Source: Armatimonadota bacterium
GTDB taxonomy: Bacteria > Sysuimicrobiota > Sysuimicrobiia > Sysuimicrobiales > Humicultoraceae
NCBI GenBank assembly: GCA_031459855.1
Contig: JAVKHP010000001.1
Span: 1,222,059-1,286,058 of the forward strand
Direction: 5' to 3'
DNA: 64,000 nt
In this document: in pieces, positions 1-64,000 of the stretch
How the letters are laid out: the number at the start of each line of letters is the position of its first letter
How positions within the stretch are numbered: the stretch's first letter is position 1
Translations under genes and position numbers: made by a program
The notes under the pieces: model-generated
What the model was told of the DNA's origin: nothing
Database searches by the model: none
The model's input: the letters and a program-made list of their open reading frames with translations, nothing else

Positions 1-1
1 G

Positions 2-460
2 GCAGCCACGTTCTGGGTGCAGCGCCGTGAGGTGGAGTTCTGGACCGGCTACGGTGCCGGCGAGCCCTGGCACCAGCGTTTCCTGAGCGACCGGTTCACC
101 GAGGAGCTGGGAGACCTGCAGGTGCACGGCCGGCTGAAGGTCGTCGAGGGCGTGCTGGAACCGCTGCCCGGTGTGCGGCTGGAGTGGGTGGGCGGGCACT
201 CGCCGGGGATGCAGATCGTGGTGGTGGAGACCGCCAGGGGGCCGTTCGTCATCGCCAACGACGCCCTGACGACCTACCGCAACCTGCGCGACTGGATGCC
301 CCCGGCAATTCACCTCTGCAGCGTCGCGGAGTGCCTGGACGCCATGCGGCGCATTCGAGCGCTGTGCGACGGCGACGAGAGCCGGCTGTGCCCGGGCCAC
401 GACGGCGAGGTCTGGCGCCGCTTCCCCGAGGTGGCGCCGGGTGTGTACCGGCTGGCGTAG
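2..460 (+). CDS. Metallo-beta-lactamase-fold hydrolase, AHL-lactonase-like (C-terminal part)
   Basis: The frame is open from the first bases of the window, so the N-terminus, including the HxHxDH metal motif, lies outside. The visible 152 residues carry GGHSPG (the HxxG metal-ligand region), then VIANDA at the place of the bridging-Asp strand, and a late CPGHD motif that gives the last metal-binding His. This pattern and the GxHxPGMQ wording resemble the N-acyl homoserine lactonase group of zinc hydrolases, which open lactone rings, but other esterases of the fold look alike. It ends 228 bases before the convergent DNA ligase. Confidence 0.75.
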   Translation, partial: AATFWVQRREVEFWTGYGAGEPWHQRFLSDRFTEELGDLQVHGRLKVVEGVLEPLPGVRLEWVGGHSPGMQIVVVETARGPFVIANDALTTYRNLRDWMPPAIHLCSVAECLDAMRRIRALCDGDESRLCPGHDGEVWRRFPEVAPGVYRLA

Positions 461-616
461 GCGGTCACGCGCAACCGCGGCCCCACCATCGCCGTCCGCG
501 GCGCTGCGGGTGGCCCTGCCGCGCTGCCGACGGGGTGATCGCCCCCCCGGGCTACGGATAGTGTGCAGCGTGCGGTGCGGTCAGCCGTTTCCGCCGACGG
601 GGTGTCGTCGCCGGGA

Positions 617-702
617 GCTCAGGATGCGGCTCGACGAGATGCGCGAGTCACCCGGCACCGTGGCCGACAGGGTGGTCGTCGCGCGGGCTCAGGATGCGGC
701 TC
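617..702. repeat. Short direct repeat around the 3' end of the ligase gene
   Basis: The 16-base word GCTCAGGATGCGGCTC occurs at 617-632 and again at 687-702, exactly 70 bases apart. The right copy contains the stop codon and last codons of the ATP-dependent ligase; the left copy lies in the downstream gap. This looks like the remnant of a small tandem duplication of the gene end. Confidence 0.6.
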
Positions 703-2431
703 TCTTCAGGCGCTCCCGGTACATGGCGAGGAGCTCGGCCACCGTGGTGGCGTCGGTGGGGCCCTTGTCGTCCCGCACGCGCACGAACCGCGGGAACCGA
801 ATGGCGAGCCCCGCGCCCGCCCGGACGGCTCCCCACCCCGCGGTGTGGATGGGGCTCAAGGTGATCTCCGCGCCGATCACCTCGAACACCAGCGCCGGTT
901 CGACCCACCGGTCGGGGACCAGACGACTGTCGACCCGGGCGGGGCGCTCGGGCCGCAGGTGCGGGCGCAAGAGATCGGGCAGCGTGCGCAGGAACTCGTC
1001 GGTGAACCCCGAGCCGAGCTTGCAGACCGTGGGGAACGTGCCCGACGGCGCATCGTAGGCGGCCATGAGCAGCGCGCCGTAGGTGCCGGCGCGGCGGCCG
1101 CGCCCGTGTAGCGCCCCGACGACGACCAGGTCGACCGTGTCGGTCAGCTCGCTGCGGTACTCGCGCTTGAACTTGATCCACAGCCACCCGCGGGCGCCGG
1201 CCTGGTAGACACCGCCCGCCGCCTTGCAGATCAGGCCCTCGCAGCCATCGGCGACGGCCTGCTGGAAGAACTCCTCGAGGGCCTCCACCGACGTCACTTC
1301 GCGTCCGGTGGCGAGGTGGAACCGGTCGTTGGGGGCGATGGTCCGCTCGAGCCGCCGCCGCCGCTCACTGTACGGCTGCTCGGTTAGATCCTGGCCGTCG
1401 ACGTAGAGCAGGTCGAACGCGTACACGGCTGCAGGCAGCGCGGCCATCGCTTCCTCGATACCGTACTTGCGGCGGCGGCGCATCAGGTCCTGGAAGGGGC
1501 GCAGGTCGCCGGTGTCGGGGTCGACAGCCACGACCTCGCCCTCCAGGATGGCGTCCTTCGCCTTGACGTGACGGCGCACCAGGGCCACGACGTCGGGGTA
1601 CTGGGTGGTGATGCGTTCCAGCCGGCGCGAGTAGAGCTCGACCTGGGTGCCCTGCTTGTGGATCTGCAGCCGCTCGCCGTCGTACTTGTACTCGGCCGCG
1701 CAGCGGCCGCCGAGCTTGGCCAGGATCTCGCGGGGATCGGCGAGCCGCTCGGCCAGCATCGGGCGGATCGGCTTGCCCACCACGACATGGACCTTGCGCA
1801 CGGCAGCCAGCCCGCCCCGCGCCACCGTGGCGGCCACGTAGCCGAGGTCGGAGGTGAGGTTGTAGGCGCGCTCCAGCGCGGTGCGGGCGGGGCGGCCGCC
1901 GCCGAACACCTCCGCCAGCGCGTCCAGCACCGTCATGTCGCCGACGCCCAGGCGCAACTTGCCGGTCACGGTGCGCACCAGGTACTTGGCTTCCAGGGGT
2001 GTGGCCCGGCGCAGCAGGTCGGCGATGGCGGCGAGCTTGGCGGCCTGCGCGCCCTTGCCCGTGGCGCGTGCTGCGGCTTCCAGCGTCTTGTGGACGTGCT
2101 CGACCGTGAGGGCCGGTCCGGCAGGACGCACCCGCTCGAGCAGCGCCTCGGCCACCGTGCCGAGGTCTCCGGCGCGGGCCAGGCGCCGGGCGACTTCCTC
2201 GGGCGCCACACCTGCGGCCTGGGCCACGGCCCGCACCGCCAGCTTCTCGGCTACGCCGACGTCGAGGCCGGCAAAGCCCGGGGCGAGCTGGCCCTGGGTG
2301 AGGTAGACGACCAGGGGGAGCACGCGTTTGGGCGTCGCGCGGAACAGGTCGGCGAGCAGGCGCGTCATAGCCAGCCGCGCGGTGGTGGCCTCGATGCGGG
2401 CGTAGGCCTCGGCCAGCTCCCGGTAGCGCAT
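689..2431 (-). CDS. lig: ATP-dependent DNA ligase (archaeal/eukaryal type)
   Basis: A 580-residue protein of the size of archaeal ATP-dependent ligases, which seal 3'-OH/5'-phosphate nicks through an AMP-lysine intermediate. An N-terminal helical DNA-binding domain spans about residues 1-210. The adenylation motif EYKYDGER follows with the acceptor lysine at about K249. Later come EGEVVAVD (motif III region), AFDLLYVDG, EGLICKAAGGVYQAGARGW (motif IV region) and WIKFKREY (motif V). The C-terminal OB-fold is present. The ATG is preceded by AAGGA. It is divergent from the alkyltransferase gene at 2530, which suggests a shared repair context. Bacteria normally also have a NAD-dependent ligase for replication, so this one is probably a repair enzyme (inference). 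Confidence 0.95.
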   Translation of the reverse strand: MRYRELAEAYARIEATTARLAMTRLLADLFRATPKRVLPLVVYLTQGQLAPGFAGLDVGVAEKLAVRAVAQAAGVAPEEVARRLARAGDLGTVAEALLERVRPAGPALTVEHVHKTLEAAARATGKGAQAAKLAAIADLLRRATPLEAKYLVRTVTGKLRLGVGDMTVLDALAEVFGGGRPARTALERAYNLTSDLGYVAATVARGGLAAVRKVHVVVGKPIRPMLAERLADPREILAKLGGRCAAEYKYDGERLQIHKQGTQVELYSRRLERITTQYPDVVALVRRHVKAKDAILEGEVVAVDPDTGDLRPFQDLMRRRRKYGIEEAMAALPAAVYAFDLLYVDGQDLTEQPYSERRRRLERTIAPNDRFHLATGREVTSVEALEEFFQQAVADGCEGLICKAAGGVYQAGARGWLWIKFKREYRSELTDTVDLVVVGALHGRGRRAGTYGALLMAAYDAPSGTFPTVCKLGSGFTDEFLRTLPDLLRPHLRPERPARVDSRLVPDRWVEPALVFEVIGAEITLSPIHTAGWGAVRAGAGLAIRFPRFVRVRDDKGPTDATTVAELLAMYRERLKRAAS

Positions 2432-2529
2432 GGCAGGTCCTTCCCATGCAAGAGTTCAGCCATGGGCCGCAGAAAACCCTGCAGCGGACAGGGACGGAGG
2501 GACCCGTGCGTCTGGGAGGAGTGAGGGCT

Positions 2530-3204
2530 ATGACCGACGCGAAGCGCCCGCACCGCGTGCTGGCGCGTGACGCGACAGGCGACCGGCGGAGCGCACCCGA
2601 CGTGCGAATCCGATTCACCACGCTCGGCGTGCCCCTGGGCCGCCTGCTGATCGCCGCCACCGACCGCGGCGTGTGCGCGGTGCGGATGGGCGACAACGAC
2701 GCTGCGCTGACGCGGGGGCTGGCGCGGGAACACCCGCACGCGACGCTCGTGCGCGACGATCGCGGGCTGCGCCAATGGGCCCGCGCCGTCCTGACCTACC
2801 TCAGGGGCCGGCGGCCGCACCTGGCGCTCCCCCTGGACGTGCGCGGCACGGCGTTCCAGCAACGGGTGTGGCGGGCACTGCAGCGCATCGGGTATGGCGA
2901 GACCCGCACCTACGGGCAGATCGCGCGGGCCGTCGGCGATTCCAGGGCCGCCCGCGCCGTCGCCCGTGCGTGCGCCACGAACCCGGTGGCGCTGGTCATC
3001 CCCTGTCACCGCGTGGTGCGCGGCGACGGCCAGCCCGGCGGGTACCGATGGGGTGCGCGGCGGAAGCGCTGGCTGCTGGCCCGCGAGGCCATGAGGCGCC
3101 GCGGTCGCGGTGTAGCGTTCCAACGCGCTGGCATGCACAGCGGCGCCGGGGGCGCGCCCGCGCTCAGCGCCCGCAGGACGTCGTCGCAGGACTTCGCCAC
3201 TTGA
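2530..3204 (+). CDS. ogt: Methylated-DNA--protein-cysteine methyltransferase (Ada/Ogt C-terminal type)
   Basis: This suicide repair protein moves the alkyl group from O6-alkylguanine to its own cysteine. The acceptor motif PCHRVV is present with C159 (counting from the chosen start), and the preceding helix-turn-helix region reads TYGQIARAVG. An N-terminal ribonuclease-H-like domain is present at about residues 20-95. An in-frame ATG exists at 2446, but the ATG at 2530 follows GGAGG at a good distance and gives a 224-residue product; the 28 earlier residues do not look like protein. It is divergent from the ligase. The last 30 or so residues beyond the catalytic domain are a low-complexity tail. 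Confidence 0.93.
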   Translation: MTDAKRPHRVLARDATGDRRSAPDVRIRFTTLGVPLGRLLIAATDRGVCAVRMGDNDAALTRGLAREHPHATLVRDDRGLRQWARAVLTYLRGRRPHLALPLDVRGTAFQQRVWRALQRIGYGETRTYGQIARAVGDSRAARAVARACATNPVALVIPCHRVVRGDGQPGGYRWGARRKRWLLAREAMRRRGRGVAFQRAGMHSGAGGAPALSARRTSSQDFAT

Positions 3205-3255
3205 GTGCGGTAGAGAGACGGTAGCCTGGCATCTCACACCCGCCGAGGAGTCTGC

Positions 3256-4593
3256 ATGGAGACGCGCACCACCACCGCGTTGATCCAGACCGATCAGGCG
3301 CACCTGATCCACCCTCTGCACCATCCGGCCGACCACGCGCCGCCGCTGGTCTTCGTGGAAGGGCAGGGGGCCGTGCTGCGCGACGCCGATGGGCGCGAGT
3401 TCATCGACGGCCTCGCGTCGCTGTGGAACGTCAACGCCGGCCACGGCCGCGCGGAACTGGCCGAGGCCGCCGCCGCGCAGATGCGTCGGCTGGCCTTCGC
3501 CTCGAACTACGTGGGGTTCACCAACGAGCCCGCGGTGCGGCTGGCCGAGCGACTGCTCCAGCTGGCCTACCCCAACCTCTCGGGCGTCTACTTCACCACG
3601 GCCGGCGCCGAGTCCAACGAGGCGGCGTTCAAGACGGCGCGGTACTACTGGAAGCGGCGGGGGCTGCCCACCAAGACCAAGATCATCGCCCGCATCCACG
3701 CCTACCACGGCGTCACGCTAGCGGCGATGAGCGCCACCGGCATGGCGTCGTATCACACGATGTTCGCGCCCACGGTCCCGGGCTTCGTGCACGTCCTGCC
3801 CTCGTACCCGTACCGGTACCCCGGCTCGATGGCCGAGGCGCTGGAGGAGGCGATCCTGCGCGAGGGGCCCGACCAGGTGGCGGCGTTCATCGCCGAGCCG
3901 GTCATGGGTGCGGGGGGCGTGATCCCGCCGACACCCGACTACTTCCCCAAGGTGCGCGAGATCTGCGACCGCTACCAGGTGCTGTTCATCGCCGACGAGG
4001 TCATCACCGGCTTCGGGCGGACGGGCCGCTGGTTCGCGCTGGGCCACTGGGGTGTGCAGCCCGACATCGTGAGCTTCGCCAAGGGCGTGACCAGCGCGTA
4101 CCTGCCGCTGGGTGGCATCATGGTGTCGCGGGCGATTCACCAGGCGATCCTGGACGCGCCGCCCGCGGAGCGCTTCATGCACGCGGCGACCTACTCGGGC
4201 CACCCGGTGTGCTGTGCCGTGGGGCTCCGCAACCTGGAGATCTTCGAGCGCGAAGGGCTGGTGGACCGGGCGGCGGCCATGGGGCGCCGGTTGCTGGCAG
4301 GTCTGGAGAGCCTGCGCGAGTTCCCCGTCGTCGGGGACGTGCGCGGCCTGGGGCTCATGGCCGGCGTGGAGCTCGTCGAGGACCGCGCGGCCAAGACCCC
4401 GGCCGTAGGCCTGGGTGCCCGCGTGCTGGCCGAGGCCCGCGCCCGGGGGCTCGTCACCCGCGTGCGGCCGGGCCAGACGGGCGACTATCCCATCGGCGAC
4501 ACCATCTGCCTGGCCCCTCCCCTGGTCATCACCGAGGCGCAGGTGGACCGGATCGTGGAGATCCTGCGGGAGTCGATTCGCGCGGTGCTCTGA
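3256..4593 (+). CDS. Class III aminotransferase (omega-amino acid:pyruvate type)
   Basis: A 445-residue PLP enzyme. It carries the class III signature FIADEVITGFGRTG, followed by the PLP lysine at K276 in SFAKGVTSAYLPLGG. The substrate-loop features (N-terminal HPLHHPADHAPPLVF, then LWNVNAGHGRAELAEAAAAQ) are those of beta-alanine/putrescine/taurine:pyruvate transaminases, which turn omega-amines into semialdehydes. The exact amine donor cannot be read from sequence. The start follows GAGGAG. It is convergent with the aminotransferase at 4726-6108 and separated from it by a hairpin. Confidence 0.9.
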   Translation: METRTTTALIQTDQAHLIHPLHHPADHAPPLVFVEGQGAVLRDADGREFIDGLASLWNVNAGHGRAELAEAAAAQMRRLAFASNYVGFTNEPAVRLAERLLQLAYPNLSGVYFTTAGAESNEAAFKTARYYWKRRGLPTKTKIIARIHAYHGVTLAAMSATGMASYHTMFAPTVPGFVHVLPSYPYRYPGSMAEALEEAILREGPDQVAAFIAEPVMGAGGVIPPTPDYFPKVREICDRYQVLFIADEVITGFGRTGRWFALGHWGVQPDIVSFAKGVTSAYLPLGGIMVSRAIHQAILDAPPAERFMHAATYSGHPVCCAVGLRNLEIFEREGLVDRAAAMGRRLLAGLESLREFPVVGDVRGLGLMAGVELVEDRAAKTPAVGLGARVLAEARARGLVTRVRPGQTGDYPIGDTICLAPPLVITEAQVDRIVEILRESIRAVL

Positions 4594-4622
4594 AAGCTCG
4601 GCGCCGCCGGCTGTCCCGCATC

Positions 4623-4638
4623 GGCGCTCCGCAGCGCC
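4623..4638. terminator. Hairpin between convergent aminotransferase genes
   Basis: A perfect 6-bp stem (GGCGCT/AGCGCC) with a CCGC loop lies 30 bases after the stop of the upstream gene. There is no U-tract, as is usual in such GC-rich DNA. The position between convergent genes suggests a bidirectional transcription-end element. Confidence 0.35.
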
Positions 4639-4725
4639 AGGTGCGGGCCTGCGGACCGGATCTGCGCCGTGGAGATCACGAGGTGGACCGCACCGGTCTG
4701 ACGCCGGGGCTGCCGGGCGACCGTC

Positions 4726-6108
4726 TCAGCGCACTGCGGCCATGATGCGGTCGACGACGCGGCGCGCCGCCGTCAGCGCCTCGTTCACCTCGTCCGGGCC
4801 CATGGGCAGGCTCGTGGCCATCATGCCGCGGGGCGCACAGAAGACGCCTTCCAGCAGCAGGCCCAGGTGGAAGGCGGCGGTCAGGACGCGGTCGGCCGTG
4901 CGGGCCGCGCGGACGTTGACCACCTCGGCGTCGGTGAACAGGACGGTGAGCAGCGACCCGATGCCCGTCACGCGGGCGGGAAGCCGTGCCTCGTCGAACA
5001 GGGCCTGCAGCCCCGCGCGCAGCGTCTCGCCCGTGCGGTTGCACCGCGCGATCGCCTCGGGCGTCAGCAGCCGCAGGCCCGCGATCCCGGCGGCGACCGT
5101 GACGGGGTTGGCGTTGAACGTCCCCGACTGTGCCAGCGCCCCCGGCCGGCGGGGGTCGTAGAGATCCATGATCTCCCGGCGGCCGCCAAACGCGCCCACC
5201 GGAAAGCCGCCGCCGATGATCTTGCCCAGCACCGTCAGATCGGGGCGCACGCCGAACAGGCCCTGAGCGCCGTGGTAGTCGAGGCGGAAGCTGATCACCT
5301 CGTCGAAGATCAGCACGATGCCGAGCTCCGCGGTGATGGCGCGCAGGAACGGGAGGAACCCCTCTTGCGGCGGAATCGTGCCCGCCACGCCCTGGACCGG
5401 TTCCACGATCAGCGCGGCGATCTCCCCGGCCTGTGCGCGCAGCGTGGCCTCCACGGCTGCGGGGTCGTTGAACGGGACCACCAGGACGTCGCCGGCGACG
5501 CCGGCAGGGATGCCCGGACCCTCGGGGACCGCCACCGGCCGGCTGGCCGGGCCGGCGCGGACGGGGTCGGACTGCACGCTGATCGCCACCGCATCGTACG
5601 AGCCGTGATAGCCGCCTTCCATCTTGACGATCTTGTCGCGACCGGTGAACGCCCGGGCCGCGCGGATGGCGTGCATCGCGGCTTCCGTGCCCGAGTTGGC
5701 GAACCGGATGCGCTCGACCGACGGCAGGCGCGCGCAGAGCATCTCGGCCAGGGTGAGCTGCGCGGGGGTGGGCGCGGCGAACCCCGTGCCCTGTGCGATC
5801 TGGGCGCTTGCGGCGGCGACGATCTCCGGATGGGCGTGTCCCCAGATCATCGCGGTGTAGTTGCCGAGCAGGTCCAGGTACGTGTGCCCGTCGACGTCAG
5901 CGATCCGGCAACCCTCGCCGCGGGTGATGAACACGGGGAACGGCTCGTAGTGCGTGACCGTGCGCGTGTCGCCACCGGGCAGGGATTCCCGGGCATGCGC
6001 GGCCAGGGCCGCGGATCGCGGGTGGCGGCGGACGTACTCGTCCACGATCTGCGCGTGCGCGCGGGCCGCTGCACGGGCCAGGGGCGTGGGGCCGGTACGA
6101 TTGGGCAT
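4726..6108 (-). CDS. Class III aminotransferase, glutamate-1-semialdehyde aminomutase-like
   Basis: A 460-residue PLP protein with the order seen in glutamate-1-semialdehyde 2,1-aminomutases: SLPGGDTRTVTHYEPFPVFITRGEG near the N-terminus, FANSGTEAAMHAIRAARAFTGRDKIVKMEGGYHG in the cofactor-phosphate region, LIFDEVISFR with the PLP-ring Asp, and the Schiff-base lysine K296 in LGKIIGGGFPVGAFGG. The heme-pathway HemL is the closest textbook relative. The isolated position and the variant N-terminus fit the many GSAM-like enzymes of secondary amino acid metabolism equally well, so no hemL symbol is given. The ATG at 6108 is preferred; the frame stays open upstream without protein-like composition. 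Confidence 0.85.
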   Translation of the reverse strand: MPNRTGPTPLARAAARAHAQIVDEYVRRHPRSAALAAHARESLPGGDTRTVTHYEPFPVFITRGEGCRIADVDGHTYLDLLGNYTAMIWGHAHPEIVAAASAQIAQGTGFAAPTPAQLTLAEMLCARLPSVERIRFANSGTEAAMHAIRAARAFTGRDKIVKMEGGYHGSYDAVAISVQSDPVRAGPASRPVAVPEGPGIPAGVAGDVLVVPFNDPAAVEATLRAQAGEIAALIVEPVQGVAGTIPPQEGFLPFLRAITAELGIVLIFDEVISFRLDYHGAQGLFGVRPDLTVLGKIIGGGFPVGAFGGRREIMDLYDPRRPGALAQSGTFNANPVTVAAGIAGLRLLTPEAIARCNRTGETLRAGLQALFDEARLPARVTGIGSLLTVLFTDAEVVNVRAARTADRVLTAAFHLGLLLEGVFCAPRGMMATSLPMGPDEVNEALTAARRVVDRIMAAVR

Positions 6109-6361
6109 ACTGGAAGGTTCTGGGCTCGCCCCTGCTTCCCCTATCGGGGCTTCCCTCCCGGGTGCTGCAGGATGCCGGGGCATTTGTGCCTGCGGTCGCG
6201 ACCGCGTCTGAGGCGCGACGGCGTCTGGGGATGAGGCGTACCGGGGAGTCTGCGCACGCCGGGTGCGACTCCCTGTGGGACCAGACCAACGGGGCGCTCG
6301 TACTCCGTCTGGGGCTGGTGAGTGCGCACGATGGACGTACGCGTCCGACGGACCGTCCGGG

Positions 6362-7195
6362 TCATGGCCCGCGGGTGTCTGCTGCGCGGGCATCGCGCGC
6401 CGCGCGCCTGGCCTGGCGCAGTGGCTCGGGCGTCAGCGCGGGGCCCACGAGGGCCAGCACCACCGTCGCCGCCACGTCGGGATCGGTGCGCCAGGCCGCA
6501 TGCACCGCCAGCGGTCGCACGCCCGGGCGCACGCGCAGCCAGTAGCCCACGTGCTCCCCGTCGAGCAGCAGCGGGCTGCGCGCGCCCGGCGTGTCGGCGG
6601 GTGCGGCGCCGGAGGCCAGCAGCGGCCTGCTGGTCACGCCGATCGTCGGCAGGTCGAGTCGTGCCCCAAGATGGAGCGCGAGGCCCGCGCGGCGTGGGTG
6701 GTCGCGGCCGGTGGCGTTGACCAGGAGGACCTGCGGGCGCAGCCGCAGGGCTCGGACGGCCGCTTCCAGCAGCGGGCCCTCCCGCAGCGCCAGCAACCCG
6801 GGTTCGTACGGTGCGCCGGCCGCGCCGCGGACCGCCGCGGCGTCGACCAGGCGGCCGTCGGCAAGCAGCGCAGCACCAGCCCATCCGGCGTCGCCCGCCT
6901 GGCCGCGGCCCGTCTTGCCGCGCGCGAAGCACACAAAGCACCCCGCCGCCATCCGCACGCCGCTGGGATCGGGCAGCCAGGGTGCCGGCGTGGCCCTGGC
7001 GAGCGCCTCTTGTGCGGCCACCAGGTCCGCGGACGTGCGTGGCCATGGCCCCGGTTCAGGCCACGCGGACTCGGCCACCGACCACGAAGGCTCCGGCAGG
7101 GGCGGTGGCAGGAGGTCGTCGAGGACGGCGAGCCGGGCGCGGCCAGGCCGCCGATCGCTGGCCTGCGGTCCGCAGGGTGGCAGGGTGTTGCGCAT
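6362..7195 (-). CDS. Endonuclease V-like protein with altered active site
   Basis: A 277-residue protein whose second half follows endonuclease V (deoxyinosine nuclease) closely: YEPGLLALREGPLLEA, HPRRAGLALHLGARLDLPTIGVTSRPL and a late VHAAWRTDPDVA. Two catalytic positions differ. The strand normally reading AG-x-D-V-x-F is AGCFVCF, so the first metal Asp is Phe. The Asp of the DGHGxxHPR motif is Asn (VNATGRDHPR). The Glu of REGP and the His of HPRR remain, and the usual lysine after TIGVA is missing. The first 80 residues are an extension not found in short bacterial EndoV. It is probably a non-nuclease nucleic-acid-binding paralogue or an enzyme with changed chemistry. No clear ribosome binding site is present. 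Confidence 0.75.
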   Translation of the reverse strand: MRNTLPPCGPQASDRRPGRARLAVLDDLLPPPLPEPSWSVAESAWPEPGPWPRTSADLVAAQEALARATPAPWLPDPSGVRMAAGCFVCFARGKTGRGQAGDAGWAGAALLADGRLVDAAAVRGAAGAPYEPGLLALREGPLLEAAVRALRLRPQVLLVNATGRDHPRRAGLALHLGARLDLPTIGVTSRPLLASGAAPADTPGARSPLLLDGEHVGYWLRVRPGVRPLAVHAAWRTDPDVAATVVLALVGPALTPEPLRQARRAARDARAADTRGP

Positions 7196-7337
7196 GGCGT
7201 CGTCAAGATTACTCTACGCGCCCGTGGCCGCGCCGCGCACGACGCAGGGTGGACGCTGCATGCCGACGGTGGTGGCCCGGCGGACGGCCTGGCAGCGCGG
7301 CCCGGTACGCAACACGGTTGGAAGGGACTGGACGTCC

Positions 7338-8096
7338 GTGCCCCGACGCCCGGCCGATGCCATCAAAGTGGGCTGCTGCGGGTTTCCCCGTCGGCTCGAA
7401 GAGTACGCCCGGCATCTGGACGCCGTGGAGGTGCAGCAGACGTTCTACCGGCTGCCCCGTCTGCAGACGGTGGAACGCTGGCGGGCGCGCGTGCCGCCCT
7501 CGTTCACGTTCACCCTCAAGGCGTGGCAGCTCGTCACCCATCCGCCGACCAGCCCCACGTACCGGCGGCTGGGACGCGCGATCCCCGAGTCCCGGTGGGA
7601 CCGCTACGGGTTCTTCGCGCCCAGCGACGAGGTGGCCGAGGCGTGGGCCCAGACGCTGGTGGTGGCGCGGGTGCTGCAGGCCCCCGTCGTGCTCGTCCAG
7701 TGCCCGGCCAGCTTTGTGCCCACGCGGGTGCACGTCGCGCGCTTGCGGCGGTTCTTCCGCACCGCGCCGCGCGACGGGCTGGCGATCGCCTGGGAGCCGC
7801 GCGGCGACTGGCCGCCCACGCTGGTGGCCCGTCTGTGCCGCGAGCTGGGGCTGATCCACTGCGTCGATCCCCTGGCCGATGCGAGCCGCCACGGCCGGCC
7901 TCACTACTTCCGCCTCCATGGCCGCACGGGCTACCGGTACCGCCACACCGACGACGACCTGGCGATGGTGGCCGCGGCCTGCCGCGGGCCGGCGTACGTC
8001 TTCTTCAACACCATCGCCATGTGGGACGACGCGCTGCGCTTCCGACGGCTGGTCGACGACGCCGGGGGTGCGCCCCACCGGGCGAGGGACCGGTGA
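7338..8096 (+). CDS. DUF72 family protein (YecE-like TIM-barrel)
   Basis: A 252-residue protein of the DUF72 family. The N-terminal strand reads KVGCCGFPRR in place of the more usual IGTSGWSY. Then come YARHLDAVEVQQTFYRLP, FTFTLKAWQLVTHPPTSPTYRR, IAWEPRGDW, HYFRLHGRTGYRYRH and YVFFNTIAMWDDALRF, which match the family in order. The family folds as a TIM barrel and has no established reaction. The GTG at 7338 follows GGAAGGGA and starts right before the first barrel strand; an in-frame ATG at 7260 would add 26 residues. It is divergent from the endonuclease V-like gene. Confidence 0.85.
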   Translation: MPRRPADAIKVGCCGFPRRLEEYARHLDAVEVQQTFYRLPRLQTVERWRARVPPSFTFTLKAWQLVTHPPTSPTYRRLGRAIPESRWDRYGFFAPSDEVAEAWAQTLVVARVLQAPVVLVQCPASFVPTRVHVARLRRFFRTAPRDGLAIAWEPRGDWPPTLVARLCRELGLIHCVDPLADASRHGRPHYFRLHGRTGYRYRHTDDDLAMVAAACRGPAYVFFNTIAMWDDALRFRRLVDDAGGAPHRARDR

Positions 8097-8215
8097 CGGC
8101 TCCCCGCCCGGTGGCGGTCCGCCACGCCCGAGCGGCGCCGCACGGGCGGCGCACGACGGGGTGGCGCAGCGATGACCCTCACCCGTCGCTGTCGGCAGAG
8201 CAGGAGGTTGCCGCG

Positions 8216-8332
8216 GTGTGGGTAATGGGTCAGGACGTGGGCCGGCGTGCGCTGGCCGACGCCAGCCCCGCGAGCGCCGCTGCTGTCCGACGGACGGCGA
8301 TGCGAGATCACGGCCCGGGGGGAGACCGATGA
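8216..8332 (+). CDS. Possible small leader ORF coupled to the beta-propeller gene
   Basis: A 38-codon frame begins with GTG eight bases after AGGAGG (8202-8207). It ends in a TGA that overlaps the ATG of the next gene as ATGA. The product begins MWVMGQDVGRR and has no recognisable domain. The good ribosome binding site and the stop-start overlap are the only evidence. In DNA this GC-rich such frames also arise by chance. Confidence 0.25.
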   Translation: MWVMGQDVGRRALADASPASAAAVRRTAMRDHGPGGDR

Positions 8333-9234
8333 GCAGAAACGGCATGCAGTGGTGGAGCCTGGTGTCGATCGCGGCGGTCCTCGCGCTGGGGGCAACGACG
8401 GCGCCGGCTGCCCCGATGGCGAGCATGACGGTGAGCGGCGTAGGCTTTCAGACGCCGGAGTCGGTGTTGCACGACCGCGCAGCCGACGTGTACCTGGTCT
8501 CGAACATCAACGGCAATCCGACGGCCGCGGACGACAACGGGTTCATCTCGCGCGTGCTCCCCTCGGGCAGGGTCGCTGCGCTCAAGTGGATCGACGGTGC
8601 GGCGCCGGAGGTGACGCTGCACGCGCCGAAGGGCATGGCGATCGTCGGCGACACGCTGTACGTCACCGATATCACCGTGGTCCGGATGTTCGACCGCCGG
8701 ACCGGCCGGCCGAAAGGCACCATCGAGGTGCCGGGTGCCACGTTCATGAACGACCTGGCCGCCGGACCTGGTGGCGTCGTCTACGCCACCGACAGCGGGC
8801 TCAAGCCCGACTTCAGCCCCTCGGGCACCGACGCGGTCTATCGGATCGACGCGGCCGGCACGGTCAGGGCTGTGGCCAGGGCCCCGGCGCTCAACCACCC
8901 CAACGGCGTGGCGGTGCGGCCCGACGGCACGGTGGTGGTCGTCACGTTCAGCGCCACCGGCGACATGTACACAATCGCGCCGACGGGACAACGGCGGGCG
9001 CTGCCGGCGCCGCCCAAAGGGCAGCTCGACGGCGTGGAACTGCTGCCGGGTGGCGCCATGTTGGTCTCGAGCTGGGCAGCGTCGGCTGTCTACCGGATCG
9101 ACGCCGCCGGCAAGGCGACGGTTGCCGTGGCCAACGTCGAGTCGCCCGCGGACATCGGCTACGACCGCAGGCGGGGGCGGGTGTTGATTCCGCTGTTCAC
9201 CAAGCACGCTGTGGCGATCCAGGCGGTGCGCTAG
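8329..9234 (+). CDS. Secreted SMP-30/gluconolactonase-type beta-propeller protein
   Basis: A 301-residue protein with a signal peptide (hydrophobic segment about residues 9-27, ending APAAP) followed by repeated beta-propeller blades: ESVLHDRAADVYLVSNING, PKGMAIVGDTLYVTD, FMNDLAAGPGGVVYATDSG, HPNGVAVRPDGTVVVVTF, LDGVELLPGGAMLVSSW and ADIGYDRRRGRVLIPLF. The NDLA and HPNG turns correspond to the metal-binding loops of SMP-30/gluconolactonases, which hydrolyse lactones. A non-enzymatic NHL-like role is also possible. The start follows GGGGGGAG. It is convergent with the ABC ATPase gene. Confidence 0.8.
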   Translation: MSRNGMQWWSLVSIAAVLALGATTAPAAPMASMTVSGVGFQTPESVLHDRAADVYLVSNINGNPTAADDNGFISRVLPSGRVAALKWIDGAAPEVTLHAPKGMAIVGDTLYVTDITVVRMFDRRTGRPKGTIEVPGATFMNDLAAGPGGVVYATDSGLKPDFSPSGTDAVYRIDAAGTVRAVARAPALNHPNGVAVRPDGTVVVVTFSATGDMYTIAPTGQRRALPAPPKGQLDGVELLPGGAMLVSSWAASAVYRIDAAGKATVAVANVESPADIGYDRRRGRVLIPLFTKHAVAIQAVR

Positions 9235-9308
9235 CGGCCGCGCAGGATCGCGAGCAGGACCGCCGTCGGGTTGACGGGGGCTCTGGTTCCCCGGGGTGCC
9301 GGCCGCGT

Positions 9309-10100
9309 TCAGAGCCGCAGGGCCTGGCGGACGAGCGCCTGGGTGTAGGGGTGCCGCGGGGCGATGAACAGGTCGGCTGTGGGGCCCGACTCCACGATGG
9401 TCCCGTCGCGCATGACGTACACGTGATCGGTCCAGTGGGCGACCAGCCCCAGGCTGTGGGTGATCAGCAACAACCCCATCCCCAGGTCGCGCTGCAGCCG
9501 ACGCAGCAGGTCGAGGATCTGCGCCTGGACGGTGACGTCGAGCCCCGAGGTGGGTTCGTCGGCGATCAGGACCGAGGGGCCCGGCGCGATCGCCGCGGCG
9601 ATCAACACGCGTTGCCGCTGGCCTCCGGAGAGGTGGTGCGGGTAGCGCCCGAACAGCTCGGCGGGCAGCCCGACCTGACGCATCACCTCCAGCGCGCGCT
9701 CGCGGGCGCCGCGCTTGCCATGGTGCACGACGATGCCTTCCATGATCTGCTCGCCCACGGGCAGCACCGGGTTGAGGGCAGCCCCCGGTTCCTGGAAGAT
9801 CATGGCCACCCGGCGGCCGCGGTAGCGCGCGAGGGCCGGCTCGGGCAGGGCCGTCAGGTCCACGTCGCCCAGGAGGATACGGCCTCCGGCGATCACTGCG
9901 GCGTCGGTCGGGAAGAGCCGCAGCACCGCGCAGGCGGTCATGGTCTTCCCGGCGCCCGACTCGCCCACCAGGCCCACGCTGTGACCGGCGGGGACCGTCA
10001 GCGACACCCCGCGGACCACGGCCTGGGCGCCGCCTGCGCGGCGGAGCTCGACCGTCAGGTCCTCGATGCGCAGATCAGCCGGCTCGTGCCACGTCACCAC
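9309..10100 (-). CDS. Orphan ABC transporter ATP-binding protein, DppD/NikD type
   Basis: A 263-residue ATPase with Walker A GESGAGKT, the family-specific [18 protein letters not shown], signature LSGGQRQRV, Walker [14 protein letters not shown], and an H-loop in [15 protein letters not shown]. It ends at [14 protein letters not shown] and so lacks the cysteine-rich C-terminal extension of full-length DppD/OppD; NikD is similarly short. No permease, binding protein or DppF/NikE partner is next to it. Because three Dpp-type permease sets in this window have no ATPase, it may serve one or more of them (inference). GTG start behind GGGAGGG. The divergent MFS gene starts two bases away. Confidence 0.9.
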
Positions 10101-10102
10101 GG

Positions 10103-11275
10103 ATGCCCTCCCGGTTGTCCCTGAACGCGCCCACCGCGTCCGGACGTTCCCGGCGCACCGCGCCGCTGCTACGAGGGCCGTTCGCGCGGCTGTGGGTGGT
10201 GATCCTGCTGGTCTCGTTCGCGTTCCACCTGGTCACGGCCAGCCTGCCCTTCTACGCGGCACGCCTGGGCGCCGACGAGGCCGTCGTCGGGCTGCTGATC
10301 GGGCTCATCGCCGCCGCGGCACTGGTGGCCCGGCCGCTGGCCGGCCTGTGGATCGACGCGGGCGCGGGGGCGACCGCCCTGGTGGTGGGCCTGCTGCTGT
10401 ACGCGCTGTGCGCGGTCGGGTACTGGCTGGCGCCGTCGGTGGGGGCGCTGCTGAGCTTTCGGGCGCTGACCGGCGTGGCCGTGGGCCTCTACGGCACCGC
10501 CAGCCAGGCGCTTGGCGTGGCGTTCGCGCCGGTGGAACGTCGCGCCGAGGCCCTGAGCCTCCATGCGGCGGCGATCAGCGTGGCCCAGGGGCTGGCCCCG
10601 AGCCTCGGCGTCGCGCTGGCCGCCGCCATGGGCTTCCCGGCGCTGTTCATCGCGTGCGCAGCGGTGAGCACGGCGGGGGCGATCCTGGCGTGGCCCCTGC
10701 GCCGGGTGGTCGCCCGCCCGCTCGCCGGCGCCGTCCGACGGATCTTCCATCGGGGCGTGGTGGTTCCGGGGCTGCTGCTGGTGGCGCTGCACGTGACCTT
10801 CGGTGCCAACGTCGCGCTGCTGCCGCTGCACGCGGGCCGGCGCGGCCTCGCGAACCCCGGGCTGGTGCTGGCCACGCACGCGCTGGGGCTGTTCGTGGCC
10901 CAGGCCGTTGCAGGGCGCGTCTCGGATCGCGCTGGCCGCACCGCCGTGATCGTCCCGGCGCTCGGGTTGGCCGCGGCAGGGATGTGGACGACGGCGCTGG
11001 TCGGTGGGTGGGCCCTGTTGCTGGCGGCAGCGCTGTCGGGCATGGGGCTGGGCGCCGGCCAACCGTCGATCGTGGCGCTGGCGGCCGACCTGGTGCGGGA
11101 GGAGGAACGGGGCGCCGCGCTGGGCACGATGGGCATCTTCCACGAAGTGGGGATCGTGGCCGGCGCGGTCGGCGGCGGCCTCGTGGCCCGCCTCCTGGGA
11201 CTGCCGGCGATGTTCGCGCTGGTAGGGATCGTCCCGGCGGTGGCCGCGGCCCTGACGGTGCGGCGCGGGCGGTGA
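10103..11275 (+). CDS. MFS transporter (12-TM, YfcJ/YhhS-like)
   Basis: A 390-residue integral membrane protein with about twelve hydrophobic segments. The family loop reads RPLAGLWIDAGAGATALV between helices 2 and 3, and GRVSDRAGRTAVIV in the second half, where MFS proteins repeat the GxxxDRxGRR motif. It is probably an exporter of small organic compounds; the substrate cannot be predicted. The start lies in the ribosome binding region of the divergent ATPase and has no Shine-Dalgarno of its own, so a later start near the first helix is possible. Confidence 0.85.
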   Translation: MPSRLSLNAPTASGRSRRTAPLLRGPFARLWVVILLVSFAFHLVTASLPFYAARLGADEAVVGLLIGLIAAAALVARPLAGLWIDAGAGATALVVGLLLYALCAVGYWLAPSVGALLSFRALTGVAVGLYGTASQALGVAFAPVERRAEALSLHAAAISVAQGLAPSLGVALAAAMGFPALFIACAAVSTAGAILAWPLRRVVARPLAGAVRRIFHRGVVVPGLLLVALHVTFGANVALLPLHAGRRGLANPGLVLATHALGLFVAQAVAGRVSDRAGRTAVIVPALGLAAAGMWTTALVGGWALLLAAALSGMGLGAGQPSIVALAADLVREEERGAALGTMGIFHEVGIVAGAVGGGLVARLLGLPAMFALVGIVPAVAAALTVRRGR

Positions 11276-11345
11276 GCGTCCCGCCCCCGCGTCGGCGCCG
11301 GTGCGGCGACCGCTGCGGCCCGGCAGCGTCATGCCGCGCCGCAAC

Positions 11346-12608
11346 CTACTGGTAGAGGAGGAACCCTTCCCGGAGCTTCAGGAACCGCTGCAACGCGGGC
11401 TGCCAGCGCGCCACGATCGTCGCCGCGTCGTCGCCGCGGAGCAGCCCCAGCCGTACGTCCTTGGTGCCCCACACCAGGTCGAACAGGTACGGACCCCGTC
11501 GCGGCGCGGTGAAGCGCAGACGGTCGCCGTGCAGGCGCCGGATCTCCACCAGGATGTACACCAGGGTCGTTGACGGGCGGAAGACCGCCGGATCGGTGAC
11601 GTGGAGCCGCACGCCGTACCAGACGCGCCCGGTGCGGGGATGCGGCAGCGCCGAGGCGGCGAAGCGCACGCCGGGCAGCCCGTACCGGTTGAGGCGTGCT
11701 GCCAGCCGGTGGCCGTCGAGCCACGGCGCCAGGACCACCTGGAAGCGCGAGTCGGTGGCGACGCCGTTCCACAGGTTGGTGCCGTCGACCGGCCCGGTGG
11801 CCGCGTAGGTGAAGACGGCGTCCGGTCCGGTGATGCCCGGCGACGGGTTGATCCACGGCAGGCCGGTGTCGCCCCAGCGCATCGTGCGGGTCCACCCGTC
11901 CATGGGCACCACGGTCAGGTCCGCACCGATCCCGAACGCCCCGTTGTAGAGCCGGGCCAGCTCGCCGATCGTCATGCCGAACACGTAGGGGATGGGGTAC
12001 AGGCCAATGAACGAGCGCAGCGCCGGTTCCAGCACCGGGCCGTCCACGATCGTCCCGCCCATGGGGTTGGGGCGGTCGAGGACGACGACCTTCTTGCCTG
12101 CCTCGCGGGCCGCGGCCATCACCAGGGCCATCGTGGACGTGTAGGTGTACGCGCGCACGCCCACGTCCTGCAGGTCGACCAGCAACGCGTCGACACGCGC
12201 CAGCATCTGACGCGTGGGGCGAAACGTGCCGCCGTAGAGGCTGAAGACCGGCGTGCGGCCCGGAATGGTGGGGACGGCCTCCCCCGCATCGTACGTGCCG
12301 TCGAGTCCGTGTTCGGGCGCGAACAGCGCCGTCAGCCGGACCTCCTCGACGTCGGCCAGCAGGCGGGCCGAGGGGGTCCCGTCCCGATTGACCCCCGCCT
12401 GGTGCGTCACCAGACCGAGGCGACTGCCGCGCAGGGCGCGCAGGTCTTCGAGCAGACGGTCGATGCCGGGGCGCACCGCAGGGGGCGCGCCACGGGGCCC
12501 GACGGCCTGTAGCGCAGCCAGCGGCCGGGCGGCTGGCCAGAGCATGGCGGCCAGGGCTACGCACCATACGACCGGGAAGCACACGACCGGTGAGGACACG
12601 CGGCGCAT
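11346..12608 (-). CDS. namZ: Secreted DUF1343/NamZ family exo-beta-N-acetylmuramidase
   Basis: A 420-residue protein with a signal peptide (hydrophobic residues about 8-30) and the DUF1343 hallmarks: GSRLGLVTHQAGVNRDG, LTALFAPEHGLDG, GRTPVFSLYG, VDALLVDLQDVGVRAYTYTSTM, VVVLDRPNPMGG, GLPWINPSPGI and NLWNGVATDSRFQV. NamZ of Bacillus subtilis removes N-acetylmuramic acid from peptidoglycan fragments outside the cell, so a role in cell-wall recycling or scavenging is likely. A perfect AAGGAGG precedes the ATG. It is divergent from the amidohydrolase gene. Confidence 0.9.
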   Translation of the reverse strand: MRRVSSPVVCFPVVWCVALAAMLWPAARPLAALQAVGPRGAPPAVRPGIDRLLEDLRALRGSRLGLVTHQAGVNRDGTPSARLLADVEEVRLTALFAPEHGLDGTYDAGEAVPTIPGRTPVFSLYGGTFRPTRQMLARVDALLVDLQDVGVRAYTYTSTMALVMAAAREAGKKVVVLDRPNPMGGTIVDGPVLEPALRSFIGLYPIPYVFGMTIGELARLYNGAFGIGADLTVVPMDGWTRTMRWGDTGLPWINPSPGITGPDAVFTYAATGPVDGTNLWNGVATDSRFQVVLAPWLDGHRLAARLNRYGLPGVRFAASALPHPRTGRVWYGVRLHVTDPAVFRPSTTLVYILVEIRRLHGDRLRFTAPRRGPYLFDLVWGTKDVRLGLLRGDDAATIVARWQPALQRFLKLREGFLLYQ

Positions 12609-12839
12609 ACGGCCTCCTTGTTTCGACGCGGGCGTCGGGGGAGCCTTGTCTGCACTGTGCCCATCGAGTGGGGTGGACCCGCCTGGCACACCGTCCGCCG
12701 GCGGCCCGGGGGAAACGGGGCCGGTATGGGGAACTGAAAGCGGCGCGATCTCGCCGACGGACGATCGGACGCGCCGGCACCGCGGCGCCGGGCGGTATCG
12801 GCGGAGCAGTCCGCGGCGTCGAGAGGACGGTGGGGCAGG

Positions 12840-14021
12840 GTGTGGATCGCGGTGAAGGCGCAGCACATCCTCGACGGCACGGGCCGGCCGCCCATCGAGC
12901 ACGGGGTGGTGCTGATCGAAGGCGAGCGCATTCGGGCCGTGGGGCGGCAGGCGGACGTGGCGATTCCCGAGGGCGCGCAGGTCTACGACTGCGGCACGCA
13001 CACCGTGCTGCCGGGGCTGGTCGACGCGCACTCGCACGCCTCGATCGTTCCCGGGCTGGGCGACCAGATCGGGCAGTTGCGCCAGCCGCCCGCTCGCCAG
13101 CTGCTGCGGGCGGTGCGGAACCTGCGCACGGACCTGCGCGCGGGGGTCACCACGATGCGGGTCGTGGGCGAGGAACACTTCATCGACATCGAGCTCCGGG
13201 ACGCCATCGCGGCCGGCCGCCTGCTGGGGCCCCGGCTGCGCGTCGCGACGCGCCCCATCACCGCGCGCCACGGGCACGGCGCCGCGCTCACCTTCTCCGA
13301 CGGCGAAGACGCGATTCGCCGGCACATCCGCGAGAACGTGGCCGCCGGCTGCGACCTGATCAAGCTCTTCATGACCGGCGGCATCTCGAGCACCGCGGGC
13401 GGTGCCCTGTGGTATGCGTATACGCCGGCCGAGCTCGCTGCTGCCGTGGACGAGGCCCACCGCAACCAGCGGCCGGTCGCCGTGCACGCGCACGGCGGCC
13501 CGGGCCTGCGGCTGTGCATTGCGGCGGGCGTCGACACCATCGAGCACGGCAAGCTGGCCACGCGCGACGACCTGGAGGCCATGCGCCGTCGAGGCATCTG
13601 GCTGGTCACCAACAACGCGGTCAGCGGACACCCCGAAGGCATCGAGCGCGGCGACGGGCACAACCCGGTGATCATGGCCAAGCTGCGCGAGGCCCGGGCG
13701 CATGCCCCCGAGAACTTCCGCCACGTGCTCGAGAGCGGCGTGCGGTGGGCGTTGGGCACCGACGCCATGCACGGCCTGATGTGGTGGGAGATCGCCCAGG
13801 TGGTGGCGTGGGGCGCCGATCCGCACGACGCCATCCTGGCCGCCACCCGCCGGGCGGCCGAGGCCATCGGCATGGGCCAGGAGGTCGGCAGCCTGGAGCC
13901 GGGCAAGCTGGCCGACCTGATCAGCGTCGACGGTGACCCGCTGCGCGACGTCACCTGCCTGCAGCGCGTGGGCCTGATCCTCCAGGCCGGGCGGCGCGTC
14001 GACACCCTCTCGCCCGACTGA
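12840..14021 (+). CDS. Metal-dependent amidohydrolase (imidazolonepropionase-like/Xaa-Pro dipeptidase group)
   Basis: A 393-residue cytosolic hydrolase of the amidohydrolase superfamily. The HxH metal motif is in LPGLVDAHSHAS, followed by LIKLFMTGGISS, the metal His in VAVHAHGGPG, IEHGKL, and the late Asp in ALGTDAMHG. The C-terminal strand-returning domain reads LEPGKLADLISVDGDPLRDV. Relatives cleave cyclic amides, prolidase substrates or aryl-amide compounds. The start is GTG with only a weak GA-rich site. Confidence 0.88.
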   Translation: MWIAVKAQHILDGTGRPPIEHGVVLIEGERIRAVGRQADVAIPEGAQVYDCGTHTVLPGLVDAHSHASIVPGLGDQIGQLRQPPARQLLRAVRNLRTDLRAGVTTMRVVGEEHFIDIELRDAIAAGRLLGPRLRVATRPITARHGHGAALTFSDGEDAIRRHIRENVAAGCDLIKLFMTGGISSTAGGALWYAYTPAELAAAVDEAHRNQRPVAVHAHGGPGLRLCIAAGVDTIEHGKLATRDDLEAMRRRGIWLVTNNAVSGHPEGIERGDGHNPVIMAKLREARAHAPENFRHVLESGVRWALGTDAMHGLMWWEIAQVVAWGADPHDAILAATRRAAEAIGMGQEVGSLEPGKLADLISVDGDPLRDVTCLQRVGLILQAGRRVDTLSPD

Positions 14022-14098
14022 CGCCCGGCCTGCCCGGGTCTCCTCTGCACCGACTGCCCCCGGTCCGCGATGGGCATATACGCGCCGGAGGGGATCGG

Positions 14099-14836
14099 AT
14101 GGGCTGGCTGTGGCGACCCCGGTGGCAGGGCGTCGACCGCCGCGCGTTGCCGCGCATCCCGCTGGCCGTGCCGGTGCGCTACAGCACCGACCGGGGCCAC
14201 GCCGGCATCGGCGTGCTGATCGACGTGACCGAGCGGGGCGCCGGGCTGCTGGTCCACACCATCACGCCTGAGACGGGCACGATCTGGATCCGGTTCCTGT
14301 GGTTCGACGACCGCGTCGGGGCGCAGGGGCGCGTCGCCTTCGTCCGCCCCACGCCCGAAGGACAGCACGTCGGCATGCAGTTCCAGCCCCTGCCCGCCGG
14401 GTCGCGGCGGTTCATCACCGAGCTCTTGATTCCCTACGGCTTGCGCAAGTTCCGGCACGACCGGCGCCACCCGTTCTCGCTGCTCCAGGCGCTGGCGGCG
14501 TCCGCACCGTCGGGGCGGGTGTCGTGGCGCCGTCGTCGCTACCTCCCCGTGCTCGTGGAACAGGGCGACTACCGGGCGTGGGCCGTGACGGAAGACCGGA
14601 CCGACGACGGTACCCTGCTGCTGGTCCCCTCCCCACCGCAGCCGGACGCGGCGGTGCGCCTCACGACGTGGGGGACGTTCGTGACGCGCTACGGGATCGT
14701 CGAGCGTGCAGACGTCCTCGTGCTGCCCCCAGTCACGTTGCACCGGTTGGTGGTCCGCTTCGTCGACGAGCTGACGCCGCCGCGGGTCGACGCACCTCCA
14801 GCCCTCGCGCCCGGCGTGCGCGAGCCGGGTCGCTGA
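14099..14836 (+). CDS. PilZ domain protein
   Basis: A 245-residue protein. The N-terminal PilZ domain shows both halves of the cyclic-di-GMP site: an RxxxR-type motif in DRRALPRI (residues about 14-21) and the D-x-S/T-x-x-G motif in DVTERGAGLLV. The domain ends near residue 115 with VGMQFQPLPAGSRRFITELL. A second half of about 120 residues has no motif I know and may be a further beta-barrel. The start is ATG after GGAGGGG. It probably links cyclic-di-GMP levels to an output; no flagellar or pilus genes are in the window. Confidence 0.85.
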   Translation: MGWLWRPRWQGVDRRALPRIPLAVPVRYSTDRGHAGIGVLIDVTERGAGLLVHTITPETGTIWIRFLWFDDRVGAQGRVAFVRPTPEGQHVGMQFQPLPAGSRRFITELLIPYGLRKFRHDRRHPFSLLQALAASAPSGRVSWRRRRYLPVLVEQGDYRAWAVTEDRTDDGTLLLVPSPPQPDAAVRLTTWGTFVTRYGIVERADVLVLPPVTLHRLVVRFVDELTPPRVDAPPALAPGVREPGR

Positions 14837-15012
14837 GACGTGCAGCTGCCGCCGCGGACGCGCTGACGATCCCCTGATGGGCCGGCCGGACGGCGCGCAC
14901 GGCGTGGTGCCGCCGCCGTGTCGCGCCGCGAGGTAGAATCGTGGAGGAGCAGGACGAGGCGGACGGCCATCTGCCCCCGTGGCCGGCCGCACGACCGACG
15001 CGAGGAGGACCC

Positions 15013-15516
15013 ATGCTCATCAGCGAGCGCATGAACGTCGCCCTCAACGAGCAGATCGGCCGCGAGTTCGGAGCGTCGCTGCAGTACGTGAACATCGCCG
15101 CCCACTTCGCCGAGCAGAACCTGCCGGTGCTGGCGGCGCACTTCTACCGTCAGGCCGAAGAGGAGCGGGAGCACGCGCTGCGGATCGTCCGGTACGTCAC
15201 CGATGCAGGCGGACACGTGGCGATCCCCGCGGTCCCCGGGCCCAAGACGCAGTTCGCGACGGCCGAGGAGGCCGTGAAACTCTCCCTGGAGTGGGAGCAG
15301 GAGGTCACCCGGCAGATCCACCGCCTGATGGACCTGGCGGTCAAGGAGACCGACTACACCACGCAGCAGATGCTCCAGTGGTTCGTGGAGGAGCAGCTGG
15401 AGGAAGTGGCCAGCATGGAGGAGCTGCTGAGCGTGGTGCGGCGTGCCGGCGAGGGCGGGTTGCTGCTGGTGGAGGAGTTCCTGGCGCGCAAGGGCCGCGC
15501 GGGCGACGGCGCGTAG
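15013..15516 (+). CDS. ftnA: Non-heme ferritin
   Basis: A 167-residue four-helix-bundle iron-storage protein. It starts LISERMNVALNEQIGREFGASLQYVNIAAHF, with the ferroxidase-site Glu and Tyr, followed by AEEEREHALRIVRYVTDAGG with the Glu-x-x-His pair and WFVEEQLEEVASMEELL with the third-helix Glu residues. It oxidises Fe(II) and stores it as a ferric core in a 24-mer. Start is ATG after GCGAGGAGG. The gene stands alone between PilZ and the ketopantoate reductase-like gene. Confidence 0.95.
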   Translation: MLISERMNVALNEQIGREFGASLQYVNIAAHFAEQNLPVLAAHFYRQAEEEREHALRIVRYVTDAGGHVAIPAVPGPKTQFATAEEAVKLSLEWEQEVTRQIHRLMDLAVKETDYTTQQMLQWFVEEQLEEVASMEELLSVVRRAGEGGLLLVEEFLARKGRAGDGA

Positions 15517-15673
15517 CGCAGGGACGGGAAGCAGCCGCCGCCAGCCGCGCGGTACCCGGATCGCGCACCGTGCCCGACAGGACGGCTGTCCGCCATGGCG
15601 GGCCTTCGGTGCAGGTCCGTCGGCTCGCGTCGGACGGTTGCAGCGTGCGGCTCGGGAGGCCGGGGGGTAGGCC

Positions 15674-16693
15674 GTGCACCTGACCATCGTCGGCGCGGGC
15701 GCCATCGGCGGCATCACCGGTGCGCACCTGGCGCGCGCCGGACACTCGGTGCTCCTGGTCGACCGCAACCGCGCCCACGTCGAGGCGATTCGCGCCCGCG
15801 GCCTTGAGATCGTGGGCGCGGCGCGCTTCACCGTCCGCGTGCCCGCCTGCCTGCCCGAGGAGGTGCGCGGCCCCCTGGGCGCAGTACTCCTGGCCGTCAA
15901 GACGCTGCACACGCGAGAGGCGCTGGCGCCGCTGGTCCCGCTCCTGGCGCCCGACGGCTACGTCGTGTCGATGCAGAACGGCCTCGAGGAAGAGACCATC
16001 GCAGCACTGGTGGGACGCGAGCGCACCGTCGGCGCCTTCCTGACCTTCGGCGGGTACTACGAGGGGCCGGGCCGCCTGGTCTACAGTGGTCCGGCGTCAC
16101 TGCGCGTGGGCGAGCTCGACGGTCGGATCACCCCGCGGGTACAGACGCTGGCACGGGTGCTCTCCGCCTTCCATCCCTGCGAGCCCACCGCCAACATCAC
16201 CGGGTACCTCTGGGGCAAGCTGATCCTGGGGACGATCTACTTCGCCACGGCGGTGGTGGACGCCGACGTCGTCGACATCCTGGCACAGCCTGCGGCGCGG
16301 GCGGTGCTGGCTGCCCTGGCCACCGAGGCGCTGGCGGTCGCCGAGGCGCTGGGCGTCCGCGTCGAGGCCGTGGACGGGTTCGACCCGCGCGCGGTCCGGC
16401 TCGACGCCCGCGGGGCGCCCGTGGACCCTGCGGCCGCGCAGGCGGCCTGGGCGGCACAACGTGTCTACTGGGAGCGCGGCCTGGCCCGACGCACCGGGGT
16501 GTGGCGCGACCTGGCGATTCACCGGCGGCCCACCGAGGCCGGGCCGATCTTGGGGGCGCTGCTCGCCGCGGCCGACCGCGCGGGGTGCGCCGTGCCGCGC
16601 GTGCGCGCCCTGGTGCGGGTGATCGCCGACCTCGAAGCCGGGCGGGGCACGCTGGGTTGGGCCAACCTGGACGTGGTCGCCGCCGCCCGGTGA
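15674..16693 (+). CDS. panE: 2-dehydropantoate 2-reductase family protein (PanE/ApbA)
   Basis: A 339-residue NADPH-dependent reductase of the family converting ketopantoate to pantoate in coenzyme A synthesis. The Rossmann motif VGAGAIGGITGAHLARAGH opens the protein; LLAVKTLHTREAL and MQNGLEEE follow, and the catalytic lysine lies in NITGYLWGKLILGT. The C-terminal helical domain is present. Many bacteria carry several paralogues reducing other 2-keto acids, so the symbol is tentative. GTG start. No other pantothenate genes are nearby. Confidence 0.85.
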   Translation: MHLTIVGAGAIGGITGAHLARAGHSVLLVDRNRAHVEAIRARGLEIVGAARFTVRVPACLPEEVRGPLGAVLLAVKTLHTREALAPLVPLLAPDGYVVSMQNGLEEETIAALVGRERTVGAFLTFGGYYEGPGRLVYSGPASLRVGELDGRITPRVQTLARVLSAFHPCEPTANITGYLWGKLILGTIYFATAVVDADVVDILAQPAARAVLAALATEALAVAEALGVRVEAVDGFDPRAVRLDARGAPVDPAAAQAAWAAQRVYWERGLARRTGVWRDLAIHRRPTEAGPILGALLAAADRAGCAVPRVRALVRVIADLEAGRGTLGWANLDVVAAAR

Positions 16694-16710
16694 TCGCCCC
16701 GACAGCACCG

Positions 16711-16735
16711 CGCCCGACGCGCACGGTGTCGGGCG
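16711..16735. terminator. Hairpin between convergent panE-like and SDR genes
   Basis: A perfect 8-bp stem (CGCCCGAC/GTCGGGCG) with a nine-base loop lies in the 73-base gap between two convergent stops. No U-tract follows on either strand. A bidirectional terminator or transcript 3'-end protector is the simplest reading. Confidence 0.5.
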
Positions 16736-16766
16736 GGGCGGGGTCGCGGCCTCGGCGATCCTGCCG

Positions 16767-17564
16767 CTAGCGGGACGCCATCAGCCCACGGGCGGGCGCC
16801 ATGTGCGTGCGGCCGCAGTGGGCCCCGCCCGTGACGTAGAAGATCTCACCGTGCACGTAGCTGGCGCGGGAGGACGCCAGGAAGAGCACGGCCTCTGCGA
16901 CCTCCTGCGCGGCCCCGGTGCGGCCTAGCGGGATGGCGGCCAGCATGTCGCGGACGTACGGGTGGGGCGCGGGGACGTCCCGGGTCACCACCTCGTCCAG
17001 GACGAGCCCCGGCGCCACGGCGTTCACGCGAATGCCGTACGGGCCCAGCTCGATGGCGAGGACCTGGACGAGCATGTTCACTGCTGCCTTCGACCCGCAG
17101 TAGTGCGCACCGCCGGCCCGCGCCGAGGTGGCGGCGCCCGAGGAGACGGCCACCAGGGTGCCGCCCGTCCCGCGGGCGATCATGCGCCGCGCCACGGCGC
17201 GGCAGCAGAGCATCGTGCCCTTGACGTTCACGTCGAAGGTCCGGTCCCACTCCTCCGGCGCGACCTCCAGCACGGGCGTCGTGGGCACGTAGCCGTGGAA
17301 CGTAACCAGCACGTCGACCGGGCCCAGGGCCCGCGCACCTTCCTCGACCGCGTGCTCGACCGCCGCGGGGTCGCGCACGTCGGCGGAAATGGCCGCGACC
17401 GGCGCGCCCGCGGCGCGCACCGCCGCCGCCGCGGCCTCGAGCCGCGCCGCATCGAGGTCCACCAGCAGCAACCGGGCACCCTCCCGGGCGAAGGCGAGCG
17501 CACACGGCCGGCCCAGCCGGCCCGCGGCGCCGGTGATCATCACCACACGGTCTGCGAACTCCAT
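16767..17564 (-). CDS. Short-chain dehydrogenase/reductase (SDR)
   Basis: A 265-residue NAD(P)-dependent oxidoreductase. The cofactor motif is TGAAGRLG and the Asp after the second strand (VDLDAARLE) favours NAD(H). FHGY replaces the usual NNAG. The catalytic Ser is in AVSSGAA, and Tyr155 and Lys159 are in HYCGSKAA. The C-terminus has the classical DMLAAIPLGRTGAAQEVAEAVLFLASSRASYVHGEIFYVTGG. Start ATG after CCAGGAGG. It is the last gene after the PotBC-type permeases, with 53 bases between, so it may act on the imported substrate. Confidence 0.9.
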   Translation of the reverse strand: MEFADRVVMITGAAGRLGRPCALAFAREGARLLLVDLDAARLEAAAAAVRAAGAPVAAISADVRDPAAVEHAVEEGARALGPVDVLVTFHGYVPTTPVLEVAPEEWDRTFDVNVKGTMLCCRAVARRMIARGTGGTLVAVSSGAATSARAGGAHYCGSKAAVNMLVQVLAIELGPYGIRVNAVAPGLVLDEVVTRDVPAPHPYVRDMLAAIPLGRTGAAQEVAEAVLFLASSRASYVHGEIFYVTGGAHCGRTHMAPARGLMASR

Positions 17565-17617
17565 GACGGTCCTCCTGGGGCAGGGGCTGTCGGTCGGGGC
17601 CGGGTGTTCGGGGACGC

Positions 17618-18472
17618 TCAGCGGGGGAACAGGCGCCGTACGTCCGCGCCGCGGCCTGCCAGGACCACGACGCCGACCAGCGCCGCGGCGAAGACGATCA
17701 GGAGCGCCGACAGCGCGGCGACGGTGGGATCCTGCCATTTCTCCATGTACAGGAACATCTCGATGGGCAACGTGTTGTTCTCGCCGCGGGTGAGGAAGAT
17801 CGAGCTCTCGACCTGATCGAAGGAGACGATGAAGGCGAACACGCCGGCCGTGAGTACGCCGGCGCGGATCTGGGGCAGCACGATGCGCCACAGCACCGTG
17901 GGCGTCGACGCCCCCAGGTCCTGCGCCGCTTCTTCCAGGGCGACGTCGAGCCCGACGAGGTTGGCAGCGACGATGGTGATCACGAACGGGAGCACGACGA
18001 TGGTGTGGGCCAGGACGAGGGGCACGATCCCACCCTGGAGCCCGAGCCGTGCGAAGAAGATGAACCAGCCCACGCCCAGCACGATCTTCGGCATCACGAT
18101 GGGCGACAGCAGGAACCCCCGCAGCAGCTCCTTGCCGCGGAACCGGCCGCGGACCAGGGCCAGCGCCCCCAGCACCCCGATGCCCAGGGCGAGGCCGGTG
18201 GCGAGCAGGGCGATGACCACGCTGCGCGCGAACGCCGCGCGGAACGCGGGCAGGCTCAGCAGGTGGCCGTACCAGCGCAGCGACAGCCCCGGGGGCGGAA
18301 ACACCCCGTAGGGGACGCTGCTGAACGAGTAGACCACCACGATGGCCAGCGGCAGCAGCACGAAGCCCACGCCCAGCAACAGCGTCGTCCGCAGCAGGGC
18401 GTCGCGCACCGCGCCGGCCCGGGCCTCCTGGGCAGCGACCGAGGCGTACGCCCGCACCGCCGGCGCGCTCAT
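17618..18472 (-). CDS. ABC permease, spermidine/putrescine type (PotC-like)
   Basis: A 284-residue permease with about six membrane segments. The EAA loop reads EEAAQDLGASTPTVLWRIVLPQIRAG. The start overlaps the upstream permease stop as ATGA. The sequence FIVSFDQVESSIFLTRGENNTLPIEMFLYMEKW near the end is typical of PotC. It acts in the inner membrane with the PotB-like subunit at 18469 and the ATPase at 19314. The frame is open far upstream but only this part is protein-like. Confidence 0.9.
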   Translation of the reverse strand: MSAPAVRAYASVAAQEARAGAVRDALLRTTLLLGVGFVLLPLAIVVVYSFSSVPYGVFPPPGLSLRWYGHLLSLPAFRAAFARSVVIALLATGLALGIGVLGALALVRGRFRGKELLRGFLLSPIVMPKIVLGVGWFIFFARLGLQGGIVPLVLAHTIVVLPFVITIVAANLVGLDVALEEAAQDLGASTPTVLWRIVLPQIRAGVLTAGVFAFIVSFDQVESSIFLTRGENNTLPIEMFLYMEKWQDPTVAALSALLIVFAAALVGVVVLAGRGADVRRLFPR

Positions 18473-19317
18473 ACCGAGGGCAGGCGCCGCAGCACGGCGT
18501 TGAGGGCCCACACGGCGGCCATGGAGAGCGCCAGCAGCACCAGCCCCGAGACGGCGCCCGCGGGCCAGTTGATCTCGACCGTGTTGTTGTAGACCATCAG
18601 GGGCAACACCTGGACCCGGCCCCCGCCCAGCAGCCGCGGCGTCACGAAGGCGCTGAGGGCCAGCGTGAAGCAGATCAGCGCCCCCGCCACGACCCCCGGC
18701 ATCGTCAAGGGCAAGGTCACGTGGCGGAACGCGTCCCACCAGCTGGCGCCCAGATCGGTGGCGGCGTCCTTCAGGTCGCGGTCCACCCGTCCCATCACGC
18801 TGTAGATGGGGAAGATGGCGAACGGCAGCATGATGTGCGTCAGACTGATGACCACTCCCCGCGTGTTGAACAGCAGGCTGAGGGGTTCGTCGATCACCCC
18901 CAGGGCGCGCAGTGCTGTGTTCACCAGCCCCTGGCTCGCCAGCAGGATGAGCCACCCGTAGGTGCGCACGACCACGCTGACCAGCAGGGGGGAGAACAGC
19001 AGCAACGCCAGGAGGGCCCGGGGCCCGGCGGCCCGCACGCGGGTCTGCAGGGCGTAGGCCACGGGATAGCCGATGGCCAGCGCCAGCCCCGTGACCACCA
19101 GCGACAGCCGCACCGACTCCGCGATCACCTTGTACGAGAACGGGTCCGTGAAGTAGTCGAGGTACGTCCGCAGCGTCCAGACCGGGAGGATGCGGCCGTC
19201 CTTGAACAGGTGGAACGAGTTGACGAAGTACACGCCCAGCGGGATCACGTACAGCACGGCCATGGCCACGAGCGCCGGTGCCAGCAGACCCATCACGGCA
19301 ACGCCGCCCAGTCTCAT
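18469..19317 (-). CDS. ABC permease, spermidine/putrescine type (PotB-like)
   Basis: A 282-residue permease: first helix LLAPALVAMAVLYVIPLGVYFVNSF, periplasmic stretch with LRTYLDYFTDPFSYKV, and EAA loop DAATDLGASWWDAFRHVTLPLTMPG. This is the PotB/PotH side of a polyamine-type importer. Its start overlaps the ATPase stop and its stop overlaps the PotC-like start, both as ATGA, which makes the three genes a tight translation-coupled unit. Confidence 0.9.
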   Translation of the reverse strand: MRLGGVAVMGLLAPALVAMAVLYVIPLGVYFVNSFHLFKDGRILPVWTLRTYLDYFTDPFSYKVIAESVRLSLVVTGLALAIGYPVAYALQTRVRAAGPRALLALLLFSPLLVSVVVRTYGWLILLASQGLVNTALRALGVIDEPLSLLFNTRGVVISLTHIMLPFAIFPIYSVMGRVDRDLKDAATDLGASWWDAFRHVTLPLTMPGVVAGALICFTLALSAFVTPRLLGGGRVQVLPLMVYNNTVEINWPAGAVSGLVLLALSMAAVWALNAVLRRLPSV

Positions 19318-20435
19318 CGGTCCCTGACGACCACCGCCTGGTGGGGGTCCCACGCGACGGCCACGGTGTCGCCCCGCTGCCACAGTGGCGTCCCGCTGCG
19401 GTAGGGGACCGCGGCGTGCAGACGCAGCGGGCCGGCGGCCAGCCGGTACCTGACCACCAAGCCCGAGAACGCCCGGTCCTCCACCAGGGCGGCCAGGCCG
19501 CTGCCCGGCGGGGCCAGCTGCAACCGTTCGGGCCGCACGCACACCGCCACCGTCTCGCCCCGTTGCTCCCCGCCCTGGCCGCGGGCGCGTACGACGCCGG
19601 CGGGCGTCCGCACCGTCGCCAGCTCGTCGGCGACTTCCTCCACCACGCCGTCGATGAGATTGGCGTCGCCGATGAAGTTGGCCACGAAGCGGGTGGCCGG
19701 CCGCTCGTAGATCTCCATCGGCGTCCCCACCTGGAGCAGCCGGCCACCGTCCATCACCCCGATCCGATCGCTCATGGCGAGCGCCTCGCCCTGGTCGTGG
19801 GTGACGTAGAGGAACGTCGTGCCCAGCTCGCGCTGCAGGCGCTTGAGCTCCTCCTGCATCTGCAACCGCAGCTTGAGGTCCAGGGCGCTCAGCGGCTCGT
19901 CCAGCAGCAACACCCGCGGACGGTTGACCAGCGCCCGGGCCAGGGCCACACGCTGCTGCTGGCCGCCGGAGAGTTCGCCGATGCGGCGGCCCTCGAGCCC
20001 CACCAGCCGTACCAGCTCCAGCGCCTCGCCCACGCGGCGGCGCACCTCGGCCTCGCCCAGGCGCTTCATGCGCAGGCCGAAGGCGATGTTGTCGAAGACG
20101 CTGTAGTGGGGGAAGAGCGCCAGACGCTGGAAGACCATGTTGGTCTCGCGGCGGTTGGGCGGGATCCGCCCCATGGGCCGACCGTCGATGACCACGTCGC
20201 CTTCGTCGGCGTGCTCGAAGCCACCGATGATGCGCAGGGTGGTGGTCTTGCCGCAGCCCGAGGGGCCCAGCAGCGAGAAGAACTCCCCGCCGTGGACCGT
20301 CAGGGACACCGCCGACACCGCGACCACGGTCCCGAACCGCTTGGTGACGGCCCGCACGTCCACCTCGGCGCCACCGGCGGAGACGCTGGGGGCCTGGGGC
20401 GGTGCGCCGGGCATGCTGTGGAGCGAACGAGCCAC
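19314..20435 (-). CDS. ABC ATP-binding protein, spermidine/putrescine type (PotA-like)
   Basis: A 373-residue ATPase with Walker A GPSGCGKTT, Q-loop FQRLALFPHYSVFDNIAFGL, signature LSGGQQQRV, Walker B VLLLDEPLSALD and H-loop YVTHDQGEALAMSD. A C-terminal TOBE domain (about residues 260-373) includes VAVCVRPERLQL. The GTG at 20435 is preferred because AAGG sits eight bases before it, within the stop codon region of the binding-protein gene; an ATG at 20414 is the alternative (366 residues). It energises the two permeases downstream. Confidence 0.92.
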   Translation of the reverse strand: MARSLHSMPGAPPQAPSVSAGGAEVDVRAVTKRFGTVVAVSAVSLTVHGGEFFSLLGPSGCGKTTTLRIIGGFEHADEGDVVIDGRPMGRIPPNRRETNMVFQRLALFPHYSVFDNIAFGLRMKRLGEAEVRRRVGEALELVRLVGLEGRRIGELSGGQQQRVALARALVNRPRVLLLDEPLSALDLKLRLQMQEELKRLQRELGTTFLYVTHDQGEALAMSDRIGVMDGGRLLQVGTPMEIYERPATRFVANFIGDANLIDGVVEEVADELATVRTPAGVVRARGQGGEQRGETVAVCVRPERLQLAPPGSGLAALVEDRAFSGLVVRYRLAAGPLRLHAAVPYRSGTPLWQRGDTVAVAWDPHQAVVVRDR

Positions 20436-20443
20436 GGGGTGCC

Positions 20444-21502
20444 TTACAGGCGCGACTTGACCTCCTTCTCCCAGCGCTGACGCCACTCGCTGGCCTTCTG
20501 GCCCATCGTGGCCCAGTCGAGCCAGATGGCCGTGTCCAGCAGCTTGGGGTTGAGGATGGCGCGCACCGCCTCCGACAGCTCGGCGTCGGTGCGGGCGGGG
20601 ATGCCGAAGGTCAGGCGCGCGTACCGGGCGTTGTTCTCCGCCGTGAGCAGCTCGTTGATGATCTCCTCGGCGACGCGGATCTGCTCGGGCGTGCTGCCCT
20701 TGACGATCTGCAGGTAGATGGGGAAGGCCACGACGCCCTCCTTGGGCACCGCGAACCCCAGGGGAGCGCCACCGAGCTCCCAGAACTTCCAGATGCTGGT
20801 GAACCACGGCGCGATGTGTGCCTCGCCCGTCACCAGCAGCTGCAGCAGCTGATCGTTGCTGTTGGCCAGGGCCCGAATGTTCTTGGCGTTCTCCGCCCAG
20901 ACGCGGAAGCCGGGGTCGATGTTCTTCTCGTCACCGCCGTTGAACCGGGCCGCCAGCACCAGCGGGATGAAGTTGTTGTCGAAGAAGGTCACCTTGCCAC
21001 GCCACTTGGGGCTCCACAGCTCCGTCCACGAAGTGGGCGGTTCCTTCACCAGGTTTCGGTTGTACATGTAGCCCACGCCGCTGATCCCGTACCCGATGCC
21101 CCGATCGCCCGGACGCCGCAGGGTCCGGTGGACCCTGGTCATGTTGGGGATGCGGGCGGGCGACAGCGGGATCCACATGTCGTCGGCGTCGCCGCGGTTG
21201 CTGATGTCGATGTTGAAGTACCCGAAGTTGATCAGCGGGCGCGTGGGATCGGCCTGCTTGGCCGCGATCATGCGCGGGTAGGTCACGGCGTTGTTGGACT
21301 CCCAGAACTCGATCTCCACGTCGGGGTGCGCCCGCACGTACCGGGCCACCACCTCGCGGGGCACGACGCCCTGGTTGGCCCCGGCCCAGATGAACATGGT
21401 CAGCTTGACCCTGGGGGCGGCCGCTGCCGGCGGCAGCACCAGCGCGCCCAGCACCAGTGCCACGATCGCCCAGCTTCCCGGGCGGACCCATCGCCTCCTC
21501 AT
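20444..21502 (-). CDS. ABC substrate-binding protein, PotD-like
   Basis: A 352-residue exported binding protein. The signal peptide is at residues 1-28 (IVALVLGALVLPPAAAAP). The mature part begins VKLTMFIWAGANQGVVPREVVARY, a PotD/spermidine-binding style opening, then GYGISGVGYMYNRNLVKEPPTSWTELWSPKWRGKVTFFDN, which is typical of this family. A strong GGAGGGCGAGGAG site precedes the ATG. First gene of the PotA-B-C unit. The actual ligand may be a polyamine, an opine or another amine. Confidence 0.9.
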   Translation of the reverse strand: MRRRWVRPGSWAIVALVLGALVLPPAAAAPRVKLTMFIWAGANQGVVPREVVARYVRAHPDVEIEFWESNNAVTYPRMIAAKQADPTRPLINFGYFNIDISNRGDADDMWIPLSPARIPNMTRVHRTLRRPGDRGIGYGISGVGYMYNRNLVKEPPTSWTELWSPKWRGKVTFFDNNFIPLVLAARFNGGDEKNIDPGFRVWAENAKNIRALANSNDQLLQLLVTGEAHIAPWFTSIWKFWELGGAPLGFAVPKEGVVAFPIYLQIVKGSTPEQIRVAEEIINELLTAENNARYARLTFGIPARTDAELSEAVRAILNPKLLDTAIWLDWATMGQKASEWRQRWEKEVKSRL

Positions 21503-21617
21503 GCTCCTCGCCCTCCTTTCCCGGGTGGCACAGTGGCCGAATGAGCTCCAGACGGCCGGGTGTGTTGGCGATTCGCGCTGCAACCTCCTGCTGCGCCGGC
21601 ACCCGGCGTCGTTGGAG

Positions 21618-21666
21618 ACCGTGTGGTGCACGGTGGCAGTTGGCGGCCCTTCTGACAATTTACCGA
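21618..21666 (-). promoter_or_regulatory. Possible promoter/operator upstream of the Pot-type operon
   Basis: Within the 221-base gap above the binding-protein gene, an AT-rich island at about 21654-21666 (TAAATTGT on the minus strand) is the only plausible -10-like sequence. A six-base inverted repeat, ACCGTG-5-CACGGT at 21618-21634, lies downstream of it. No good -35 can be named, so this is a weak call. Confidence 0.25.
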
Positions 21667-21723
21667 CGCTCACCTCGCACCGCGTGGCGCAACCGCGCGC
21701 CGGGGCGCGGAGGTGGGCGACGG

Positions 21724-22086
21724 TCACGCGCGGCCGTGCGTCGTGGCGGCGTCATACAGCTGGTCGGTCTTCGCGGCCATGATGAAGTCGTTGCGGTGCA
21801 GGCCCCGGATCTTGTGGGTCCACCAGGTCACCGTCACGCGCCCCCACTCCGTCAGGATGGCCGGGTGATGGCCTTCCTCCTCGGCCAGGGCGCCGACCGC
21901 GTTGGTGAACGCCAGCGCCTGCGCGAAGGTCTTGAACCGGAAGACGCGTTCCAGCCGCTTGATGCCGTCGCGCTCGACCACCTGCCAGTCGGGCACGTGC
22001 GGCTGCCACGCGGCGATCTGGGCGTCGGTGAGCGGGGGCTCGTCGCCGCGGCACGCGGTGCACTTGAGGTGTGCCAGCTCGGTCAT
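21724..22086 (-). CDS. phhB: 4a-hydroxytetrahydrobiopterin dehydratase (pterin carbinolamine dehydratase)
   Basis: A 120-residue protein of the PCD/DCoH fold that recycles the pterin cofactor of aromatic amino acid hydroxylases. The active-site motif is complete: [23 protein letters not shown], then [12 protein letters not shown]. The N-terminus has a CTACRG sequence seen in a subset of the family. GGGAGGAG precedes the ATG. No phenylalanine hydroxylase lies next to it; in such cases the protein may serve molybdopterin or other pterin metabolism. Confidence 0.93.
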
Positions 22087-22544
22087 GGTCTCTCCTCCCG
22101 TTGGCCTGTGCACATCCAGCCTCGGCCCGGCAGCACGCAGTGACACGCCGGGACAGATTCCCGGCCAGGGCGAACCGCACCGGCCCTTGTGTCGATGATA
22201 GCCCACGGGCAGTTGGCGCGCACATGTGATGCGGCCGATCTAGCGTTCTGCCTGTGGGACCGCGGGCCCGCGAACCCCAGCCGCGCGAAGGTTGCCGTGG
22301 GAATCGCCCTGCCCGCGAGAGCACAGACCCGCGGCGGCGCAGGACAACTGCGCCAGCGGCCAGGTGCGGAGGATCGCACTGTCGTGGGCCGGCCGTCCAC
22401 ACTCGTGATGCACAGCGGCCCGCGGATAGTGCCGAGAGGAACCGTACCGTCTTGGGCCGGCTACACGTGCGGACCATCCGCACCACCGGGCAGGACGGCG
22501 CCCGCACGTGCCCGAAACCTGCAGGAGCGCACCAGGAGGCCCGC
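22087..22544. other. Divergent intergenic region, no gene seen
   Basis: 458 bases between the pterin dehydratase gene (minus) and the MFS gene (plus). Frames here have no conserved-looking protein and no good starts. It presumably holds promoters for both sides, but I find no convincing -35/-10 pair, palindrome or riboswitch. Confidence 0.5.
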
Positions 22545-24068
22545 GTGACCCGATCGGAACGGTTCGTGACCCTGGGCATCATGCTGGGGATCTTCATGGC
22601 GTCCATGGAGAGCACCGTGGTCGCCACCGCGATGCCCACCATCGTCAGCCAGATCGGCGGCCTGGCGTCCTACAGCTGGGTCTTCTCGGCCTACATGCTG
22701 GCGGCCACGGCCACCGTGCCGCTGTTTGGGAAGCTCTCGGACCTCTACGGCCGGCGCAGGGTCTTCGCGGTGGCCATGGGGGTGTTCCTCACCGCGTCGC
22801 TGCTGTGCGGCCTGGCCCAGAGCATGCCCCAGCTCATCGCGTTCCGCGCCCTGCAGGGGTTGGGGGCGGGTGGGCTGCTGCCGCTGGCGTTCATCATGAT
22901 CGGCGACATGTTCACCGTCGAGCGGCGCGCGCGCATGCAGGGGCTGTTCTCGAGCATGTGGGGGCTCTCGTCCATCGTCGGTCCGTTGCTGGGTGGGTTC
23001 CTGGTGGACCGGGTCTCCTGGCCCTGGGTCTTCTACATCAACGTCGCGCCGGGGGTGCTGGCCGCGGTCCTCATCTGGCGGTTCTTCGAGGCCGACCTGG
23101 CCCCGGGGCCCGCGCGCCCGACGGTCGACTACGCCGGCGCGGTGCTGTTGACGGCGGGAGTGGTGGCGCTGCTGCTGGGGCTGTTCGAGCTGGAGGGCGG
23201 GCGCGCCGCGCCACGGCTCGCGCTGGCCGCGGGGTTGTTCGCCGCCCTCGCGTGGGTGGAACGGCGCGCGGTCGACCCGGTGCTCCCCCTGCAGCTGTTC
23301 CGGCTGCGGCTGTTCGCCGTCGCCTGCGCCCAGGGGTTGTGGGCGGGTTGGTCGATGTTCGGCAGCCTGGCGTTCGTCCCCCTGTTCGTGCAGGCTGTCC
23401 TGCGCACCAGCGCCACCGCCGCGGGCTCGACGCTGACCCCAATGATGCTGGGCTGGGTGGGCGCCAGCATCCTGAGCACGCGGTTCCTGCTGCTGCGCCT
23501 GGGCTACCGGGTGCTGGCCCTGACGGGGATGGTCTCGCTGTCGACCGGTACGCTCTTGATGACCCGCGTGGGCCCCGAGGCCACCCGCGGCTACGTCATG
23601 CTGGCGGTGACCTTGATGGGGATCGGGATGGGGCTGTCGGTGCCGTCCTTCATGATCGCGGTGCAGTCGGCGGTCTCGCGCCGGGTGCTGGGCGCCGCGA
23701 CGTCCACGCTGCAGTTCTCCCGCAGCATCGGCGGGGCGTTGGGGGTCAGCGTGATGGGCGCGGTGCTGGCGGCGCGACTGGCGGGTGCGCTGCGCGCCGA
23801 CGGGATCGACCCCGGGACCGTATCGGTGCACCGTCTGCTCGATCCGCTGGCGCGGGCCGCGGCGGCCCCCGACGGGGCGCTGCGCGCCGCGCTGGCCGGC
23901 GCCATCCAGGGCATCTTCGTCGTGGCCTTCCTCGCGGCGCTGGCAGCGCTGGTCGTGACGCTGCTCGCCCCCGGCGGCCGTCTGGTCCTGGGGTCGCGGC
24001 CCGAGGACGCCGAACCGGCCCAGCCCGAGCGTGCCGGCGCCGTGCGCCCGGCCGGAGCCAAGTCGTGA
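22545..24068 (+). CDS. MFS drug transporter, DHA2/EmrB-QacA family (14-TM)
   Basis: A 507-residue exporter with the 14-helix family hallmarks: motif D1 GIFMASMESTVVATAMPTIV in helix 1, KLSDLYGRRRVF (loop 2-3), RALQGLGAGGLLPLAF (helix 4) and motif C SSIVGPLLGGFLVDRVSWPWVFYINV. It probably effluxes hydrophobic cations or acids using the proton gradient. GTG start after AGGAGG. Its stop overlaps the next start as GTGA, so it is translated together with the flavoprotein. Confidence 0.93.
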   Translation: MTRSERFVTLGIMLGIFMASMESTVVATAMPTIVSQIGGLASYSWVFSAYMLAATATVPLFGKLSDLYGRRRVFAVAMGVFLTASLLCGLAQSMPQLIAFRALQGLGAGGLLPLAFIMIGDMFTVERRARMQGLFSSMWGLSSIVGPLLGGFLVDRVSWPWVFYINVAPGVLAAVLIWRFFEADLAPGPARPTVDYAGAVLLTAGVVALLLGLFELEGGRAAPRLALAAGLFAALAWVERRAVDPVLPLQLFRLRLFAVACAQGLWAGWSMFGSLAFVPLFVQAVLRTSATAAGSTLTPMMLGWVGASILSTRFLLLRLGYRVLALTGMVSLSTGTLLMTRVGPEATRGYVMLAVTLMGIGMGLSVPSFMIAVQSAVSRRVLGAATSTLQFSRSIGGALGVSVMGAVLAARLAGALRADGIDPGTVSVHRLLDPLARAAAAPDGALRAALAGAIQGIFVVAFLAALAALVVTLLAPGGRLVLGSRPEDAEPAQPERAGAVRPAGAKS

Positions 24069-25294
24069 CGCCGCGCTGTGACGTCGCCGTCGTCGGCGGC
24101 GGGATCGTCGGCCTGGCGACGGCGCTGGCGCTGGTCGAGCGGGCGCCCGACCTCCGGGTGACCGTGCTGGAGAAGGAAGCCGACGTCGGCCAGCACCAGA
24201 CCGGGCACAACAGCGGGGTGATCCACTCGGGCCTCTACTACCGGCCCGGATCGGCCAAGGCGCGGTGGTGCGTGGAGGGCGGCCGCCTGCTGCGGGCCTT
24301 CTGCGCGGACGCCGGGATCCCCGTGCACGAGTGCGGCAAGGTCGTGGTGGCGACCGACGCGGCAGAAGCGGCCCGTCTGGACGAGCTGTACGCCCGCGGG
24401 GTGGCCAACGGGGTCGCGCGGCTCGAGCTGCTCTCCGCCGGGCGCCTGCGCGAGGTCGAGCCGTACGCCGCGGGCGTGCGCGCGCTGTGGTCGCCCACGA
24501 CCGCCGTCGTGGACTTCCAGCAGGTGGCCCGTGCCCTGGCCGCCGTGCTGCGGCGGCGTGGGGTCGAGATCGTCACCGCGAGTCCGGTGGTGGGCGTGCG
24601 CCGGGCGGACGGCGAGCTCGTGGTGCGGACTCCGCGGACCGACGTGATCGCGCGATGGCTGGTCAACTGCGCGGGGCTGTACAGCGACGTCGTCGCGCGC
24701 ATGGCCGGCGCGCGGCCCGACGTCCAGATCGTACCGTTTCGCGGCGAGTACTACCTGCTGCGCCCCGAGCGCGCGCACCTGGTGCGCGGTCTGATCTACC
24801 CGGTGCCCGACCCCCGGTTCCCCTTCCTCGGTGTGCACCTCACGCGCACGATCCACGGACGGGTGGAAGCCGGTCCCAACGCCGTGCTGGCGCTGGCCCG
24901 TGAGGGCTACACACGCTGGCGCGTGCACCCGGCCGAGGTCGCGATGCTGCTGGCGTATCCCGGCGTCTGGCGGATGGCGCGCCGCTACTGGCGCACGGGG
25001 CTGCACGAGGTCGTCCGGTCGTTCAGCACGCGGGCCTTCGTGCGCGCGCTGCAGCGGCTGGTGCCGGCCCTGGACGTGGCCGACGTGGTCCGGGCGGGTG
25101 CGGGCGTGCGCGCGCAGGCGGTGCGGCCGGACGGGACGCTGGAGGACGACTTTCGCATCGTGGTCGCCGCGGGCGCCATCCACGTGCTGAACGCACCCTC
25201 GCCGGCGGCCACCAGCGCGCTGGCCATCGGCCGGCACGTCGCGGCACTGGCGGACGAAGCCTTTGGATTTGCCCGGACGGTGGCGCGCGCCTGA
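24065..25294 (+). CDS. lhgO: FAD-dependent L-2-hydroxyglutarate oxidase-like protein
   Basis: A 409-residue flavoprotein. The N-terminal dinucleotide motif is VVGGGIVGLATALAL. Then come TGHNSGVIHSGLYYRPGSAKARWCVEGGRLL, WSPTTAVVDFQQVARALA, VNCAGLYSD and PFRGEYYLLRPE, in the order seen in LhgO/YgaF, which oxidises L-2-hydroxyglutarate to 2-oxoglutarate and passes electrons to quinone. Ends HVLNAPSPAATSALAIGRHVA. It overlaps the MFS stop by four bases. A hairpin lies in the gap before the next gene. Confidence 0.9.
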   Translation: MTPRCDVAVVGGGIVGLATALALVERAPDLRVTVLEKEADVGQHQTGHNSGVIHSGLYYRPGSAKARWCVEGGRLLRAFCADAGIPVHECGKVVVATDAAEAARLDELYARGVANGVARLELLSAGRLREVEPYAAGVRALWSPTTAVVDFQQVARALAAVLRRRGVEIVTASPVVGVRRADGELVVRTPRTDVIARWLVNCAGLYSDVVARMAGARPDVQIVPFRGEYYLLRPERAHLVRGLIYPVPDPRFPFLGVHLTRTIHGRVEAGPNAVLALAREGYTRWRVHPAEVAMLLAYPGVWRMARRYWRTGLHEVVRSFSTRAFVRALQRLVPALDVADVVRAGAGVRAQAVRPDGTLEDDFRIVVAAGAIHVLNAPSPAATSALAIGRHVAALADEAFGFARTVARA

Positions 25295-25322
25295 GGGTGC
25301 GCCCCCACGGGACGATCACACA

Positions 25323-25342
25323 GGGCGGGCCGCAGCCCGCCC
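25323..25342 (+). terminator. Strong hairpin directly before the M19 gene ribosome binding site
   Basis: GGGCGGGC and GCCCGCCC form a perfect 8-bp stem with a CGCA loop. The hairpin ends one base before GGGAGGAGG, the binding site of the gene starting at 25356. It could end the lhgO transcript, protect an RNA end or modulate translation; there is no U-tract. Confidence 0.45.
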
Positions 25343-25355
25343 GGGAGGAGGTCGC

Positions 25356-26546
25356 ATGGCAGCTCGACGCACACCGTCGCTCACCCCTGAGGAGGCGCGC
25401 CGCCTCCACGAGACCGCGCTGGTCGTCGACGCGCAGCAACCGCCTGTCATCGGCGGGTTCCTCTTCACCGACGCGATGCGCACGGCGCTGGCCGAGTACC
25501 ACCGGCGCGGCTTCACCCGCGAGGAGGTCATGCCCATCATGGCGGACATGGCGGTACGCGAACTCCAGACCTCGCCCGCAGCCCGGCGGACCTACCTGGA
25601 GTTCTGGCGGACCTCCGGCGTCACGGTGGCGTGCGGGACCTTCTCGGGCTCCCACAAGCTCAGCGACGCGTTCGAGATGGCGGTCAAGCGCATCGCCCAG
25701 GCCTACGGCGTGGTCGACGCGCTCGGCGGCGCCCTGCGCGTGTGCCGGACCGCCGCGGACATCGAAGCCGTGCACCGGGACGGGGTCCATGGCCTGGTCC
25801 TCGACTTCCAGAACACCACGCCCTTCGGGGACGCCCTGGAGCGCATCGAGCTGTTCGCCAACCTGGGGGTGCGCATGGTGCAGCTCACCTACAACCTCCA
25901 GAACCTGGTCGGCGACGGCTGCACCGAAGCCTACGGCGGTGGCCTGACGTACTTCGGCCGCGAGGTGGTCCAGCGCCTCAACGCGCACCGGATCCTGGTG
26001 GACGTGAGCCACTGCAGCGAGCAGGTGGCCTGGGATGCGTTGAAGGTCTCCAGTGCCCCCGTCATCGTCTCGCACTCGTCCAGCAAGGCGGTCTGCTACC
26101 ACGACCGCGGCAAGAGCGACGAGCTGGCACGCGCCATCGCCGACCGCGGCGGGTTCTTCGGCGTGGTGGTGATCCCCGGCTTCCTCTCGGAGCAGCCCGA
26201 GCCCACCCTGGACGCGTTCTGCGACCACGTGGAGCACCTGGTGGACGTCATGGGCATCGACCACGTGGGCATCGGCACCGACAAGGCCGGACCCGGGCCG
26301 GGCACGGACTCGATGGTAGCGTATCCGCCGGACATGCCCCTGCGCCGCCCCGAGACGTTCAACTGGGCGGGGTTCCGCGACGCCGAGCACCGGCTCACGC
26401 CCAACTTCCGCCTGCGGGGATTCGAGAAGTTCAGCGACTGGCCCAACCTGACCGTAGCGCTCGCGCAGCGGGGGTTCACCGAGGACGAGCTGCGCAAGCT
26501 GCTGGGCCTGAACTTCCTCCGGGTGTTTCGAGACGTGTGCGGATGA
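25356..26546 (+). CDS. M19 membrane-dipeptidase family protein, variant metal site (copy 1)
   Basis: A 396-residue TIM-barrel protein of the renal-dipeptidase family. The second-metal His residues are present (ILVDVSHCSEQ and VIVSHSSSKAV), as is the late Asp in HVGIGTDKAG. However, the N-terminal HxD metal motif is replaced (VVDAQQPPV), and the bridging Glu is Gln152 in LDFQNTTP. GARVxQLTYN-like wording (VRMVQLTYNLQNLVGDGCTE) is shared with copies 2 and 3. No signal peptide, so cytosolic. ATG after GGGAGGAGG. It may be a hydrolase with one metal or a different reaction. Confidence 0.85.
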   Translation: MAARRTPSLTPEEARRLHETALVVDAQQPPVIGGFLFTDAMRTALAEYHRRGFTREEVMPIMADMAVRELQTSPAARRTYLEFWRTSGVTVACGTFSGSHKLSDAFEMAVKRIAQAYGVVDALGGALRVCRTAADIEAVHRDGVHGLVLDFQNTTPFGDALERIELFANLGVRMVQLTYNLQNLVGDGCTEAYGGGLTYFGREVVQRLNAHRILVDVSHCSEQVAWDALKVSSAPVIVSHSSSKAVCYHDRGKSDELARAIADRGGFFGVVVIPGFLSEQPEPTLDAFCDHVEHLVDVMGIDHVGIGTDKAGPGPGTDSMVAYPPDMPLRRPETFNWAGFRDAEHRLTPNFRLRGFEKFSDWPNLTVALAQRGFTEDELRKLLGLNFLRVFRDVCG

Positions 26547-26614
26547 GCGCCCGGCGGCCAGCGACACCGCGCGCCCACTGCCACGGCGTACGGCCCGGGC
26601 CCGCCGGGAGGCGG

Positions 26615-27073
26615 TCACCCGAACAGCCGAGGTTTCCCCAGCAGCGCGCGCAGCGTGGTGATCTTGCCGATGTGGTAGCCGCGGTGGTAGACCGCGAACA
26701 TCAGCATCTCGCCCACGGTGCTGTAGTTGCGGGCCTCCACACGGGCGGCGGGGTCGGCCGTGCGCGCGATCTCCTCCAGGCGCCCCTGGCCGCGGTTGAT
26801 GGCGTCGCGCACCTGGGCCAGGGGCGGGTAGGCCGCGGGGCCGCCCGTGCCCGTCGCGAACAGCGCCTCGTAGCCGGCTGGCGGTTCGGTGCGGCCGTCG
26901 GCTCGCCGCGCCATGGCGGCATCGGTCAGCGCGATGTGTCCCGCCTGCCACACGATCGGCGAGAGCCCGTGGGGCGTGCGGTGGGCCTCGTCGTCGCTGA
27001 GATCCTCCAGGCACCGCAGCAACCGCGCGTGGGTAGCGGCCAGCCCGTAGAGCACCAGGTCCCTGATCTCCAT
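26615..27073 (-). CDS. DinB-like four-helix protein
   Basis: A 152-residue protein of the DinB/YfiT-type bundle. The three metal-binding histidines of the fold appear in QAGHIALTD (one) and YHRGYHIGKI (two). Members are thiol-dependent transferases or damage-inducible proteins of unclear role. The start at 27073 begins the first helix, MEIRDLVLYGLAATHARLL. The ribosome binding site is poor. It is divergent from threonine synthase. Confidence 0.8.
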   Translation of the reverse strand: MEIRDLVLYGLAATHARLLRCLEDLSDDEAHRTPHGLSPIVWQAGHIALTDAAMARRADGRTEPPAGYEALFATGTGGPAAYPPLAQVRDAINRGQGRLEEIARTADPAARVEARNYSTVGEMLMFAVYHRGYHIGKITTLRALLGKPRLFG

Positions 27074-27262
27074 CGCCGTGGAGTTCGGGACCCGTCCGGC
27101 GTCTCCCTTGCGGGCGGCGCCGAGGGCGGCCCGTGATCGCCGCACGGTGCCACCGCCGCCGGCGGGCAGCCGCGGCCGGCGCGCCCGGACGGCGGTAGCG
27201 CCCTGCATGGTCGCCGCACGGCGCAGGAGGCGACACCGGGCCGGGCGAACGCCAGGACGGTC

Positions 27263-28531
27263 ATGACGGCGCGCTACTCCTACTTGCTGCACCTGGAGTG
27301 CACCGCCTGCGGGGCGCGGCTGGACGCCGACCGCCCGCACGGGCTCTGTCCCCACTGCGGCAAGGTCCTGTACGCACGCTACGACCTGGACGCAGCACGC
27401 CTCGCGGTGGATCGCGCGGCGCTGGCTGCCCGCCCGCCCGACATGTGGCGCTACCACGAGCTGCTCCCGGTGCGGGATCCCGCTCACGTGGTGACGCTGG
27501 GGGAAGGGGCCACGCCGTTGCTGGACGCGCCCCGGCTGGCGCAGCGATTCGGCCTGCGGCGCGTGTGGCTGAAGGACGAGGGCAAGAACCCCACCGGGAC
27601 GTTCAAGGCGCGGGGCCTGGCGGCGGCCGTGTCCCGCGCCAGGGAACTGGGCGTGCGCGCGGTGGCGATGCCCACGGCGGGCAATGCCGGCTCGGCCCTG
27701 GCAGCGTACGCGGCCCGCGCCGGCCTTGCCGCGTACATCGTCATGCCCCGTGACGCCCCGGTGGTCACCCGTGCCGAGGTCGTCGCCTATGGGGCGCACG
27801 CGTACGCCATCGACGGCGTCATCACCGACGCGGGTCGCGCCCTGCGCGACCTGGCCCCCGTCCACGGCTGGTTCGATCTCTCGACGCTGCGCGAGCCCTA
27901 CCGGGTCGAGGGCAAGAAGATCATGGGCTACGAGATCGCCGAAGCCCTGGGCTGGCGCCTGCCCGATGCCATCGTCTACCCTGCGGGCGGCGGCACCGGG
28001 CTGGTGGGCATCTGGAAGGCGATCGCGGAGATGCGCGCGCTGGGCTGGGTGGGCCCGCCGCTGCCGCGGATGATCGCGGTCCAGGCCGCCGGCTGCGCGC
28101 CGATCGTGCGCGCCTGGGAGGACGGCCACGACCACGCCGTCCCGGTGTCCGCCCCGCACACGATCGCCGCGGGGCTGCGGGTTCCGGCCGCCATTGGCGA
28201 CTACCTGATGCTGCGGGCCGTGCGCGAGAGCGGCGGCGCGGCCGTGGCCGTCAGCGACGGCGAGATCCTGGCGGCGATGCGCGATCTGGCCGCCAGCGAG
28301 GGCGTGCTGGCGGCGCCCGAGGCCGCCGCGACCGTCGCCGCGCTGGTGCCCCTGCGGGCCCGCGGGCTGCTGAGGCCCGCTGACGAGGTCGTGCTGCTGC
28401 TCACCGGGTCGGGGCTGAAGTACACGGACCTGTTGGACCACACGTTGCCCGGGCTGGAGGCGCTGGCGCAGACCCCGCCGGCACAGCACGGCGACGACGC
28501 CCCCGGGCTGGTCCAGCCCCGGGTCGAGTGA
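27263..28531 (+). CDS. thrC: Threonine synthase
   Basis: A 422-residue PLP enzyme converting O-phosphohomoserine to threonine. The N-terminus has a zinc-ribbon-like CTAC...CPHC pair, as in archaeal and actinobacterial ThrC. The PLP lysine is K115 in NPTGTFKARG. TAGNAGSALAAYAARAG binds the phosphate, and YPAGGGTGLVGIWKA supplies the glycine-rich loop. It is followed directly by an OpuC-like permease with the TGATG overlap, an unusual partner. Sequence-related PLP lyases exist, so the substrate is very likely but not proven. Confidence 0.9.
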   Translation: MTARYSYLLHLECTACGARLDADRPHGLCPHCGKVLYARYDLDAARLAVDRAALAARPPDMWRYHELLPVRDPAHVVTLGEGATPLLDAPRLAQRFGLRRVWLKDEGKNPTGTFKARGLAAAVSRARELGVRAVAMPTAGNAGSALAAYAARAGLAAYIVMPRDAPVVTRAEVVAYGAHAYAIDGVITDAGRALRDLAPVHGWFDLSTLREPYRVEGKKIMGYEIAEALGWRLPDAIVYPAGGGTGLVGIWKAIAEMRALGWVGPPLPRMIAVQAAGCAPIVRAWEDGHDHAVPVSAPHTIAAGLRVPAAIGDYLMLRAVRESGGAAVAVSDGEILAAMRDLAASEGVLAAPEAAATVAALVPLRARGLLRPADEVVLLLTGSGLKYTDLLDHTLPGLEALAQTPPAQHGDDAPGLVQPRVE

Positions 28532-29172
28532 TGGTCGAGGCCGCCTACCGCTACGCCCTGGACAACCAGGCGTTCTTCTGGAGCGCAGTGAGCCTGCACG
28601 TGCGCCTCTCGGTGCTCGCCCTGGCCCTGGCCAGCGCCGTGTCGATCCCCCTGGGCGTGCATGCCGCCCGGCGCCGTCGGCTGGGCGCGTACGTGCTGGC
28701 GGCCGTGGGCGGGGTGCGGGTGATTCCGAGCTTGGCGATCCTGTTCCTCGCCGTCCCGTACCTGGGGCTGGGGTTCCTCCCCGCGCTGGTGGCGTTGACG
28801 GTCCTGGCGTGCCCGCCCATCCTCATCAACACCGAGGCCGCGTTCCGGGGCGTCGACCCTGCCGCGGTCGAGGCAGCCCGCGGCATGGGGATGGACGCGG
28901 GACAGATCCTCTGGCGGATCGAGGTGCCGCTCGCGTTGCCGGTGGTGGTGGCCGGGGTGCGCACAGCAGCCGTCGACGTGTTCGCCAGTGCCACGCTCGC
29001 GGCGTTCATCGGCGGAGGTGGGTTGGGTGACTTCATCGCCCGCGGGTTCGCGCTGTTCGACCCCGCGGTGATGCTCGTCGGCGCCGTCCCGGTCGCCGTG
29101 CTGACCCTGGGCGTCGAGGCCGTCCTGGCGGGGACGCAGCGCGTGCTGGAGCGCCTTGCCCGCGTTGGGTGA
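28531..29172 (+). CDS. ABC permease, glycine betaine/carnitine/choline type (OpuCB/OpuCD-like)
   Basis: A 213-residue permease with five or six membrane segments. The EAA loop reads VEAARGMGMDAGQILWRIEVPLALPVVVAGVRTAAV, the pattern of OpuBB/OpuCD. ATG overlaps the thrC stop by one base; a GTG three bases earlier is also in frame. It pairs with the second permease at 30150 and the binding protein at 29231. No ATPase of the set is present in the neighbourhood. Confidence 0.92.
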   Translation: MVEAAYRYALDNQAFFWSAVSLHVRLSVLALALASAVSIPLGVHAARRRRLGAYVLAAVGGVRVIPSLAILFLAVPYLGLGFLPALVALTVLACPPILINTEAAFRGVDPAAVEAARGMGMDAGQILWRIEVPLALPVVVAGVRTAAVDVFASATLAAFIGGGGLGDFIARGFALFDPAVMLVGAVPVAVLTLGVEAVLAGTQRVLERLARVG

Positions 29173-29185
29173 CCGACCGCCCGCT

Positions 29186-29205
29186 GCCCCGGGACGCCCC
29201 GGGGC
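29186..29205 (+). promoter_or_regulatory. Intercistronic hairpin before the betaine-binding-protein gene
   Basis: GCCCCGGG and CCCGGGGC pair perfectly over a four-base loop, 14 bases after the permease stop. Such hairpins often stabilise or segment transporter mRNAs so that the binding protein is made in excess. Confidence 0.4.
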
Positions 29206-29230
29206 GACCATAACCTGGAGGTGAGCGATC

Positions 29231-30136
29231 GTGCGTACCGTCCGCGCTGTGGGGTTCCTGCTCGTTGTCGCGGTGCTGGCGGCTGCCTGCGGGCCGCGGG
29301 CGGCGCCGCGGCCCACCCTCAAGGTGGGCTCCAAGGACTTCACCGAGGAGTTCATCCTCGCCGAGATGTACGCGCTCCTACTGGAAGACGCGGGGTTTGC
29401 GGTGGAACGCAGGTTCAACCTGGGCGGTACGCCCGTGGCCCACGAGGCGCTGGTCAAGGGCGAGATCGACCTCTACCCTGAGTACACCAGCACGGGCCTG
29501 CTGACGGTCCTCAAGCAGCCGGCGCTGCAGGATCCGAAGGCCGTCCTGGAGGCCGTCCGTACGGGCTACCGCGAGCGGTTCGGCCTCGAGTGGCTGGAGC
29601 CCGCGGCGTTCAACAACACCCAGGCCCTGGCCACCACCAGGGCCGTGGCCGAGAAGTACGGCATCAGGACGTTCTCGGACCTGGCTCGTAAGGCGCCGGA
29701 GCTGCGTCTGGGCGGACCCGCGGAGTTCGCCGAGCGGGAGGACGGCATCAAGGGGCTCCAGCGCGCCTATGGGGGTTTCCAGTTCAAGGAGTTCCGACAG
29801 CTGGGGACGGGGAGCCTCCGCTACGAAGCGCTGCGCGCCGGCCAGGTGGACGTGGTGGTGGCGTTCAGCACCGATGGCCAGATCAGCGGCCTGGGGCTGG
29901 TGCTCCTCGTGGACGACAAGCGTTTCTACCCCGCCTATCAGGCCGCGCCGGTGGTGCGCGCGCAGGTGCTGCAGCAGCATCCGAAGATTGCCGAGGTCCT
30001 CAACAGGCTGACCGGGTTGCTGACCGACGATGTCATGGCAGGTCTCAACTGGCAGGTGGACGGCCCGGACAAGCGCGAGTTCGCCGCGGTGGCCAGGACG
30101 TTCCTGGAGGAGAAAGGCTTGATCAAGCGCCGGTGA
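29231..30136 (+). CDS. Glycine betaine/choline-type ABC substrate-binding lipoprotein (OpuCC-like)
   Basis: A 301-residue protein with a lipoprotein signal (VLAAAC, Cys about 18). The mature part opens with VGSKDFTEEFILAEMYALLLEDAG and continues GEIDLYPEYTSTGL, hallmarks of the quaternary-amine binding family (OpuCC, ProX, OsmF). It delivers the ligand to the two flanking permeases. GTG start after a GGAGG-type site. Ligand could be glycine betaine, choline, carnitine or ectoine. Confidence 0.92.
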   Translation: MRTVRAVGFLLVVAVLAAACGPRAAPRPTLKVGSKDFTEEFILAEMYALLLEDAGFAVERRFNLGGTPVAHEALVKGEIDLYPEYTSTGLLTVLKQPALQDPKAVLEAVRTGYRERFGLEWLEPAAFNNTQALATTRAVAEKYGIRTFSDLARKAPELRLGGPAEFAEREDGIKGLQRAYGGFQFKEFRQLGTGSLRYEALRAGQVDVVVAFSTDGQISGLGLVLLVDDKRFYPAYQAAPVVRAQVLQQHPKIAEVLNRLTGLLTDDVMAGLNWQVDGPDKREFAAVARTFLEEKGLIKRR

Positions 30137-30149
30137 GCCCAGCAGTTCG

Positions 30150-30806
30150 ATGCGCTACCTCGTAGAGCACCCCGGGGTCGTCCTGCGGCTGCTGGGGCAG
30201 CACCTCTGGCTGACGGCTGTGGCGCTGCTGTGCGCGGTGTGCGTGGCCGTCCCCCTGGGCCTCCTGGCGGCCCGCTCCGCCCGCGTGCGGGGCCCGCTGC
30301 TCGGGGCGCTCGGCGTGGTGTACTCCATCCCCAGCCTGGCGCTGTTCGTGCTGCTGATCCCGGTGCTGGGGCTGGGGATGCTGCCCGCCGTGACGGCGCT
30401 CGCAGCCTACGCCCAGGTCATCCTCGTGCGCAACATCGCCGTAGGGTTGCTGGGCGTCGATCCCGCCGCGGTCGACGTGGCCCGCGGCATGGGCATGACC
30501 CCGTGGCAGCGCTTCTGGTGGGTAGAGCTCCCCCTGGCGTTGCCGGTGGTCCTGGCTGGCGTGCGGGTGGCGGTCCTGGCGATCATCGGGATCGGCACCG
30601 TCGCCGCGTTCATCAACGCCGGCGGCCTGGGGGTGCTGCTCTTCACCGGCGTGGCCCAGAGCCATCCCGACAAGATCGTCGCCGGCGCCGTGACGGTCTC
30701 GGCGCTGGCGTTAGGGTGCGGGGGCCTCCTGCGGTGGGTGGAGGAGCGGGTGGTGCGGGTGGTGCAGGATGGCGGCCAGCGGCCAGGCACTGACGCAACG
30801 TCGTGA
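30150..30806 (+). CDS. ABC permease, glycine betaine/carnitine/choline type (second subunit)
   Basis: A 218-residue permease with EAA loop VDVARGMGMTPWQRFWWVELPLALPVVLAGVRVAVL, closely similar in order to the permease at 28531. SIPSLALFVLLIPVLGLG is the typical third segment of this family. It begins 13 bases after the binding-protein stop. The cluster is permease-binding protein-permease, with no OpuCA-type ATPase. Confidence 0.92.
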   Translation: MRYLVEHPGVVLRLLGQHLWLTAVALLCAVCVAVPLGLLAARSARVRGPLLGALGVVYSIPSLALFVLLIPVLGLGMLPAVTALAAYAQVILVRNIAVGLLGVDPAAVDVARGMGMTPWQRFWWVELPLALPVVLAGVRVAVLAIIGIGTVAAFINAGGLGVLLFTGVAQSHPDKIVAGAVTVSALALGCGGLLRWVEERVVRVVQDGGQRPGTDATS

Positions 30807-30835
30807 TGAGGTCGAGTGGTATCGGGAGGTGAGCT

Positions 30836-31843
30836 GTGCAGGCGGCCCGACGACTCCACCGCTACCCCGTGACGATCGACCTGCATGGTGGTGAGATCGC
30901 GCTGTACGTCCACGAGGTCATCGGATCTCGGGACGGCCCTACCCTGGGCGTCCTCTCCACACTGCACGGAAACGAGTGGCTGTCGGTAGAGATTGCCCGA
31001 CGGCTGCTGACGCGCGTGGTTCCGCAGGCACTCGCTGGCAGGTTGTTGGTGGTGCCCGTCGGAAACCCGGTGGCCTTCGCGCACCTCACCCGCAGCACGC
31101 CCGACGAATCGGACTCGCCGGACCTGAACCGGATCTTCCCCGGGCAGCACACCTGGATCGGGGACCTGCTGGCGCAAGCCATCACCCGCCACGTGCTCAC
31201 GCACGTCCAGTACCTCATCGACCTGCACCTCGGGCTGTGGGGGTCCAGCTTCTACTGCGTGGCCTGGCCCAAGGACCTCCCGGACGCCGAGCAGGTCCAG
31301 CGGGCGGGCACGATGGCCCAGGCCTATGGCTGCCCCCTCGTCCAGCACCTTGCGCTGCTGACGCGGTTCCCCGGGCCCCGTTCGGCGGCGGGCTACGCCG
31401 CGCAACACCTGGGCGTGGTGCCGATCTTGGTGGAGATCGGTGGCGCCGGGTTCGCGCCGGAGCTGGAAGAGCGCTGGATCGAAGAGAACGTGGCGGGCAT
31501 CATGAGCGTCCTCCGCGCGCTCGGGATGCTGGAGGGCGAGCCACGGTTCCTCGACCGGTATTTGCACTACACCCGGCACGTACGCGTGAACCCCTCCGTT
31601 GCGGGCTATCTCCTACCGACGGTGGGCCCCGATGCGCTGGGACGCGAGGTCATCGCGGGCGACGAGGCTGGACGCGTCGTGAGCCCGTACACGTTCGAAG
31701 ACCTCGAGGTGCTCCGCGCACCGGTGCGTGGCGCATGGGTGCTGGTGTCCCGCCCCTACCCGGTGCGCCCGGGGTACTGGGCGTTTGGCGTCGCCGACCT
31801 GGAGGAGCCGGGCACCGGTTGGGGGCCGCCCAGGGCCATCTGA
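30836..31843 (+). CDS. Succinylglutamate desuccinylase/aspartoacylase family metallo-deacylase
   Basis: A 335-residue zinc hydrolase of the AstE/AspA group. The HxxE zinc motif is in STLHGNEWLSVEIARRL, the third ligand region in YLIDLHLG, and the DLNRIFPG motif binds substrate carboxylate. VEIGG supplies the catalytic Glu. Family members remove acyl groups from N-acyl amino acids: N-acetylaspartate, N-succinylglutamate or, in ectoine breakdown, N-acetyl-diaminobutyrate. Position between a betaine-type and a Dpp-type transporter suggests a role on an imported N-acyl compound. GTG start after GGGAGGTGA. Confidence 0.85.
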   Translation: MQAARRLHRYPVTIDLHGGEIALYVHEVIGSRDGPTLGVLSTLHGNEWLSVEIARRLLTRVVPQALAGRLLVVPVGNPVAFAHLTRSTPDESDSPDLNRIFPGQHTWIGDLLAQAITRHVLTHVQYLIDLHLGLWGSSFYCVAWPKDLPDAEQVQRAGTMAQAYGCPLVQHLALLTRFPGPRSAAGYAAQHLGVVPILVEIGGAGFAPELEERWIEENVAGIMSVLRALGMLEGEPRFLDRYLHYTRHVRVNPSVAGYLLPTVGPDALGREVIAGDEAGRVVSPYTFEDLEVLRAPVRGAWVLVSRPYPVRPGYWAFGVADLEEPGTGWGPPRAI

Positions 31844-31847
31844 GACC

Positions 31848-32765
31848 GTGCGGTTCCTTGCGCGACGGTTGACGCAGCTCGTGATCGTGCTCCTCGGCGT
31901 GTCTGCCGTGGTGTTCGGCATCGTGCGGCTCACCGGCGACCCGGTGGTGGTCCTGCTGGGCGAGAGTGCCACGCCCGACGCCGTGGCAGCACTGCGCGCC
32001 GAACTGGGGCTCGACCGGCCCATCCACGTGCAGTACCTGCGCTTCTTGCGTGGCGCGCTGCGCGGGGACTTCGGGGAATCGCTGCGGTATCGACAGTCTG
32101 CTTTCAGTCTCTTCGTGGAGCGGCTGCCCGCGACCCTGGAGCTGGCCACGGCGGCGTTTGGTCTGGCCCTGGCCGTGGGACTGCCTGTCGGCGTCGGCGC
32201 GGCGCTGCGGCCGCGTTCGGCCCTCGACGGGCTCGTGCGCCTTCTGGCGTTGATCGGGCAGGCCGTGCCAGGGTTCTACCTGGGGCTGGTGGCGATCATC
32301 GTCTTCGGCGCGCACCTCAAGTGGCTGCCCACGGGTGGGCGCGGCACGCCCGCGCAACTCCTGCTGCCGGCGGCAACGCTGGCAGCCTACCAGGTGGCGG
32401 TGGTGGCGCGCTTTGCCCGCGGCGCGATGCTGGAGGTCCTGGGAGAAGACTACATCCGGACCGCTCGGGCCAAGGGATTGGCGCGCATGCGCGTTGTGGT
32501 GGTGCATGCGCTGCGCAACGCCCTGATCCCCATCGTCACGGTGGTGGGCCTGCAGTTCGGTACGCTCCTGTCGGGTGCGGTGGTCACCGAGACGGTGTTC
32601 AGCTGGCCCGGGGTCGGGCGGTTGGCCGTGCAGGCGATCTACGCACGCGACTTCCCCGTGGTGCAGGTGACGGTCCTGATGACCGCGGCGCTGTTCGTTG
32701 TGGTCAATCTGCTGACCGATGTGGCCTACGTGTTGATCGACCCCCGCGTGCGTACCGCGGACTGA
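31848..32765 (+). CDS. Dipeptide/oligopeptide-type ABC permease (DppB-like), cluster 1
   Basis: A 305-residue permease with six membrane segments: start RFLARRLTQLVIVLLGVSAVVFGIVRLTGDPV, conserved LGLDRPIHVQYLRFL, and EAA loop DYIRTARAKGLARMRVVVVHALRNALIP. GTG start four bases after the deacylase stop, showing a continued operon. Works with the DppC-like subunit at 32768. No ATPase genes accompany the set. Confidence 0.93.
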   Translation: MRFLARRLTQLVIVLLGVSAVVFGIVRLTGDPVVVLLGESATPDAVAALRAELGLDRPIHVQYLRFLRGALRGDFGESLRYRQSAFSLFVERLPATLELATAAFGLALAVGLPVGVGAALRPRSALDGLVRLLALIGQAVPGFYLGLVAIIVFGAHLKWLPTGGRGTPAQLLLPAATLAAYQVAVVARFARGAMLEVLGEDYIRTARAKGLARMRVVVVHALRNALIPIVTVVGLQFGTLLSGAVVTETVFSWPGVGRLAVQAIYARDFPVVQVTVLMTAALFVVVNLLTDVAYVLIDPRVRTAD

Positions 32766-32767
32766 CC

Positions 32768-33673
32768 ATGGCACTGCAGACGTCCCGGCGGATCGTGTAC
32801 CGGTCGCCTCGGGTCCGGGCGGCGGCCGTCTTCTTCCGTGACCGGATGGCGGTTGCGGGAGTTGTCCTGCTCGCTGTCATCGTGGTGGCAGCCGTGTGGC
32901 CCGTGGCCTGGCTCCCGCATCCGCCGGCGTGGTCGGACCTGGACGCACGGCTGGTGCCGCCCGCGTTCCTGCCGGGCGGATCGGTGCGCCATCCGCTGGG
33001 CACGGACACCCTCGGCCGCGACCTGCTCAGCCGCATGATGTACGGTGGGCGGTTCTCGCTGTTCGTGGCAGGCGCTGCGGTGGCGCTCGGCGGCGCTGTG
33101 GGGACCGCCGCGGGCCTGCTGGCGGGCTATCGCGGCGGTCTGCTGGACGTGGTCGTCATGCGGCTGGTGGACGTGCAACTGGCGTTTCCGCTGGTCCTGC
33201 TGGTGATCGCCGTCATCGCCGTGGTGGGGCCGAGTCTGCCGGTGCTGGTGATCACGCTGGGGCTGCCCGCCTGGGCGCACTACGCGCGCATCGTTCGGGG
33301 TGCGACCCTGACCGTCGTCGCTCGCCAGTACGTCGAAGCGGCCAGGGCGGTGGGCTGTCCAGAACCGCGCGTCCTGGGACGGCACGTCCTGCCGAATCTG
33401 GCGACCCCGCTGGTGATCCTCACCACCTTCGAGATGGCCAGACTGCTGTTGCTGGAGTCGGCGGTGTCCTTCCTGGGCTTGGGCATTCAGCCGCCCACAC
33501 CGTCGTGGGGCACGATGATCGCCGACGGACGCAACCACATCTACGAGGGCTGGTGGGTGTCCACCATGCCGGGGCTGGCCATCTGCGTGGCGGTCCTGGC
33601 GTTCAACTTCATCGGCGACGGTCTGCGCGACGTGCTCGATCCGCGCGCCCACGGCCGTCGCGCCGTGCTGTAG
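32768..33673 (+). CDS. Dipeptide/oligopeptide-type ABC permease (DppC-like), cluster 1
   Basis: A 301-residue permease: N-terminal cytoplasmic stretch, then DRMAVAGVVLLAVIVVAAVWPVAWLP, the HPLGTDTLGRDLLSRMMYGGRFSL motif, EAA loop QYVEAARAVGCPEPRVLGRHVLPNLATPLVI, and the C-terminal SFLGLGIQPPTPSWGTMIADGR. All are standard for DppC. It starts two bases after the DppB-like stop. Confidence 0.93.
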   Translation: MALQTSRRIVYRSPRVRAAAVFFRDRMAVAGVVLLAVIVVAAVWPVAWLPHPPAWSDLDARLVPPAFLPGGSVRHPLGTDTLGRDLLSRMMYGGRFSLFVAGAAVALGGAVGTAAGLLAGYRGGLLDVVVMRLVDVQLAFPLVLLVIAVIAVVGPSLPVLVITLGLPAWAHYARIVRGATLTVVARQYVEAARAVGCPEPRVLGRHVLPNLATPLVILTTFEMARLLLLESAVSFLGLGIQPPTPSWGTMIADGRNHIYEGWWVSTMPGLAICVAVLAFNFIGDGLRDVLDPRAHGRRAVL

Positions 33674-33775
33674 GTCCGCTGTCACTTGACCTGGACGCCC
33701 GCGCGGAGGGAGGGTGCGCCGTGACGCCGAACGTGCGTAGCGACTCGGAGAGGCCTGGGTGGAGGGCACACGACG

Positions 33776-35317
33776 ATGCGAGGATCCGGAGGGCACGTGC
33801 GGCTGGGAGTACTGTTGCTGGTAGCGGGGTTGGTGGTCCTGGGGACCCAGGGCAGTGTGTTGGGGGCACCACGCACCCCCAGAGACACCCTCGTGGTGGC
33901 CCAGGGCTTCGACCCCAGGTGCCTCTCACCGCTGTTCGGGACCGCCCAGCCGGACAAGAACGTCAGCGGCCAGGTGGTCGAGCGCCTGGTGACGTTCTCG
34001 CCCGACTCGCTGGGGTTCCTCCCCGAGCTGGCGATTCGGTGGGAGAAGACCGCGGCGGATACACTGCGACTGCACCTGCGGCGGGGTGTGCGCTTCACCA
34101 ACGGCGAGGAGTTCAACGCCCACAGCGTCCGCTACAGCCTGGAGCAGATGCTGCAGGCGCGCGCTCTGGCCTTCTTCGTGTCGGCCCTACGAGGCGTCGA
34201 CGTAATCGATCTGTACACCGTCGACGTCAAGGCGAAGGGACCGACGTCCGAACGACTGATGCTCACGGCACTGGCCATGGGATCGTTTCAGTATCCTCCC
34301 GCCTACACGGAACAGGTCGGATTGCTGCGCGGCTTCTGCCAGCGTCCGGTCGGTACCGGTCCGTTCAAGCTGGTGGAGTGGGTCAAGGACGACCGCGTCG
34401 TGTTCGAGGCCAACCCTGACTACTGGGGTGGGGCGCCCCGCATCCGGCGCCTCATCATCCGTCCGATTCCTGAGGGCGCAGCCAGGGTCGCGGCCCTGCA
34501 GGCTGGCGACATCGACATCGCCACGCTGTTGCCACTCGACGCCTACGAGCGCGTGGCCGGCGATCCCAGCCTGACGACGTACTCCATCCGTGGCATGCGG
34601 GTCTTTGGGCTGATGCTGGCCCAGAAGTGGGAAGGCCCGCTGCGAGACAAGAAGGTGCGCCAGGCCCTGCAGTACGCCATCGACACCAACGCGCTCATCC
34701 GCTCGTTGCTGAAGGGACGAGCCCGTCGGCTGGAGGGACAGCCGCTGACGCCCGAGTACTTCGGCTATCAGCACGACTTGAAAGCCACGCCCTACGACCC
34801 CGAGCGGGCCAAGAGACTCCTTGCCGAAGCAGGCTATCCCGCAGGGTTCCAGGTGACGTTCAAGTACCCGCACGGGCGGTACCCGCAGGACAAGGAACTC
34901 AGCGAGGCGATTGCGGCGCAGCTCCTCAAGGTGGGGATCCGCACGCAGCAGGTCGTCATGGAACCGGGAGAGTTCTTGACGCAGCTGAGTCAGCTCGGAC
35001 TGCGGGACATGTTCTTCTTCGGGACGTTGCCACCCCCCGACGCGCACTTCATGCTGACCCAGTACGTCTGCAACTTCCGGTACGCTTACTGGTGCCGCCC
35101 CGATTTCGACCAGCTGATGGCGAAGGCCGGGGCCACGGCCGACGACCGGGAACGGCTGCGCCTGTACCGCGAGATGCTGCTCCTCATGCAAGACGATCCA
35201 CCACACGTGCCGTTGTTCGCCCAGTCCGACCTCTACGCCACGGCCAAGAACGTGGCGGGCTGGCGACCGTACAAGGACCAGTCGCTGTACCTGGCCAAAG
35301 CCTACAAGCGGGACTGA
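33776..35317 (+). CDS. Dipeptide/oligopeptide-type ABC substrate-binding protein, cluster 1
   Basis: A 513-residue family 5 extracellular solute-binding protein. Signal peptide at residues 1-31. The mature part carries TLRLHLRRGVRFTNGEEFNAHSVRYSLEQML and VGTGPFKLVEWVKDDRVVFEANPDYWGG, the family signature region. KKVRQALQYAIDTNALI and PYDPERAKRLLAEAGYPAGFQ follow. ATG after GTGGAGGG. It follows the two permeases and precedes two M19 genes, so peptide-like ligands are plausible. Confidence 0.93.
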   Translation: MRGSGGHVRLGVLLLVAGLVVLGTQGSVLGAPRTPRDTLVVAQGFDPRCLSPLFGTAQPDKNVSGQVVERLVTFSPDSLGFLPELAIRWEKTAADTLRLHLRRGVRFTNGEEFNAHSVRYSLEQMLQARALAFFVSALRGVDVIDLYTVDVKAKGPTSERLMLTALAMGSFQYPPAYTEQVGLLRGFCQRPVGTGPFKLVEWVKDDRVVFEANPDYWGGAPRIRRLIIRPIPEGAARVAALQAGDIDIATLLPLDAYERVAGDPSLTTYSIRGMRVFGLMLAQKWEGPLRDKKVRQALQYAIDTNALIRSLLKGRARRLEGQPLTPEYFGYQHDLKATPYDPERAKRLLAEAGYPAGFQVTFKYPHGRYPQDKELSEAIAAQLLKVGIRTQQVVMEPGEFLTQLSQLGLRDMFFFGTLPPPDAHFMLTQYVCNFRYAYWCRPDFDQLMAKAGATADDRERLRLYREMLLLMQDDPPHVPLFAQSDLYATAKNVAGWRPYKDQSLYLAKAYKRD

Positions 35318-35322
35318 GGGAC

Positions 35323-36345
35323 GTGGCGCAGTCGACGCCAGCCGTGGACGCGATGGCGTTCCACCGGGAAGCCATCGTCATCGACATGTGCACGTTCTAC
35401 TTCCAGGGATGGTCGCCGGAGGTCGCCGCGAGCGGCGCCACGGCGCTCAACGTGACGGTCCCCGAAGTCACCGCATCCTGGGAAGAGGCCCTGGCGGCGC
35501 TGGACGCCCACCACGCGCTGCTGGCCCGCGAGCCCCACCGCTGGGTGCACGTCCGGACGGCGGGCGACGTGACGGCTGCAAAGGCAGCAGGGCGCACCGG
35601 CGTGATCTTCGGGTTCCAGAACGCCGCGCCGCTGGAAGGAGACCTTGGACGGATCCACACGCTGTGGGCCCGCGGCGTGCGCGTGCTGCAGCTGACGTAC
35701 AACGAGCGCAATCAGTTCGGGAACGGGTGTCTGGTGGCCGGCGACACCGGGCTCACGCCGCTTGGGCGACGTGCGGTGCAGGAGATGAACGCGGTGGGGG
35801 TGGTCGTGGATCTGGCCCACAGCGGCTACCGGACAGCCCGCGAGGCGATCGAGGCTTCGGGCCAGCCGGTGATCATCTCTCACGCGAACCCGCGGGCGCT
35901 GGCCGACAACCCGCGAAACGTCCCCGACGATCTGATTCGAGCGGTGGCCGCCAGCGGCGGCGTGGTGGGGGCGTGCGGCTGGGGGCCGATCTGCTGGCGG
36001 GGCGGGGACGAACGGCCCGGCGTCGCCGACCTGGTGGCCCACATCGACCACATGGTCGGCCTGGTCGGTATCGACCATGTGGGACTGGGGCTGGACTCTC
36101 CCGCCGCGGGAATCGGGACGGTGGCGGCCCACGCGGCCGAGATCAACGCCAAGTACCCGGAGGTCGTCGGGCCGTTCGTGGCGCAGTTCGGGACAGGACT
36201 CGAGGGGCGGTACGCCGTGCCGCTGGAGGCGTTGCCCCGGGTGACCGAGGCACTGCTCGCGCGCGGCTACCCGCCCGAGGCGGTGCGGAAGGTGCTGGGG
36301 GAGAACTTTCTTCGGGTGTTTGCGGCGGTCTGGCGCGATGGCTGA
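35323..36345 (+). CDS. M19 membrane-dipeptidase family protein, variant metal site (copy 2)
   Basis: A 340-residue family member without signal peptide. It keeps the two His of the second metal site (VVDLAHSGYRTA and VIISHANPRAL) and the Asp in HVGLGLDSPA. The first-metal HxD motif is gone (VIDMCTFYF), and the bridging Glu is Gln99 in FGFQNAAP. LQLTYNERNQFGNGC is nearly the same as in copy 3. GTG start after GAGGG, five bases beyond the binding-protein stop. Overlaps copy 3 by eight bases. Confidence 0.87.
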   Translation: MAQSTPAVDAMAFHREAIVIDMCTFYFQGWSPEVAASGATALNVTVPEVTASWEEALAALDAHHALLAREPHRWVHVRTAGDVTAAKAAGRTGVIFGFQNAAPLEGDLGRIHTLWARGVRVLQLTYNERNQFGNGCLVAGDTGLTPLGRRAVQEMNAVGVVVDLAHSGYRTAREAIEASGQPVIISHANPRALADNPRNVPDDLIRAVAASGGVVGACGWGPICWRGGDERPGVADLVAHIDHMVGLVGIDHVGLGLDSPAAGIGTVAAHAAEINAKYPEVVGPFVAQFGTGLEGRYAVPLEALPRVTEALLARGYPPEAVRKVLGENFLRVFAAVWRDG

Positions 36346-37333
36346 CGCCGCCACGGTCCACGCCGCCAGCATCGTCGTCGACGGCACGACGTTCTTCCTC
36401 ACGAAGTTCACCGAGCGATTGATGCGCGCCGGGGTGACGGCCCTCAACCTCACGACCGCCTGGCCCGACGACGACCTCGAGCTGGCGGTCCGACGCATCG
36501 AGGACTACTACGGGCTGGTGGCCAGCGAGCCACGCGTGGCCATCGTGGAGCGTGCCGAGGAGATTCCCCGACTCAAGCAGGAGGGGCGCGTGGGACTGAT
36601 CCTGGCCTTGCAGAACGCCCGCCCCATCGGTACCCGTTTGGAGCGCGTGGAGACGTTCCGACGGCTCGGCGTGCGGACGATCCAGTTGACCTACAACGAA
36701 CGCAACTTCGTAGGCGACGGTTGCGCAGAACCCACAGATGCCGGCCTGAGCGCCTTCGGGCGAGCGTTGGTGCGCGAACTCAACCACGCGGGCATCGTCA
36801 TCGACCTGAGCCATGCCGGCCGCCGGACATCCCTGGAAGCGATCGAGGCGTCGTCCCGTCCGTGCGTGTTCACCCACTCGAATCCGCACGCGCTGGTGCC
36901 CGTGCCGCGGAACATCACCGACGACCAGATCCGGGCCGTTGCGGCGGCAGGCGGCGTGGTGGGGTGCTCCTGCTTCCCACCGCTAGTGTGGCGCGGGGGC
37001 GATAGGCCGCCCACCCTCGACGAGTTCATCGACTGCATCGCGTATGTCGCCGACCTCGTGGGGGTCGACCACGTGGGGATTGGCACGGATTCCGAAGCGA
37101 CGGCGGGGGCCTACCCGTCGGAGTTGCGCGCAAGCCTGCGCAGCAGGTACGCCGCGACGGTGGGACCCTTCCGGGACCGATTCCCCGACGGCCGGGTCGA
37201 GGGTCTGGAGGATGGGATGGCCGACTGGCCCCGCATCACCGCCCGACTGCTGGAGCGCGGGTTCTCGGTCGGGGACGTGTACAAGATCAACGGCGGGAAC
37301 TTCCTTCGGGTGTTCCAACAGGTCTGGCGCTAG
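36338..37333 (+). CDS. M19 membrane-dipeptidase family protein, variant metal site (copy 3)
   Basis: A 331-residue protein closely resembling copy 2. Retained: VIDLSHAGRRTS, CVFTHSNPHAL and HVGIGTDSEA. Changed: VVDGTTFFL in place of the HxD segment, and Gln92 in LALQNARP in place of the bridging Glu. Its ATG lies inside the end of copy 2 (eight-base overlap), so the two are translated together and may form a hetero-oligomer. Last gene of the ten-gene run beginning at thrC. Confidence 0.87.
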   Translation: MADAATVHAASIVVDGTTFFLTKFTERLMRAGVTALNLTTAWPDDDLELAVRRIEDYYGLVASEPRVAIVERAEEIPRLKQEGRVGLILALQNARPIGTRLERVETFRRLGVRTIQLTYNERNFVGDGCAEPTDAGLSAFGRALVRELNHAGIVIDLSHAGRRTSLEAIEASSRPCVFTHSNPHALVPVPRNITDDQIRAVAAAGGVVGCSCFPPLVWRGGDRPPTLDEFIDCIAYVADLVGVDHVGIGTDSEATAGAYPSELRASLRSRYAATVGPFRDRFPDGRVEGLEDGMADWPRITARLLERGFSVGDVYKINGGNFLRVFQQVWR

Positions 37334-37379
37334 CTCCCCGCCCCCAACGTCCCGGGCCCGCCGCCTCCCAGCAGGATTC

Positions 37380-37400
37380 TGGTATGCAGATGGTATACCA
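37380..37400. promoter_or_regulatory. GntR/FadR-type operator: tandem TGGTAT sites with perfect palindrome
   Basis: TGGTATACCA at 37391-37400 is a perfect 10-bp palindrome containing GTATAC, the core typical of FadR-subfamily GntR operators. A second, imperfect copy (TGGTATGCAGA) starts at 37380, exactly 11 bases (one helical turn) upstream. The pair lies just before the gene for a GntR/FCD regulator, so autoregulation and control of the downstream transporter are likely. Confidence 0.65.
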
Positions 37401-37445
37401 AATCAGCGCATGGGGACCGGCAGGGACCGAGAGGGCCTGGGGCGG

Positions 37446-38192
37446 ATGGGCGCCGCCTCCAAGGAGGCGGTGTACGCGCAGCTGAAGCGTGCCATCCTGA
37501 CGGCGGCCGTCCGGCCGGGGCAGCCGTTCTCCGAGCGCGCGCTGGCCGCGCGGTTCCACCTGAGCCGGACGCCCATCCGCGAGGTCTTGCGGCGCCTGGA
37601 GCACGAGCATCTCATAGAGCTGGTACCGCGCCGCGGCGCGTTCGTGCGGCCGTTGGATCCGCAGGAGGTCGTCGAGATCTTTCAGGCGCGGGAGGCGGTC
37701 GAGCCGCTGGCGGCCCGGCTGGCGGCGGCCCGCGCCGACCCCGACGTCCTGGCACGGCTGCGCTGGGAGTTCGACGCGCTGGCGGTGGTCGACCGTCCGG
37801 GTGCGCTGGCGGCCCTGGTGGCGGCCGGGCGGCGGCTGCACGACGCGGTCGTCGCTGCCTGCGGCAACCGGTACCTGCAGGAGATGCACGGGATCCTCAG
37901 CGCGCAGACGGCGCGCGTGCGGCTGCTGACGCGCGAGCACTTCGCGATCGAGCGGGAATCGTACCGCTGGCACCTGCGGATCCTGGAGGCGCTGCGGCGC
38001 CAGGACGCCGACGCGGCCGAGGCGGCGATGCGCGAGCACCTGCGGCGCACCCGCGAGGCCCTGCTGCGCCGGCTGCTGGTCCCCGAGCACCGCGACGGCG
38101 ACCGTCGCGCCGCATCCACCGGGCAGGGCAATCGAAGACCGCGCGCCGCGACGGCGCGGGCTGCGAGGAGGGAGCAGCATGCGTGGAGATGA
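37446..38192 (+). CDS. GntR-family transcriptional regulator with FCD domain
   Basis: A 248-residue repressor-type protein. The winged helix is at about residues 5-75: VYAQLKRAILTAAVRPGQPFSERALAARFHLSRTPIREVLRRLE, then LVPRRGAFVRPLD. The C-terminal all-helical FCD ligand domain has the usual metal-binding His residues in GRRLHDAVVAACGN, YRWHLRILEAL and AMREHLRR. The start is uncertain: ATG 37446 is chosen; ATG 37410 would add twelve residues and place the start ten bases from the operator. Its end overlaps the binding-protein gene by 14 bases, tying regulator and transporter together. Confidence 0.9.
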   Translation: MGAASKEAVYAQLKRAILTAAVRPGQPFSERALAARFHLSRTPIREVLRRLEHEHLIELVPRRGAFVRPLDPQEVVEIFQAREAVEPLAARLAAARADPDVLARLRWEFDALAVVDRPGALAALVAAGRRLHDAVVAACGNRYLQEMHGILSAQTARVRLLTREHFAIERESYRWHLRILEALRRQDADAAEAAMREHLRRTREALLRRLLVPEHRDGDRRAASTGQGNRRPRAATARAARREQHAWR

Positions 38193-39768
38193 CCGGTTCG
38201 ACCGTATGACCCGTCGTCGGTTGCTGGGGCGTGCGGCGGCGGTGGGCGCCGGCCTGTGGGTGGGCCGGACGCTGGCCCACCCGCGCTGGACCCTCGCCGC
38301 GCCCGCCGCGGGCACACCCCGGCGCGGCGGCCGCCTCACCTTCGGGAGCGCGGCCCTGCCCGCCAGCATCGAACCGCACCTGGAGGGCGCCGACATCTAC
38401 CAGCGCCGCAAGTTCCTCTTCTACGAGACGCTGGTCTGGATCGACTTCGACCTGACGCCCAAGCCCATGCTGGCCGAGCGCTGGGAGGAGCGCTCGCCGA
38501 CCGAGTACGTGTTCCACCTGCGCCGTGGCGTGCGGTTCCACAACGGCCGCGAGATGGACGCCGAGGACGTGAAGTTCAGCTACGAGCGGGTGATGGATCC
38601 GCGGACCGGCTCGGGCGGACGCGGCGACCTGATCATGATCAAGAGCATCGACGTCGTCGACCGCTACACCGTCCGGTTCACGCTGCACGAGCCCACGGCC
38701 ACGTTCCTCATCAACCTCGGCGGCAAGTACAACGCGGTCATCCCGCGGGACGTCCTGCGCACCGGCCGCGAGCTCCAGGGGGCGGCGGTGGGCACCGGAC
38801 CGTTCCGCGTGGAGAGCTTCGAGCCCAACCGGCTCCTGGCGCTGCGGCGCTTCGAGGACTACTGGGACCGGGGCAAGCCCTACCTCGACGCGCTGGTGTT
38901 CCAGGCCATTCCCGACGAGTCGTCGCTGGTGGCGGGGCTCCGGGCGGGGCAGCTGGACATGGTGCAGTTCGAGAGCGGCGTGAACTTCAAGCTGGTGCGC
39001 CACCTGCGCTCGCTGAACCACCTGCAGGCGCCCGCCATCCGCTGGGTGGTGCTGGACCTCGTGGGCGACCAGGAGCCCACCCGGCATCCCGACGTACGCC
39101 GGGCGATTGCGCTGGGCATCGACCGGGAGGCCGTCCTGCGCATCGCCGGCGACGGGCTGGGGCGGCGGCTGGGCGTCCTGCCGCCCGCCATGGGCTTCTG
39201 GCACGTGCCCGTGGAGAACCTGCCCAACCAGCGACGCGACGTGGCGCGGGCCCGCGAGTTCCTCCAGCGGGCGGGGCTGCGGCCGCCGGTGCCCCTGGTG
39301 ATCCGCAACATCGTGGGGTTCCCCTCGCTGCTCGCGTCGGTGCAGGTCATCGCCGACAACCTCAAGGAGGTCGGCTTCGACGTGCGCGTCGAGACCGTCG
39401 ACATCGGCGTGTGGATCCGCGACTGGATCGCCCGGCAGAGCCCGCCGACGATGAACGAGTGGGGCGGGTTCGTCGACCCCGACCAGGCCTTCTACCGGCA
39501 CTACCACACGCCGCCCAAGGGCGTGGACTTCCGGCGCTGGGCGAACCCCGAGGTGGACCGCTTGCTGGACGAGGGCCGTGGGACCCTCGACCGCACCCGG
39601 CGCAAGCAGATCTACGACCGGGTGCAGATGCTGATGGCCGAGGACCCCATCAGCGTGCCGCTGTACGCGCCGAACCTGCTCTACAGCATGCAGCACAAGG
39701 TGAAGGGGTTCCGGCCGCATCCCACGGGGTTCCTGTACGGGTTGCGGGAGGTGTGGATCGAAGGGTAG
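38179..39768 (+). CDS. Dipeptide-type ABC substrate-binding protein with Tat signal, cluster 2
   Basis: A 529-residue family 5 solute-binding protein. The N-terminus has a twin-arginine signal, MTRRRLLGRAAAVGAGLWVG, at about residues 10-29, so it is exported folded. Mature motifs: YVFHLRRGVRFHNGREMDAEDVKFSYERVM, VGTGPFRVESFEPNRLLALRRFEDYWDRGKPY and DVRRAIALGIDREAVL. ATG after GAGGAGGGAG within the end of the regulator gene. It belongs with the permeases at 39835 and 40785. Confidence 0.93.
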   Translation: MRGDDRFDRMTRRRLLGRAAAVGAGLWVGRTLAHPRWTLAAPAAGTPRRGGRLTFGSAALPASIEPHLEGADIYQRRKFLFYETLVWIDFDLTPKPMLAERWEERSPTEYVFHLRRGVRFHNGREMDAEDVKFSYERVMDPRTGSGGRGDLIMIKSIDVVDRYTVRFTLHEPTATFLINLGGKYNAVIPRDVLRTGRELQGAAVGTGPFRVESFEPNRLLALRRFEDYWDRGKPYLDALVFQAIPDESSLVAGLRAGQLDMVQFESGVNFKLVRHLRSLNHLQAPAIRWVVLDLVGDQEPTRHPDVRRAIALGIDREAVLRIAGDGLGRRLGVLPPAMGFWHVPVENLPNQRRDVARAREFLQRAGLRPPVPLVIRNIVGFPSLLASVQVIADNLKEVGFDVRVETVDIGVWIRDWIARQSPPTMNEWGGFVDPDQAFYRHYHTPPKGVDFRRWANPEVDRLLDEGRGTLDRTRRKQIYDRVQMLMAEDPISVPLYAPNLLYSMQHKVKGFRPHPTGFLYGLREVWIEG

Positions 39769-39834
39769 GCAGCCGGGGGCCGGCCGCGCGAACGCCGGCC
39801 GGGCGCCCGGTGGCCCGGTGGTCCCGGAGGGCGG

Positions 39835-40785
39835 ATGCGCGCGTACATCGCCCGGCGGCTGCTGGCGATGCTCGCCACCCTGCTCGGGGTCAGCCTCATC
39901 GTGTTTGGCCTGATGCGGCTGATCCCGGGGACGGTGGTGGAGCAACTGCTGGGGCAGAGCGCCCTGGTCGGCGAGGAGACGATCCGCAGCCTGCGGCAGT
40001 TCTTCGGGCTGGATCGCCCCTGGTACGTACAGTACGGCGAGTGGCTGGCCGGGATCGCCCGCGGCGACCTGGGGATGTCCTGGCGCAGCCACCGGCCGGT
40101 GCTGCAACTGATCGCCGCGCGCCTGCCGGTGTCGGCTGAGCTGGCGGTCCTGGCGGTGGCGTGGTCGCTGCTGCTGGGCGTGCCGCTGGGCGCGCTGGCC
40201 GCGGTGCGCCGGGGCCGGGCCTCCGACAGCGTGGTGCGGTTCGCCTCCACCCTGGGCCTCTCGGTGCCGGCGTTCTGGCAGGGCACGCTGCTGATCCTGC
40301 TGTTCTCGGTCTACCTGGAGTGGATGCCATTCCTGCAGTGGGTCCCGCTGACCCGAGATCCGCTGGGGAACCTGGCGATCGTCGCGTTGCCCGCGCTGAC
40401 GCTGGGGACGGCCACCGCCGCCATGATCAGCCGCATGACGCGGTCGGCGATGCTGGACGTGCTGGGTCGCGACTACATCCGCACGGCGCGGGCCAAGGGC
40501 GCTTCCGAGCGGCGGGTGCTCGCCATCCACGCGCTGCGCAACGCCCTGATCCCGGTGGTCACGGTGGCCGGCGTGCAGATGGGCTACATCCTGGGCGGGA
40601 TCGTCGTCGTGGAGGACGTCTTCAACCTGCCAGGCGTGGGGCGGTTGCTGCTGGACGCGATCTTCCAGCGCGACTACCCCGTGGTCCAGGGGACCATCCT
40701 GGTGGGCGCCGCGCTGTTCATGGGGCTGAACTTCCTCGTGGACCTCCTCTACGCGGTGATCGACCCGCGGATCACCTACGCGTGA
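39835..40785 (+). CDS. Dipeptide-type ABC permease (DppB-like), cluster 2
   Basis: A 316-residue permease: YIARRLLAMLATLLGVSLIVFGLMRLIPG, FFGLDRPWYVQYGEWLAGIARGDLGMSW, and EAA loop DYIRTARAKGASERRVLAIHALRNALIPVV. ATG after CCGGAGGG. The stop overlaps the next start as TGATG. Confidence 0.93.
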   Translation: MRAYIARRLLAMLATLLGVSLIVFGLMRLIPGTVVEQLLGQSALVGEETIRSLRQFFGLDRPWYVQYGEWLAGIARGDLGMSWRSHRPVLQLIAARLPVSAELAVLAVAWSLLLGVPLGALAAVRRGRASDSVVRFASTLGLSVPAFWQGTLLILLFSVYLEWMPFLQWVPLTRDPLGNLAIVALPALTLGTATAAMISRMTRSAMLDVLGRDYIRTARAKGASERRVLAIHALRNALIPVVTVAGVQMGYILGGIVVVEDVFNLPGVGRLLLDAIFQRDYPVVQGTILVGAALFMGLNFLVDLLYAVIDPRITYA

Positions 40786-41690
40786 TGGCTGCTGCCGGTG
40801 CCACGCCCCCGGTGGTCGCCCGCGCGCCGGCAGGGGCCAGTACGCCCGCCGTGCGCGTGACGCACGTCTGGCGTCGGCGACTGCGCGCGAACCCGCTGTT
40901 CGCCGCCGGCGTGGTCATCATGGCGGTCTTCGTGCTGGCCGGGCTGGCCGCGCCCTGGCTGGCCCCCTACGATCCCATCGCCGTCGACGCCCAGGGGATG
41001 TTCCAGCCACCGTCCCGTCCGCATCCGTTCGGCACCGACCGCTTCGGCCGCGACCTGTTCAGCCGCGTGCTCTATGGTATCCGGGTCTCGCTGGGGATCG
41101 CCGCCCTGGCCATCGGCATGGCCGCCCTCGCCGGGGGCGTGCTCGGCCTGGTGGCCGGGTACGTCGAGCGCGGGGTGGACCAGGTCCTGGGCCGCGTGAT
41201 GGACGTCTTCTTCGCGTTTCCCTCGGTGCTGCTGGCGCTGGGCATCTCGGCGGTGCTGGGGGCCGGGGTGACCACGGTGGTCATCGCCATCGCGGTGGTC
41301 TACGCACCGCTGTTCTTCCGCGTCATGCGCGGCAGCGTGCTGGCCGAGAAGCACCTGGCCTACGTCGAGGCGGCCGCGGCGGTCGGCGCCGGCCCCTGGA
41401 CCATCATGACCCGGCACATCCTGCGCAACTGCCTCTCGCCCATGATCGTGCAGATCGCGGTGTCGCTGTCCTACGCGATCCTCATCGAGTCGGCGCTGTC
41501 GTACCTGGGCGTCGGCGTGCAGCCGCCGACGCCGTCGTGGGGCACCATCCTCAACGAGGGCAAGGAGTTCCTGCCGATCTCGCCGTGGATCTCGCTGTTC
41601 CCCGGGCTGTTCATCATGTTCTCGGTGCTGTCGTTGAACTTCATCAGCGACGGGCTGCGCGACTACCTGGATCCGCGGGTGAGGGGCTGA
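40785..41690 (+). CDS. Dipeptide-type ABC permease (DppC-like), cluster 2
   Basis: A 301-residue permease with the PFGTDRFGRDLFSRVLYGIRVSL motif, EAA loop AYVEAAAAVGAGPWTIMTRHILRNCLSPMIV, and SYLGVGVQPPTPSWGTILNEG. About 30 Ala/Pro-rich residues precede the first helix. It overlaps the DppB-like stop by one base. No DppD/DppF gene follows; a small frame and then an oxidoreductase do. Confidence 0.93.
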   Translation: MAAAGATPPVVARAPAGASTPAVRVTHVWRRRLRANPLFAAGVVIMAVFVLAGLAAPWLAPYDPIAVDAQGMFQPPSRPHPFGTDRFGRDLFSRVLYGIRVSLGIAALAIGMAALAGGVLGLVAGYVERGVDQVLGRVMDVFFAFPSVLLALGISAVLGAGVTTVVIAIAVVYAPLFFRVMRGSVLAEKHLAYVEAAAAVGAGPWTIMTRHILRNCLSPMIVQIAVSLSYAILIESALSYLGVGVQPPTPSWGTILNEGKEFLPISPWISLFPGLFIMFSVLSLNFISDGLRDYLDPRVRG

Positions 41691-41791
41691 TGGGCTGCCG
41701 CGCAGGCGGAAGCGTGCGGGCCCGGTGGCGGCTGGCGCCTCGTCGGCGGGTGCGTGCCCCGCGGGCCACGCATCGAGACGCCGTCCGATGA
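41690..41791 (+). CDS. Possible 33-residue Arg-rich ORF bridging dppC-like and Gfo/Idh genes
   Basis: The frame starts at an ATG overlapping the permease stop (TGATG) and ends at a TGA overlapping the next gene's ATG (ATGA). The product (MGCRAGGSVRARWR...) is arginine-rich with no domain. Both overlaps would let ribosomes pass from the permease to the oxidoreductase, which otherwise lacks a ribosome binding site. It could be a coupling device or chance. Confidence 0.25.
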   Translation: MGCRAGGSVRARWRLAPRRRVRAPRATHRDAVR

Positions 41792-42891
41792 GGCCGGTGC
41801 GCATCGCGCTGGTCGGCGCCGGGAACTTCGGGCGCCTGCACGCGGCCGTGCTGGCCGATCTGCCGGGGGCCGCGCTGGTGGCCGTGTGCGATCCGGACCC
41901 TGCAGCGCGGCGTCTGGCCCGAGCCGCGATGGCCAGCGCGTCGATGGGCACGGGACCGCGGGCTGCGGCTGCGGCGCCCGCCGGGGCGGAGGTGGTCGCC
42001 GCCGGCCGCGACGATGCGCTGCAGGAGTTTGACAGTTTCGATGCGGTCCTGGCCCGGGCCGACGTGGACGCGGTCGTTCTGGCCACCCCGGAGCACCTGC
42101 ACGCGGCGCAGGCGATCGCAGCGACGGAGCGCGGGTGGGACGTGCTGGTCGAGAAGCCGCTGGCGCTGACGGCGGCGGATGCCCGCGCGGTGGCCGCCGC
42201 GGCGGCGCGCACAGGGCGTCTGGTCATGGTGGGCACCGTGCTGCGCTTCAGCCTGCCGCACCGGCAGCTGGTGGAGGCCGTGCACGCGGGCGCGGTGGGC
42301 CGGGTGCGCCACGTGCGCAGCGCGCGCTACGTGAGCGCGTCGTGGTTCGCGCGCACGGCGGTGCATCCCGCCCTGCGGGCGGCCATCCACGACATCGACC
42401 TGGTGTTGTGGCTGACGGGCCGCCGCGTGCGGGCGGTGGCCGCCGCGGCGCACGCGCTGGCCGGCGAGACCCGCCCCCGCGCCGTGGTGGCGCTGCTGTG
42501 GTTGGACGACGGCGCCAGCGCCGTCGTCGAGGCGCACTTCGTCGTGCCCCCGTCGTACCCGGCCACCACCCTGCCGCCGGAGCGGCCCGGCGTGCGCGCC
42601 GGCCTGGTCGAGGTCGTCGGTGAGGTGGGCCTGGCGCGACTGGACGACAGCGCCGGGCTGCAGCTGTGGGGCGAGGGCGGGGCGTACGCCCCGGATCTCC
42701 ACGTCGTCCCCCGGGTGGCGAGCCGGCCGGTCGGCGCGCTGCGGGCCGAGGTGGAGCACTTCGTCGCATCCGTTGCGGCGCGGGCGCCCTCGACGATGGT
42801 GCCGCTGGACGATGCCGTGCACGCGGTGGCGGTGGCAGAGGCCATCGCCGCCGCGGCGGACTCCGGCGGCGTCGTGTCGGTGGACACCTGA
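41788..42891 (+). CDS. Gfo/Idh/MocA-family oxidoreductase
   Basis: A 367-residue NAD(P)-dependent enzyme. The Rossmann motif VGAGNFGRLHAAVLADLPGAALVAVCDPD opens the protein. The family signature lysine lies in VLVEKPLALTAADARAVAAAA, and the substrate-side His in HPALRAAIHDIDLVLWLTG. An Ala/Gly-rich insert of about 25 residues sits after the second strand (residues about 45-70). The family oxidises sugars, inositols or amino-derivatives. It follows the Dpp cluster 2 permeases. Confidence 0.88.
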   Translation: MRPVRIALVGAGNFGRLHAAVLADLPGAALVAVCDPDPAARRLARAAMASASMGTGPRAAAAAPAGAEVVAAGRDDALQEFDSFDAVLARADVDAVVLATPEHLHAAQAIAATERGWDVLVEKPLALTAADARAVAAAAARTGRLVMVGTVLRFSLPHRQLVEAVHAGAVGRVRHVRSARYVSASWFARTAVHPALRAAIHDIDLVLWLTGRRVRAVAAAAHALAGETRPRAVVALLWLDDGASAVVEAHFVVPPSYPATTLPPERPGVRAGLVEVVGEVGLARLDDSAGLQLWGEGGAYAPDLHVVPRVASRPVGALRAEVEHFVASVAARAPSTMVPLDDAVHAVAVAEAIAAAADSGGVVSVDT

Positions 42892-42930
42892 CGACAGGCC
42901 AGTGACGCTGACGAGAGGAGGCGTTGGGGC

Positions 42931-43452
42931 ATGAGCACGCCGTCTGTTCCCCTACCGGCGGTGGCGCCACCCGACCGGGTCGGCGGCCTGCGCGAGGACG
43001 AGCTCACCGCCTTCCTGGCCCAGCCCTGGAACGCGCGTCTGGCGACCATCACGCCCGCACAGACGCCATACGTCGTGCCGGTGTGGTACGAGTACGACCC
43101 GGTCGAGCGCGTGTTCTACGTCGTGGCGCGCGAGCGGTCGGCGTACGTCGAGCACATTCGGCACAACCCCGCCGTGGCGCTGCACATCGCCGACGACATC
43201 CACCTGGAGCACACCCGGGTGCTCGTCGAGGGCGTGGCCGAGATCGTGGAGGGCCCCACGCCCCCGGCGCAGAGCCCCCGGTTGCACGCGCTGGCCGTGC
43301 GGCTGGCGCGCAAGTACCTGGGCGATCGCGGCCCCGAGTACGCCGAGCGCACCATGGACCGGCCACGCTACCTCATCCGCATCACGCCCCGGCGGTGGCA
43401 CACCTGGACCGGCCGCGAGTGGGCGCGGAAGTACCGTGAGCCGGCGCGCTGA
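42931..43452 (+). CDS. Pyridoxamine-phosphate-oxidase-fold flavin/F420-dependent protein
   Basis: A 173-residue split-barrel protein. LARLATITPAQTPYVVPVWYEYDP-type wording (here NARLATITPAQTPYVVPVWYEYD), YVEHIRHNPAVALHIADD and VLVEGVAEIVEG match the PPOX-like class that binds FMN or F420. Reaction unknown. ATG after GAGAGGAGG. It overlaps the next gene by 17 bases. Confidence 0.85.
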   Translation: MSTPSVPLPAVAPPDRVGGLREDELTAFLAQPWNARLATITPAQTPYVVPVWYEYDPVERVFYVVARERSAYVEHIRHNPAVALHIADDIHLEHTRVLVEGVAEIVEGPTPPAQSPRLHALAVRLARKYLGDRGPEYAERTMDRPRYLIRITPRRWHTWTGREWARKYREPAR

Positions 43453-44740
43453 CGCCACACTCGACGCGCGCCGCGTCGAGCGGTGTCTGACGCCGGACGA
43501 GGTCGTCGGTCTGGCGCGACGCCTGGTGGCGACCCCAAGCTACGCGGCCGACCACGGGTGGGAAGCCGGCGTCGCGGCCGTGCTGGAGGAGGTGCTGGGC
43601 GCCGAGGGCCTGCAGGTGCGCTGGCAGCCCGTCGTCGCCGGACGGGAGAACCTGCTGGCCGTGTTGCCAGGGATGTGCGCGGGTCCGCCTCTGCTGGTCC
43701 TGAACGGCCACATGGACACCGTGCCGCCCCCGACCCACCCGCCGCGGTCGCCGTTCGCCGCCGAGGTCGCCGACGGCCGCCTGTGGGGTCGGGGCGCTGC
43801 GGACATGAAGGGCGGGCTGGCTGCGCTCGTCGGCGCCCTCCTCGCGCTGCGCCGCGCAGGCGTGCAGCCGCCCCGCCCCATCGTGCTGGCTGCGGTCGTG
43901 GCGGAGGAGAGCGGCAACCTGGGGACGGCAGCCCTGGTGCGGTCGCGCGCTGGCTGGTGGCCGACGGAACCGTCGCCGGCCCAGGGCGTCGCAGCGCCGC
44001 GCGTCGACACGACGTCAGCGGCCGGTGCGGGTGACGCAGGCCCGGTGTCGTACGCCGTCGTCGCCGAGCCCACGGGGCTCGACGTGGTCACCGCGCACAA
44101 GGGCGTCGACCGCTACCGCATCACGGTCCGTGGCCGCGCGGCCCACAGCAGCACCCCCGACCGGGGCACAAACGCCATCGTGCGGGCCGCGCGCCTGATC
44201 GTGGCCCTGGAGGATCGGCTGCGCCAGGCGGACGACGAGCCGCCGCACCCGTTGCTTGGCCGGGCATCGTACAGCATCGGCACGATCCAGGGCGGGGTGA
44301 GCCGGAACGTGGTGCCCGACCGGTGCGTCTTCCAGATCGAGAAGCGCTACCTGCCCGGCGACAGTCCGCCGCGCATCCGGGCGGCGTTGGAGCGGCTGGC
44401 GACAGACGTGCTCGGGCCGGACGTCGCGGTCGTCGAGCGGGAACCGGAGTTCGAGACCGTCCCCCATCCGCCCCTGGAGGTGGCGGCCGACCATCCGCTC
44501 GTCCAGGCGGTCAGCGCGGCGGTGGCCGACGTGCGTGGTCGCGCGCCGGCGCTCGTGGGGCTGCCGGGGTTCACCGACGCGGCACTGCTGCAGGCTGCCG
44601 GCATCCCCGCGGTCGTCTGCGGCCCCGGCGACCTGGCCGCAGCCCACACCGACGACGAGGCGGTGCCCCTAGACGACCTCTGGACGGCGGCGCGTGTCTA
44701 CATCCGGCTGGCGCTGCGGGTGATGGCGGCCGTGGCCTGA
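43436..44740 (+). CDS. M20-family metallopeptidase/deacylase (ArgE/DapE-like)
   Basis: A 434-residue dinuclear zinc hydrolase. Metal and catalytic motifs: VLNGHMDTVPP, GRGAADMKGGLAALVGALLAL and VVAEESGNLGTAA, with a late His in PGDLAAAHTDDEAV. The dimerisation domain reads GVDRYRITVRGRAAHSSTPDRGTNAI. About 30 low-complexity residues are inserted before SYAVVAEPTGL. Members hydrolyse N-acyl amino acids, N-succinyl-diaminopimelate or dipeptides. GTG start inside the preceding gene. Closes the block started by the GntR regulator. Confidence 0.9.
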   Translation: MSRRADATLDARRVERCLTPDEVVGLARRLVATPSYAADHGWEAGVAAVLEEVLGAEGLQVRWQPVVAGRENLLAVLPGMCAGPPLLVLNGHMDTVPPPTHPPRSPFAAEVADGRLWGRGAADMKGGLAALVGALLALRRAGVQPPRPIVLAAVVAEESGNLGTAALVRSRAGWWPTEPSPAQGVAAPRVDTTSAAGAGDAGPVSYAVVAEPTGLDVVTAHKGVDRYRITVRGRAAHSSTPDRGTNAIVRAARLIVALEDRLRQADDEPPHPLLGRASYSIGTIQGGVSRNVVPDRCVFQIEKRYLPGDSPPRIRAALERLATDVLGPDVAVVEREPEFETVPHPPLEVAADHPLVQAVSAAVADVRGRAPALVGLPGFTDAALLQAAGIPAVVCGPGDLAAAHTDDEAVPLDDLWTAARVYIRLALRVMAAVA

Positions 44741-44756
44741 GGGCACGCGCCGTAGG

Positions 44757-45737
44757 TCACAGGCGCAGCTCGCCGTCCTCCAGCAGCACGACCCCGTCCA
44801 GCCGCAGCGTCGGGCGGTTCATCATGCCGTCGAAGTGCGCTGCGGCTTTCGTGGTCCCGCCCAGGTTCGCGCTGGTCCCGATGCCGATGTGCACCGTGCC
44901 GAAGGCGCCGTGATCCTGCGCCCAGACGCCGGTGAGGATCCGGATCGCCGGGTTCAGGCCGATGGCGAGCTGCGCGATGTTGTAGACGGCGGCATCGGCC
45001 AGGCTGGCCCACACCTGCCGGATCAGCCGCGCTTCGTGCCCACCCTGGACGTCCACGATCATCCCGCGCTCGACGGTGCAGACCACAGGTTCCCGCAGCA
45101 ATGCGGTCTTCAGGCGCAGGTTGGGGATGCTGCCGTCGAAGACCAGCACGCCCTGCGCCGTCCCGTCCACCGGCGCGATGTTGGCCTCGATGTTGGGGAA
45201 AGCCGAGAACTTCCCCGGCCGGTCGAGGATGCAGTCGTGGGCGTTCCCCGTGCGGCCCCGCAGGTCGAAGGTGCAATCGGTGCCGGCGGGCGTCACCAGG
45301 TGTGCGGTGGTGGCACGGGTCAGGCGTGCGGCGACCTCCCGGACCGTCGGCGCGGCCGCCTCGAAGTCGGCCTCGGCGCCTCCCCGCACGAGCTGGTCGG
45401 GGGTGACTGCCGGTAGGGACAGGACGCGCGTCCCGCGCGCCAGGGCCTGGCGCACCGCGGTCGAGTGGCTGATCGAGTAGGACACCGGTACCAGCGCCAC
45501 GTCTGCCGCCTGCAGCGCGGCGGCGACGATCGCCGGCGGCTCGTCCCCGTCCACCTGCCGCGGCGTCATGACCGTCGTCACCACCTCGGGGGTGATCTCC
45601 AGCGCAGCTGCGGCCAGCGCCTCGGCCACCGGCACGGTGTCGGTGTCCGCCACGATGGCGACCTTCTCGCCCGGCCGCACCCGGGCCAGCGTGTGTACGA
45701 CTTTGCGTGCGCCCGTCATGATCCCAGCCAGCACCAC
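44757..45737 (-). CDS. COG2309 aminopeptidase T/NicX-like protein
   Basis: A 326-residue protein opening with GARKVVHTLARVRPGEKVAIVADTDT and ending HIGIGTSANLGGTTKAAAHFDGMM, the metal-site region shared by M29-type aminopeptidases and the NicX-type 2,5-dihydroxypyridine dioxygenases. Whether it is a peptidase or a ring-cleaving oxygenase cannot be decided from sequence. GGAGGG at 45744-45749 sits directly before an in-frame ATG (45743) and at ideal distance from the GTG at 45737, which is chosen. Downstream of TctA on the same strand. Confidence 0.75.
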   Translation of the reverse strand: MVLAGIMTGARKVVHTLARVRPGEKVAIVADTDTVPVAEALAAAALEITPEVVTTVMTPRQVDGDEPPAIVAAALQAADVALVPVSYSISHSTAVRQALARGTRVLSLPAVTPDQLVRGGAEADFEAAAPTVREVAARLTRATTAHLVTPAGTDCTFDLRGRTGNAHDCILDRPGKFSAFPNIEANIAPVDGTAQGVLVFDGSIPNLRLKTALLREPVVCTVERGMIVDVQGGHEARLIRQVWASLADAAVYNIAQLAIGLNPAIRILTGVWAQDHGAFGTVHIGIGTSANLGGTTKAAAHFDGMMNRPTLRLDGVVLLEDGELRL

Positions 45738-45830
45738 GAGCATCCCTCCAGACGTCAGCGTCCTGCTACGTATGCCCTGCCGGTCGCGCCCCGGCACGGC
45801 GCCAGGGGCGTCGCGGGATACCGTCCCCGT

Positions 45831-47309
45831 TCACACCCGCCCCAGACGCCGACGCAGCGCCGGCGCGAGCACCAGGCCCGCCGTCGCCGCCAGGAAGGCG
45901 ACCGCCAGCGGGCGCGTGACGAAGATCAGCATGCTGCCCTGCGAGAGCAACAGCGACTGGCGCGTGGCTTCCTCCAGGGTCCGTCCCAGGACCAGCGCCA
46001 GGACCAACGGCGCGGCGGGGTAGTCGAAGCGGCGCATCACGTACCCCACCGCCGCGAACGCCAGGGCCAGCCACACCTCGAAGACGTGGTTCTCCAGGCT
46101 GTAGACGCCCACCACCGCGATGGCGACGATCGCGGGCAACAGCACCGCCCGGGGCACGCGGAGCACCGCCACGAACGCCGGGATCGCCAGGAGGTTCAAC
46201 AGGACCAGCAGCAGGTTGCTCACGTACATGCTGGCGATGACGCCCCAGACGAACTGCGGGTGCTGCTCGAACAACAGCGGGCCGGGCCGCAGCCCGAAGA
46301 CCAGCAGGCCGCCCAGCATGATGGCGGTGGCCGCCGATCCGGGCACGCCCAGGGTGAGCAGCGGCACCAGGGCACCCACGGCGGCGGCGTTGTTGGCGCT
46401 CTCGGGGGCCGCCACGCCTTCAATGGCCCCGCGGCCGAACCGCGCCGGATCGCGGGCGGCCCGTTTCTCCGCGGCGTAGGCGATCATCGAAGCGGCCGTC
46501 GCGCCGGCCCCGGGAAGGACGCCCACCAGGAAGCCGATGACCGCCCCGCGCAGGATCGCCCAGCGGCTGGCGACCCAGTCGGCCGCCGTGGGGAGCACGC
46601 CGCGCAGCCGCACGTCGGCGCGCACCACCGTCCCCACGCGGCCCTCGTGCACGGTGCTGAGGACTTCGGCGAGCCCGAAGAGGCCCACCGCCACCGGGAC
46701 GAACGGCACGCCGCTCAGCAGCTTGAGCTGGCCGAAGGTGAACCGCGGCTGGCCACTGATCAGGTCGACGCCCACGGTGGCCAGCCACAGGCCCGCCAGC
46801 GTCGAGACCGCGCCCTTCCACCGGTGCTCGCCGCCCAGGTGGACGACCAGGCTGAGGGCGAGCACGAGCAGCGCGGCGTACTCGGGCGGTCCGAACGCCA
46901 GCGCGACGCGCGCCAGCGCCGGCGCGAGGACCATGAGCGCCACGACGCCCAGCGTCCCGGCGATGAACGAACCGATGGCCGCGATGCCCAGCGCCGCGCC
47001 CGCGCGCCCCTGCTGCGCCATCTGGTAGCCGTCGAGCGTGGTGACGACCGAGGCCGACTCCCCCGGCAGGTTGAGCAGCACCGACGTGATGGTCCCGCCG
47101 TACATGGCGCCGTAGTAGACGCCCACGAACATGATCATCGCGGCCGTCGCGTTGAGGCTGAAGGTCACCGGCAGGAGGATCGCGATGGTGGCGGCCGGGC
47201 CGATGCCCGGGAGCACACCGATCAGCTGACCGACGAGCACCCCGGCGGCTGCTGCCGCCAGGTTGATCGGGTGCAGCGCCACGGCGAACCCATCGAGCAG
47301 TGGTCCCAC
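45831..47309 (-). CDS. tctA: Tripartite tricarboxylate transporter large permease (TctA)
   Basis: A 492-residue permease with about twelve membrane segments. Both family repeats are clear: LIGVLPGIGPAATIAILLPVTF, ATAAMIMFVGVYYGAMYGGTITSVLLNLPGESASVVTTLDGYQMA, and VGVLPGAGATAASMIAYAAEKR...GRGAIEGVAAPESANNAAAVGALVPLLTLGVPGSAATAIMLGGL. It imports a carboxylate with the small permease and the periplasmic protein at 48093. Starts just after the TctB-like stop. Confidence 0.95.
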   Translation of the reverse strand: MGPLLDGFAVALHPINLAAAAAGVLVGQLIGVLPGIGPAATIAILLPVTFSLNATAAMIMFVGVYYGAMYGGTITSVLLNLPGESASVVTTLDGYQMAQQGRAGAALGIAAIGSFIAGTLGVVALMVLAPALARVALAFGPPEYAALLVLALSLVVHLGGEHRWKGAVSTLAGLWLATVGVDLISGQPRFTFGQLKLLSGVPFVPVAVGLFGLAEVLSTVHEGRVGTVVRADVRLRGVLPTAADWVASRWAILRGAVIGFLVGVLPGAGATAASMIAYAAEKRAARDPARFGRGAIEGVAAPESANNAAAVGALVPLLTLGVPGSAATAIMLGGLLVFGLRPGPLLFEQHPQFVWGVIASMYVSNLLLVLLNLLAIPAFVAVLRVPRAVLLPAIVAIAVVGVYSLENHVFEVWLALAFAAVGYVMRRFDYPAAPLVLALVLGRTLEEATRQSLLLSQGSMLIFVTRPLAVAFLAATAGLVLAPALRRRLGRV

Positions 47310-47312
47310 GGC

Positions 47313-47903
47313 TCAGAAGCCCCAGGGGCCGCGGGGCAGCGGAACCTGCAACCAGCGGCCGAACAGCCACACCAGTCCTGCGGTGAGTCCGGCCGCGGCC
47401 AGCAGGGCCGTGCGCCAGGACCCGCCCAGCAGCCGCACCGAGCTGGCCAGGAGCAGCACGAGGGTCGCGCCCGTACCGATCCGCTCCAGGAGCGCCACGG
47501 CGACCACGGTGACCGCCGCAAGCCCCCACACCACCGTCCGCGCCCCCCGCACGGCTGCGGGGAGCGCGCCCGATGTGGGTGGAGACGGTCCAGCGGGTGG
47601 TGCGGTGCCGGGCGCCCGTGCGTCGGAGAGCCCGCGCGTGCTGTCGGCTCGGCCGGTGGCCCCAGGTCGGGAGCTGGCGAGCACGCCGACGGCTGCCACC
47701 GCCAACCCGATGCCCAACCACAGGGGCGCAAAGCCCGGGCCGGGGATCCGCTCCTGCCAGTATGCCATCCGACGGGCCTCGGCGATGACGTACAGGGCGA
47801 AGGCGAGCACCGCTGCAGCCACCACGCGGTCCCAGCGGGCGTCCGCGTCGTCAGGGCGTCGCTGCTCCACGGAAGTGTCGTCTGGCCGCGTCTGGTGCGC
47901 CAT
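47313..47903 (-). CDS. tctB: Tripartite tricarboxylate transporter small permease (TctB-like)
   Basis: A 196-residue membrane protein with about four hydrophobic segments. The family opening WDRVVAAAVLAFALYVIAEARRMAYWQERIPGPGFAPLWLGIGLAVAAVGVL is clear. A Pro/Ala/Gly-rich loop of about 45 residues separates the two membrane pairs, longer than usual. It stands between TctC and TctA on the same strand. Confidence 0.88.
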   Translation of the reverse strand: MAHQTRPDDTSVEQRRPDDADARWDRVVAAAVLAFALYVIAEARRMAYWQERIPGPGFAPLWLGIGLAVAAVGVLASSRPGATGRADSTRGLSDARAPGTAPPAGPSPPTSGALPAAVRGARTVVWGLAAVTVVAVALLERIGTGATLVLLLASSVRLLGGSWRTALLAAAGLTAGLVWLFGRWLQVPLPRGPWGF

Positions 47904-48092
47904 CACGTGGCTCGCGGGCTCTCCGGGGACACGCCACGCCCGAGCGTGCCCCTCCGGCGGGCGCCACCAGCGGACGCCACCTGCCGCACCGCGTCCATGC
48001 CCGCGGGTGGGCCCACCCCGGGACGTCGCCCCTGGCCTCCTGCCTGGATGGTCGCGCGTCACCGCGCGCGGCCGCGCACGCCGGCGCCTGTC

Positions 48093-49055
48093 CTACTTGA
48101 TCAACCCCAGATCCTGGAAGACGCGCCGGTACTTCTCGTTGACCTCCTCCAGCGACTTCGCGAACTCCGCAGGCCCCTGGCAGACCGGCTGCAGGACGTT
48201 GGGCTCGATGTACTCGCGCTGCCAGCGCGCGCTGCGGCACAGCTTCGCGAAGGCCTCGGCCATCACGCGCACCGCCTCCGCCGGGACCGCCGGCGGCATG
48301 ACGACGCCACGGAACTGGTCCCAGACGATGTCGTAGCCCAGCTCGCGGAAGGTGGGCACGTCGGGCAGGATCTTCAGGCGCGTGGCCGCCGTCACGGCCA
48401 GCGCACGCACCTTGTTGGCCTTCAGGTGCTCCAGGGCCTCCCCCGGGTTCATCCATGCCGACGAGACGTGGCCGCCCAACAGCGCCGTGAGCGCAGGCCC
48501 GCTCCCGCCGAAGGGGATGTAGGTCAGCCGGATGTTGGCCCCGCGCTGCAACAGCCCTGTTGCCACGCGGTCGTCGGAGGCGACGGCCGAGCCCCCGACG
48601 CTGATCAGGTCGGGCGATCGCCGCGCCACCTCGATCACCTCGCGCAGCGTGCGGTAGGTCGACTCGCGCCGCACCACCAGCAGGAACACGTCGCTGGCCA
48701 GGCCTGCCACGGGCGTGAAGTCCTTGTAGGTGAACGGCGCCTGGCCCACCAGCGGCGTCGTCCAGAAGCTGGCGCTGACCGTGGCGAGGAAGTAGGGGTC
48801 GCCGCGCTTGCTGAGCACGTAGCTGTAGCCCACCGCGCCGCTCCCGCCCGGACGGTTGGTGACGGTCAGCGGCACCGGGAGCAGCCGTTCTTCCGCCATG
48901 ACCTTGGCGATGGCGCGCGCCAGCAGGTCGCTGCCACCGCCGGCGCCAAAGGGCACCACGAACTCGATGGGTCGGCTGGGGTACGCCTGGGACCACGCGG
49001 GCAGCGCGAGTCCCAGGAGCACGGCGCAGCACACTGCGGCCGTCAAGGTGCGCAT
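48093..49055 (-). CDS. tctC: Tripartite tricarboxylate transporter binding protein (TctC/Bug family)
   Basis: A 320-residue exported receptor. Signal peptide residues 1-23. The mature N-terminus YPSRPIEFVVPFGAGGGSDLLARAIAK and VTNRPGGSGAVGYSYV are the Bug hallmarks; DVPTFRELGYDI is the conserved mid-motif. It captures a carboxylate (citrate-like, aromatic or dicarboxylic) for TctAB. ATG after AGGGAGGGAG. First gene of the TctCBA-COG2309 set; a candidate promoter with tandem repeats lies upstream. Confidence 0.95.
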   Translation of the reverse strand: MRTLTAAVCCAVLLGLALPAWSQAYPSRPIEFVVPFGAGGGSDLLARAIAKVMAEERLLPVPLTVTNRPGGSGAVGYSYVLSKRGDPYFLATVSASFWTTPLVGQAPFTYKDFTPVAGLASDVFLLVVRRESTYRTLREVIEVARRSPDLISVGGSAVASDDRVATGLLQRGANIRLTYIPFGGSGPALTALLGGHVSSAWMNPGEALEHLKANKVRALAVTAATRLKILPDVPTFRELGYDIVWDQFRGVVMPPAVPAEAVRVMAEAFAKLCRSARWQREYIEPNVLQPVCQGPAEFAKSLEEVNEKYRRVFQDLGLIK

Positions 49056-49144
49056 CGCGACTCCCTCCCTCGTTGAGCGTGCACCGCCAGCGGCGGTGTT
49101 CACCGCTACCGGCGACCGTCCCCTGTGGGACACAGATGCCCGTT

Positions 49145-49176
49145 CTGGAGCCAGTACCCGTCCTGGAACCAGTATA
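49145..49176 (-). promoter_or_regulatory. Candidate promoter with tandem CTGG-NN-CCAG sites upstream of tctC
   Basis: On the minus strand TATACT (49171-49176) is the best -10-like hexamer of this gap. CTGGAACCAG (49163-49172, plus-strand reading) overlaps it and CTGGAGCCAG (49145-49154) lies 18 bases further downstream. Each is a CTGG/CCAG inverted repeat. A repressor binding both would block transcription of the tct operon. No good -35 is seen. Confidence 0.4.
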
Positions 49177-49253
49177 TCAAGGGGCCTGCCGGGTTCTTGA
49201 ACTGCGGCGGCGTGCGCGCAGCCACGGCAGGCGGTGCCGGCGCGCCCGGGCCG

Positions 49254-50186
49254 CTAGGGCGTGAAGATCGACAGCGGCAGGTACGCCGAGACGATCCAGT
49301 TGGGCGCATCGACGATCTCGCTGATCTTCAGGTCGACGGCCACGCTGCACAACACGTAAGCGTCCTCGCGCGACAGGCCGTAGGTACGCACCAGGTGGTC
49401 GATCATGGCCCGCACCGCGTCCTTGGCGTCCTGCATCAGGTCGGGGCCCACGGCCGTGGTGGCGTAGTAGCCCCGGGCGTCGTAGCGGGGCGTCAGCGGG
49501 CCGGGCGTACGGAACTGCGGCGCCGGCAGGCGCAGGCCCTTGCGGACCCCAAATCGCAGGGTGAACTCCATGGGACACTCGATGCCCGTGACGCACACCT
49601 CGCCGTCGCCCTGGGCCGCGTGGCAGTCACCGGCCGAGAACAGGGCGCCCTCGACCTGGACCGGCAACAGCAGCGTCGCGCCCCGGTTGAGGTGGCGGAT
49701 GTCCATGTTGCCCCCGAACACCCCGGGCGGTAGCACGAAGTGCTCGCCCGGCGCGGCCGGCGCCACGCCCATCACCCCGCAGAACGGTTGCAGGGGGATC
49801 ACGATGTCGTCGCGCAGGCGCGTCGAGTAGCCGTTGCGCAGGTCCCAGTGCCGGATGTACGGCGTGGTGAACTCCTCGGCCAGCAGGCCCAGGGTGGGGA
49901 TGATGCCCGTCCACCCCCACTCCAGCGGCCGCAGGTCGAGGATCTCCACCTCGAGCGCGTCGCCGGGTTCCGCGCCCGTGACGTAGATGGGGCCTGCCAG
50001 GGGATAGATGCGCTCGAAGTCCAGCGACGCCAGCACCGCGGCGTCGCACCCTGGCGTCACCTGCCCGTCGGTGACGTCCCGCGTGCGGCACGTCACCGTG
50101 TCGCCGGGCTCCACCACCAGCGCCGGCGGCAGGTCCTTGTTCCACTTGTAGTGCACCCGGTCGGGGGACAGGACATGCGCGGCCAT
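49254..50186 (-). CDS. Acetamidase/formamidase family protein
   Basis: A 310-residue amide hydrolase of the FmdA/AmdA family. Motifs: VEPGDTVTCRTRDVTDGQVT, YVTGAEPGDALEVEILDL, PHFGGNMD-like GVFGGNMDIRHLNRGATLLLPVQVEGALFSAGDCHAAQGDGEVCVTGIE, and the C-terminal DAVRAMIDHLVRTYGLSREDAYVLCSVAVDLKISEIVD. Releases ammonia from formamide or acetamide. ATG after GGAGGG at good spacing. It is upstream of the tct operon on the same strand but 198 bases and a putative promoter away. Confidence 0.93.
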   Translation of the reverse strand: MAAHVLSPDRVHYKWNKDLPPALVVEPGDTVTCRTRDVTDGQVTPGCDAAVLASLDFERIYPLAGPIYVTGAEPGDALEVEILDLRPLEWGWTGIIPTLGLLAEEFTTPYIRHWDLRNGYSTRLRDDIVIPLQPFCGVMGVAPAAPGEHFVLPPGVFGGNMDIRHLNRGATLLLPVQVEGALFSAGDCHAAQGDGEVCVTGIECPMEFTLRFGVRKGLRLPAPQFRTPGPLTPRYDARGYYATTAVGPDLMQDAKDAVRAMIDHLVRTYGLSREDAYVLCSVAVDLKISEIVDAPNWIVSAYLPLSIFTP

Positions 50187-50668
50187 GCGATCATCCCTCC
50201 CTCGCGTCGTGCCCGTATCGATGCGGCCCCGCACACTTCTCCGGGGCCTCCACACGGCTCCTCCTGGCGGCTCCTCCTGCAGCGGCGTCCGACGCGGCAC
50301 CGCACGCACCGCCGCGCGGATGCACGCCAGGCTCGCCCGGCTATGGGACCACCTCACCAGGCGGGCCGCGGCCCCGGGCGGCCCGGCGGGGTGGGGCAGG
50401 CAGCGCGTGATCGGAGCGGCGGGTCCGCGTCGTGGTGAAAGAAGCCGGTTGGCCGCGACCTGGAGTCGGCGCAGGTACTCGATCGCCTCGTCCACGAGTA
50501 CTTCGAGGAGTACGCGGCCGGGACGCGGGGCGGACGTCCGGTGCGAGGGGTACCGCGGGAACCCGGGGCTGGCGCGCTGCGCGTCCGCGCGGGGGAGTGC
50601 TGCGCCGGTGTCGCGCTGCGACCGCACCGGCAGGCGTGGGCCACCGCGCATGGAACTCTCTCACCATC
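50187..50668. other. Divergent intergenic region with a coding-like segment
   Basis: 482 bases between the formamidase (minus) and aldo/keto reductase (plus) genes. At about 50435-50535 a plus-strand frame that follows a stop reads VGRDLESAQVLDRLVHEYFEEY, which has the look of an amphipathic helix. It has no start codon or ribosome binding site and does not end before the next gene. It may be the remnant of a lost gene; nothing else is seen. Confidence 0.3.
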
Positions 50669-51499
50669 ATGGAACACCGTCTCTTCGGCCCCACGGGCGT
50701 GTCCGTGCCCGTCATCGGCCAGGGCACCTGGCTGCTGGAGCGCGACGATCGGCGCGAGGCGCTCGCCGCGCTGCGCCGGGGCCTCGATCTGGGCGCCACC
50801 CACATCGACACCGCCGAGGCCTACGGCGACGGCGCCGTCGAGGAGCTCGTGGGGGAGGCGATCGCCGGCCGGCGCGCCGAGGTCTTCCTGGTGTCCAAGG
50901 TGCGGCCGTCCAACGCTTCGCGCCAGGGTACCGTGCGCGCGTGCGAGCGGAGCCTGCGGCGCCTGCGCACCGCGTACCTCGACTGCTATCTGCTGCACTG
51001 GCCGGGATCGCACCCGCTGGAGGACACCATCGCGGCCTTCGAACAGCTCGTGGCCGCCGGCAAGATCCGCAGCTGGGGCGTCTCCAACTTCAACGAGGAC
51101 GAGCTCGCCGAGGCGGTGCGGCTGGCCCCCGGGCGGGTCGCCTGCAACCAGGTGCTCTACCACCTCGGCGAGCGCGGCATCGAGCACTACGTCTTGCCCG
51201 CCTGCGCGCGCCATGGGGTGGCGCTGGTGGGCTACAGCCCGTTCGGCCAGGGCGCGTTCCGCAGTCACCCGACCCTGGAGGCGGTGGCCCGCAGGCACGG
51301 GGCGACGCCCCGACAGGTGGCGCTCGCGTTCCTGGTGCGCCAGCCGGGCACCTTCACGATCCCCAAGGCAGGACGCGTCGCCCACGTCGAGGAGAACGCC
51401 CGCGCCGGCGCCCTGCGGCTGGCCGACGACGACATCCGGGCCATCGACGCGGCCTTTCCGCCGCCGCGGCCCCGCCGGGGGTACCTGCCGGTGCTGTGA
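50669..51499 (+). CDS. Aldo/keto reductase
   Basis: A 276-residue NADPH-dependent oxidoreductase with the full catalytic tetrad: D47 and Y52 in HIDTAEAYG, K77 in FLVSKVRPSN and H110 in CYLLHWPG. WGVSNFNEDEL and ACNQVLYHLGERGIEH mark the substrate side. TIPKAGRVAHVEENARAGALRL near the C-terminus binds the 2'-phosphate region. Relatives are 2,5-diketo-gluconate reductase-type enzymes. The ATG at 50669 begins the domain; the open frame upstream is not protein-like. Confidence 0.92.
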   Translation: MEHRLFGPTGVSVPVIGQGTWLLERDDRREALAALRRGLDLGATHIDTAEAYGDGAVEELVGEAIAGRRAEVFLVSKVRPSNASRQGTVRACERSLRRLRTAYLDCYLLHWPGSHPLEDTIAAFEQLVAAGKIRSWGVSNFNEDELAEAVRLAPGRVACNQVLYHLGERGIEHYVLPACARHGVALVGYSPFGQGAFRSHPTLEAVARRHGATPRQVALAFLVRQPGTFTIPKAGRVAHVEENARAGALRLADDDIRAIDAAFPPPRPRRGYLPVL

Positions 51500-51572
51500 G
51501 CCGGTCGGCGTCCAGGGTGCGTACGGATGCGCACGCTGGGACGCCCCATGTCCGCAAGGAGGAGGTCGTCCC

Positions 51573-52727
51573 ATGTTGATCGTCGACGCCCACCTCGACC
51601 TGGCCATGAACGCGCTGCAATGGAACCGCGACCTGCTGCAGTCGGTCTACACCATCCGCACGCAGGAGAACTACACCCCGGGCAAGGGCCGGGGGCAGGG
51701 CACCGTCGCGCTCCCCGAGCTGCGCCGCGGCCGCGTGGCCCTGTGCTTCGCCACGGCCCTGGCGCGCTCGACCGGGCGCCCCGTCCCGCACCTCGACTTC
51801 CTGTCGCCCGCGCAGGCGTACGCCGTGGCTGTCGGCCACCTGGCGTACTATCGCGCGCTGGAGCGCGGAGGCCACGTGCGCGTGGTCACCGACGCCGCAA
51901 CGCTCGACGCGCACATGCAGGCATGGGAAGCGTGGGAGACCACCGGGGCCCACGAGGCCACCGCGCCGCCGCTCGGCGTGGTCTTGAGCATGGAGGGTGC
52001 CGACCCCATCCTCGACCCCGACCAGCTGGACGAGTGGGTCCGGGCCGGCCTGCGGGTGCTGGGGCTCGCGCACTACGGGCCCGGCCGCTACGCCGGCGGC
52101 ACCGGCACCGAGGGCGGGCTCACTGACCTGGGGGTGGCGCTGCTGCCGGCCATGCGTCGCCTCACCGTGGTGCTCGACCTCACGCACCTCTCCGATCGGG
52201 CGTTCTGGGAGGCGCTGGAGCGCTACGATGGCCCGGTGCTGGCGTCCCACAACAACGCCCGGACGCTGGCGCCGCACCAGCGGCAGTTCACCGACGAGCA
52301 GATCCGCGCCATCGCCGCCCGGGGCGGCGTTATCGGTGCTGCCTTCGACAACTGGATGGTCCTCCCGGGCTGGCGCCACGGCGACGATCCCCGGCTGGTG
52401 AAGCTGGACGACGTCGTCCGGCACATCGACCACATCTGCCAGCTGCTGGGGACCGCGCGCCACTGCGGCATCGGGAGCGACCTCGACGGCGGCTTCGGCC
52501 GTGAGGGCGCACCCGGCGACCTCGACACCATCGCCGACCTCCAGCAGGTGGCTACCCTCCTGGCGGCCCGCGGGTATCCTGCCGACGACGTGGCGGGCAT
52601 CATGTACCGCAACTGGTGGGCGTTCCTGCGGCAGGCGTGGGGCGCGGGGGCGGAGCCGCCCGCCGTCACCCCGAGTACCGCAGCCGCGGATCGAGGAAGT
52701 CGCGCAGCCCGTCGCCCAGGAGGTTGA
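51573..52727 (+). CDS. M19 membrane dipeptidase family protein, canonical metal site (copy 4)
   Basis: A 384-residue protein that, unlike copies 1-3, keeps all renal-dipeptidase metal ligands: H7 and D9 in IVDAHLDLAM, bridging E141 in LSMEGADP, His in VLDLTHLSD and LASHNNAR, and the Asp in HCGIGSDLDGG. It should hydrolyse dipeptides, often with a D-residue at the second position. ATG after AAGGAGGAGG. The domain ends near WAFLRQAW; the last 25 or so residues overlap the convergent permease gene by 62 bases and are low-complexity. Confidence 0.92.
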   Translation: MLIVDAHLDLAMNALQWNRDLLQSVYTIRTQENYTPGKGRGQGTVALPELRRGRVALCFATALARSTGRPVPHLDFLSPAQAYAVAVGHLAYYRALERGGHVRVVTDAATLDAHMQAWEAWETTGAHEATAPPLGVVLSMEGADPILDPDQLDEWVRAGLRVLGLAHYGPGRYAGGTGTEGGLTDLGVALLPAMRRLTVVLDLTHLSDRAFWEALERYDGPVLASHNNARTLAPHQRQFTDEQIRAIAARGGVIGAAFDNWMVLPGWRHGDDPRLVKLDDVVRHIDHICQLLGTARHCGIGSDLDGGFGREGAPGDLDTIADLQQVATLLAARGYPADDVAGIMYRNWWAFLRQAWGAGAEPPAVTPSTAAADRGSRAARRPGG

Positions 52728-53565
52728 GGGCCAGCACCGTCAGGATGATGGCCGCACCGGGGAAGATGCTGATCCACCAGGCCTGCTGCACGTAGAGTTG
52801 CCCTGCGGCGATGAGCCCGCCCCAGGTGGGCACCTCGGGCGGCACGCCCACCCCCAGGAAGCTCAACGCCGCTTCGCCCAGCATGGCGTAGGCGGCGATG
52901 AAGGTGGCCTGCACGATCACCGGCGAGAGGCTGTTGGCCAGCACGTGCCGCAGCAGGATGCGGCCGCCCGAGGCGCCGATGGCCCGCGCGGCGTCCACGA
53001 ACTCCTGGTGGACGATCACCAGCACCGAGGCCCGCACCACCCGCGCGACCCGCGGCGTGTAGACGAAGCTCAGCGCGACGATCACATTGCGCAGGCTCGG
53101 GCCCAGGGCAGCCATGAGGGCGATGGCCAGCAGGATGTCAGGGAACGCCATCAGCCCATCCATGACGCGCATGACGATGCGGTCCAGCCGCGGACTCGCG
53201 CCGGCCACGAGCCCGACCACCACGCCCGCCCAGACCGCCAGGACGGTGACGGCCGCGCCCACCAGCAGCGACAGCCGTGCGCCGAAGACCACCCGGCTGA
53301 ACACGTCGCGGCCGAAGTCGTCGGTCCCGAAGCGATGCCGGGCGCCAGGCCCCTGCAGCCGGGCCGGCGGGTCCAGCTCCAGCGGGTCGTACGGGGCGAT
53401 CCACGGGGCAGCGACGGCCACCGTGACCATGGCCGCCAGGATCGCCGCGCCCAGGCCGATGACGCGGCGCCGGCGCACCATGCGCGCCACGAGCGCCACC
53501 GCGCCGGGCCGCCGCCCGCCCGGGGCGCCTCTTGGCGTCGTCTCCCCGAGCGCCTCTCGGGCCAT
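52666..53565 (-). CDS. Dipeptide-type ABC permease (DppC-like), cluster 3
   Basis: A 299-residue permease with HRFGTDDFGRDVFSRVVFGARLSL, the EAA loop EFVDAARAIGASGGRILLRHVLANSLSPVIV, and SFLGVGVPPEVPTWGGLIAAG. The ATG at 53565 is preferred over a TTG 21 bases upstream. Its initiation region is nearly repeated 74 bases upstream, behind the DppB-like stop. No ATPase genes are present in this cluster. Confidence 0.92.
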   Translation of the reverse strand: MAREALGETTPRGAPGGRRPGAVALVARMVRRRRVIGLGAAILAAMVTVAVAAPWIAPYDPLELDPPARLQGPGARHRFGTDDFGRDVFSRVVFGARLSLLVGAAVTVLAVWAGVVVGLVAGASPRLDRIVMRVMDGLMAFPDILLAIALMAALGPSLRNVIVALSFVYTPRVARVVRASVLVIVHQEFVDAARAIGASGGRILLRHVLANSLSPVIVQATFIAAYAMLGEAALSFLGVGVPPEVPTWGGLIAAGQLYVQQAWWISIFPGAAIILTVLALNLLGDGLRDFLDPRLRYSG

Positions 53566-53644
53566 CTCAGGACGTCGCCGCGACAACGTGACGGTCAGGC
53601 CGTGGGGCCACCGTGGGCCGCCAGCGCCTCCCGGGCCATCTCAG
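53550..53644 (-). repeat. Near-duplicate of the dppC-like initiation region with 14-codon mini-ORF
   Basis: The sequence around the permease start, GAGATGGCCCGAGAGGCGCT, recurs 74 bases upstream with one change (GAGATGGCCCGGGAGGCGCT), right behind the DppB-like stop. The upstream copy opens a 14-codon frame (MAREALAAHGGPTA) that shares its first six residues with the permease and then stops. It looks like a small tandem duplication; a leader peptide is possible. Confidence 0.6.
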
Positions 53645-54582
53645 TACTTCACCCGCGGGTCCACGGCCAGGTAGAGGAGGTCGACCACGAGGTTGATCAT
53701 CACGTAGCTGGTGGTCACCACCAGCGTCACGCCCTGGATCACCGGGTAGTCCCTGCGCAGCACCGAGGAGACCACGAGCTGGCCGATGCCCGGGATCGCG
53801 AAGACCGTCTCGGTCACCACCGCGCCGCCCATCAGCGCCGCGAAGGTGAGTCCCACCACGGTGAGGATCGGCACCAGGGCGTTGCGCAGGGCGTGTCGGA
53901 AGATCACCACGCGTTCTGCCAGGCCCTTGGCCCGCGCCGTGCGCACGTAGTCCGCGCTGATGACGTCCAGCAGGCTGCTGCGCACGAAGCGGATGATGAG
54001 CGCGGAGTTCGGGAGTCCGAGCGCCAGCGCCGGCAGGAGCAGGTGGCGGACGCTGGGCCACAGCCCCTCGGTGAGGGGCTTGAACCCCGACGAGGGCAGC
54101 CAGCCAAGCCCCACGGCGAACACCACGATCAGCGACAATCCCAGCCAGAAGCTGGGCACGGCCGCGCCGAGCAGCGCCAGGGCCAGGCTGGCTTGGTCGA
54201 GCCAGGAGTTGCGGAAGAGGGCGGAGACGACCCCGACGGGGATGCCAATGCACAACGCCACGGTGATGGCCAGCAGCGCGAGCATCACCGTGGGGCCGAG
54301 GTGCTGCGCGATGATCCACCGCACCGGCAGCCGGTTGAAGTACGAGACGCCCAGGTCGCCCCGGACCGCCCGTGCCACCCACAGGCCGAACTGGACCACC
54401 AGCGGCCGATCCAGGCCCAGGTGGCGGCGCAGGGCCTGCACCTGTTCGGGGCGGGCGTCTTCGCCCAGTAGCACCCGCACCGGATCGCCGGGCGTGAACC
54501 GGGTGAGTCCGAACACCACGGCGCCGACCACCAGGAGCACCGGGATCAGTGCCAGGATCCGCCCGGCGAGGTAGGCCGTCAC
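53641..54582 (-). CDS. Dipeptide-type ABC permease (DppB-like), cluster 3
   Basis: A 313-residue permease: AGRILALIPVLLVVGAVVFGLTRFTPGDPVRVLLGEDA, HLGLDRPLVVQFGLWVARAVRGDLGVSYFNR, EAA loop DYVRTARAKGLAERVVIFRHALRNALVPIL, and a standard C-terminus LLYLAVDPRVKY. GTG start. It lies 239 bases after the binding-protein gene, a gap that carries a hairpin. Confidence 0.93.
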   Translation of the reverse strand: MTAYLAGRILALIPVLLVVGAVVFGLTRFTPGDPVRVLLGEDARPEQVQALRRHLGLDRPLVVQFGLWVARAVRGDLGVSYFNRLPVRWIIAQHLGPTVMLALLAITVALCIGIPVGVVSALFRNSWLDQASLALALLGAAVPSFWLGLSLIVVFAVGLGWLPSSGFKPLTEGLWPSVRHLLLPALALGLPNSALIIRFVRSSLLDVISADYVRTARAKGLAERVVIFRHALRNALVPILTVVGLTFAALMGGAVVTETVFAIPGIGQLVVSSVLRRDYPVIQGVTLVVTTSYVMINLVVDLLYLAVDPRVKY

Positions 54583-54596
54583 GACGACTCGTGAGC

Positions 54597-54613
54597 GGGC
54601 GGCACGGCCGCCC
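54597..54613 (-). promoter_or_regulatory. Intercistronic hairpin between dppA-like and dppB-like genes
   Basis: GGGCGGC and GCCGCCC form a perfect 7-bp stem over a three-base loop, 15 bases upstream of the permease start. It may hold back expression of the permeases relative to the binding protein. The rest of the 239-base gap shows no gene. Confidence 0.35.
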
Positions 54614-54821
54614 TCCGCTGCTCCGGTGCCGTGGAGTGCTCCCGCGCGCAGTCGGTCTGAACCCCGGGCCAGGGCCCGTGCGCCCCGCCGCCCGCGGGCC
54701 TTCGTCTACAGCCGGTACGCCTGGACCGCCGGTGCGCGCCTGGCATCCCCGCGCGTCTGCAGGGAGGACGGGGCCCGCCGGGTGCGCCTGCTACCCGCAG
54801 CTCACCCCGTCCGTCCGCCGG

Positions 54822-56378
54822 TCACTTGATCGCCGGCAGGTTCCAGGTGACGAACCACGGCGCGGGCGTGAAGCCCTGGAGCGCCTTGGCCCGCAGGTGC
54901 ACGAAGAAGAACTCGCCGGTCTTGACCCAGCTGGCCTCCGTGTAGACCAACTCGTGCAACCGGTGCCAGAGGCGCTGGCGTTCCTGCAGGTCGACCGCCC
55001 GGGTGAACTGCCGGAAGAGTTCGGTCTTGGTCGGCGAGTCCCACCAGCCAGGGTAGGCCGGGCTGAAGACGTCGATGAGGGCCGGGTCGGGCACGAACCC
55101 GTGGCCGGTGGTGAACATCTCCCACTCGCCTGGCCGGGCGCGCCGCTCGACCACGCCCGCCCACTCGTAGACCTGCTGGTCGATGGTGAACCCGGCGCGG
55201 CGCAGCTGGGTCGCCGCCACCGTCGTGGCCTTGAACATCCAGTCGTACTGCAGGGTGGTGAGCCAGCGAATGGGCTCGCCCCTGTACCCGGCTTCCGCTG
55301 CCAGCCGCTTGGCCCGCTCCACGTCGCCCACGTTGTACCACTCGGCGCCGGCCTCCGAATACCAGGGCGTGCCGCGCGGGTAGAGGCTGGGCGACAGGGC
55401 GTAGAGGTCGGGGTTGCCGATGGTCACCTGCAGGATCGGCTGCATGTTGAGGGCCACCAGGATCGCCTGCCGCAGCTTCACGTTGGACGTGAGGGGCGAC
55501 TTCTTGTTGAAGAAGAACACCAGCCAGATGCCGCGGTCGACGATCTCCGGCACGACCCGCGGGTCGGCCTTCAGCTGCGCGTAGAGGTCGGTGCTGATGC
55601 TGTCGGCCACGTCGAACTCGCCGGTCTGGACGCCCGCGATGCGCGTGGCCACGTTGCCCACCGGGTAGAACACGACCTCGTCGGCCAGCGGCTCGCGCCG
55701 CCCGGCGTAGAGGTTGGGCGTCTCGGTCCGCGGGCTGTACTTGGTCCACCGGGCCAGCCGGATGTGCCGGTTGGGCACCCACTCCACGAAGCGGTAGGGC
55801 CCGGTGCCGATGAACTCCTTCACCGGTCCCACCGGCGTGGCCTCGGCGATCTCCTTGGGCATGATGGCGGCCATGGAGCTCGGCAACGCCAGGAAGGCCA
55901 GCAGCGGCGCGAACGGCTCCTTCAGGCGCATCACCACCGTGTACTTGTCCTGCGCGGTCACCGCGTCCACCGACTGGTAGACCACCGCGCCGCGCGAGCC
56001 GACCTTGCCCCAACGGTTCAACGACGCCACCACGTCCTCGGCGGTCAGCTCCTTGTCGTTGTGGAAGAAGACGTTGCGCCGCAGGCGGAAGGTGTACGTC
56101 CGGCCATCGGGGCTGATCGTGTAGGAGTCGACCAGCATCGGTTGCGGCCGCCAGCTGCGGTCGAACGCGAACAGTCCCTCGAAGATCGAGGCGCCGACGT
56201 TGGCGGTCACGCCCACGGTCGTCGCCGAGGGGTCGAGGGTCGGCGGCTCGCCGATCAGCGCGAACCGCAACACGCCACCCCGCCGCGGCGCGGGCCCCGC
56301 CGTCGAGGCGGTGACGGCTACCAGCAGGGCGATGAGCACCAGGGCTCCCACGAGCTGGGTGCCAGGCCGACGGATCAT
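54822..56378 (-). CDS. Dipeptide/oligopeptide-type ABC substrate-binding protein, cluster 3
   Basis: A 518-residue family 5 solute-binding protein with signal peptide (residues about 8-28). Mature motifs: GGVLRFALIGEPPTLDPSATT, YTFRLRRNVFFHNDKELTAEDVVASLNRWG, IGTGPYRFVEWVPNRHIRLARWTKYSP and NVKLRQAILVALNMQPIL. ATG after GGGAGGGG. A short inverted repeat lies in its untranslated leader. Downstream permeases follow on the same strand. Confidence 0.93.
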   Translation of the reverse strand: MIRRPGTQLVGALVLIALLVAVTASTAGPAPRRGGVLRFALIGEPPTLDPSATTVGVTANVGASIFEGLFAFDRSWRPQPMLVDSYTISPDGRTYTFRLRRNVFFHNDKELTAEDVVASLNRWGKVGSRGAVVYQSVDAVTAQDKYTVVMRLKEPFAPLLAFLALPSSMAAIMPKEIAEATPVGPVKEFIGTGPYRFVEWVPNRHIRLARWTKYSPRTETPNLYAGRREPLADEVVFYPVGNVATRIAGVQTGEFDVADSISTDLYAQLKADPRVVPEIVDRGIWLVFFFNKKSPLTSNVKLRQAILVALNMQPILQVTIGNPDLYALSPSLYPRGTPWYSEAGAEWYNVGDVERAKRLAAEAGYRGEPIRWLTTLQYDWMFKATTVAATQLRRAGFTIDQQVYEWAGVVERRARPGEWEMFTTGHGFVPDPALIDVFSPAYPGWWDSPTKTELFRQFTRAVDLQERQRLWHRLHELVYTEASWVKTGEFFFVHLRAKALQGFTPAPWFVTWNLPAIK

Positions 56379-56393
56379 GTCGATCCCCTCCCA

Positions 56394-56406
56394 GGACAGA
56401 ATGTCC
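56394..56406. promoter_or_regulatory. Inverted repeat in the leader of the cluster 3 binding-protein gene
   Basis: GGACA-GAA-TGTCC is a perfect inverted repeat directly upstream of the ribosome binding site of the gene starting at 56378. On the minus strand, TTGCAG lies further upstream as a possible -35 without a convincing -10. A repressor operator is the simplest reading. Confidence 0.35.
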
Positions 56407-56543
56407 GTCCGATTCGACCGATCTGATGGCACGCTGCAAGGGCTGCTATTCTGACGCGCCGACTGGGTCTCCTGCGGGGCGGGGCGCAGCACGCGCGGCC
56501 CCCCGGCTCCGGCACCTTCGCCGGGGCCCGGCCCGACGCCTGC

Positions 56544-57212
56544 TCAGGGCGCGGTCCAAAGCAGCGTCACCCCGGAGACAGCGAAGTAGACGCTGGTGGC
56601 GAGCACGAAGACGCCGCAGACGCCGAGCAGTGCGCGATGCGCGCGCGGCGGAATCCGCCCGCGTCCTGCGCCCACCACCAGCGCCAGCACGCTGCACCAG
56701 CCCAGGTCCAGCGCGAGGTGCCCCACCAGGAAGAGCGCGAGCAGCGCAGGGGCCCCAAACCGCGCGAACAGCACGTAGTACGCCGCCCCCACCGTCGCCC
56801 ACCAGAGCAGCCAGTAGGGGTTGAACACGGTGGCCAGCAGACCTGCGCGCACCACCGCGGCGCCGCTGCCCGCAGGCGCCGGAACGGCCGCGGGCGCAGC
56901 GCCCGCCTCCGCGCCCTGGCGCGCGGCCTGCACGATGCCCCAGCCCATCCATGCCAGCACGACACCGCCGACGAGCCCGATCGCGCCCACGACCACCGGT
57001 TGCTGCAGCAGGCGGCTCGTGCCCAGGGCCAACGCGGCGAACATGCCCACCTCGGCCACGGCGTGGCCCAGGGTGACCAGCGGGCCGGCCGCCGCGCCCC
57101 GCCGGGCGCCTTCGCTCACGGCCAGCGCCGACACCGGTCCTGGCATCAGGACGCCCGAGAGGCTGACCGCCCACCAGCTCAGCGAGACGAGAAGCAGGTC
57201 GCCCGCGGCCAC
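56544..57212 (-). CDS. LysE/RhtB-family amino acid exporter
   Basis: A 222-residue protein with six membrane segments. SLSGVLMPGPVSALAVSEGARRGAAAGPLVTLGHAVAEVGMF is the family's opening with its Pro-Gly-Pro motif, and NPYWLLWWATVGAAYYV follows in the second half. A loop of Ala/Pro/Gly-rich residues (about 95-115) is inserted in the middle. Exports amino acids or related compounds. GTG start; 18 bases after the aldolase gene. Confidence 0.88.
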   Translation of the reverse strand: MAAGDLLLVSLSWWAVSLSGVLMPGPVSALAVSEGARRGAAAGPLVTLGHAVAEVGMFAALALGTSRLLQQPVVVGAIGLVGGVVLAWMGWGIVQAARQGAEAGAAPAAVPAPAGSGAAVVRAGLLATVFNPYWLLWWATVGAAYYVLFARFGAPALLALFLVGHLALDLGWCSVLALVVGAGRGRIPPRAHRALLGVCGVFVLATSVYFAVSGVTLLWTAP

Positions 57213-57230
57213 GGCGTCGGCGGCGGGCCC

Positions 57231-58019
57231 TTATGCCCGCGCGCGGGTCCGCGCGGCCAGCCCCTCGCGGATCCTCGTGTAGAGCGCCTGGGCCGCCGCG
57301 GCGAAGAGCCGCGCGTCGCTGGTGGCGCCGACGAAGGTGAACCCCTGCTCCACCCGTTCGAGCACCTCCTCGGCACCGCCGCACAGGTAGCCTGCGGCCT
57401 TCCCGTGCCGCTGGGCCGCCCGCAACACGCGCTCGCACGCCGCCCGGAACGCCGGATGGTCGAACTGCCGGAAGACCCCCAGGCTGGTCGAGAGGTCGTT
57501 GGGCCCGATGAAGAGCACGTCCACCCCGGGCGTGGCCGCGATCTCCTCGACGGCGTCCAGGGCGCCCGGTGTCTCGATCTGGATGACGACCAGGACTTCC
57601 TGGTTGAACGTCCGGTAGTACTCGGGCAGGTCCAGGCCGTAGCGCGTGAGCCGGGCACCGGCCACCCCCCGGATGCCCTCCGGCGGGAACTTGGCGGCGG
57701 CCACCGCCGCCTGCGCGTCCCGGGCCGAGTGTACCAGGGGCACGACGACCCCGAGTCCGCCCCGGTCGAGGGCCTGCTTGATCAGCGGGACCTCGTTCCC
57801 CGCCACGCGCACGATGGGCACCACGGGCGTGCCCTTGATCGCCCGCAGCATGTCCTCCAGGCGCTCGCCGGCGATGGGCGAGTGCTCGGTATCGAAGACC
57901 ATCCAGTCCATGCCGAACGACGCCAGCAGTTCCACCAGCGAGGGCGACGGCAGGCTGATCCAGTGGCCGATGACGGGTTCGCCGGCTCGCAGGCGGGCTT
58001 TCACGGGATTGGTGATCAC
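57231..58019 (-). CDS. HpcH/HpaI-family aldolase
   Basis: A 262-residue class II (metal-dependent) aldolase of the HpaI/RhmA type, which splits 4-hydroxy-2-oxo acids into pyruvate and an aldehyde. Key elements: GEPVIGHWISLPSPSLVELLASFGMDWMVFDTEHSPI with the active-site His, RVAGNE, VVPLVHSARDA, VVIQIETPGALDAVEEIAATPGVDVLFIGPNDLSTSLG with the metal Glu and Asp. The GTG at 58019 lies nine bases after GGAGGT; the GTG at 58028 abuts that site and is less likely. Confidence 0.92.
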   Translation of the reverse strand: MITNPVKARLRAGEPVIGHWISLPSPSLVELLASFGMDWMVFDTEHSPIAGERLEDMLRAIKGTPVVPIVRVAGNEVPLIKQALDRGGLGVVVPLVHSARDAQAAVAAAKFPPEGIRGVAGARLTRYGLDLPEYYRTFNQEVLVVIQIETPGALDAVEEIAATPGVDVLFIGPNDLSTSLGVFRQFDHPAFRAACERVLRAAQRHGKAAGYLCGGAEEVLERVEQGFTFVGATSDARLFAAAAQALYTRIREGLAARTRARA

Positions 58020-58199
58020 GCGTGCCACACCTCCACAGCGTCACGGTCTCGGTGACGGGTTCACCGCGGGCGTGCCGCGGGCCTGCCGGCTCGTCGGGCC
58101 GCGTGGGGACGCCACGCCCCGGCAGTCGTCTGTGCGCCGGCGGTCTTCGCATCGCCTCGGGGCCGCGCGGGGTGCCGCACGCCACCACGGAGTGCAGGA

Positions 58200-59018
58200 A
58201 TGCAGCGGACCGAGTGTGAACCACATGCTCATGCCGTGATGGGGTCCGCCCTCGTCGTGCTGGGGTCCAGCGGCGCCGTGGTGCCGGCGCACCGGGACAA
58301 CACCGCGCTGGCGCTGCGCCTGGGCGACGCCATCGTGCTGGTCGACTGTCCCGGCAGCCCCGCCGTGAAGTTGCGCCGGGCGGGGCTCGACCCTCTGCAG
58401 CTCGCCGCGGTGGTGATCACGCACACGCACCCCGACCACGTGTACGGACTGCCGTCGCTCGTCCACAACCTGCGGCTGCTGGGGCGGTCGGCGACGCTGC
58501 CGATCTTCGTCCTCCCCGAGGACCTCGACAGGGTGCGCCGCCTGCTGGCGGTGTGGGGAGGCGAGTTGCACCCGCCCTTTCTCTCGCTGCGGGTGCTCGC
58601 GGCCGATGGCGTGACGCCCTTCTGGGAGCAGGCGGGCCATCGACTCTACGCCCGGCCCGCGGACCACAGCGTGCCGACGTGCGCCGTGCGCTGGGACCTG
58701 CCGACCGGTGGCCGGGTGGTCTATTCGAGCGACACCCGGCCGGTGGATGAGCTGGCGGCGTTTGGCCGCGGCGCCGCCGTGATGGTCCACGAGGCCACGT
58801 ACCTGGAGGACGACGCCGACCACGCCCATGCGGTGGGGCACTCGACGGCGGCCGATGCGGGGCGCATCGCCGCGCAGGCCGGCGCGGGACGGCTGCTGCT
58901 GGTGCACCTGACCCCCGACGCCGACCCCTCGCGCTGGGTCGCCGAGGCCCAGGCGGTGTTTCCCGGGCCCGTGGAGGTGCCCGACGACGGCGCCGTCTAT
59001 CCCCTCGACGGCGGCTGA
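58200..59018 (+). CDS. Metallo-beta-lactamase-fold hydrolase, RNase Z/AtsA-like
   Basis: A 272-residue metal hydrolase. The HxHxDH motif is complete in VVITHTHPDHVYGLPSLVHNL; VVYSSDTRPVDEL carries the bridging Asp; MVHEATYLEDDADHAHAVGHSTAADAGRIAAQAGAGRLLLVH matches the RNase Z-like end with its last metal His. Substrate unknown; the short form is closer to arylsulfatase-like or phosphodiesterase members than to tRNA-processing enzymes. ATG at 58200 follows GGAGTGCAGGA; an ATG at 58239 is the alternative. Confidence 0.85.
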   Translation: MQRTECEPHAHAVMGSALVVLGSSGAVVPAHRDNTALALRLGDAIVLVDCPGSPAVKLRRAGLDPLQLAAVVITHTHPDHVYGLPSLVHNLRLLGRSATLPIFVLPEDLDRVRRLLAVWGGELHPPFLSLRVLAADGVTPFWEQAGHRLYARPADHSVPTCAVRWDLPTGGRVVYSSDTRPVDELAAFGRGAAVMVHEATYLEDDADHAHAVGHSTAADAGRIAAQAGAGRLLLVHLTPDADPSRWVAEAQAVFPGPVEVPDDGAVYPLDGG

Positions 59019-59099
59019 GCGCGCCGACAGGAGCGATACCCGGCCATCGCGAAGGGCGAAGGAGCACGAGACCACGGTGGCGTCTGTGCGGGGTGCGGT

Positions 59100-59924
59100 A
59101 TGCGCGTAGGACTGGCTCAGTACGGTGCCACGCCCGACAAGGCTGCCAACCTCGCCCGCGCACTGGAGGTGCTCGCCGAGGCCGGGCGTCGCGGCGTGGA
59201 CCTGGTGGTCTTCCCCGAGGTGTTCATGGTCCGCTGGGAAGAGGGTAGGGCGCCGCTGGCCGAGGTCGCCGAGCCGCTCGATGGGCCGTTCGTGCGCGCT
59301 CTGGCCGCCGCGGCCGTCGAGCACCGTCTGCATGTGGTGATGGGCATGGCCGAGCGCGCGCCGGGCGAGGCCGTGCGGGCGTACAACACCGCGGTGGTGC
59401 TCGGCCCGGACGGTACCGTGCGCGGTGCCTACCGGAAGGTGCACCTGTTCGACGCGTTCGGGTATCGCGAGTCCGACCGCATCGTTCCCGGCAGCGCCCC
59501 GCCGCCTGTGGTGTCGACGGCGTTGGGGCGCATCGGGCTGCAGATCTGCTACGACGTGCGCTTCCCCGAGTGGACGCGGCTGCTGGCCCTGGCCGGCGCC
59601 GAGGTGGTGGCCATGCCGACGTCGTGGGTGGTCGGGCACCTGAAGGAGGACCACTGGGTGACGCTGGTGCGGGCCCGCGCGCTGGAGAACACCGTGTGGA
59701 TCGCCGCCGCCGACCAGGTGCGCGCCGATCGCGCGGGCCGTTCCCTCGTGGTCGACCCCATGGGCGTCGTGGTGGCCGACGGCGGCGAGGAGCCCGGGCT
59801 GGTGGTGGCCGAGATCGACCTCGCCCGCACGCGCCGCGTGCGCGAGACGCTGCCGGTGCTCGGCCACCGGCGGCCGGAGCTGTACGGGGGGCTGGCGACG
59901 GTCGCGCCCGTGGCGCTGGGGTGA
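59100..59924 (+). CDS. Nitrilase-superfamily amidase (carbon-nitrogen hydrolase)
   Basis: A 274-residue enzyme with the catalytic triad in place: E40 in LVVFPEVFMV, K113 in GAYRKVHLFD and C150 in QICYDVRFPEW. MPTSWVVGHLKEDHWVTLVRARALENTVWI follows as in omega-amidase/Nit2-type members, which hydrolyse alpha-ketoglutaramate or similar amides. GSAPPPVV and the absence of a second domain fit the short amidases of the family. Confidence 0.9.
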   Translation: MRVGLAQYGATPDKAANLARALEVLAEAGRRGVDLVVFPEVFMVRWEEGRAPLAEVAEPLDGPFVRALAAAAVEHRLHVVMGMAERAPGEAVRAYNTAVVLGPDGTVRGAYRKVHLFDAFGYRESDRIVPGSAPPPVVSTALGRIGLQICYDVRFPEWTRLLALAGAEVVAMPTSWVVGHLKEDHWVTLVRARALENTVWIAAADQVRADRAGRSLVVDPMGVVVADGGEEPGLVVAEIDLARTRRVRETLPVLGHRRPELYGGLATVAPVALG

Positions 59925-59933
59925 GGTTGCGTC

Positions 59934-59955
59934 GTTCATGAACACGTTCCGGAAC
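59934..59955. promoter_or_regulatory. Tandem GTTC-NN-GAAC palindromes before the VWA gene
   Basis: GTTCATGAAC (59934-59943) and GTTCCGGAAC (59946-59955) are both perfect 10-bp palindromes with centres 12 bases apart, close to one helical turn. They start ten bases after the nitrilase stop and end 31 bases before the VWA start. A dimeric repressor or activator binding cooperatively is the obvious reading; the regulator is unknown. Confidence 0.55.
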
Positions 59956-59986
59956 CTGGTGCGGGGTTGCGAGATCCGGTGATATC

Positions 59987-61033
59987 GTGACCTGGAAGTA
60001 CCCCGCCCTCCTCTGGCTGCTGCTGCTCCCCGCAGGCCTGGCGGGGCTGTACGCCCGCTGGGCGCGCCGTTTCCCCCGCCAGGGGGCTGTGCGCTACCCC
60101 GCGACGTTGGCGGCGGCTGCCGCGTCTGCCGGCCGCCCCCTGCGCCGGCACCTCGCCGCAGCGGTCTTCCTCCTGGCCGCAGCCGCGGCGGTGGTGGGCG
60201 CGGCCGGCCCCGTGGTGCCCTGGCCCGTGGCGTCCGGCCGTCCTGTGGTGCTGATCATCGACATCAGCCGGAGCATGGAGGAGAACGACATCAAGCCCAG
60301 CCGCATCGAGGCCGCCAAGGCCGCGACCCTGGAGTTCATGGACCACCTCCCCCACGCCAGCCGCGCGGCCCTGGTGACGTTCGGCAACTTCGCGTCGGTG
60401 GTAGTGCCGCTGACCGACGATCGCGAGCGCATGCGCGAGGGCATTCGCAGCCTGACGACCCAGCTGCGGACCCAACTGGGCAACGGGCTCGTGGAAGGGA
60501 TCCGCGCGGTGCTGGGCGAGCACCCCACCCCGGGCGCGCCGCCGGGCACCGCCGCACCGTTCACGCCACCGTGGCCGTCGCCAGGGAGTCCGGCACCCTA
60601 CGCCTCGCCGCCCGGCGGGGCCCGGCCGCCCGACGGTGCTCCTGCGGCGTCGCCGCGCGCCATCGCCATCCTGCTCTCGGACGGCCGCGCCAGCGACGGG
60701 ATCCCGCCGCTGGAAGCTGCGGCCGAGGCGCGCCGGCGCGGCGTGCGGGTGTACACGGTCGGCGTGGGCACCGCGGCCGATCCGAGCACGCTGCGCAGCG
60801 GCTACTGGGGCGTGCTGGACGAGCCCACGCTGCGCGCCATCGCCGCCGCGACCGGCGGCGAGTACTACCACGCCAGCGCCGCGGACCGGCTCCGGCAGGT
60901 CTACCGGGACCTGGCGCGCCGCGTGGGCTGGGAGCCCCGTCCCACCGAGGCCGCCGCCCTGGCAGGAGCGGCGGCGCTGGTCCTGCTGGTCGCCGCCGTC
61001 GTCGCGCGCGTTTGGTTGGCGCCACTCTCCTGA
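59987..61033 (+). CDS. Membrane-anchored VWA-domain protein (BatA/YehL-type)
   Basis: A 348-residue protein. Two N-terminal membrane segments (about residues 5-22 and 54-78) precede a von Willebrand A domain. The MIDAS motif DISRS starts at D92 (VVLIIDISRSMEENDIKPSR), and the later ILLSDGRASDG supplies further metal residues. A C-terminal membrane helix (about 322-343) closes the protein, as in BatA/BatB. A Pro/Gly/Ala-rich insert of about 45 residues (roughly 180-222) is set into the domain. No MoxR or Bat partner is adjacent. GTG start. Confidence 0.87.
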   Translation: MTWKYPALLWLLLLPAGLAGLYARWARRFPRQGAVRYPATLAAAAASAGRPLRRHLAAAVFLLAAAAAVVGAAGPVVPWPVASGRPVVLIIDISRSMEENDIKPSRIEAAKAATLEFMDHLPHASRAALVTFGNFASVVVPLTDDRERMREGIRSLTTQLRTQLGNGLVEGIRAVLGEHPTPGAPPGTAAPFTPPWPSPGSPAPYASPPGGARPPDGAPAASPRAIAILLSDGRASDGIPPLEAAAEARRRGVRVYTVGVGTAADPSTLRSGYWGVLDEPTLRAIAAATGGEYYHASAADRLRQVYRDLARRVGWEPRPTEAAALAGAAALVLLVAAVVARVWLAPLS

Positions 61034-61045
61034 ACACGTCCCAAC

Positions 61046-61074
61046 TTGACGGGGACGCGTGTACAGGGTACGCT
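61046..61074 (+). promoter_or_regulatory. Predicted promoter of the metal-transport operon
   Basis: TTGACG at 61046-61051 and TACGCT at 61069-61074 are spaced by 17 bases, a good housekeeping-type promoter. The predicted transcription start falls at the edge of the DtxR-like palindrome. Confidence 0.5.
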
Positions 61075-61086
61075 ATCGGAGTAGTA

Positions 61087-61102
61087 TTTAGGTTAGACTA
61101 AA
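61087..61102. promoter_or_regulatory. DtxR/MntR-type operator (metal box)
   Basis: TTTAGGTTAGACTAAA stands out as AT-rich in very GC-rich surroundings. It is an imperfect palindrome with TTTAG/CTAAA arms, close to the known DtxR/IdeR/SirR box (TTAGGTTAG-centred). It lies between the predicted promoter and the ATG at 61115, so a metal-loaded repressor here would shut off the uptake operon. Confidence 0.7.
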
Positions 61103-61114
61103 ATTTTCCAGCTG

Positions 61115-62107
61115 ATGCGCCCTTCCATCGACAGCCAGGCGACGGCTCGCCCATCCTGGCAGCTCGTCGGCGTACTCGTCCTCGCGCTGGTGGCGGGCTG
61201 CAGCCCGCGTGGGGCGCCGTCGACCAGCTCGGGGACGTCGCACGGGAGCGGACCAGCGGGTACGCCTGTCCTCCGGGCGGTCGCGACGTATTCCGTGATC
61301 GCCGATCTGGCCCGGCAGGTCGGCGGCGACCGCGTGCAGGTCGTCAGCCTGGTCCCACCGGGCACCGACCCGCACACCTACGAACCCCGGCCCGACGACC
61401 TCAAGCGCGTCGCCGACGCGCACGTGATCTTCTACAACGGGCTGAACCTGGAACTGTGGTTTGACAAGCTCGTCCGCGGGTCGGGCACCCGGGCGCGCGT
61501 GGTCGTGGCCTCCACGGGCGTGACGCCCATCGTGATCCGGGATCCGCTCAGCCGGTACGACGGCGCCCCCGACCCGCACGCCTGGATGGACGTGCGGCTC
61601 GTGATCCAGCACTACGTGCCCACCATCCGCGACGCGTTCATCGCGCTGGATCCCGCTGGCGCCGACCACTACCGGCGCACCGCGGAGCGGTACGTCGCCG
61701 AGCTCGACGCCCTCGACCGCGCGATTCGGGCGCAGGTGGCCACCATCCCGCCGCCGCGGCGCAAGCTCGTGACCACCGAGAACGCCATGCACTACTTCGC
61801 CGCGCGCTACGGGTTCACGGTCGTCGGCTGGATCTACACCCTGGCACCGGAGGCCGAGCCACCGGCACGCCGAATCGTGGAGCTGGTGGGGAAGATCCGG
61901 CAGGAGGCCGTTCCCGCGCTCTTCGTCGACGTCACCCTCAACCGGAAGTTGATGGAGCGGCTGAGCCAGGAGACCGGGGTGCCGATCCGCGGTGCGCTCT
62001 ACATCGATTCCCTGGGCGCGCCCGGGAGCGGCGCCGACACGTACGCGGGCATGATGCGGGCCAACACCGCGTTGTTGGTCAGAGGCCTGGGAGGCAACGG
62101 GCCGTGA
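61115..62107 (+). CDS. mntA: Metal ABC transporter substrate-binding lipoprotein, Mn/Fe type (MntA/PsaA-like)
   Basis: A 330-residue cluster 9 binding protein with a lipoprotein signal (LVAGC). Metal ligands can be assigned by motif: H87 in GTDPHTYEP, H155 in PDPHAWMD, E222 in TTENAMHYFA and D298 in YIDSLGAPGSGADTYAGMM. The His-His-Glu-Asp set is that of Mn-binding PsaA/MntA; zinc-type ZnuA has His at the third place and a His-rich loop, absent here. GTGA overlap with the ATPase gene. Confidence 0.88.
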   Translation: MRPSIDSQATARPSWQLVGVLVLALVAGCSPRGAPSTSSGTSHGSGPAGTPVLRAVATYSVIADLARQVGGDRVQVVSLVPPGTDPHTYEPRPDDLKRVADAHVIFYNGLNLELWFDKLVRGSGTRARVVVASTGVTPIVIRDPLSRYDGAPDPHAWMDVRLVIQHYVPTIRDAFIALDPAGADHYRRTAERYVAELDALDRAIRAQVATIPPPRRKLVTTENAMHYFAARYGFTVVGWIYTLAPEAEPPARRIVELVGKIRQEAVPALFVDVTLNRKLMERLSQETGVPIRGALYIDSLGAPGSGADTYAGMMRANTALLVRGLGGNGP

Positions 62108-62862
62108 CGCCGGCGGTCGAGGTCCACAACCTGAGCGTCGCCTACGACACCCGCCCGGTGCTCCTGGGCGTCTCCCTCACCGTGCAGCGGGGCGAGGTGG
62201 TCGGGGTCATCGGCCCCAATGGCGCCGGCAAGTCCACCTTCTTCCGGGCGCTGCTGGGGCTGGTGACGCCCTGGACCGGGTGGATCCGGCTGCTGGGCGG
62301 CGACGTGACGACCAACCGGCGGTGGGTGGCCTATCTGCCGCAGCGGGAGGCCATCGACTGGGACTTCCCGCTCGTCGTGAGCGACGTGGTCATGATGGGC
62401 CGCTATCCCCACCTCGGCTGGGGACGGCGGCCGCGTCCCGAGGACCGGCGGATCGTGGCCGCCTGTCTGGACGCCCTGGGGATTGCCGACCTGCACGACC
62501 GGCCCATCGGCGCCCTCTCGGGAGGCCAGCAGCAGCGAACGTTCCTCGCGCGGGCGCTGGCGCAGGAGGCGCAGATCCTGCTGCTCGACGAGCCGTTCAT
62601 GGGCGTGGATGCGGCCACCGAGCAGGCGATCCTGGCGACGCTGCAGCGGCTGCGCGCCGAGGGGAAAACCGCGCTCATCGTCGACCACGACCTCACGCGC
62701 GCCGGGGCCGGCACCTACGACCGGGTCCTCCTGCTGAACCAGCGGCTGGTCGCCTACGGGCCGCCGGCGGAGGTGCTCACGACCGAGGTGCTGCGCACCA
62801 CCTACGCCGGCCGCCTCACGCCGCTGGAACGCCTTGGGACGCCCGGAGGGCGGTCCGCATGA
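62104..62862 (+). CDS. mntB: Metal ABC transporter ATP-binding protein (MntB/ZnuC-like)
   Basis: A 252-residue ATPase: Walker A GPNGAGKST, Q-loop YLPQREAIDWDFPLVVSDVVMMGRYPHLGWGRRP (a wording typical of the Mn/Zn cluster 9 family), signature LSGGQQQRTFLARALAQEA, Walker B ILLLDEPFMGVDA and H-loop IVDHDLTRA. GTG start overlaps the binding-protein stop, and its own stop overlaps the permease start as ATGA. Confidence 0.93.
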   Translation: MTPAVEVHNLSVAYDTRPVLLGVSLTVQRGEVVGVIGPNGAGKSTFFRALLGLVTPWTGWIRLLGGDVTTNRRWVAYLPQREAIDWDFPLVVSDVVMMGRYPHLGWGRRPRPEDRRIVAACLDALGIADLHDRPIGALSGGQQQRTFLARALAQEAQILLLDEPFMGVDAATEQAILATLQRLRAEGKTALIVDHDLTRAGAGTYDRVLLLNQRLVAYGPPAEVLTTEVLRTTYAGRLTPLERLGTPGGRSA

Positions 62863-64000
62863 CGCTGCTGCGGTCCCTGGTCGAGCCGCTGCAGTACACG
62901 TTCATGCAGCAGGCGCTGGTGGGGGCGATCCTGGTCGGCGTGACCTGCGCCGTGATGGGCAGCTTCCTGCTGGTCAAGCGCTGGGCGTTGCTGGGCGACG
63001 CCATCTCCCACGCCGTCCTGCCCGGGGTGGCCGTGGCCTTCCTGCTGGGCGTCCCCTTCGTCGTTGGGGCGCTGGTGACCGGGCTGCTCACCGCGCTTGG
63101 CATCGGCTTCGTGGAGCGGCACACGCGCCTCAAGCAGGACGCGGCCATGGGGCTGCTCTTCGTCAGCGCGTTCGCCCTGGGGCTGGCGATCATCAGCCGC
63201 ATCCGCAGCCCCGTGGATCTGTTCCACGTGCTGTTCGGCAACGTCCTGGCCGTCAGCCGGGGCGACCTGCTGCTCACGGGCAGCGCCGGTCTGGTCGTGG
63301 TCCTCACGATCGTCGTCCTCTTCAAGGAGCTGTTGCTGTGGGCGTTCGACCCCACCATGGCGGAGAGCGTGGGGCTGCCGGTGCGCGCGCTGCACTACCT
63401 CATGCTCCTGCTCACCTCGCTGACCATCGTGGCGTCGCTGCAGGCCGTCGGGATCGTGCTGGTGATCGCCATGCTCATCGCGCCGCCAGCGACCGCCCTC
63501 CTGCTCACGGATCGCTTCCACCGCCTGATCGTCCTGGCCGCGGGCATCGGCGTCGGCGCCGCGGTGGTCGGGCTGTTCCTCTCCTACTACCTCGACGTGG
63601 CCTCCGGCGCGGCCATGGCACTGGTCGGCACGCTGGCGTTCGGCCTCGCCCTGGGCTTCTCGCCGCGGCGGGGCCTGGTGGCCCGGGCGCTCCGCCGACG
63701 TCGAGCGTCGGTCGAGGCCCGCGTGGACGACTACCTCAAGGCGCTCTTCGCCCAGCCGGCGGGCCACGCGACCCTCCCGGAGGTCCTGGGCAACCGGCTG
63801 AGTGAGCCCGCGCCGACCGTCCGCGCCACCGTCCGCCGTCTGGTCGACCTCGGCCTCGCGGAGGTGACGCCGCACGGGGTGCGGCTCACCGCACGGGGAC
63901 GGCGGCAGGCGGCGGAGGTCGTGCGGGCCCACCGGCTCTGGGAGCGGTTCCTGGTCGACCGCGCCGGCCTGCCCTGGGAGGAGGTGCATGCCGCGGCCGA
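62859..64000 (+). CDS. Metal ABC permease fused to DtxR/MntR-like regulator domain (C-terminus cut by window)
   Basis: 380 residues are visible, with no stop. Residues 1 to about 272 are an ABC-3 family metal permease with seven to nine membrane segments: GSFLLVKRWALLGDAISHAVLPGVAVAFLLG, LKQDAAMGLLFVSAFALGLAI, MAESVGLPVRALHYLMLLL and GIVLVIAMLIAPPATALLLTDRF. From about 285 a winged-helix domain follows that resembles MntR/DtxR: VDDYLKALF, LSEPAPTVRATVRRLVDLGLAEVTPHGVRLTARGRRQA, then HRLWERFLVDRAGLPWEEVH. D291 and H358 match two MntR metal ligands; the Glu at the third place is K294. Compare Chlamydia YtgCR. Confidence 0.88.
   Translation, partial: MTLLRSLVEPLQYTFMQQALVGAILVGVTCAVMGSFLLVKRWALLGDAISHAVLPGVAVAFLLGVPFVVGALVTGLLTALGIGFVERHTRLKQDAAMGLLFVSAFALGLAIISRIRSPVDLFHVLFGNVLAVSRGDLLLTGSAGLVVVLTIVVLFKELLLWAFDPTMAESVGLPVRALHYLMLLLTSLTIVASLQAVGIVLVIAMLIAPPATALLLTDRFHRLIVLAAGIGVGAAVVGLFLSYYLDVASGAAMALVGTLAFGLALGFSPRRGLVARALRRRRASVEARVDDYLKALFAQPAGHATLPEVLGNRLSEPAPTVRATVRRLVDLGLAEVTPHGVRLTARGRRQAAEVVRAHRLWERFLVDRAGLPWEEVHAAA

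Follow-up and report, generated by a model that had tools for sequence, protein, structure and literature searches.

The gene at 6362..7195 on the minus strand of the window (the whole stretch of 64,000 nucleotides that was analysed) is a single open frame, P0001, of 277 amino acids, with a GC content by codon position of 0.83/0.64/0.86. P0001 matched the Pfam family Endonuclease_5 (PF04493) with an E-value of 8.6e-34 and a score of 117.4 bits against a cut-off of 23.4, so the assignment to the family is not due to chance. The match spans residues 107–262 and begins only at profile position 39, because the stretch containing the first catalytic aspartate is divergent. The scores against the NCBIfam endonuclease V (EndoV) equivalog models were below both cut-offs, at 106.4 against 230 bits and 82.3 against 300 bits. 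P0001 was the sole EndoV-family match found in the source genome (3.19 Mb, 97.7% complete). The original prediction described an extra N-terminal part of 80 residues, which held for residues 1 to about 48 and failed for residues ~49–81, as these form the ordinary EndoV N-terminal region (WP..L..Q..L) in the profile alignment. Residues 1–46 (7058..7195, minus strand) are without conservation in most relatives and are perhaps translated only in part. Translation might alternatively begin at an in-frame GTG at residue 40, and the best matches in the 18 other genomes of the same phylum that carry this form begin at residues 13–49, 16 of the 18 at 40–49. The conserved EndoV-fold domain, residues 47–277 (6365..7057, minus strand), was the part used in both alignments described below and in the structural model.

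The AlphaFold model of the domain had a pLDDT of 95.8 and was compared with EndoV from Thermotoga maritima (TmEndoV) bound to inosine-DNA (6ozf_B), giving a Z-score of 31.1 and 1.7 Å over 218 residues. The best match outside EndoV was 2qh9_A (Z 14.2), which PMC11585767 calls AfuEndo_dU, followed by Argonautes at Z about 12. By its predicted structure P0001 is an EndoV-fold protein, and together with the Pfam match this bears out the EndoV fold motifs first recognised in the sequence alone.

The active-site motifs all lie on the minus strand and are numbered here as in TmEndoV, via the profile alignment. The CFVCF motif (6926..6940) places its first phenylalanine on the metal ligand Asp43, with cysteines at 42 and 45. 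The metal ligand Glu89 is present (LREGP), and the motif VNATGRDHPRR (6689..6721) carries Asp110 to Asn, Gly111 to Ala, a new Arg114, a new Asp115 in place of Ala and the shared His116, so that the metal set Asp43/Glu89/Asp110 reads F/E/N. The motif GVTSR (6626..6640) contains a new Thr138 in place of Ala, and serine replaces the phosphate-binding Lys139, which together with His214 holds the 5' phosphate in EndoV. These alignments agree with the earlier reading of the first metal Asp as Phe, of the Asp of DGHG as Asn and of the Lys as absent, and they add changes beyond that reading, at Gly111, Ala115, Ala138, Ser211 and His214. Further along, HAAWRT (6485..6502) contains a new His211 in place of Ser, Trp214 where TmEndoV has His, Arg215 and Thr216. 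The base-flipping wedge Tyr80 is kept in PYEPG (6797..6811), which also holds the start of the base pocket, Gly83. The lesion pocket of TmEndoV is given in PMC4650699 as G83, L85, G111, G113, G121 and L142; P0001 keeps all of these except G111, which is now Ala.

The gene order in the window is an ATP-dependent DNA ligase (689-2431, minus strand), an O6-methylguanine methyltransferase (2446-3204, plus strand), two class-III aminotransferases, P0001 and a divergent neighbour of the DUF72 family (PF01904; open stretch 7209..8096, plus strand, in-frame ATG at 7260). The stretch 689-8096 is thus repair-flavoured within 7.5 kb, broken by the two aminotransferase genes. Domains of the NamZ exo-N-acetylmuramidase type lie at 11346-13826 on the minus strand. 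PADLOC models at an E-value of 0.01 matched neither P0001 nor its DUF72 neighbour. Among 100 loci of related genes searched (10 genomes twice; L051 and L152 canonical), relatives of the ligase were found near one and relatives of the methyltransferase near none. No partner gene common to several phyla was found among the ORF clusters listed for 81 loci. Besides EndoV and antisense frames, these clusters comprised an ABC-transporter ATPase (16 loci), a dehydrogenase (8) and a membrane protein (6), and the remaining ones (4–10 loci) were antisense or low-complexity frames or reflected local synteny. Twenty neighbouring ORFs, chosen by a GC heuristic at 11 loci, gave 17 with a Pfam match and three without, and no top family occurred twice.

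The DUF72 neighbour was followed across genomes that carry the same EndoV-like form, referred to from here on as the branch. DUF72 matches lay no more than 1 kb away in 7 of the 71 branch genomes and in none of 70 genomes with canonical EndoV (Fisher p 0.013); for distances of up to 10 kb the counts were 9 of 71 and 0 of 70 (Fisher p 0.003). Distances were read by eye between match edges, the Fisher values ignore kinship and the canonical genomes were G014 and 69 of about 97 actinomycetes. Six of the seven cases within 1 kb are divergent pairs from the same phylum as P0001, and the seventh is an actinomycete (G522; L191/L198) in which the branch gene and DUF72 stand in tandem on one strand. 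DUF72 is consequently a possible partner, the link being partial and not general. One DUF72 protein, Tm1631, resembles endonuclease IV. DNA binding in the role of a repair endonuclease has been predicted for Tm1631 (PMC4939058, PMC3828134). Other arrangements were met singly. In Bacterium HR29 (L082:4543-6720) the branch frame directly follows an RtcB gene on the same strand, and an RtcB relative was found near one other branch locus (L138) of the 100 searched. In G060 (L021:1420-3177) a canonical EndoV is fused to a poly(A)-polymerase/CCA-adding-enzyme head domain (PF01743, E-value 3.9e-18), and G249, a member of that genome's family, carries an EndoV frame close to it in length (586 aa).

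Within the phylum of P0001 the branch form was present in 19 of 43 genomes, canonical EndoV in one other (G014) and both forms in none. The contigs of species-level genomes were scanned with the own-phylum alignment, which found 85 loci, of which 80 were kept. Ten of these are own-phylum genomes counted already; among the other 70, 69 carry the branch motifs in whatever part of the gene is present, and L152 is canonical. By label these loci extend, besides Sysuimicrobiota and Armatimonadota, to nine further phyla (Actinomycetota, Acidobacteriota, Verrucomicrobiota, Fidelibacterota, Deinococcota, Myxococcota, Chloroflexota, Dormiibacterota and Bacillota), many of the genomes being metagenome bins whose labels may be wrong. 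When a branch HMM was run on 386 genomes, 20 scored at least 304 bits (G256 and the 19 own-phylum genomes), and no other match in the list exceeded 162.2 bits. The branch gene was found in 10 of 396 evenly drawn actinomycetes, the centre genome G113 included. The branch is widespread but uncommon. Named carriers include Kribbella, Haloechinothrix, Actinopolymorpha, Jiangella, Methylacidimicrobium and Anaeromyxobacter.

The Pfam EndoV family was matched above its cut-off in all 42 branch genomes checked, which were picked from the 80 loci, and branch and canonical EndoV occurred together in two of the 42. Canonical EndoV was counted, by score class, in ~97 of the 396 actinomycetes and in ~138 of the 386 broader genomes. 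A mutual exclusion between the two forms is no more than suggestive, the binomial figures ignoring both kinship and incomplete genomes. A phage, virus or plasmid origin was rejected, as no branch member was found in any of these. The partial tblastn matches on plasmids (four records) and phages (two) had 38–43% identity, the three with an annotation being named nfi/deoxyribonuclease V, and no relative of the branch was found in the viral contigs searched.

In a phylogenetic tree, 62 of the 65 branch rows aligned below separated from 22 canonical rows on a single stem of 1.96 changes per column with an SH-aLRT of 100; the tree was a quick one, unrooted and made without bootstrap, and many of the canonical rows are odd in composition. 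The 25 close pairs listed, a number of them being one genome fetched twice, had dN/dS ratios of 0.17–0.45, and the branch is under purifying selection. The frame in the window and all 65 aligned branch rows are open across the aligned domain. The occurrence in 19 of 43 own-phylum genomes, the single supported stem and the purifying selection rule out a lone decayed copy, and with the spread over many phyla they confirm the conserved non-canonical branch that had been proposed from P0001. One member (L147 from G140, Acidimicrobiia) consists of two Pfam pieces and looks broken; a single DUF72 match in G140 is likewise broken into two neighbouring pieces. Frameshifts or assembly errors are possible there.

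The active site was compared column by column in an alignment (A2) of 65 branch rows, 11 of them from the own phylum, with 22 canonical EndoV rows. A2 drew on 64 of the 80 scanned loci, leaving out the canonical L152 and 15 loci with an HMM match not spanning the domain, and the canonical set excluded the partial L024 and the duplicate L013. Two patterns, L[LIV]V[ND]ATGRD and G[LF]LALREGP, served as peptide queries in the scan for A2; the columns under these patterns are therefore biased and their conservation is inflated. Asp43 and Lys139, both invariant in the canonical rows (22/22), are absent from the branch: position 43 is F51 W5 Y4 V2 A2 I1, with Asp in 0/65, and position 139 is H29 D21 R7 N5 S1 A1 Q1, with Lys in 0/65. 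The two other metal ligands are retained in part, position 89 being E53 V4 A4 L2 I2 and position 110 being D35 N28 S1 H1. Four replacements are present in every branch row (A115 to D, A138 to T, S211 to H and H214 to W) and a fifth, L114 to R, in 61 of the 65; position 214 is His in only 13 of the 22 canonical rows. The wedge Tyr80 is kept in 64/65, as are pocket residues G83, L85, G121 and L142 in 65/65 and G113 in 64/65, with Ala at pocket position Gly111 in 64/65. Arg88 is found in 65/65 and Arg118 in 64/65. Most branch rows also have a longer b1-b2 loop containing G.G..GD..W.

These columns were also read in members collected without the peptide patterns. In the 19 own-phylum members D115, H116, T138, H211 and W214 are each present 19/19; position 43 is Phe in all 19, and position 110 is Asn in 11 and Asp in 8. 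Whole-genome HMM searches gave ten full-length members (L176, L187-L194 and L196), of which L187 and L196 are also in A2. In the eight new ones D115, H116, T138, H211 and W214, as well as Y80, G113, G121 and L142, are all 8/8; position 43 is F5 W2 Y1 with Asp in 0/8, and K139 is found in 0/8. Position 83 is G6 A2 and position 85 is L6 M2 in these eight, so conservation at both pocket positions is looser than in A2. A wider comparison of 74 branch rows (one of which, L196, repeats L135) with 26 canonical rows identified eight positions conserved in the canonical proteins and lost in the branch: 43, 87, 111, 115, 138, 139, 144 and 211. Six of the eight (43, 111, 115, 138, 139 and 211) are catalytic, phosphate or pocket sites or adjoin them. 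Eleven positions are newly fixed in the branch. Seven of them are 111, 112, 115, 138, 144, 211 and 214; of the remaining four, one belongs to the N-terminal helix and three are C-terminal, at the end of the protein. The new fixed residues include an Arg in the last helix.

The cysteine pair of CFVCF, which the original prediction singled out as a possible conserved signature, holds within the own phylum, where the second Cys is present in 19/19 and the first, and hence both, in 18/19. Across the branch both Cys are present in 42/65 rows of A2 and in 4 of the 10 HMM-found members (two of the ten also being in A2), and the pair was rejected as a defining feature of the branch.

Taken together, the comparison with TmEndoV suggests that the canonical Mg-dependent cleavage, which falls at the second phosphodiester 3' of inosine, has very probably been lost from the branch, since Asp43 and Lys139 are gone throughout and mouse EndoV cannot do without the first Asp, its D52A protein being reported in PMC4842958 to cut none of the substrates tested there and to give stronger band shifts. 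The retention of the base pocket acting on nucleic acid is rather probable, and a base-binding role, as originally considered, is possible in view of the wedge Tyr and the five of six pocket positions kept in nearly every row of A2. The new polar and aromatic residues, fixed at or beside the old catalytic and phosphate sites, would fit a rebuilt site at least as well as a reader of bases. Our favoured reading, held tentatively and at somewhat less than even confidence, is that the branch is an old offshoot of the EndoV fold whose Mg2+ nuclease centre was dismantled and replaced by a new catalytic centre. A flipped-out base or nucleotide would likely still enter the old EndoV pocket, perhaps with a shifted specificity, as Gly111 is now Ala and the nearby Ala138 is now Thr. 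As a committed guess, the fixed Asp115-His116 and His211-Trp214 set would be the new working centre and would process the bound nucleotide by another chemistry, either strand cleavage without the DEDD set or base removal, the protein working on its own in repair or clean-up. The alignment to TmEndoV, with the roles published for 139, 214 and the pocket, suggests that the new residues share one site. The replacement residues do not drift but are fixed, an argument for the site being at work, and the absence of a cross-phylum partner among the genes surveyed fits an autonomous enzyme. Several observations stand against a rebuilt centre: an acidic remnant persists at positions 89 and 110, of the 11 newly fixed positions four are found away from this site, and the invariant polar residues also fit pure binding. 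A more specific version, doubtful as it stands, is that the scaffold was converted once into a lesion-processing enzyme that makes no use of metal-dependent DEDD chemistry, with an invariant Asp-His/His-Trp centre acting on a flipped deaminated or modified nucleotide in the old pocket, for example an EndoV-fold glycosylase or a metal-free strand cleavage enzyme, possibly paired with the DUF72 TIM barrel in some lineages.

The nearest competitor, a somewhat unlikely one, is that the branch protein is a pseudonuclease of the EndoV type, which would bind inosine or another deaminated base in DNA or RNA and mark or shield that base while leaving the strand uncut. The pocket and wedge are largely kept while the catalytic residues are gone, the mouse D52A protein gives stronger band shifts after losing its cutting, and EndoV supplied with Ca2+ instead of Mg2+ serves as an inosine-binding reagent according to PMC11273454. 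The same source describes calcium as essential for EndoV binding, however, and the branch is without the first metal ligand. Also against this reading, the old catalytic cleft is fixed for new residues instead of being free to drift, pocket Gly111 is almost always Ala, and the survey found no recruitable partner gene common to phyla. The rebuilt centre is slightly favoured over such a silent reader.

It is improbable that the ligand of the old pocket has become a free nucleotide, a nucleoside or another small molecule and that the protein has no nucleic-acid role. The loss of the phosphate-binding Lys139 and of His214, the changes at Gly111 and Ala138, and the lack of a repair context common outside the own phylum would suit such a ligand. 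Because G83 and L85 each vary in two of the eight pattern-free members, the pocket is less conserved there, and this reading was weighed higher, and the rebuilt centre and retained pocket lower. Conversely, the strand-separating wedge Tyr80 (64/65 and 8/8) and the near-invariant Arg88 and Arg118 are retained, and the ligase, methyltransferase and DUF72 genes lie nearby in the window. Ordinary EndoV activity with tolerated substitutions is very improbable: the Pfam score is well above its cut-off, Glu89 mostly and Asp110 often are still acidic, and the first acidic residue is reported as dispensable in AfuEndo_dU (PMC11585767), but neither D43 nor K139 occurs in any of the 65 rows, the corresponding mouse mutant cuts none of its tested substrates and the first NCBIfam score is far under its cut-off. 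A decaying copy heading for loss, to which the absent catalytic residues and the broken L147 from G140 might point, can hardly be reconciled with the open frames, strict conservation, low dN/dS and one deep branch.

Comparison with known systems places the branch closest to Endonuclease V itself (Nfi; PF04493/COG1515), with which it shares the whole-domain fold, the wedge Tyr, most of the base pocket and the HPRR motif. It differs from Endonuclease V in the replacement of the first metal Asp and the phosphate Lys throughout, in the Glu and second Asp that are not maintained, in the newly fixed Asp115, Thr138 and His211 and the Trp at 214, and in the longer b1-b2 loop. Endonuclease dU (DUF99, PF01949) has an EndoV-like fold and an incomplete DEDD set in common with the branch, and AfuEndo_dU is reported to remain active after D10A (PMC11585767). 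Endo_dU thus cuts without the full DEDD set and is a precedent for an EndoV-like fold with other chemistry. The match of P0001 to PF01949 was below the cut-off (E-value 0.3, 10.9 bits against 32.7), and the EndoV N-terminal helix is present in the branch but missing from Endo_dU. Position 214 of TmEndoV corresponds to D210 of EcEndoV in PMC4650699, and we infer it to be the fourth DEDD position; the branch has Trp at 214 in 65/65 rows and so probably has Trp where Endo_dU carries a positively charged His, Arg or Lys, a difference that weighs against the rebuilt centre. Inactive members of the Argonaute/PIWI proteins have an RNase H-like fold and bind nucleic acid without cutting. The likeness of the branch to these is at the level of the fold only, as it is a single 231-residue domain without guide-binding domains. 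No description of such a branch was found in the titles and abstract openings of the best-matching open-access literature, subscription journals lying outside this search, and PMC3985635 handles EndoV sequences as one cluster. Nothing decisive came from PMC8526164 or PMC12199146.

The branch matches the EndoV Pfam family, yet the residues with which EndoV cuts are gone and others are fixed instead. On the alignments presented here this is a little-noticed bacterial branch of EndoV that has lost its cutting parts and holds a different, fixed set of residues where they stood, and it offers a natural experiment in how an RNase H-like nuclease turns into something else. Of the 42 branch genomes checked, 40 gave no canonical EndoV beside the branch gene, so in these the repair step that would be assumed from the Pfam match would rest on the branch protein. 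The carriage of the gene by named strains brings experimental tests within reach. The branch protein probably handles damaged bases in a manner not yet described.

Follow-up and report, generated by a model that had tools for sequence, protein, structure and literature searches.

The window analysed here is a stretch of 64,000 nucleotides (contig 1, 1222059-1286058), and bases beyond its edge were taken from that contig. At the end of the window lies an operon on the forward strand. The first gene (61115-62107) encodes a putative TroA/PsaA-type metal substrate-binding lipoprotein; its best NCBIfam models are AztC, Deinococcus MntC and EfaA, each under its own cut-off. The second open reading frame (62104-62862) encodes the probable ATP-binding subunit of a metal importer, and its best NCBIfam model, the manganese ABC ATPase MntA, is likewise under its own cut-off. 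The closest models for the two proteins are mainly those of Mn/Zn/Fe importer subunits. The ATPase gene shares 4 bases with each neighbouring gene, and the third gene encodes a fusion of a permease and a DtxR-type module. It is the only permease gene of the operon, and a second, YtgD-like permease is absent. The operon also has no stand-alone dtxR, unlike the operons of seven relatives. A possible sigma-70-like promoter was read by eye upstream of the first gene (TTGACG at 61046-61051 and TACGCT at 61069-61074, separated by 17 bases). The palindrome TTTAGGTTAGACTAAA, a putative operator noticed in the first-pass annotation as a box at 61087, is present at 61087-61102 on the forward strand. It consists of the arms TTTAG and CTAAA around GTTAGA, and it ends 12 bases ahead of the start codon of the first gene.

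The frame of the fusion gene starts with the ATG at 62859, runs without a stop codon to the window edge at 64000, and ends with a stop codon at 64370, 370 bases beyond the edge. The encoded protein of 503 amino acids consists of an ABC-3 permease, a winged-helix segment, a DtxR-type metal-binding/dimerisation domain and a FeoA/SH3 domain, in this order. The permease domain (residues 12-265, 62892-63653) matches PF00950 with an E-value of 1.7e-77, it has the permease fold, and the substrate-binding protein and ATPase genes adjoin it. The metal-binding/dimerisation domain (residues 344-413, 63888-64000 and on to 64097) matches Fe_dep_repr_C (PF02742) with an E-value of 6.6e-24, and residues 427-496 match FeoA with an E-value of 1.9e-14. 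Thus, the uninterrupted reading from permease to DtxR module claimed in the first-pass annotation was borne out by the open frame, the Pfam domains and eight full-length orthologues. Its proposal to look past the window edge also led to a full metal/dimerisation domain, with the ligand-aligned residues E384 and H385, followed by FeoA/SH3. The domain search that it suggested found ABC-3 and Fe_dep_repr_C; the third expected domain, the DtxR DNA-binding domain Fe_dep_repress (PF01325), gave no match in the fusion protein at E<=0.001. A PF01325 scan of the whole genome gave no match at the place of the fusion, and two other proteins exceeded the cut-off. The segment between the permease and the metal domain (residues 286-343, 63714-63887) is regarded as a degenerate winged helix according to the missing PF01325 match, the conservation contrast and dN/dS ratios described below, and the structure model. 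As judged from the sequence, only the metal half of the fused DtxR module is well kept.

According to the alignment with the ligands of DtxR, the metal site of the fusion protein consists of D291 (M10 in DtxR), H358 (H79), E362 (E83), H377 (H98), D381 (C102), E384 (E105) and H385 (H106). D291 and H358 had already been placed at metal-ligand positions from the window sequence, and both assignments hold. The statement that one Glu ligand is replaced by Lys came from comparison of the wrong position: K294 corresponds to Arg13 of DtxR/IdeR, a position at which Lys also occurs in the stand-alone paralogues. A ligand census was performed with 26 broad tails and 40 chlamydial tails, one protein being common to both sets. 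No tail of either set deviates at the positions of DtxR E83, E105 and H106. His occupies the position of H79 in 25 of the 26 broad and all 40 chlamydial tails, and that of H98 in 20/26 and 40/40. The residue at the C102 position is acidic (Asp or Glu) in 23/26 and 40/40. At the M10 position, 17 of the broad tails have Asp, and the chlamydial tails have Asn or His. With the PF02742 match and these ligand residues, the tail belongs to the DtxR family.

The full-length fusion is kept in eight other genomes from two families of the order, with 52-70% identity (70% in G004 of the same family, and 52-55% in seven genomes of the other family). A frameshift or sequencing error separating the two parts, which the first-pass annotation had named as a danger, was not found, and the fusion is open in all eight relatives. 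Beyond the order, fusions were verified in 14 further genomes of 13 families. In the order of one of these genomes (G158), 44 of 52 genomes match its fusion at E<=1e-60. The permeases of four members bear a WWW motif, which marks YtgCR of Chlamydiaceae (PMC7755916), and we therefore take this order to be Chlamydiales. Two YtgCR relatives of the chlamydial order (L205:1480-2757 and L207:1456-2700) have deletions that take away much of the DNA-binding part, and an intact metal domain. Permeases with other additions were also observed. In the two-permease operons L128, L130 and L178, permease tails of about 90 residues look like a winged helix only, with no DtxR metal domain, and in Chloroflexi/Anaerolineae (L056:7210-8718, L065, L067 and L083) the ABC-3 domain of the second permease of a pair is interrupted in its middle by about 100 additional residues. 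Permease-repressor fusions have already been reported from 11 phyla (Thompson et al. 2012, as cited in PMC5599777), and the window protein is one more case of this known architecture.

The descent of the metal domain was analysed with a maximum-likelihood tree. In this unrooted tree of 74 columns, 31 fused rows form one group and 19 stand-alone rows form the other (support 96/90, 97% of bootstrap trees). The window module and Chlamydia YtgR share the fused group, and the kinship with YtgCR suggested in the first-pass annotation is thus supported. A recent duplication of the neighbouring stand-alone dtxR was rejected as the origin of the fused module, as the fused and stand-alone metal domains of the seven genomes are 49% identical and fall in different groups of the tree.

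An AlphaFold2 model was made for the window part of the protein only (380 residues, 37-row alignment), with a mean pLDDT of 89 and a pTM of 0.79. In the model, one continuous helix (residues 273-298, 63675-63752) begins just past the last membrane helix and continues into the first helix of the DtxR module, and the junction has no long flexible linker. The winged helix follows this helix, with a low pLDDT of 57-58 at residues 301-320. According to a Foldseek search, the permease model resembles PsaC of the manganese importer PsaBC (7kyp) with a TM-score of 0.89 by target length and about 39% identity. PsaC has this permease fold without a sensor tail. The tail was placed among IdeR/DtxR two-domain structures (E about 0.3, probability 1.00), and its best PDB relatives include 5zr4, 4o5v and IdeR (1fx7). 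The helix 273-298 holds an RRRR cluster, which, located after the last membrane helix, suggests by the positive-inside rule that the tail is cytoplasmic.

In the seven relatives of the other family, the operon has the order DtxR - substrate-binding protein - ATPase - permease::DtxR, with the stand-alone copy first and the fused copy last. These operons serve as a paired control, as both copies come from the same genomes. The mean pairwise identities of the fused and stand-alone copies are equal in the metal domain (0.79 and 0.79) and in the FeoA domain (0.62 and 0.62), whereas they differ in the DNA-binding part (0.49 fused, 0.79 stand-alone) and in its helices 2-3 (0.45 and 0.77). The column entropy of the DNA-binding part is 1.09 bits in the fused copies and 0.43 bits in the stand-alone copies (p = 1.5e-5), whereas the two kinds of copy are indistinguishable in the metal domain (p = 0.77) and in the FeoA domain (p = 0.83). 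Five pairs among the seven genomes gave dN/dS ratios of 0.36-0.76 for the fused DNA-binding part, 0.07-0.20 for the stand-alone DNA-binding part and 0.05-0.12 for the fused metal domain; these values, from 57-71 codons each, are noisy, the pairs are not independent, and the value of 0.76 rests on a low dS. Between the fused copies of the window genome and its nearest orthologue G004, dN/dS is 0.92 for the DNA-binding part and 0.48 for the metal domain.

The same contrast was observed more widely. Among 26 fused tails, 19 of which come from outside the order, PF02742 was found in all 26 and PF01325 in only two. Both domains were found in 19 of 19 stand-alone proteins. Those from outside the order were collected with similarity searches that also covered the DNA-binding part, so that intact proteins are favoured; the paired comparison of the seven genomes is free of this bias. 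In three fused tails (L163:5271-5630, L207 and L205), most of helices 2-3 is gone and the metal motif is retained. The identity within the chlamydial order is 0.29 for the DNA-binding part, 0.60 for the metal domain and 0.45 for the permease. The window copy retains some IdeR-like letters, PTV in helix 3. On these sequence comparisons, the fused DNA-binding part is under relaxed constraint: the fold of the winged helix appears to be kept, and its DNA-reading sequence is not conserved. Since dN/dS is below 1, something in this part is probably still selected; the relaxed constraint would also fit a gradual loss of any function of the DNA-binding part. As for the DtxR/MntR-like repressor domain of the first-pass annotation, a full metal sensor is present in the chain, whereas the role of DNA-binding repressor of its own operon does not stand up well against a DNA-binding part that evolves fast and is not recognised by Pfam.

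The palindrome has another candidate reader. The exact pattern TTTAG-N6-CTAAA occurs at only two sites in the genome of 3.19 Mb. The second site, TTTAGGAGAAACTAAA at 861314, is located just ahead of an operon whose genes encode a multicopper oxidase, a ZIP-type transporter and, last, a stand-alone MntR-type regulator (858372-859040). This locus spans 858354-861329 of contig 1 (L132:6355-9330), and its operon probably forms a manganese regulon together with the window operon. As the backward control pattern gave seven matches with up to one mismatch in the window genome, only exact sites were counted as evidence. The stand-alone MntR-type protein has an intact DNA-binding domain, and its recognition region is 69% identical to those of the stand-alone repressors of the seven relatives, whereas that of the fused module is 18% identical. 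Because of this difference, and because the palindrome precedes its own operon, the stand-alone MntR-type protein is the likelier reader, as far as sequence comparison can tell. In the seven relatives, the motif precedes the dtxR-led operon, often doubled and in several cases with mismatches. In G004, G007 and G001, an exact site is located about 2.1-2.4 kb upstream of a stand-alone DtxR; upstream of the ABC operon of G004 (L117, upstream of 5078, minus strand) no TTTAG-N6-CTAAA was found, and the site of this genome is the one near the stand-alone DtxR. A classical IdeR box was also considered. The window site fits TTAGGTTAGNCTAA, yet the form common to the relatives is TTTAG-N6-CTAAA, and this assignment was rejected. 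The PF01325 scan shows two separate DtxR-type repressors besides the fusion in the window genome. At about 110146-111521 of contig 1 (L131:4147-5522), a Fur-like gene is followed by a third DtxR-type gene, divergent from the gene for an iron ABC-type substrate-binding protein. The near-perfect palindrome TTAGGCTAGCCTTA lies between them, and the locus looks like the iron counterpart.

We propose that the fused DtxR-derived sensor is a cytoplasmic gate, which inhibits the importer when metal is plentiful. We give this reading a probability of roughly 50%. The fusion protein would be the membrane subunit of a PsaA/MntC-type importer, presumably for manganese or iron. As the operon has one permease gene, the permease probably forms a homodimer with two sensor modules, and the short rigid helix would hold these modules next to the ATPases. 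Once metal from the cytoplasm occupies the DtxR-type sites, the two tails would be locked together through their metal/dimerisation domains, and the locked tails would block the transport cycle by trans-inhibition, like the C-terminal domains of MetNI and ModABC. The separate MntR-type repressor, reading TTTAG-N6-CTAAA, would control transcription. A metal sensor anchored on the cytoplasmic side of a metal importer is in keeping with feedback inhibition. The gate is favoured by the paired control, in which the metal and FeoA domains are equally conserved and the DNA-binding part is not, with agreement of the dN/dS ratios. It is also favoured by the presence of PF02742 in every fused tail against PF01325 in two, by the invariant equivalents of E362, E384 and H385 and the nearly invariant H358 equivalent, by the palindrome common to the MntR operon, and by the continuous helix in the model. 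Finally, feedback control of ABC importers by fused ligand-binding domains, such as those at the C-termini of MetNI and ModABC, is an established principle (PMC10710835), and the same source lists a helix-turn-helix as the element with which an osmolyte transporter of Lactococcus lactis senses osmolarity. The architecture found here, a ligand-sensing dimer domain fused to a transporter subunit, is that of a trans-inhibited importer.

In a mechanism of the YtgCR type, the chain would be cleaved or would stay tethered, and the C-terminal DtxR module would repress the operon at the 61087 palindrome. This agrees with the position of the window module in the phylogenetic group of YtgR, with the DtxR-like palindrome at the promoter and with the absence of a stand-alone dtxR from the window operon. 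For YtgR of C. trachomatis, both cleavage and iron-dependent DNA binding have been reported (PMC5599777, PMC7755916 and PMC6504234). The DNA binding is reported despite an equally divergent DNA-binding part, which counts against the gate, as do the IdeR-like letters of the window copy, the dN/dS below 1 in the fused DNA-binding part and the possible gradual loss of function. On the other hand, PF01325 does not match the DNA-binding part of the window module, where constraint is relaxed, the palindrome also fronts the operon of the stand-alone MntR-type protein, whose DNA-binding domain is intact, and the modelled junction is a helix with no loose linker. An internal start yielding a free repressor was rejected, as the start codons near the junction are at positions not conserved among the nine orthologues; the GTG just before DDYLKAL in the window genome is CTG in the nearest orthologue. 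We regard repression by the fused module as fairly unlikely.

The winged helix may instead have a structural or assembly role, packing on the ATPase or on the partner permease, with a metal site for stabilising the fold or for targeting the complex to proteolysis, and not for gating transport. The two-permease operons L130 and L178, with winged-helix-like tails of about 90 residues and no metal domain, suggest a role which needs neither DNA nor metal. However, the metal-site residues are among the most conserved of the tail, and with the low dN/dS of the fused metal domain in the relatives they indicate that the metal half is under selection, which is hard to explain by a passive role. This explanation is unlikely. 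A DtxR-type site located on a transporter might also act as a relay or store, taking the ion at the cytoplasmic exit and handing it to other clients or to the stand-alone MntR, and stand-alone MntR-type proteins are indeed present in the same genomes. We know of no precedent for DtxR domains as metallochaperones, and consider such a role very improbable. A frameshift, a chimeric assembly or a read-through joining two genes can practically be dismissed, as eight relatives within the order, and many genomes besides, carry full-length open fusions.

The metal-sensing gate proposed here is related to several known systems. Chlamydia YtgCR (CT069) has the ABC-3 permease followed by the DtxR metal/dimerisation domain in one chain, its metal domain belongs to the same group, and its DNA-binding part is equally divergent. 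YtgCR has no FeoA/SH3 domain and works with a second permease, YtgD, whereas the window module has FeoA/SH3 and its operon has one permease. No other PF01325 protein was found in six of the seven chlamydial genomes scanned, whereas the window genome has its two separate DtxR-type repressors. The DNA binding and cleavage of YtgR are experimental results, and the window fusion is known from its sequence. The fusions of the 11 phyla, with the same architecture as the window protein, were proposed as transcriptional regulators (Thompson et al. 2012, via PMC5599777), whereas the conservation pattern in the window protein argues for a role other than DNA binding. The fused tail shares the metal-domain residues, the SH3/FeoA domain and the winged-helix fold with the repressors IdeR, DtxR and MntR, but its DNA-binding sequence is not conserved and it is tethered to a membrane domain. 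MetNI and ModABC similarly have a cytoplasmic C-terminal ligand-sensing dimer domain on the importer (PMC10710835); their domain has another fold, is located on the ATPase subunit and has been shown to inhibit, whereas the DtxR module is located on the permease and its inhibition is proposed here.

Permease-repressor fusions are usually read through Chlamydia, as transport and transcription control in one chain. The paired comparison suggests that in most fusions the metal sensor was retained and the ability to read DNA was lost. It is possible, and we suggest it tentatively, that permease-fused DtxR modules as a class, across many bacterial lineages, are metal-sensing gates of ABC importers, converted from a transcription factor, with DNA binding by YtgR as the exception. 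If this is true, direct feedback by metal would be a property of a whole class of Mn/Fe/Zn importers, and the fold of a repressor would have found a new use in gating a transporter. The label 'iron-dependent repressor', which these tails routinely receive in annotation, would then be misleading.
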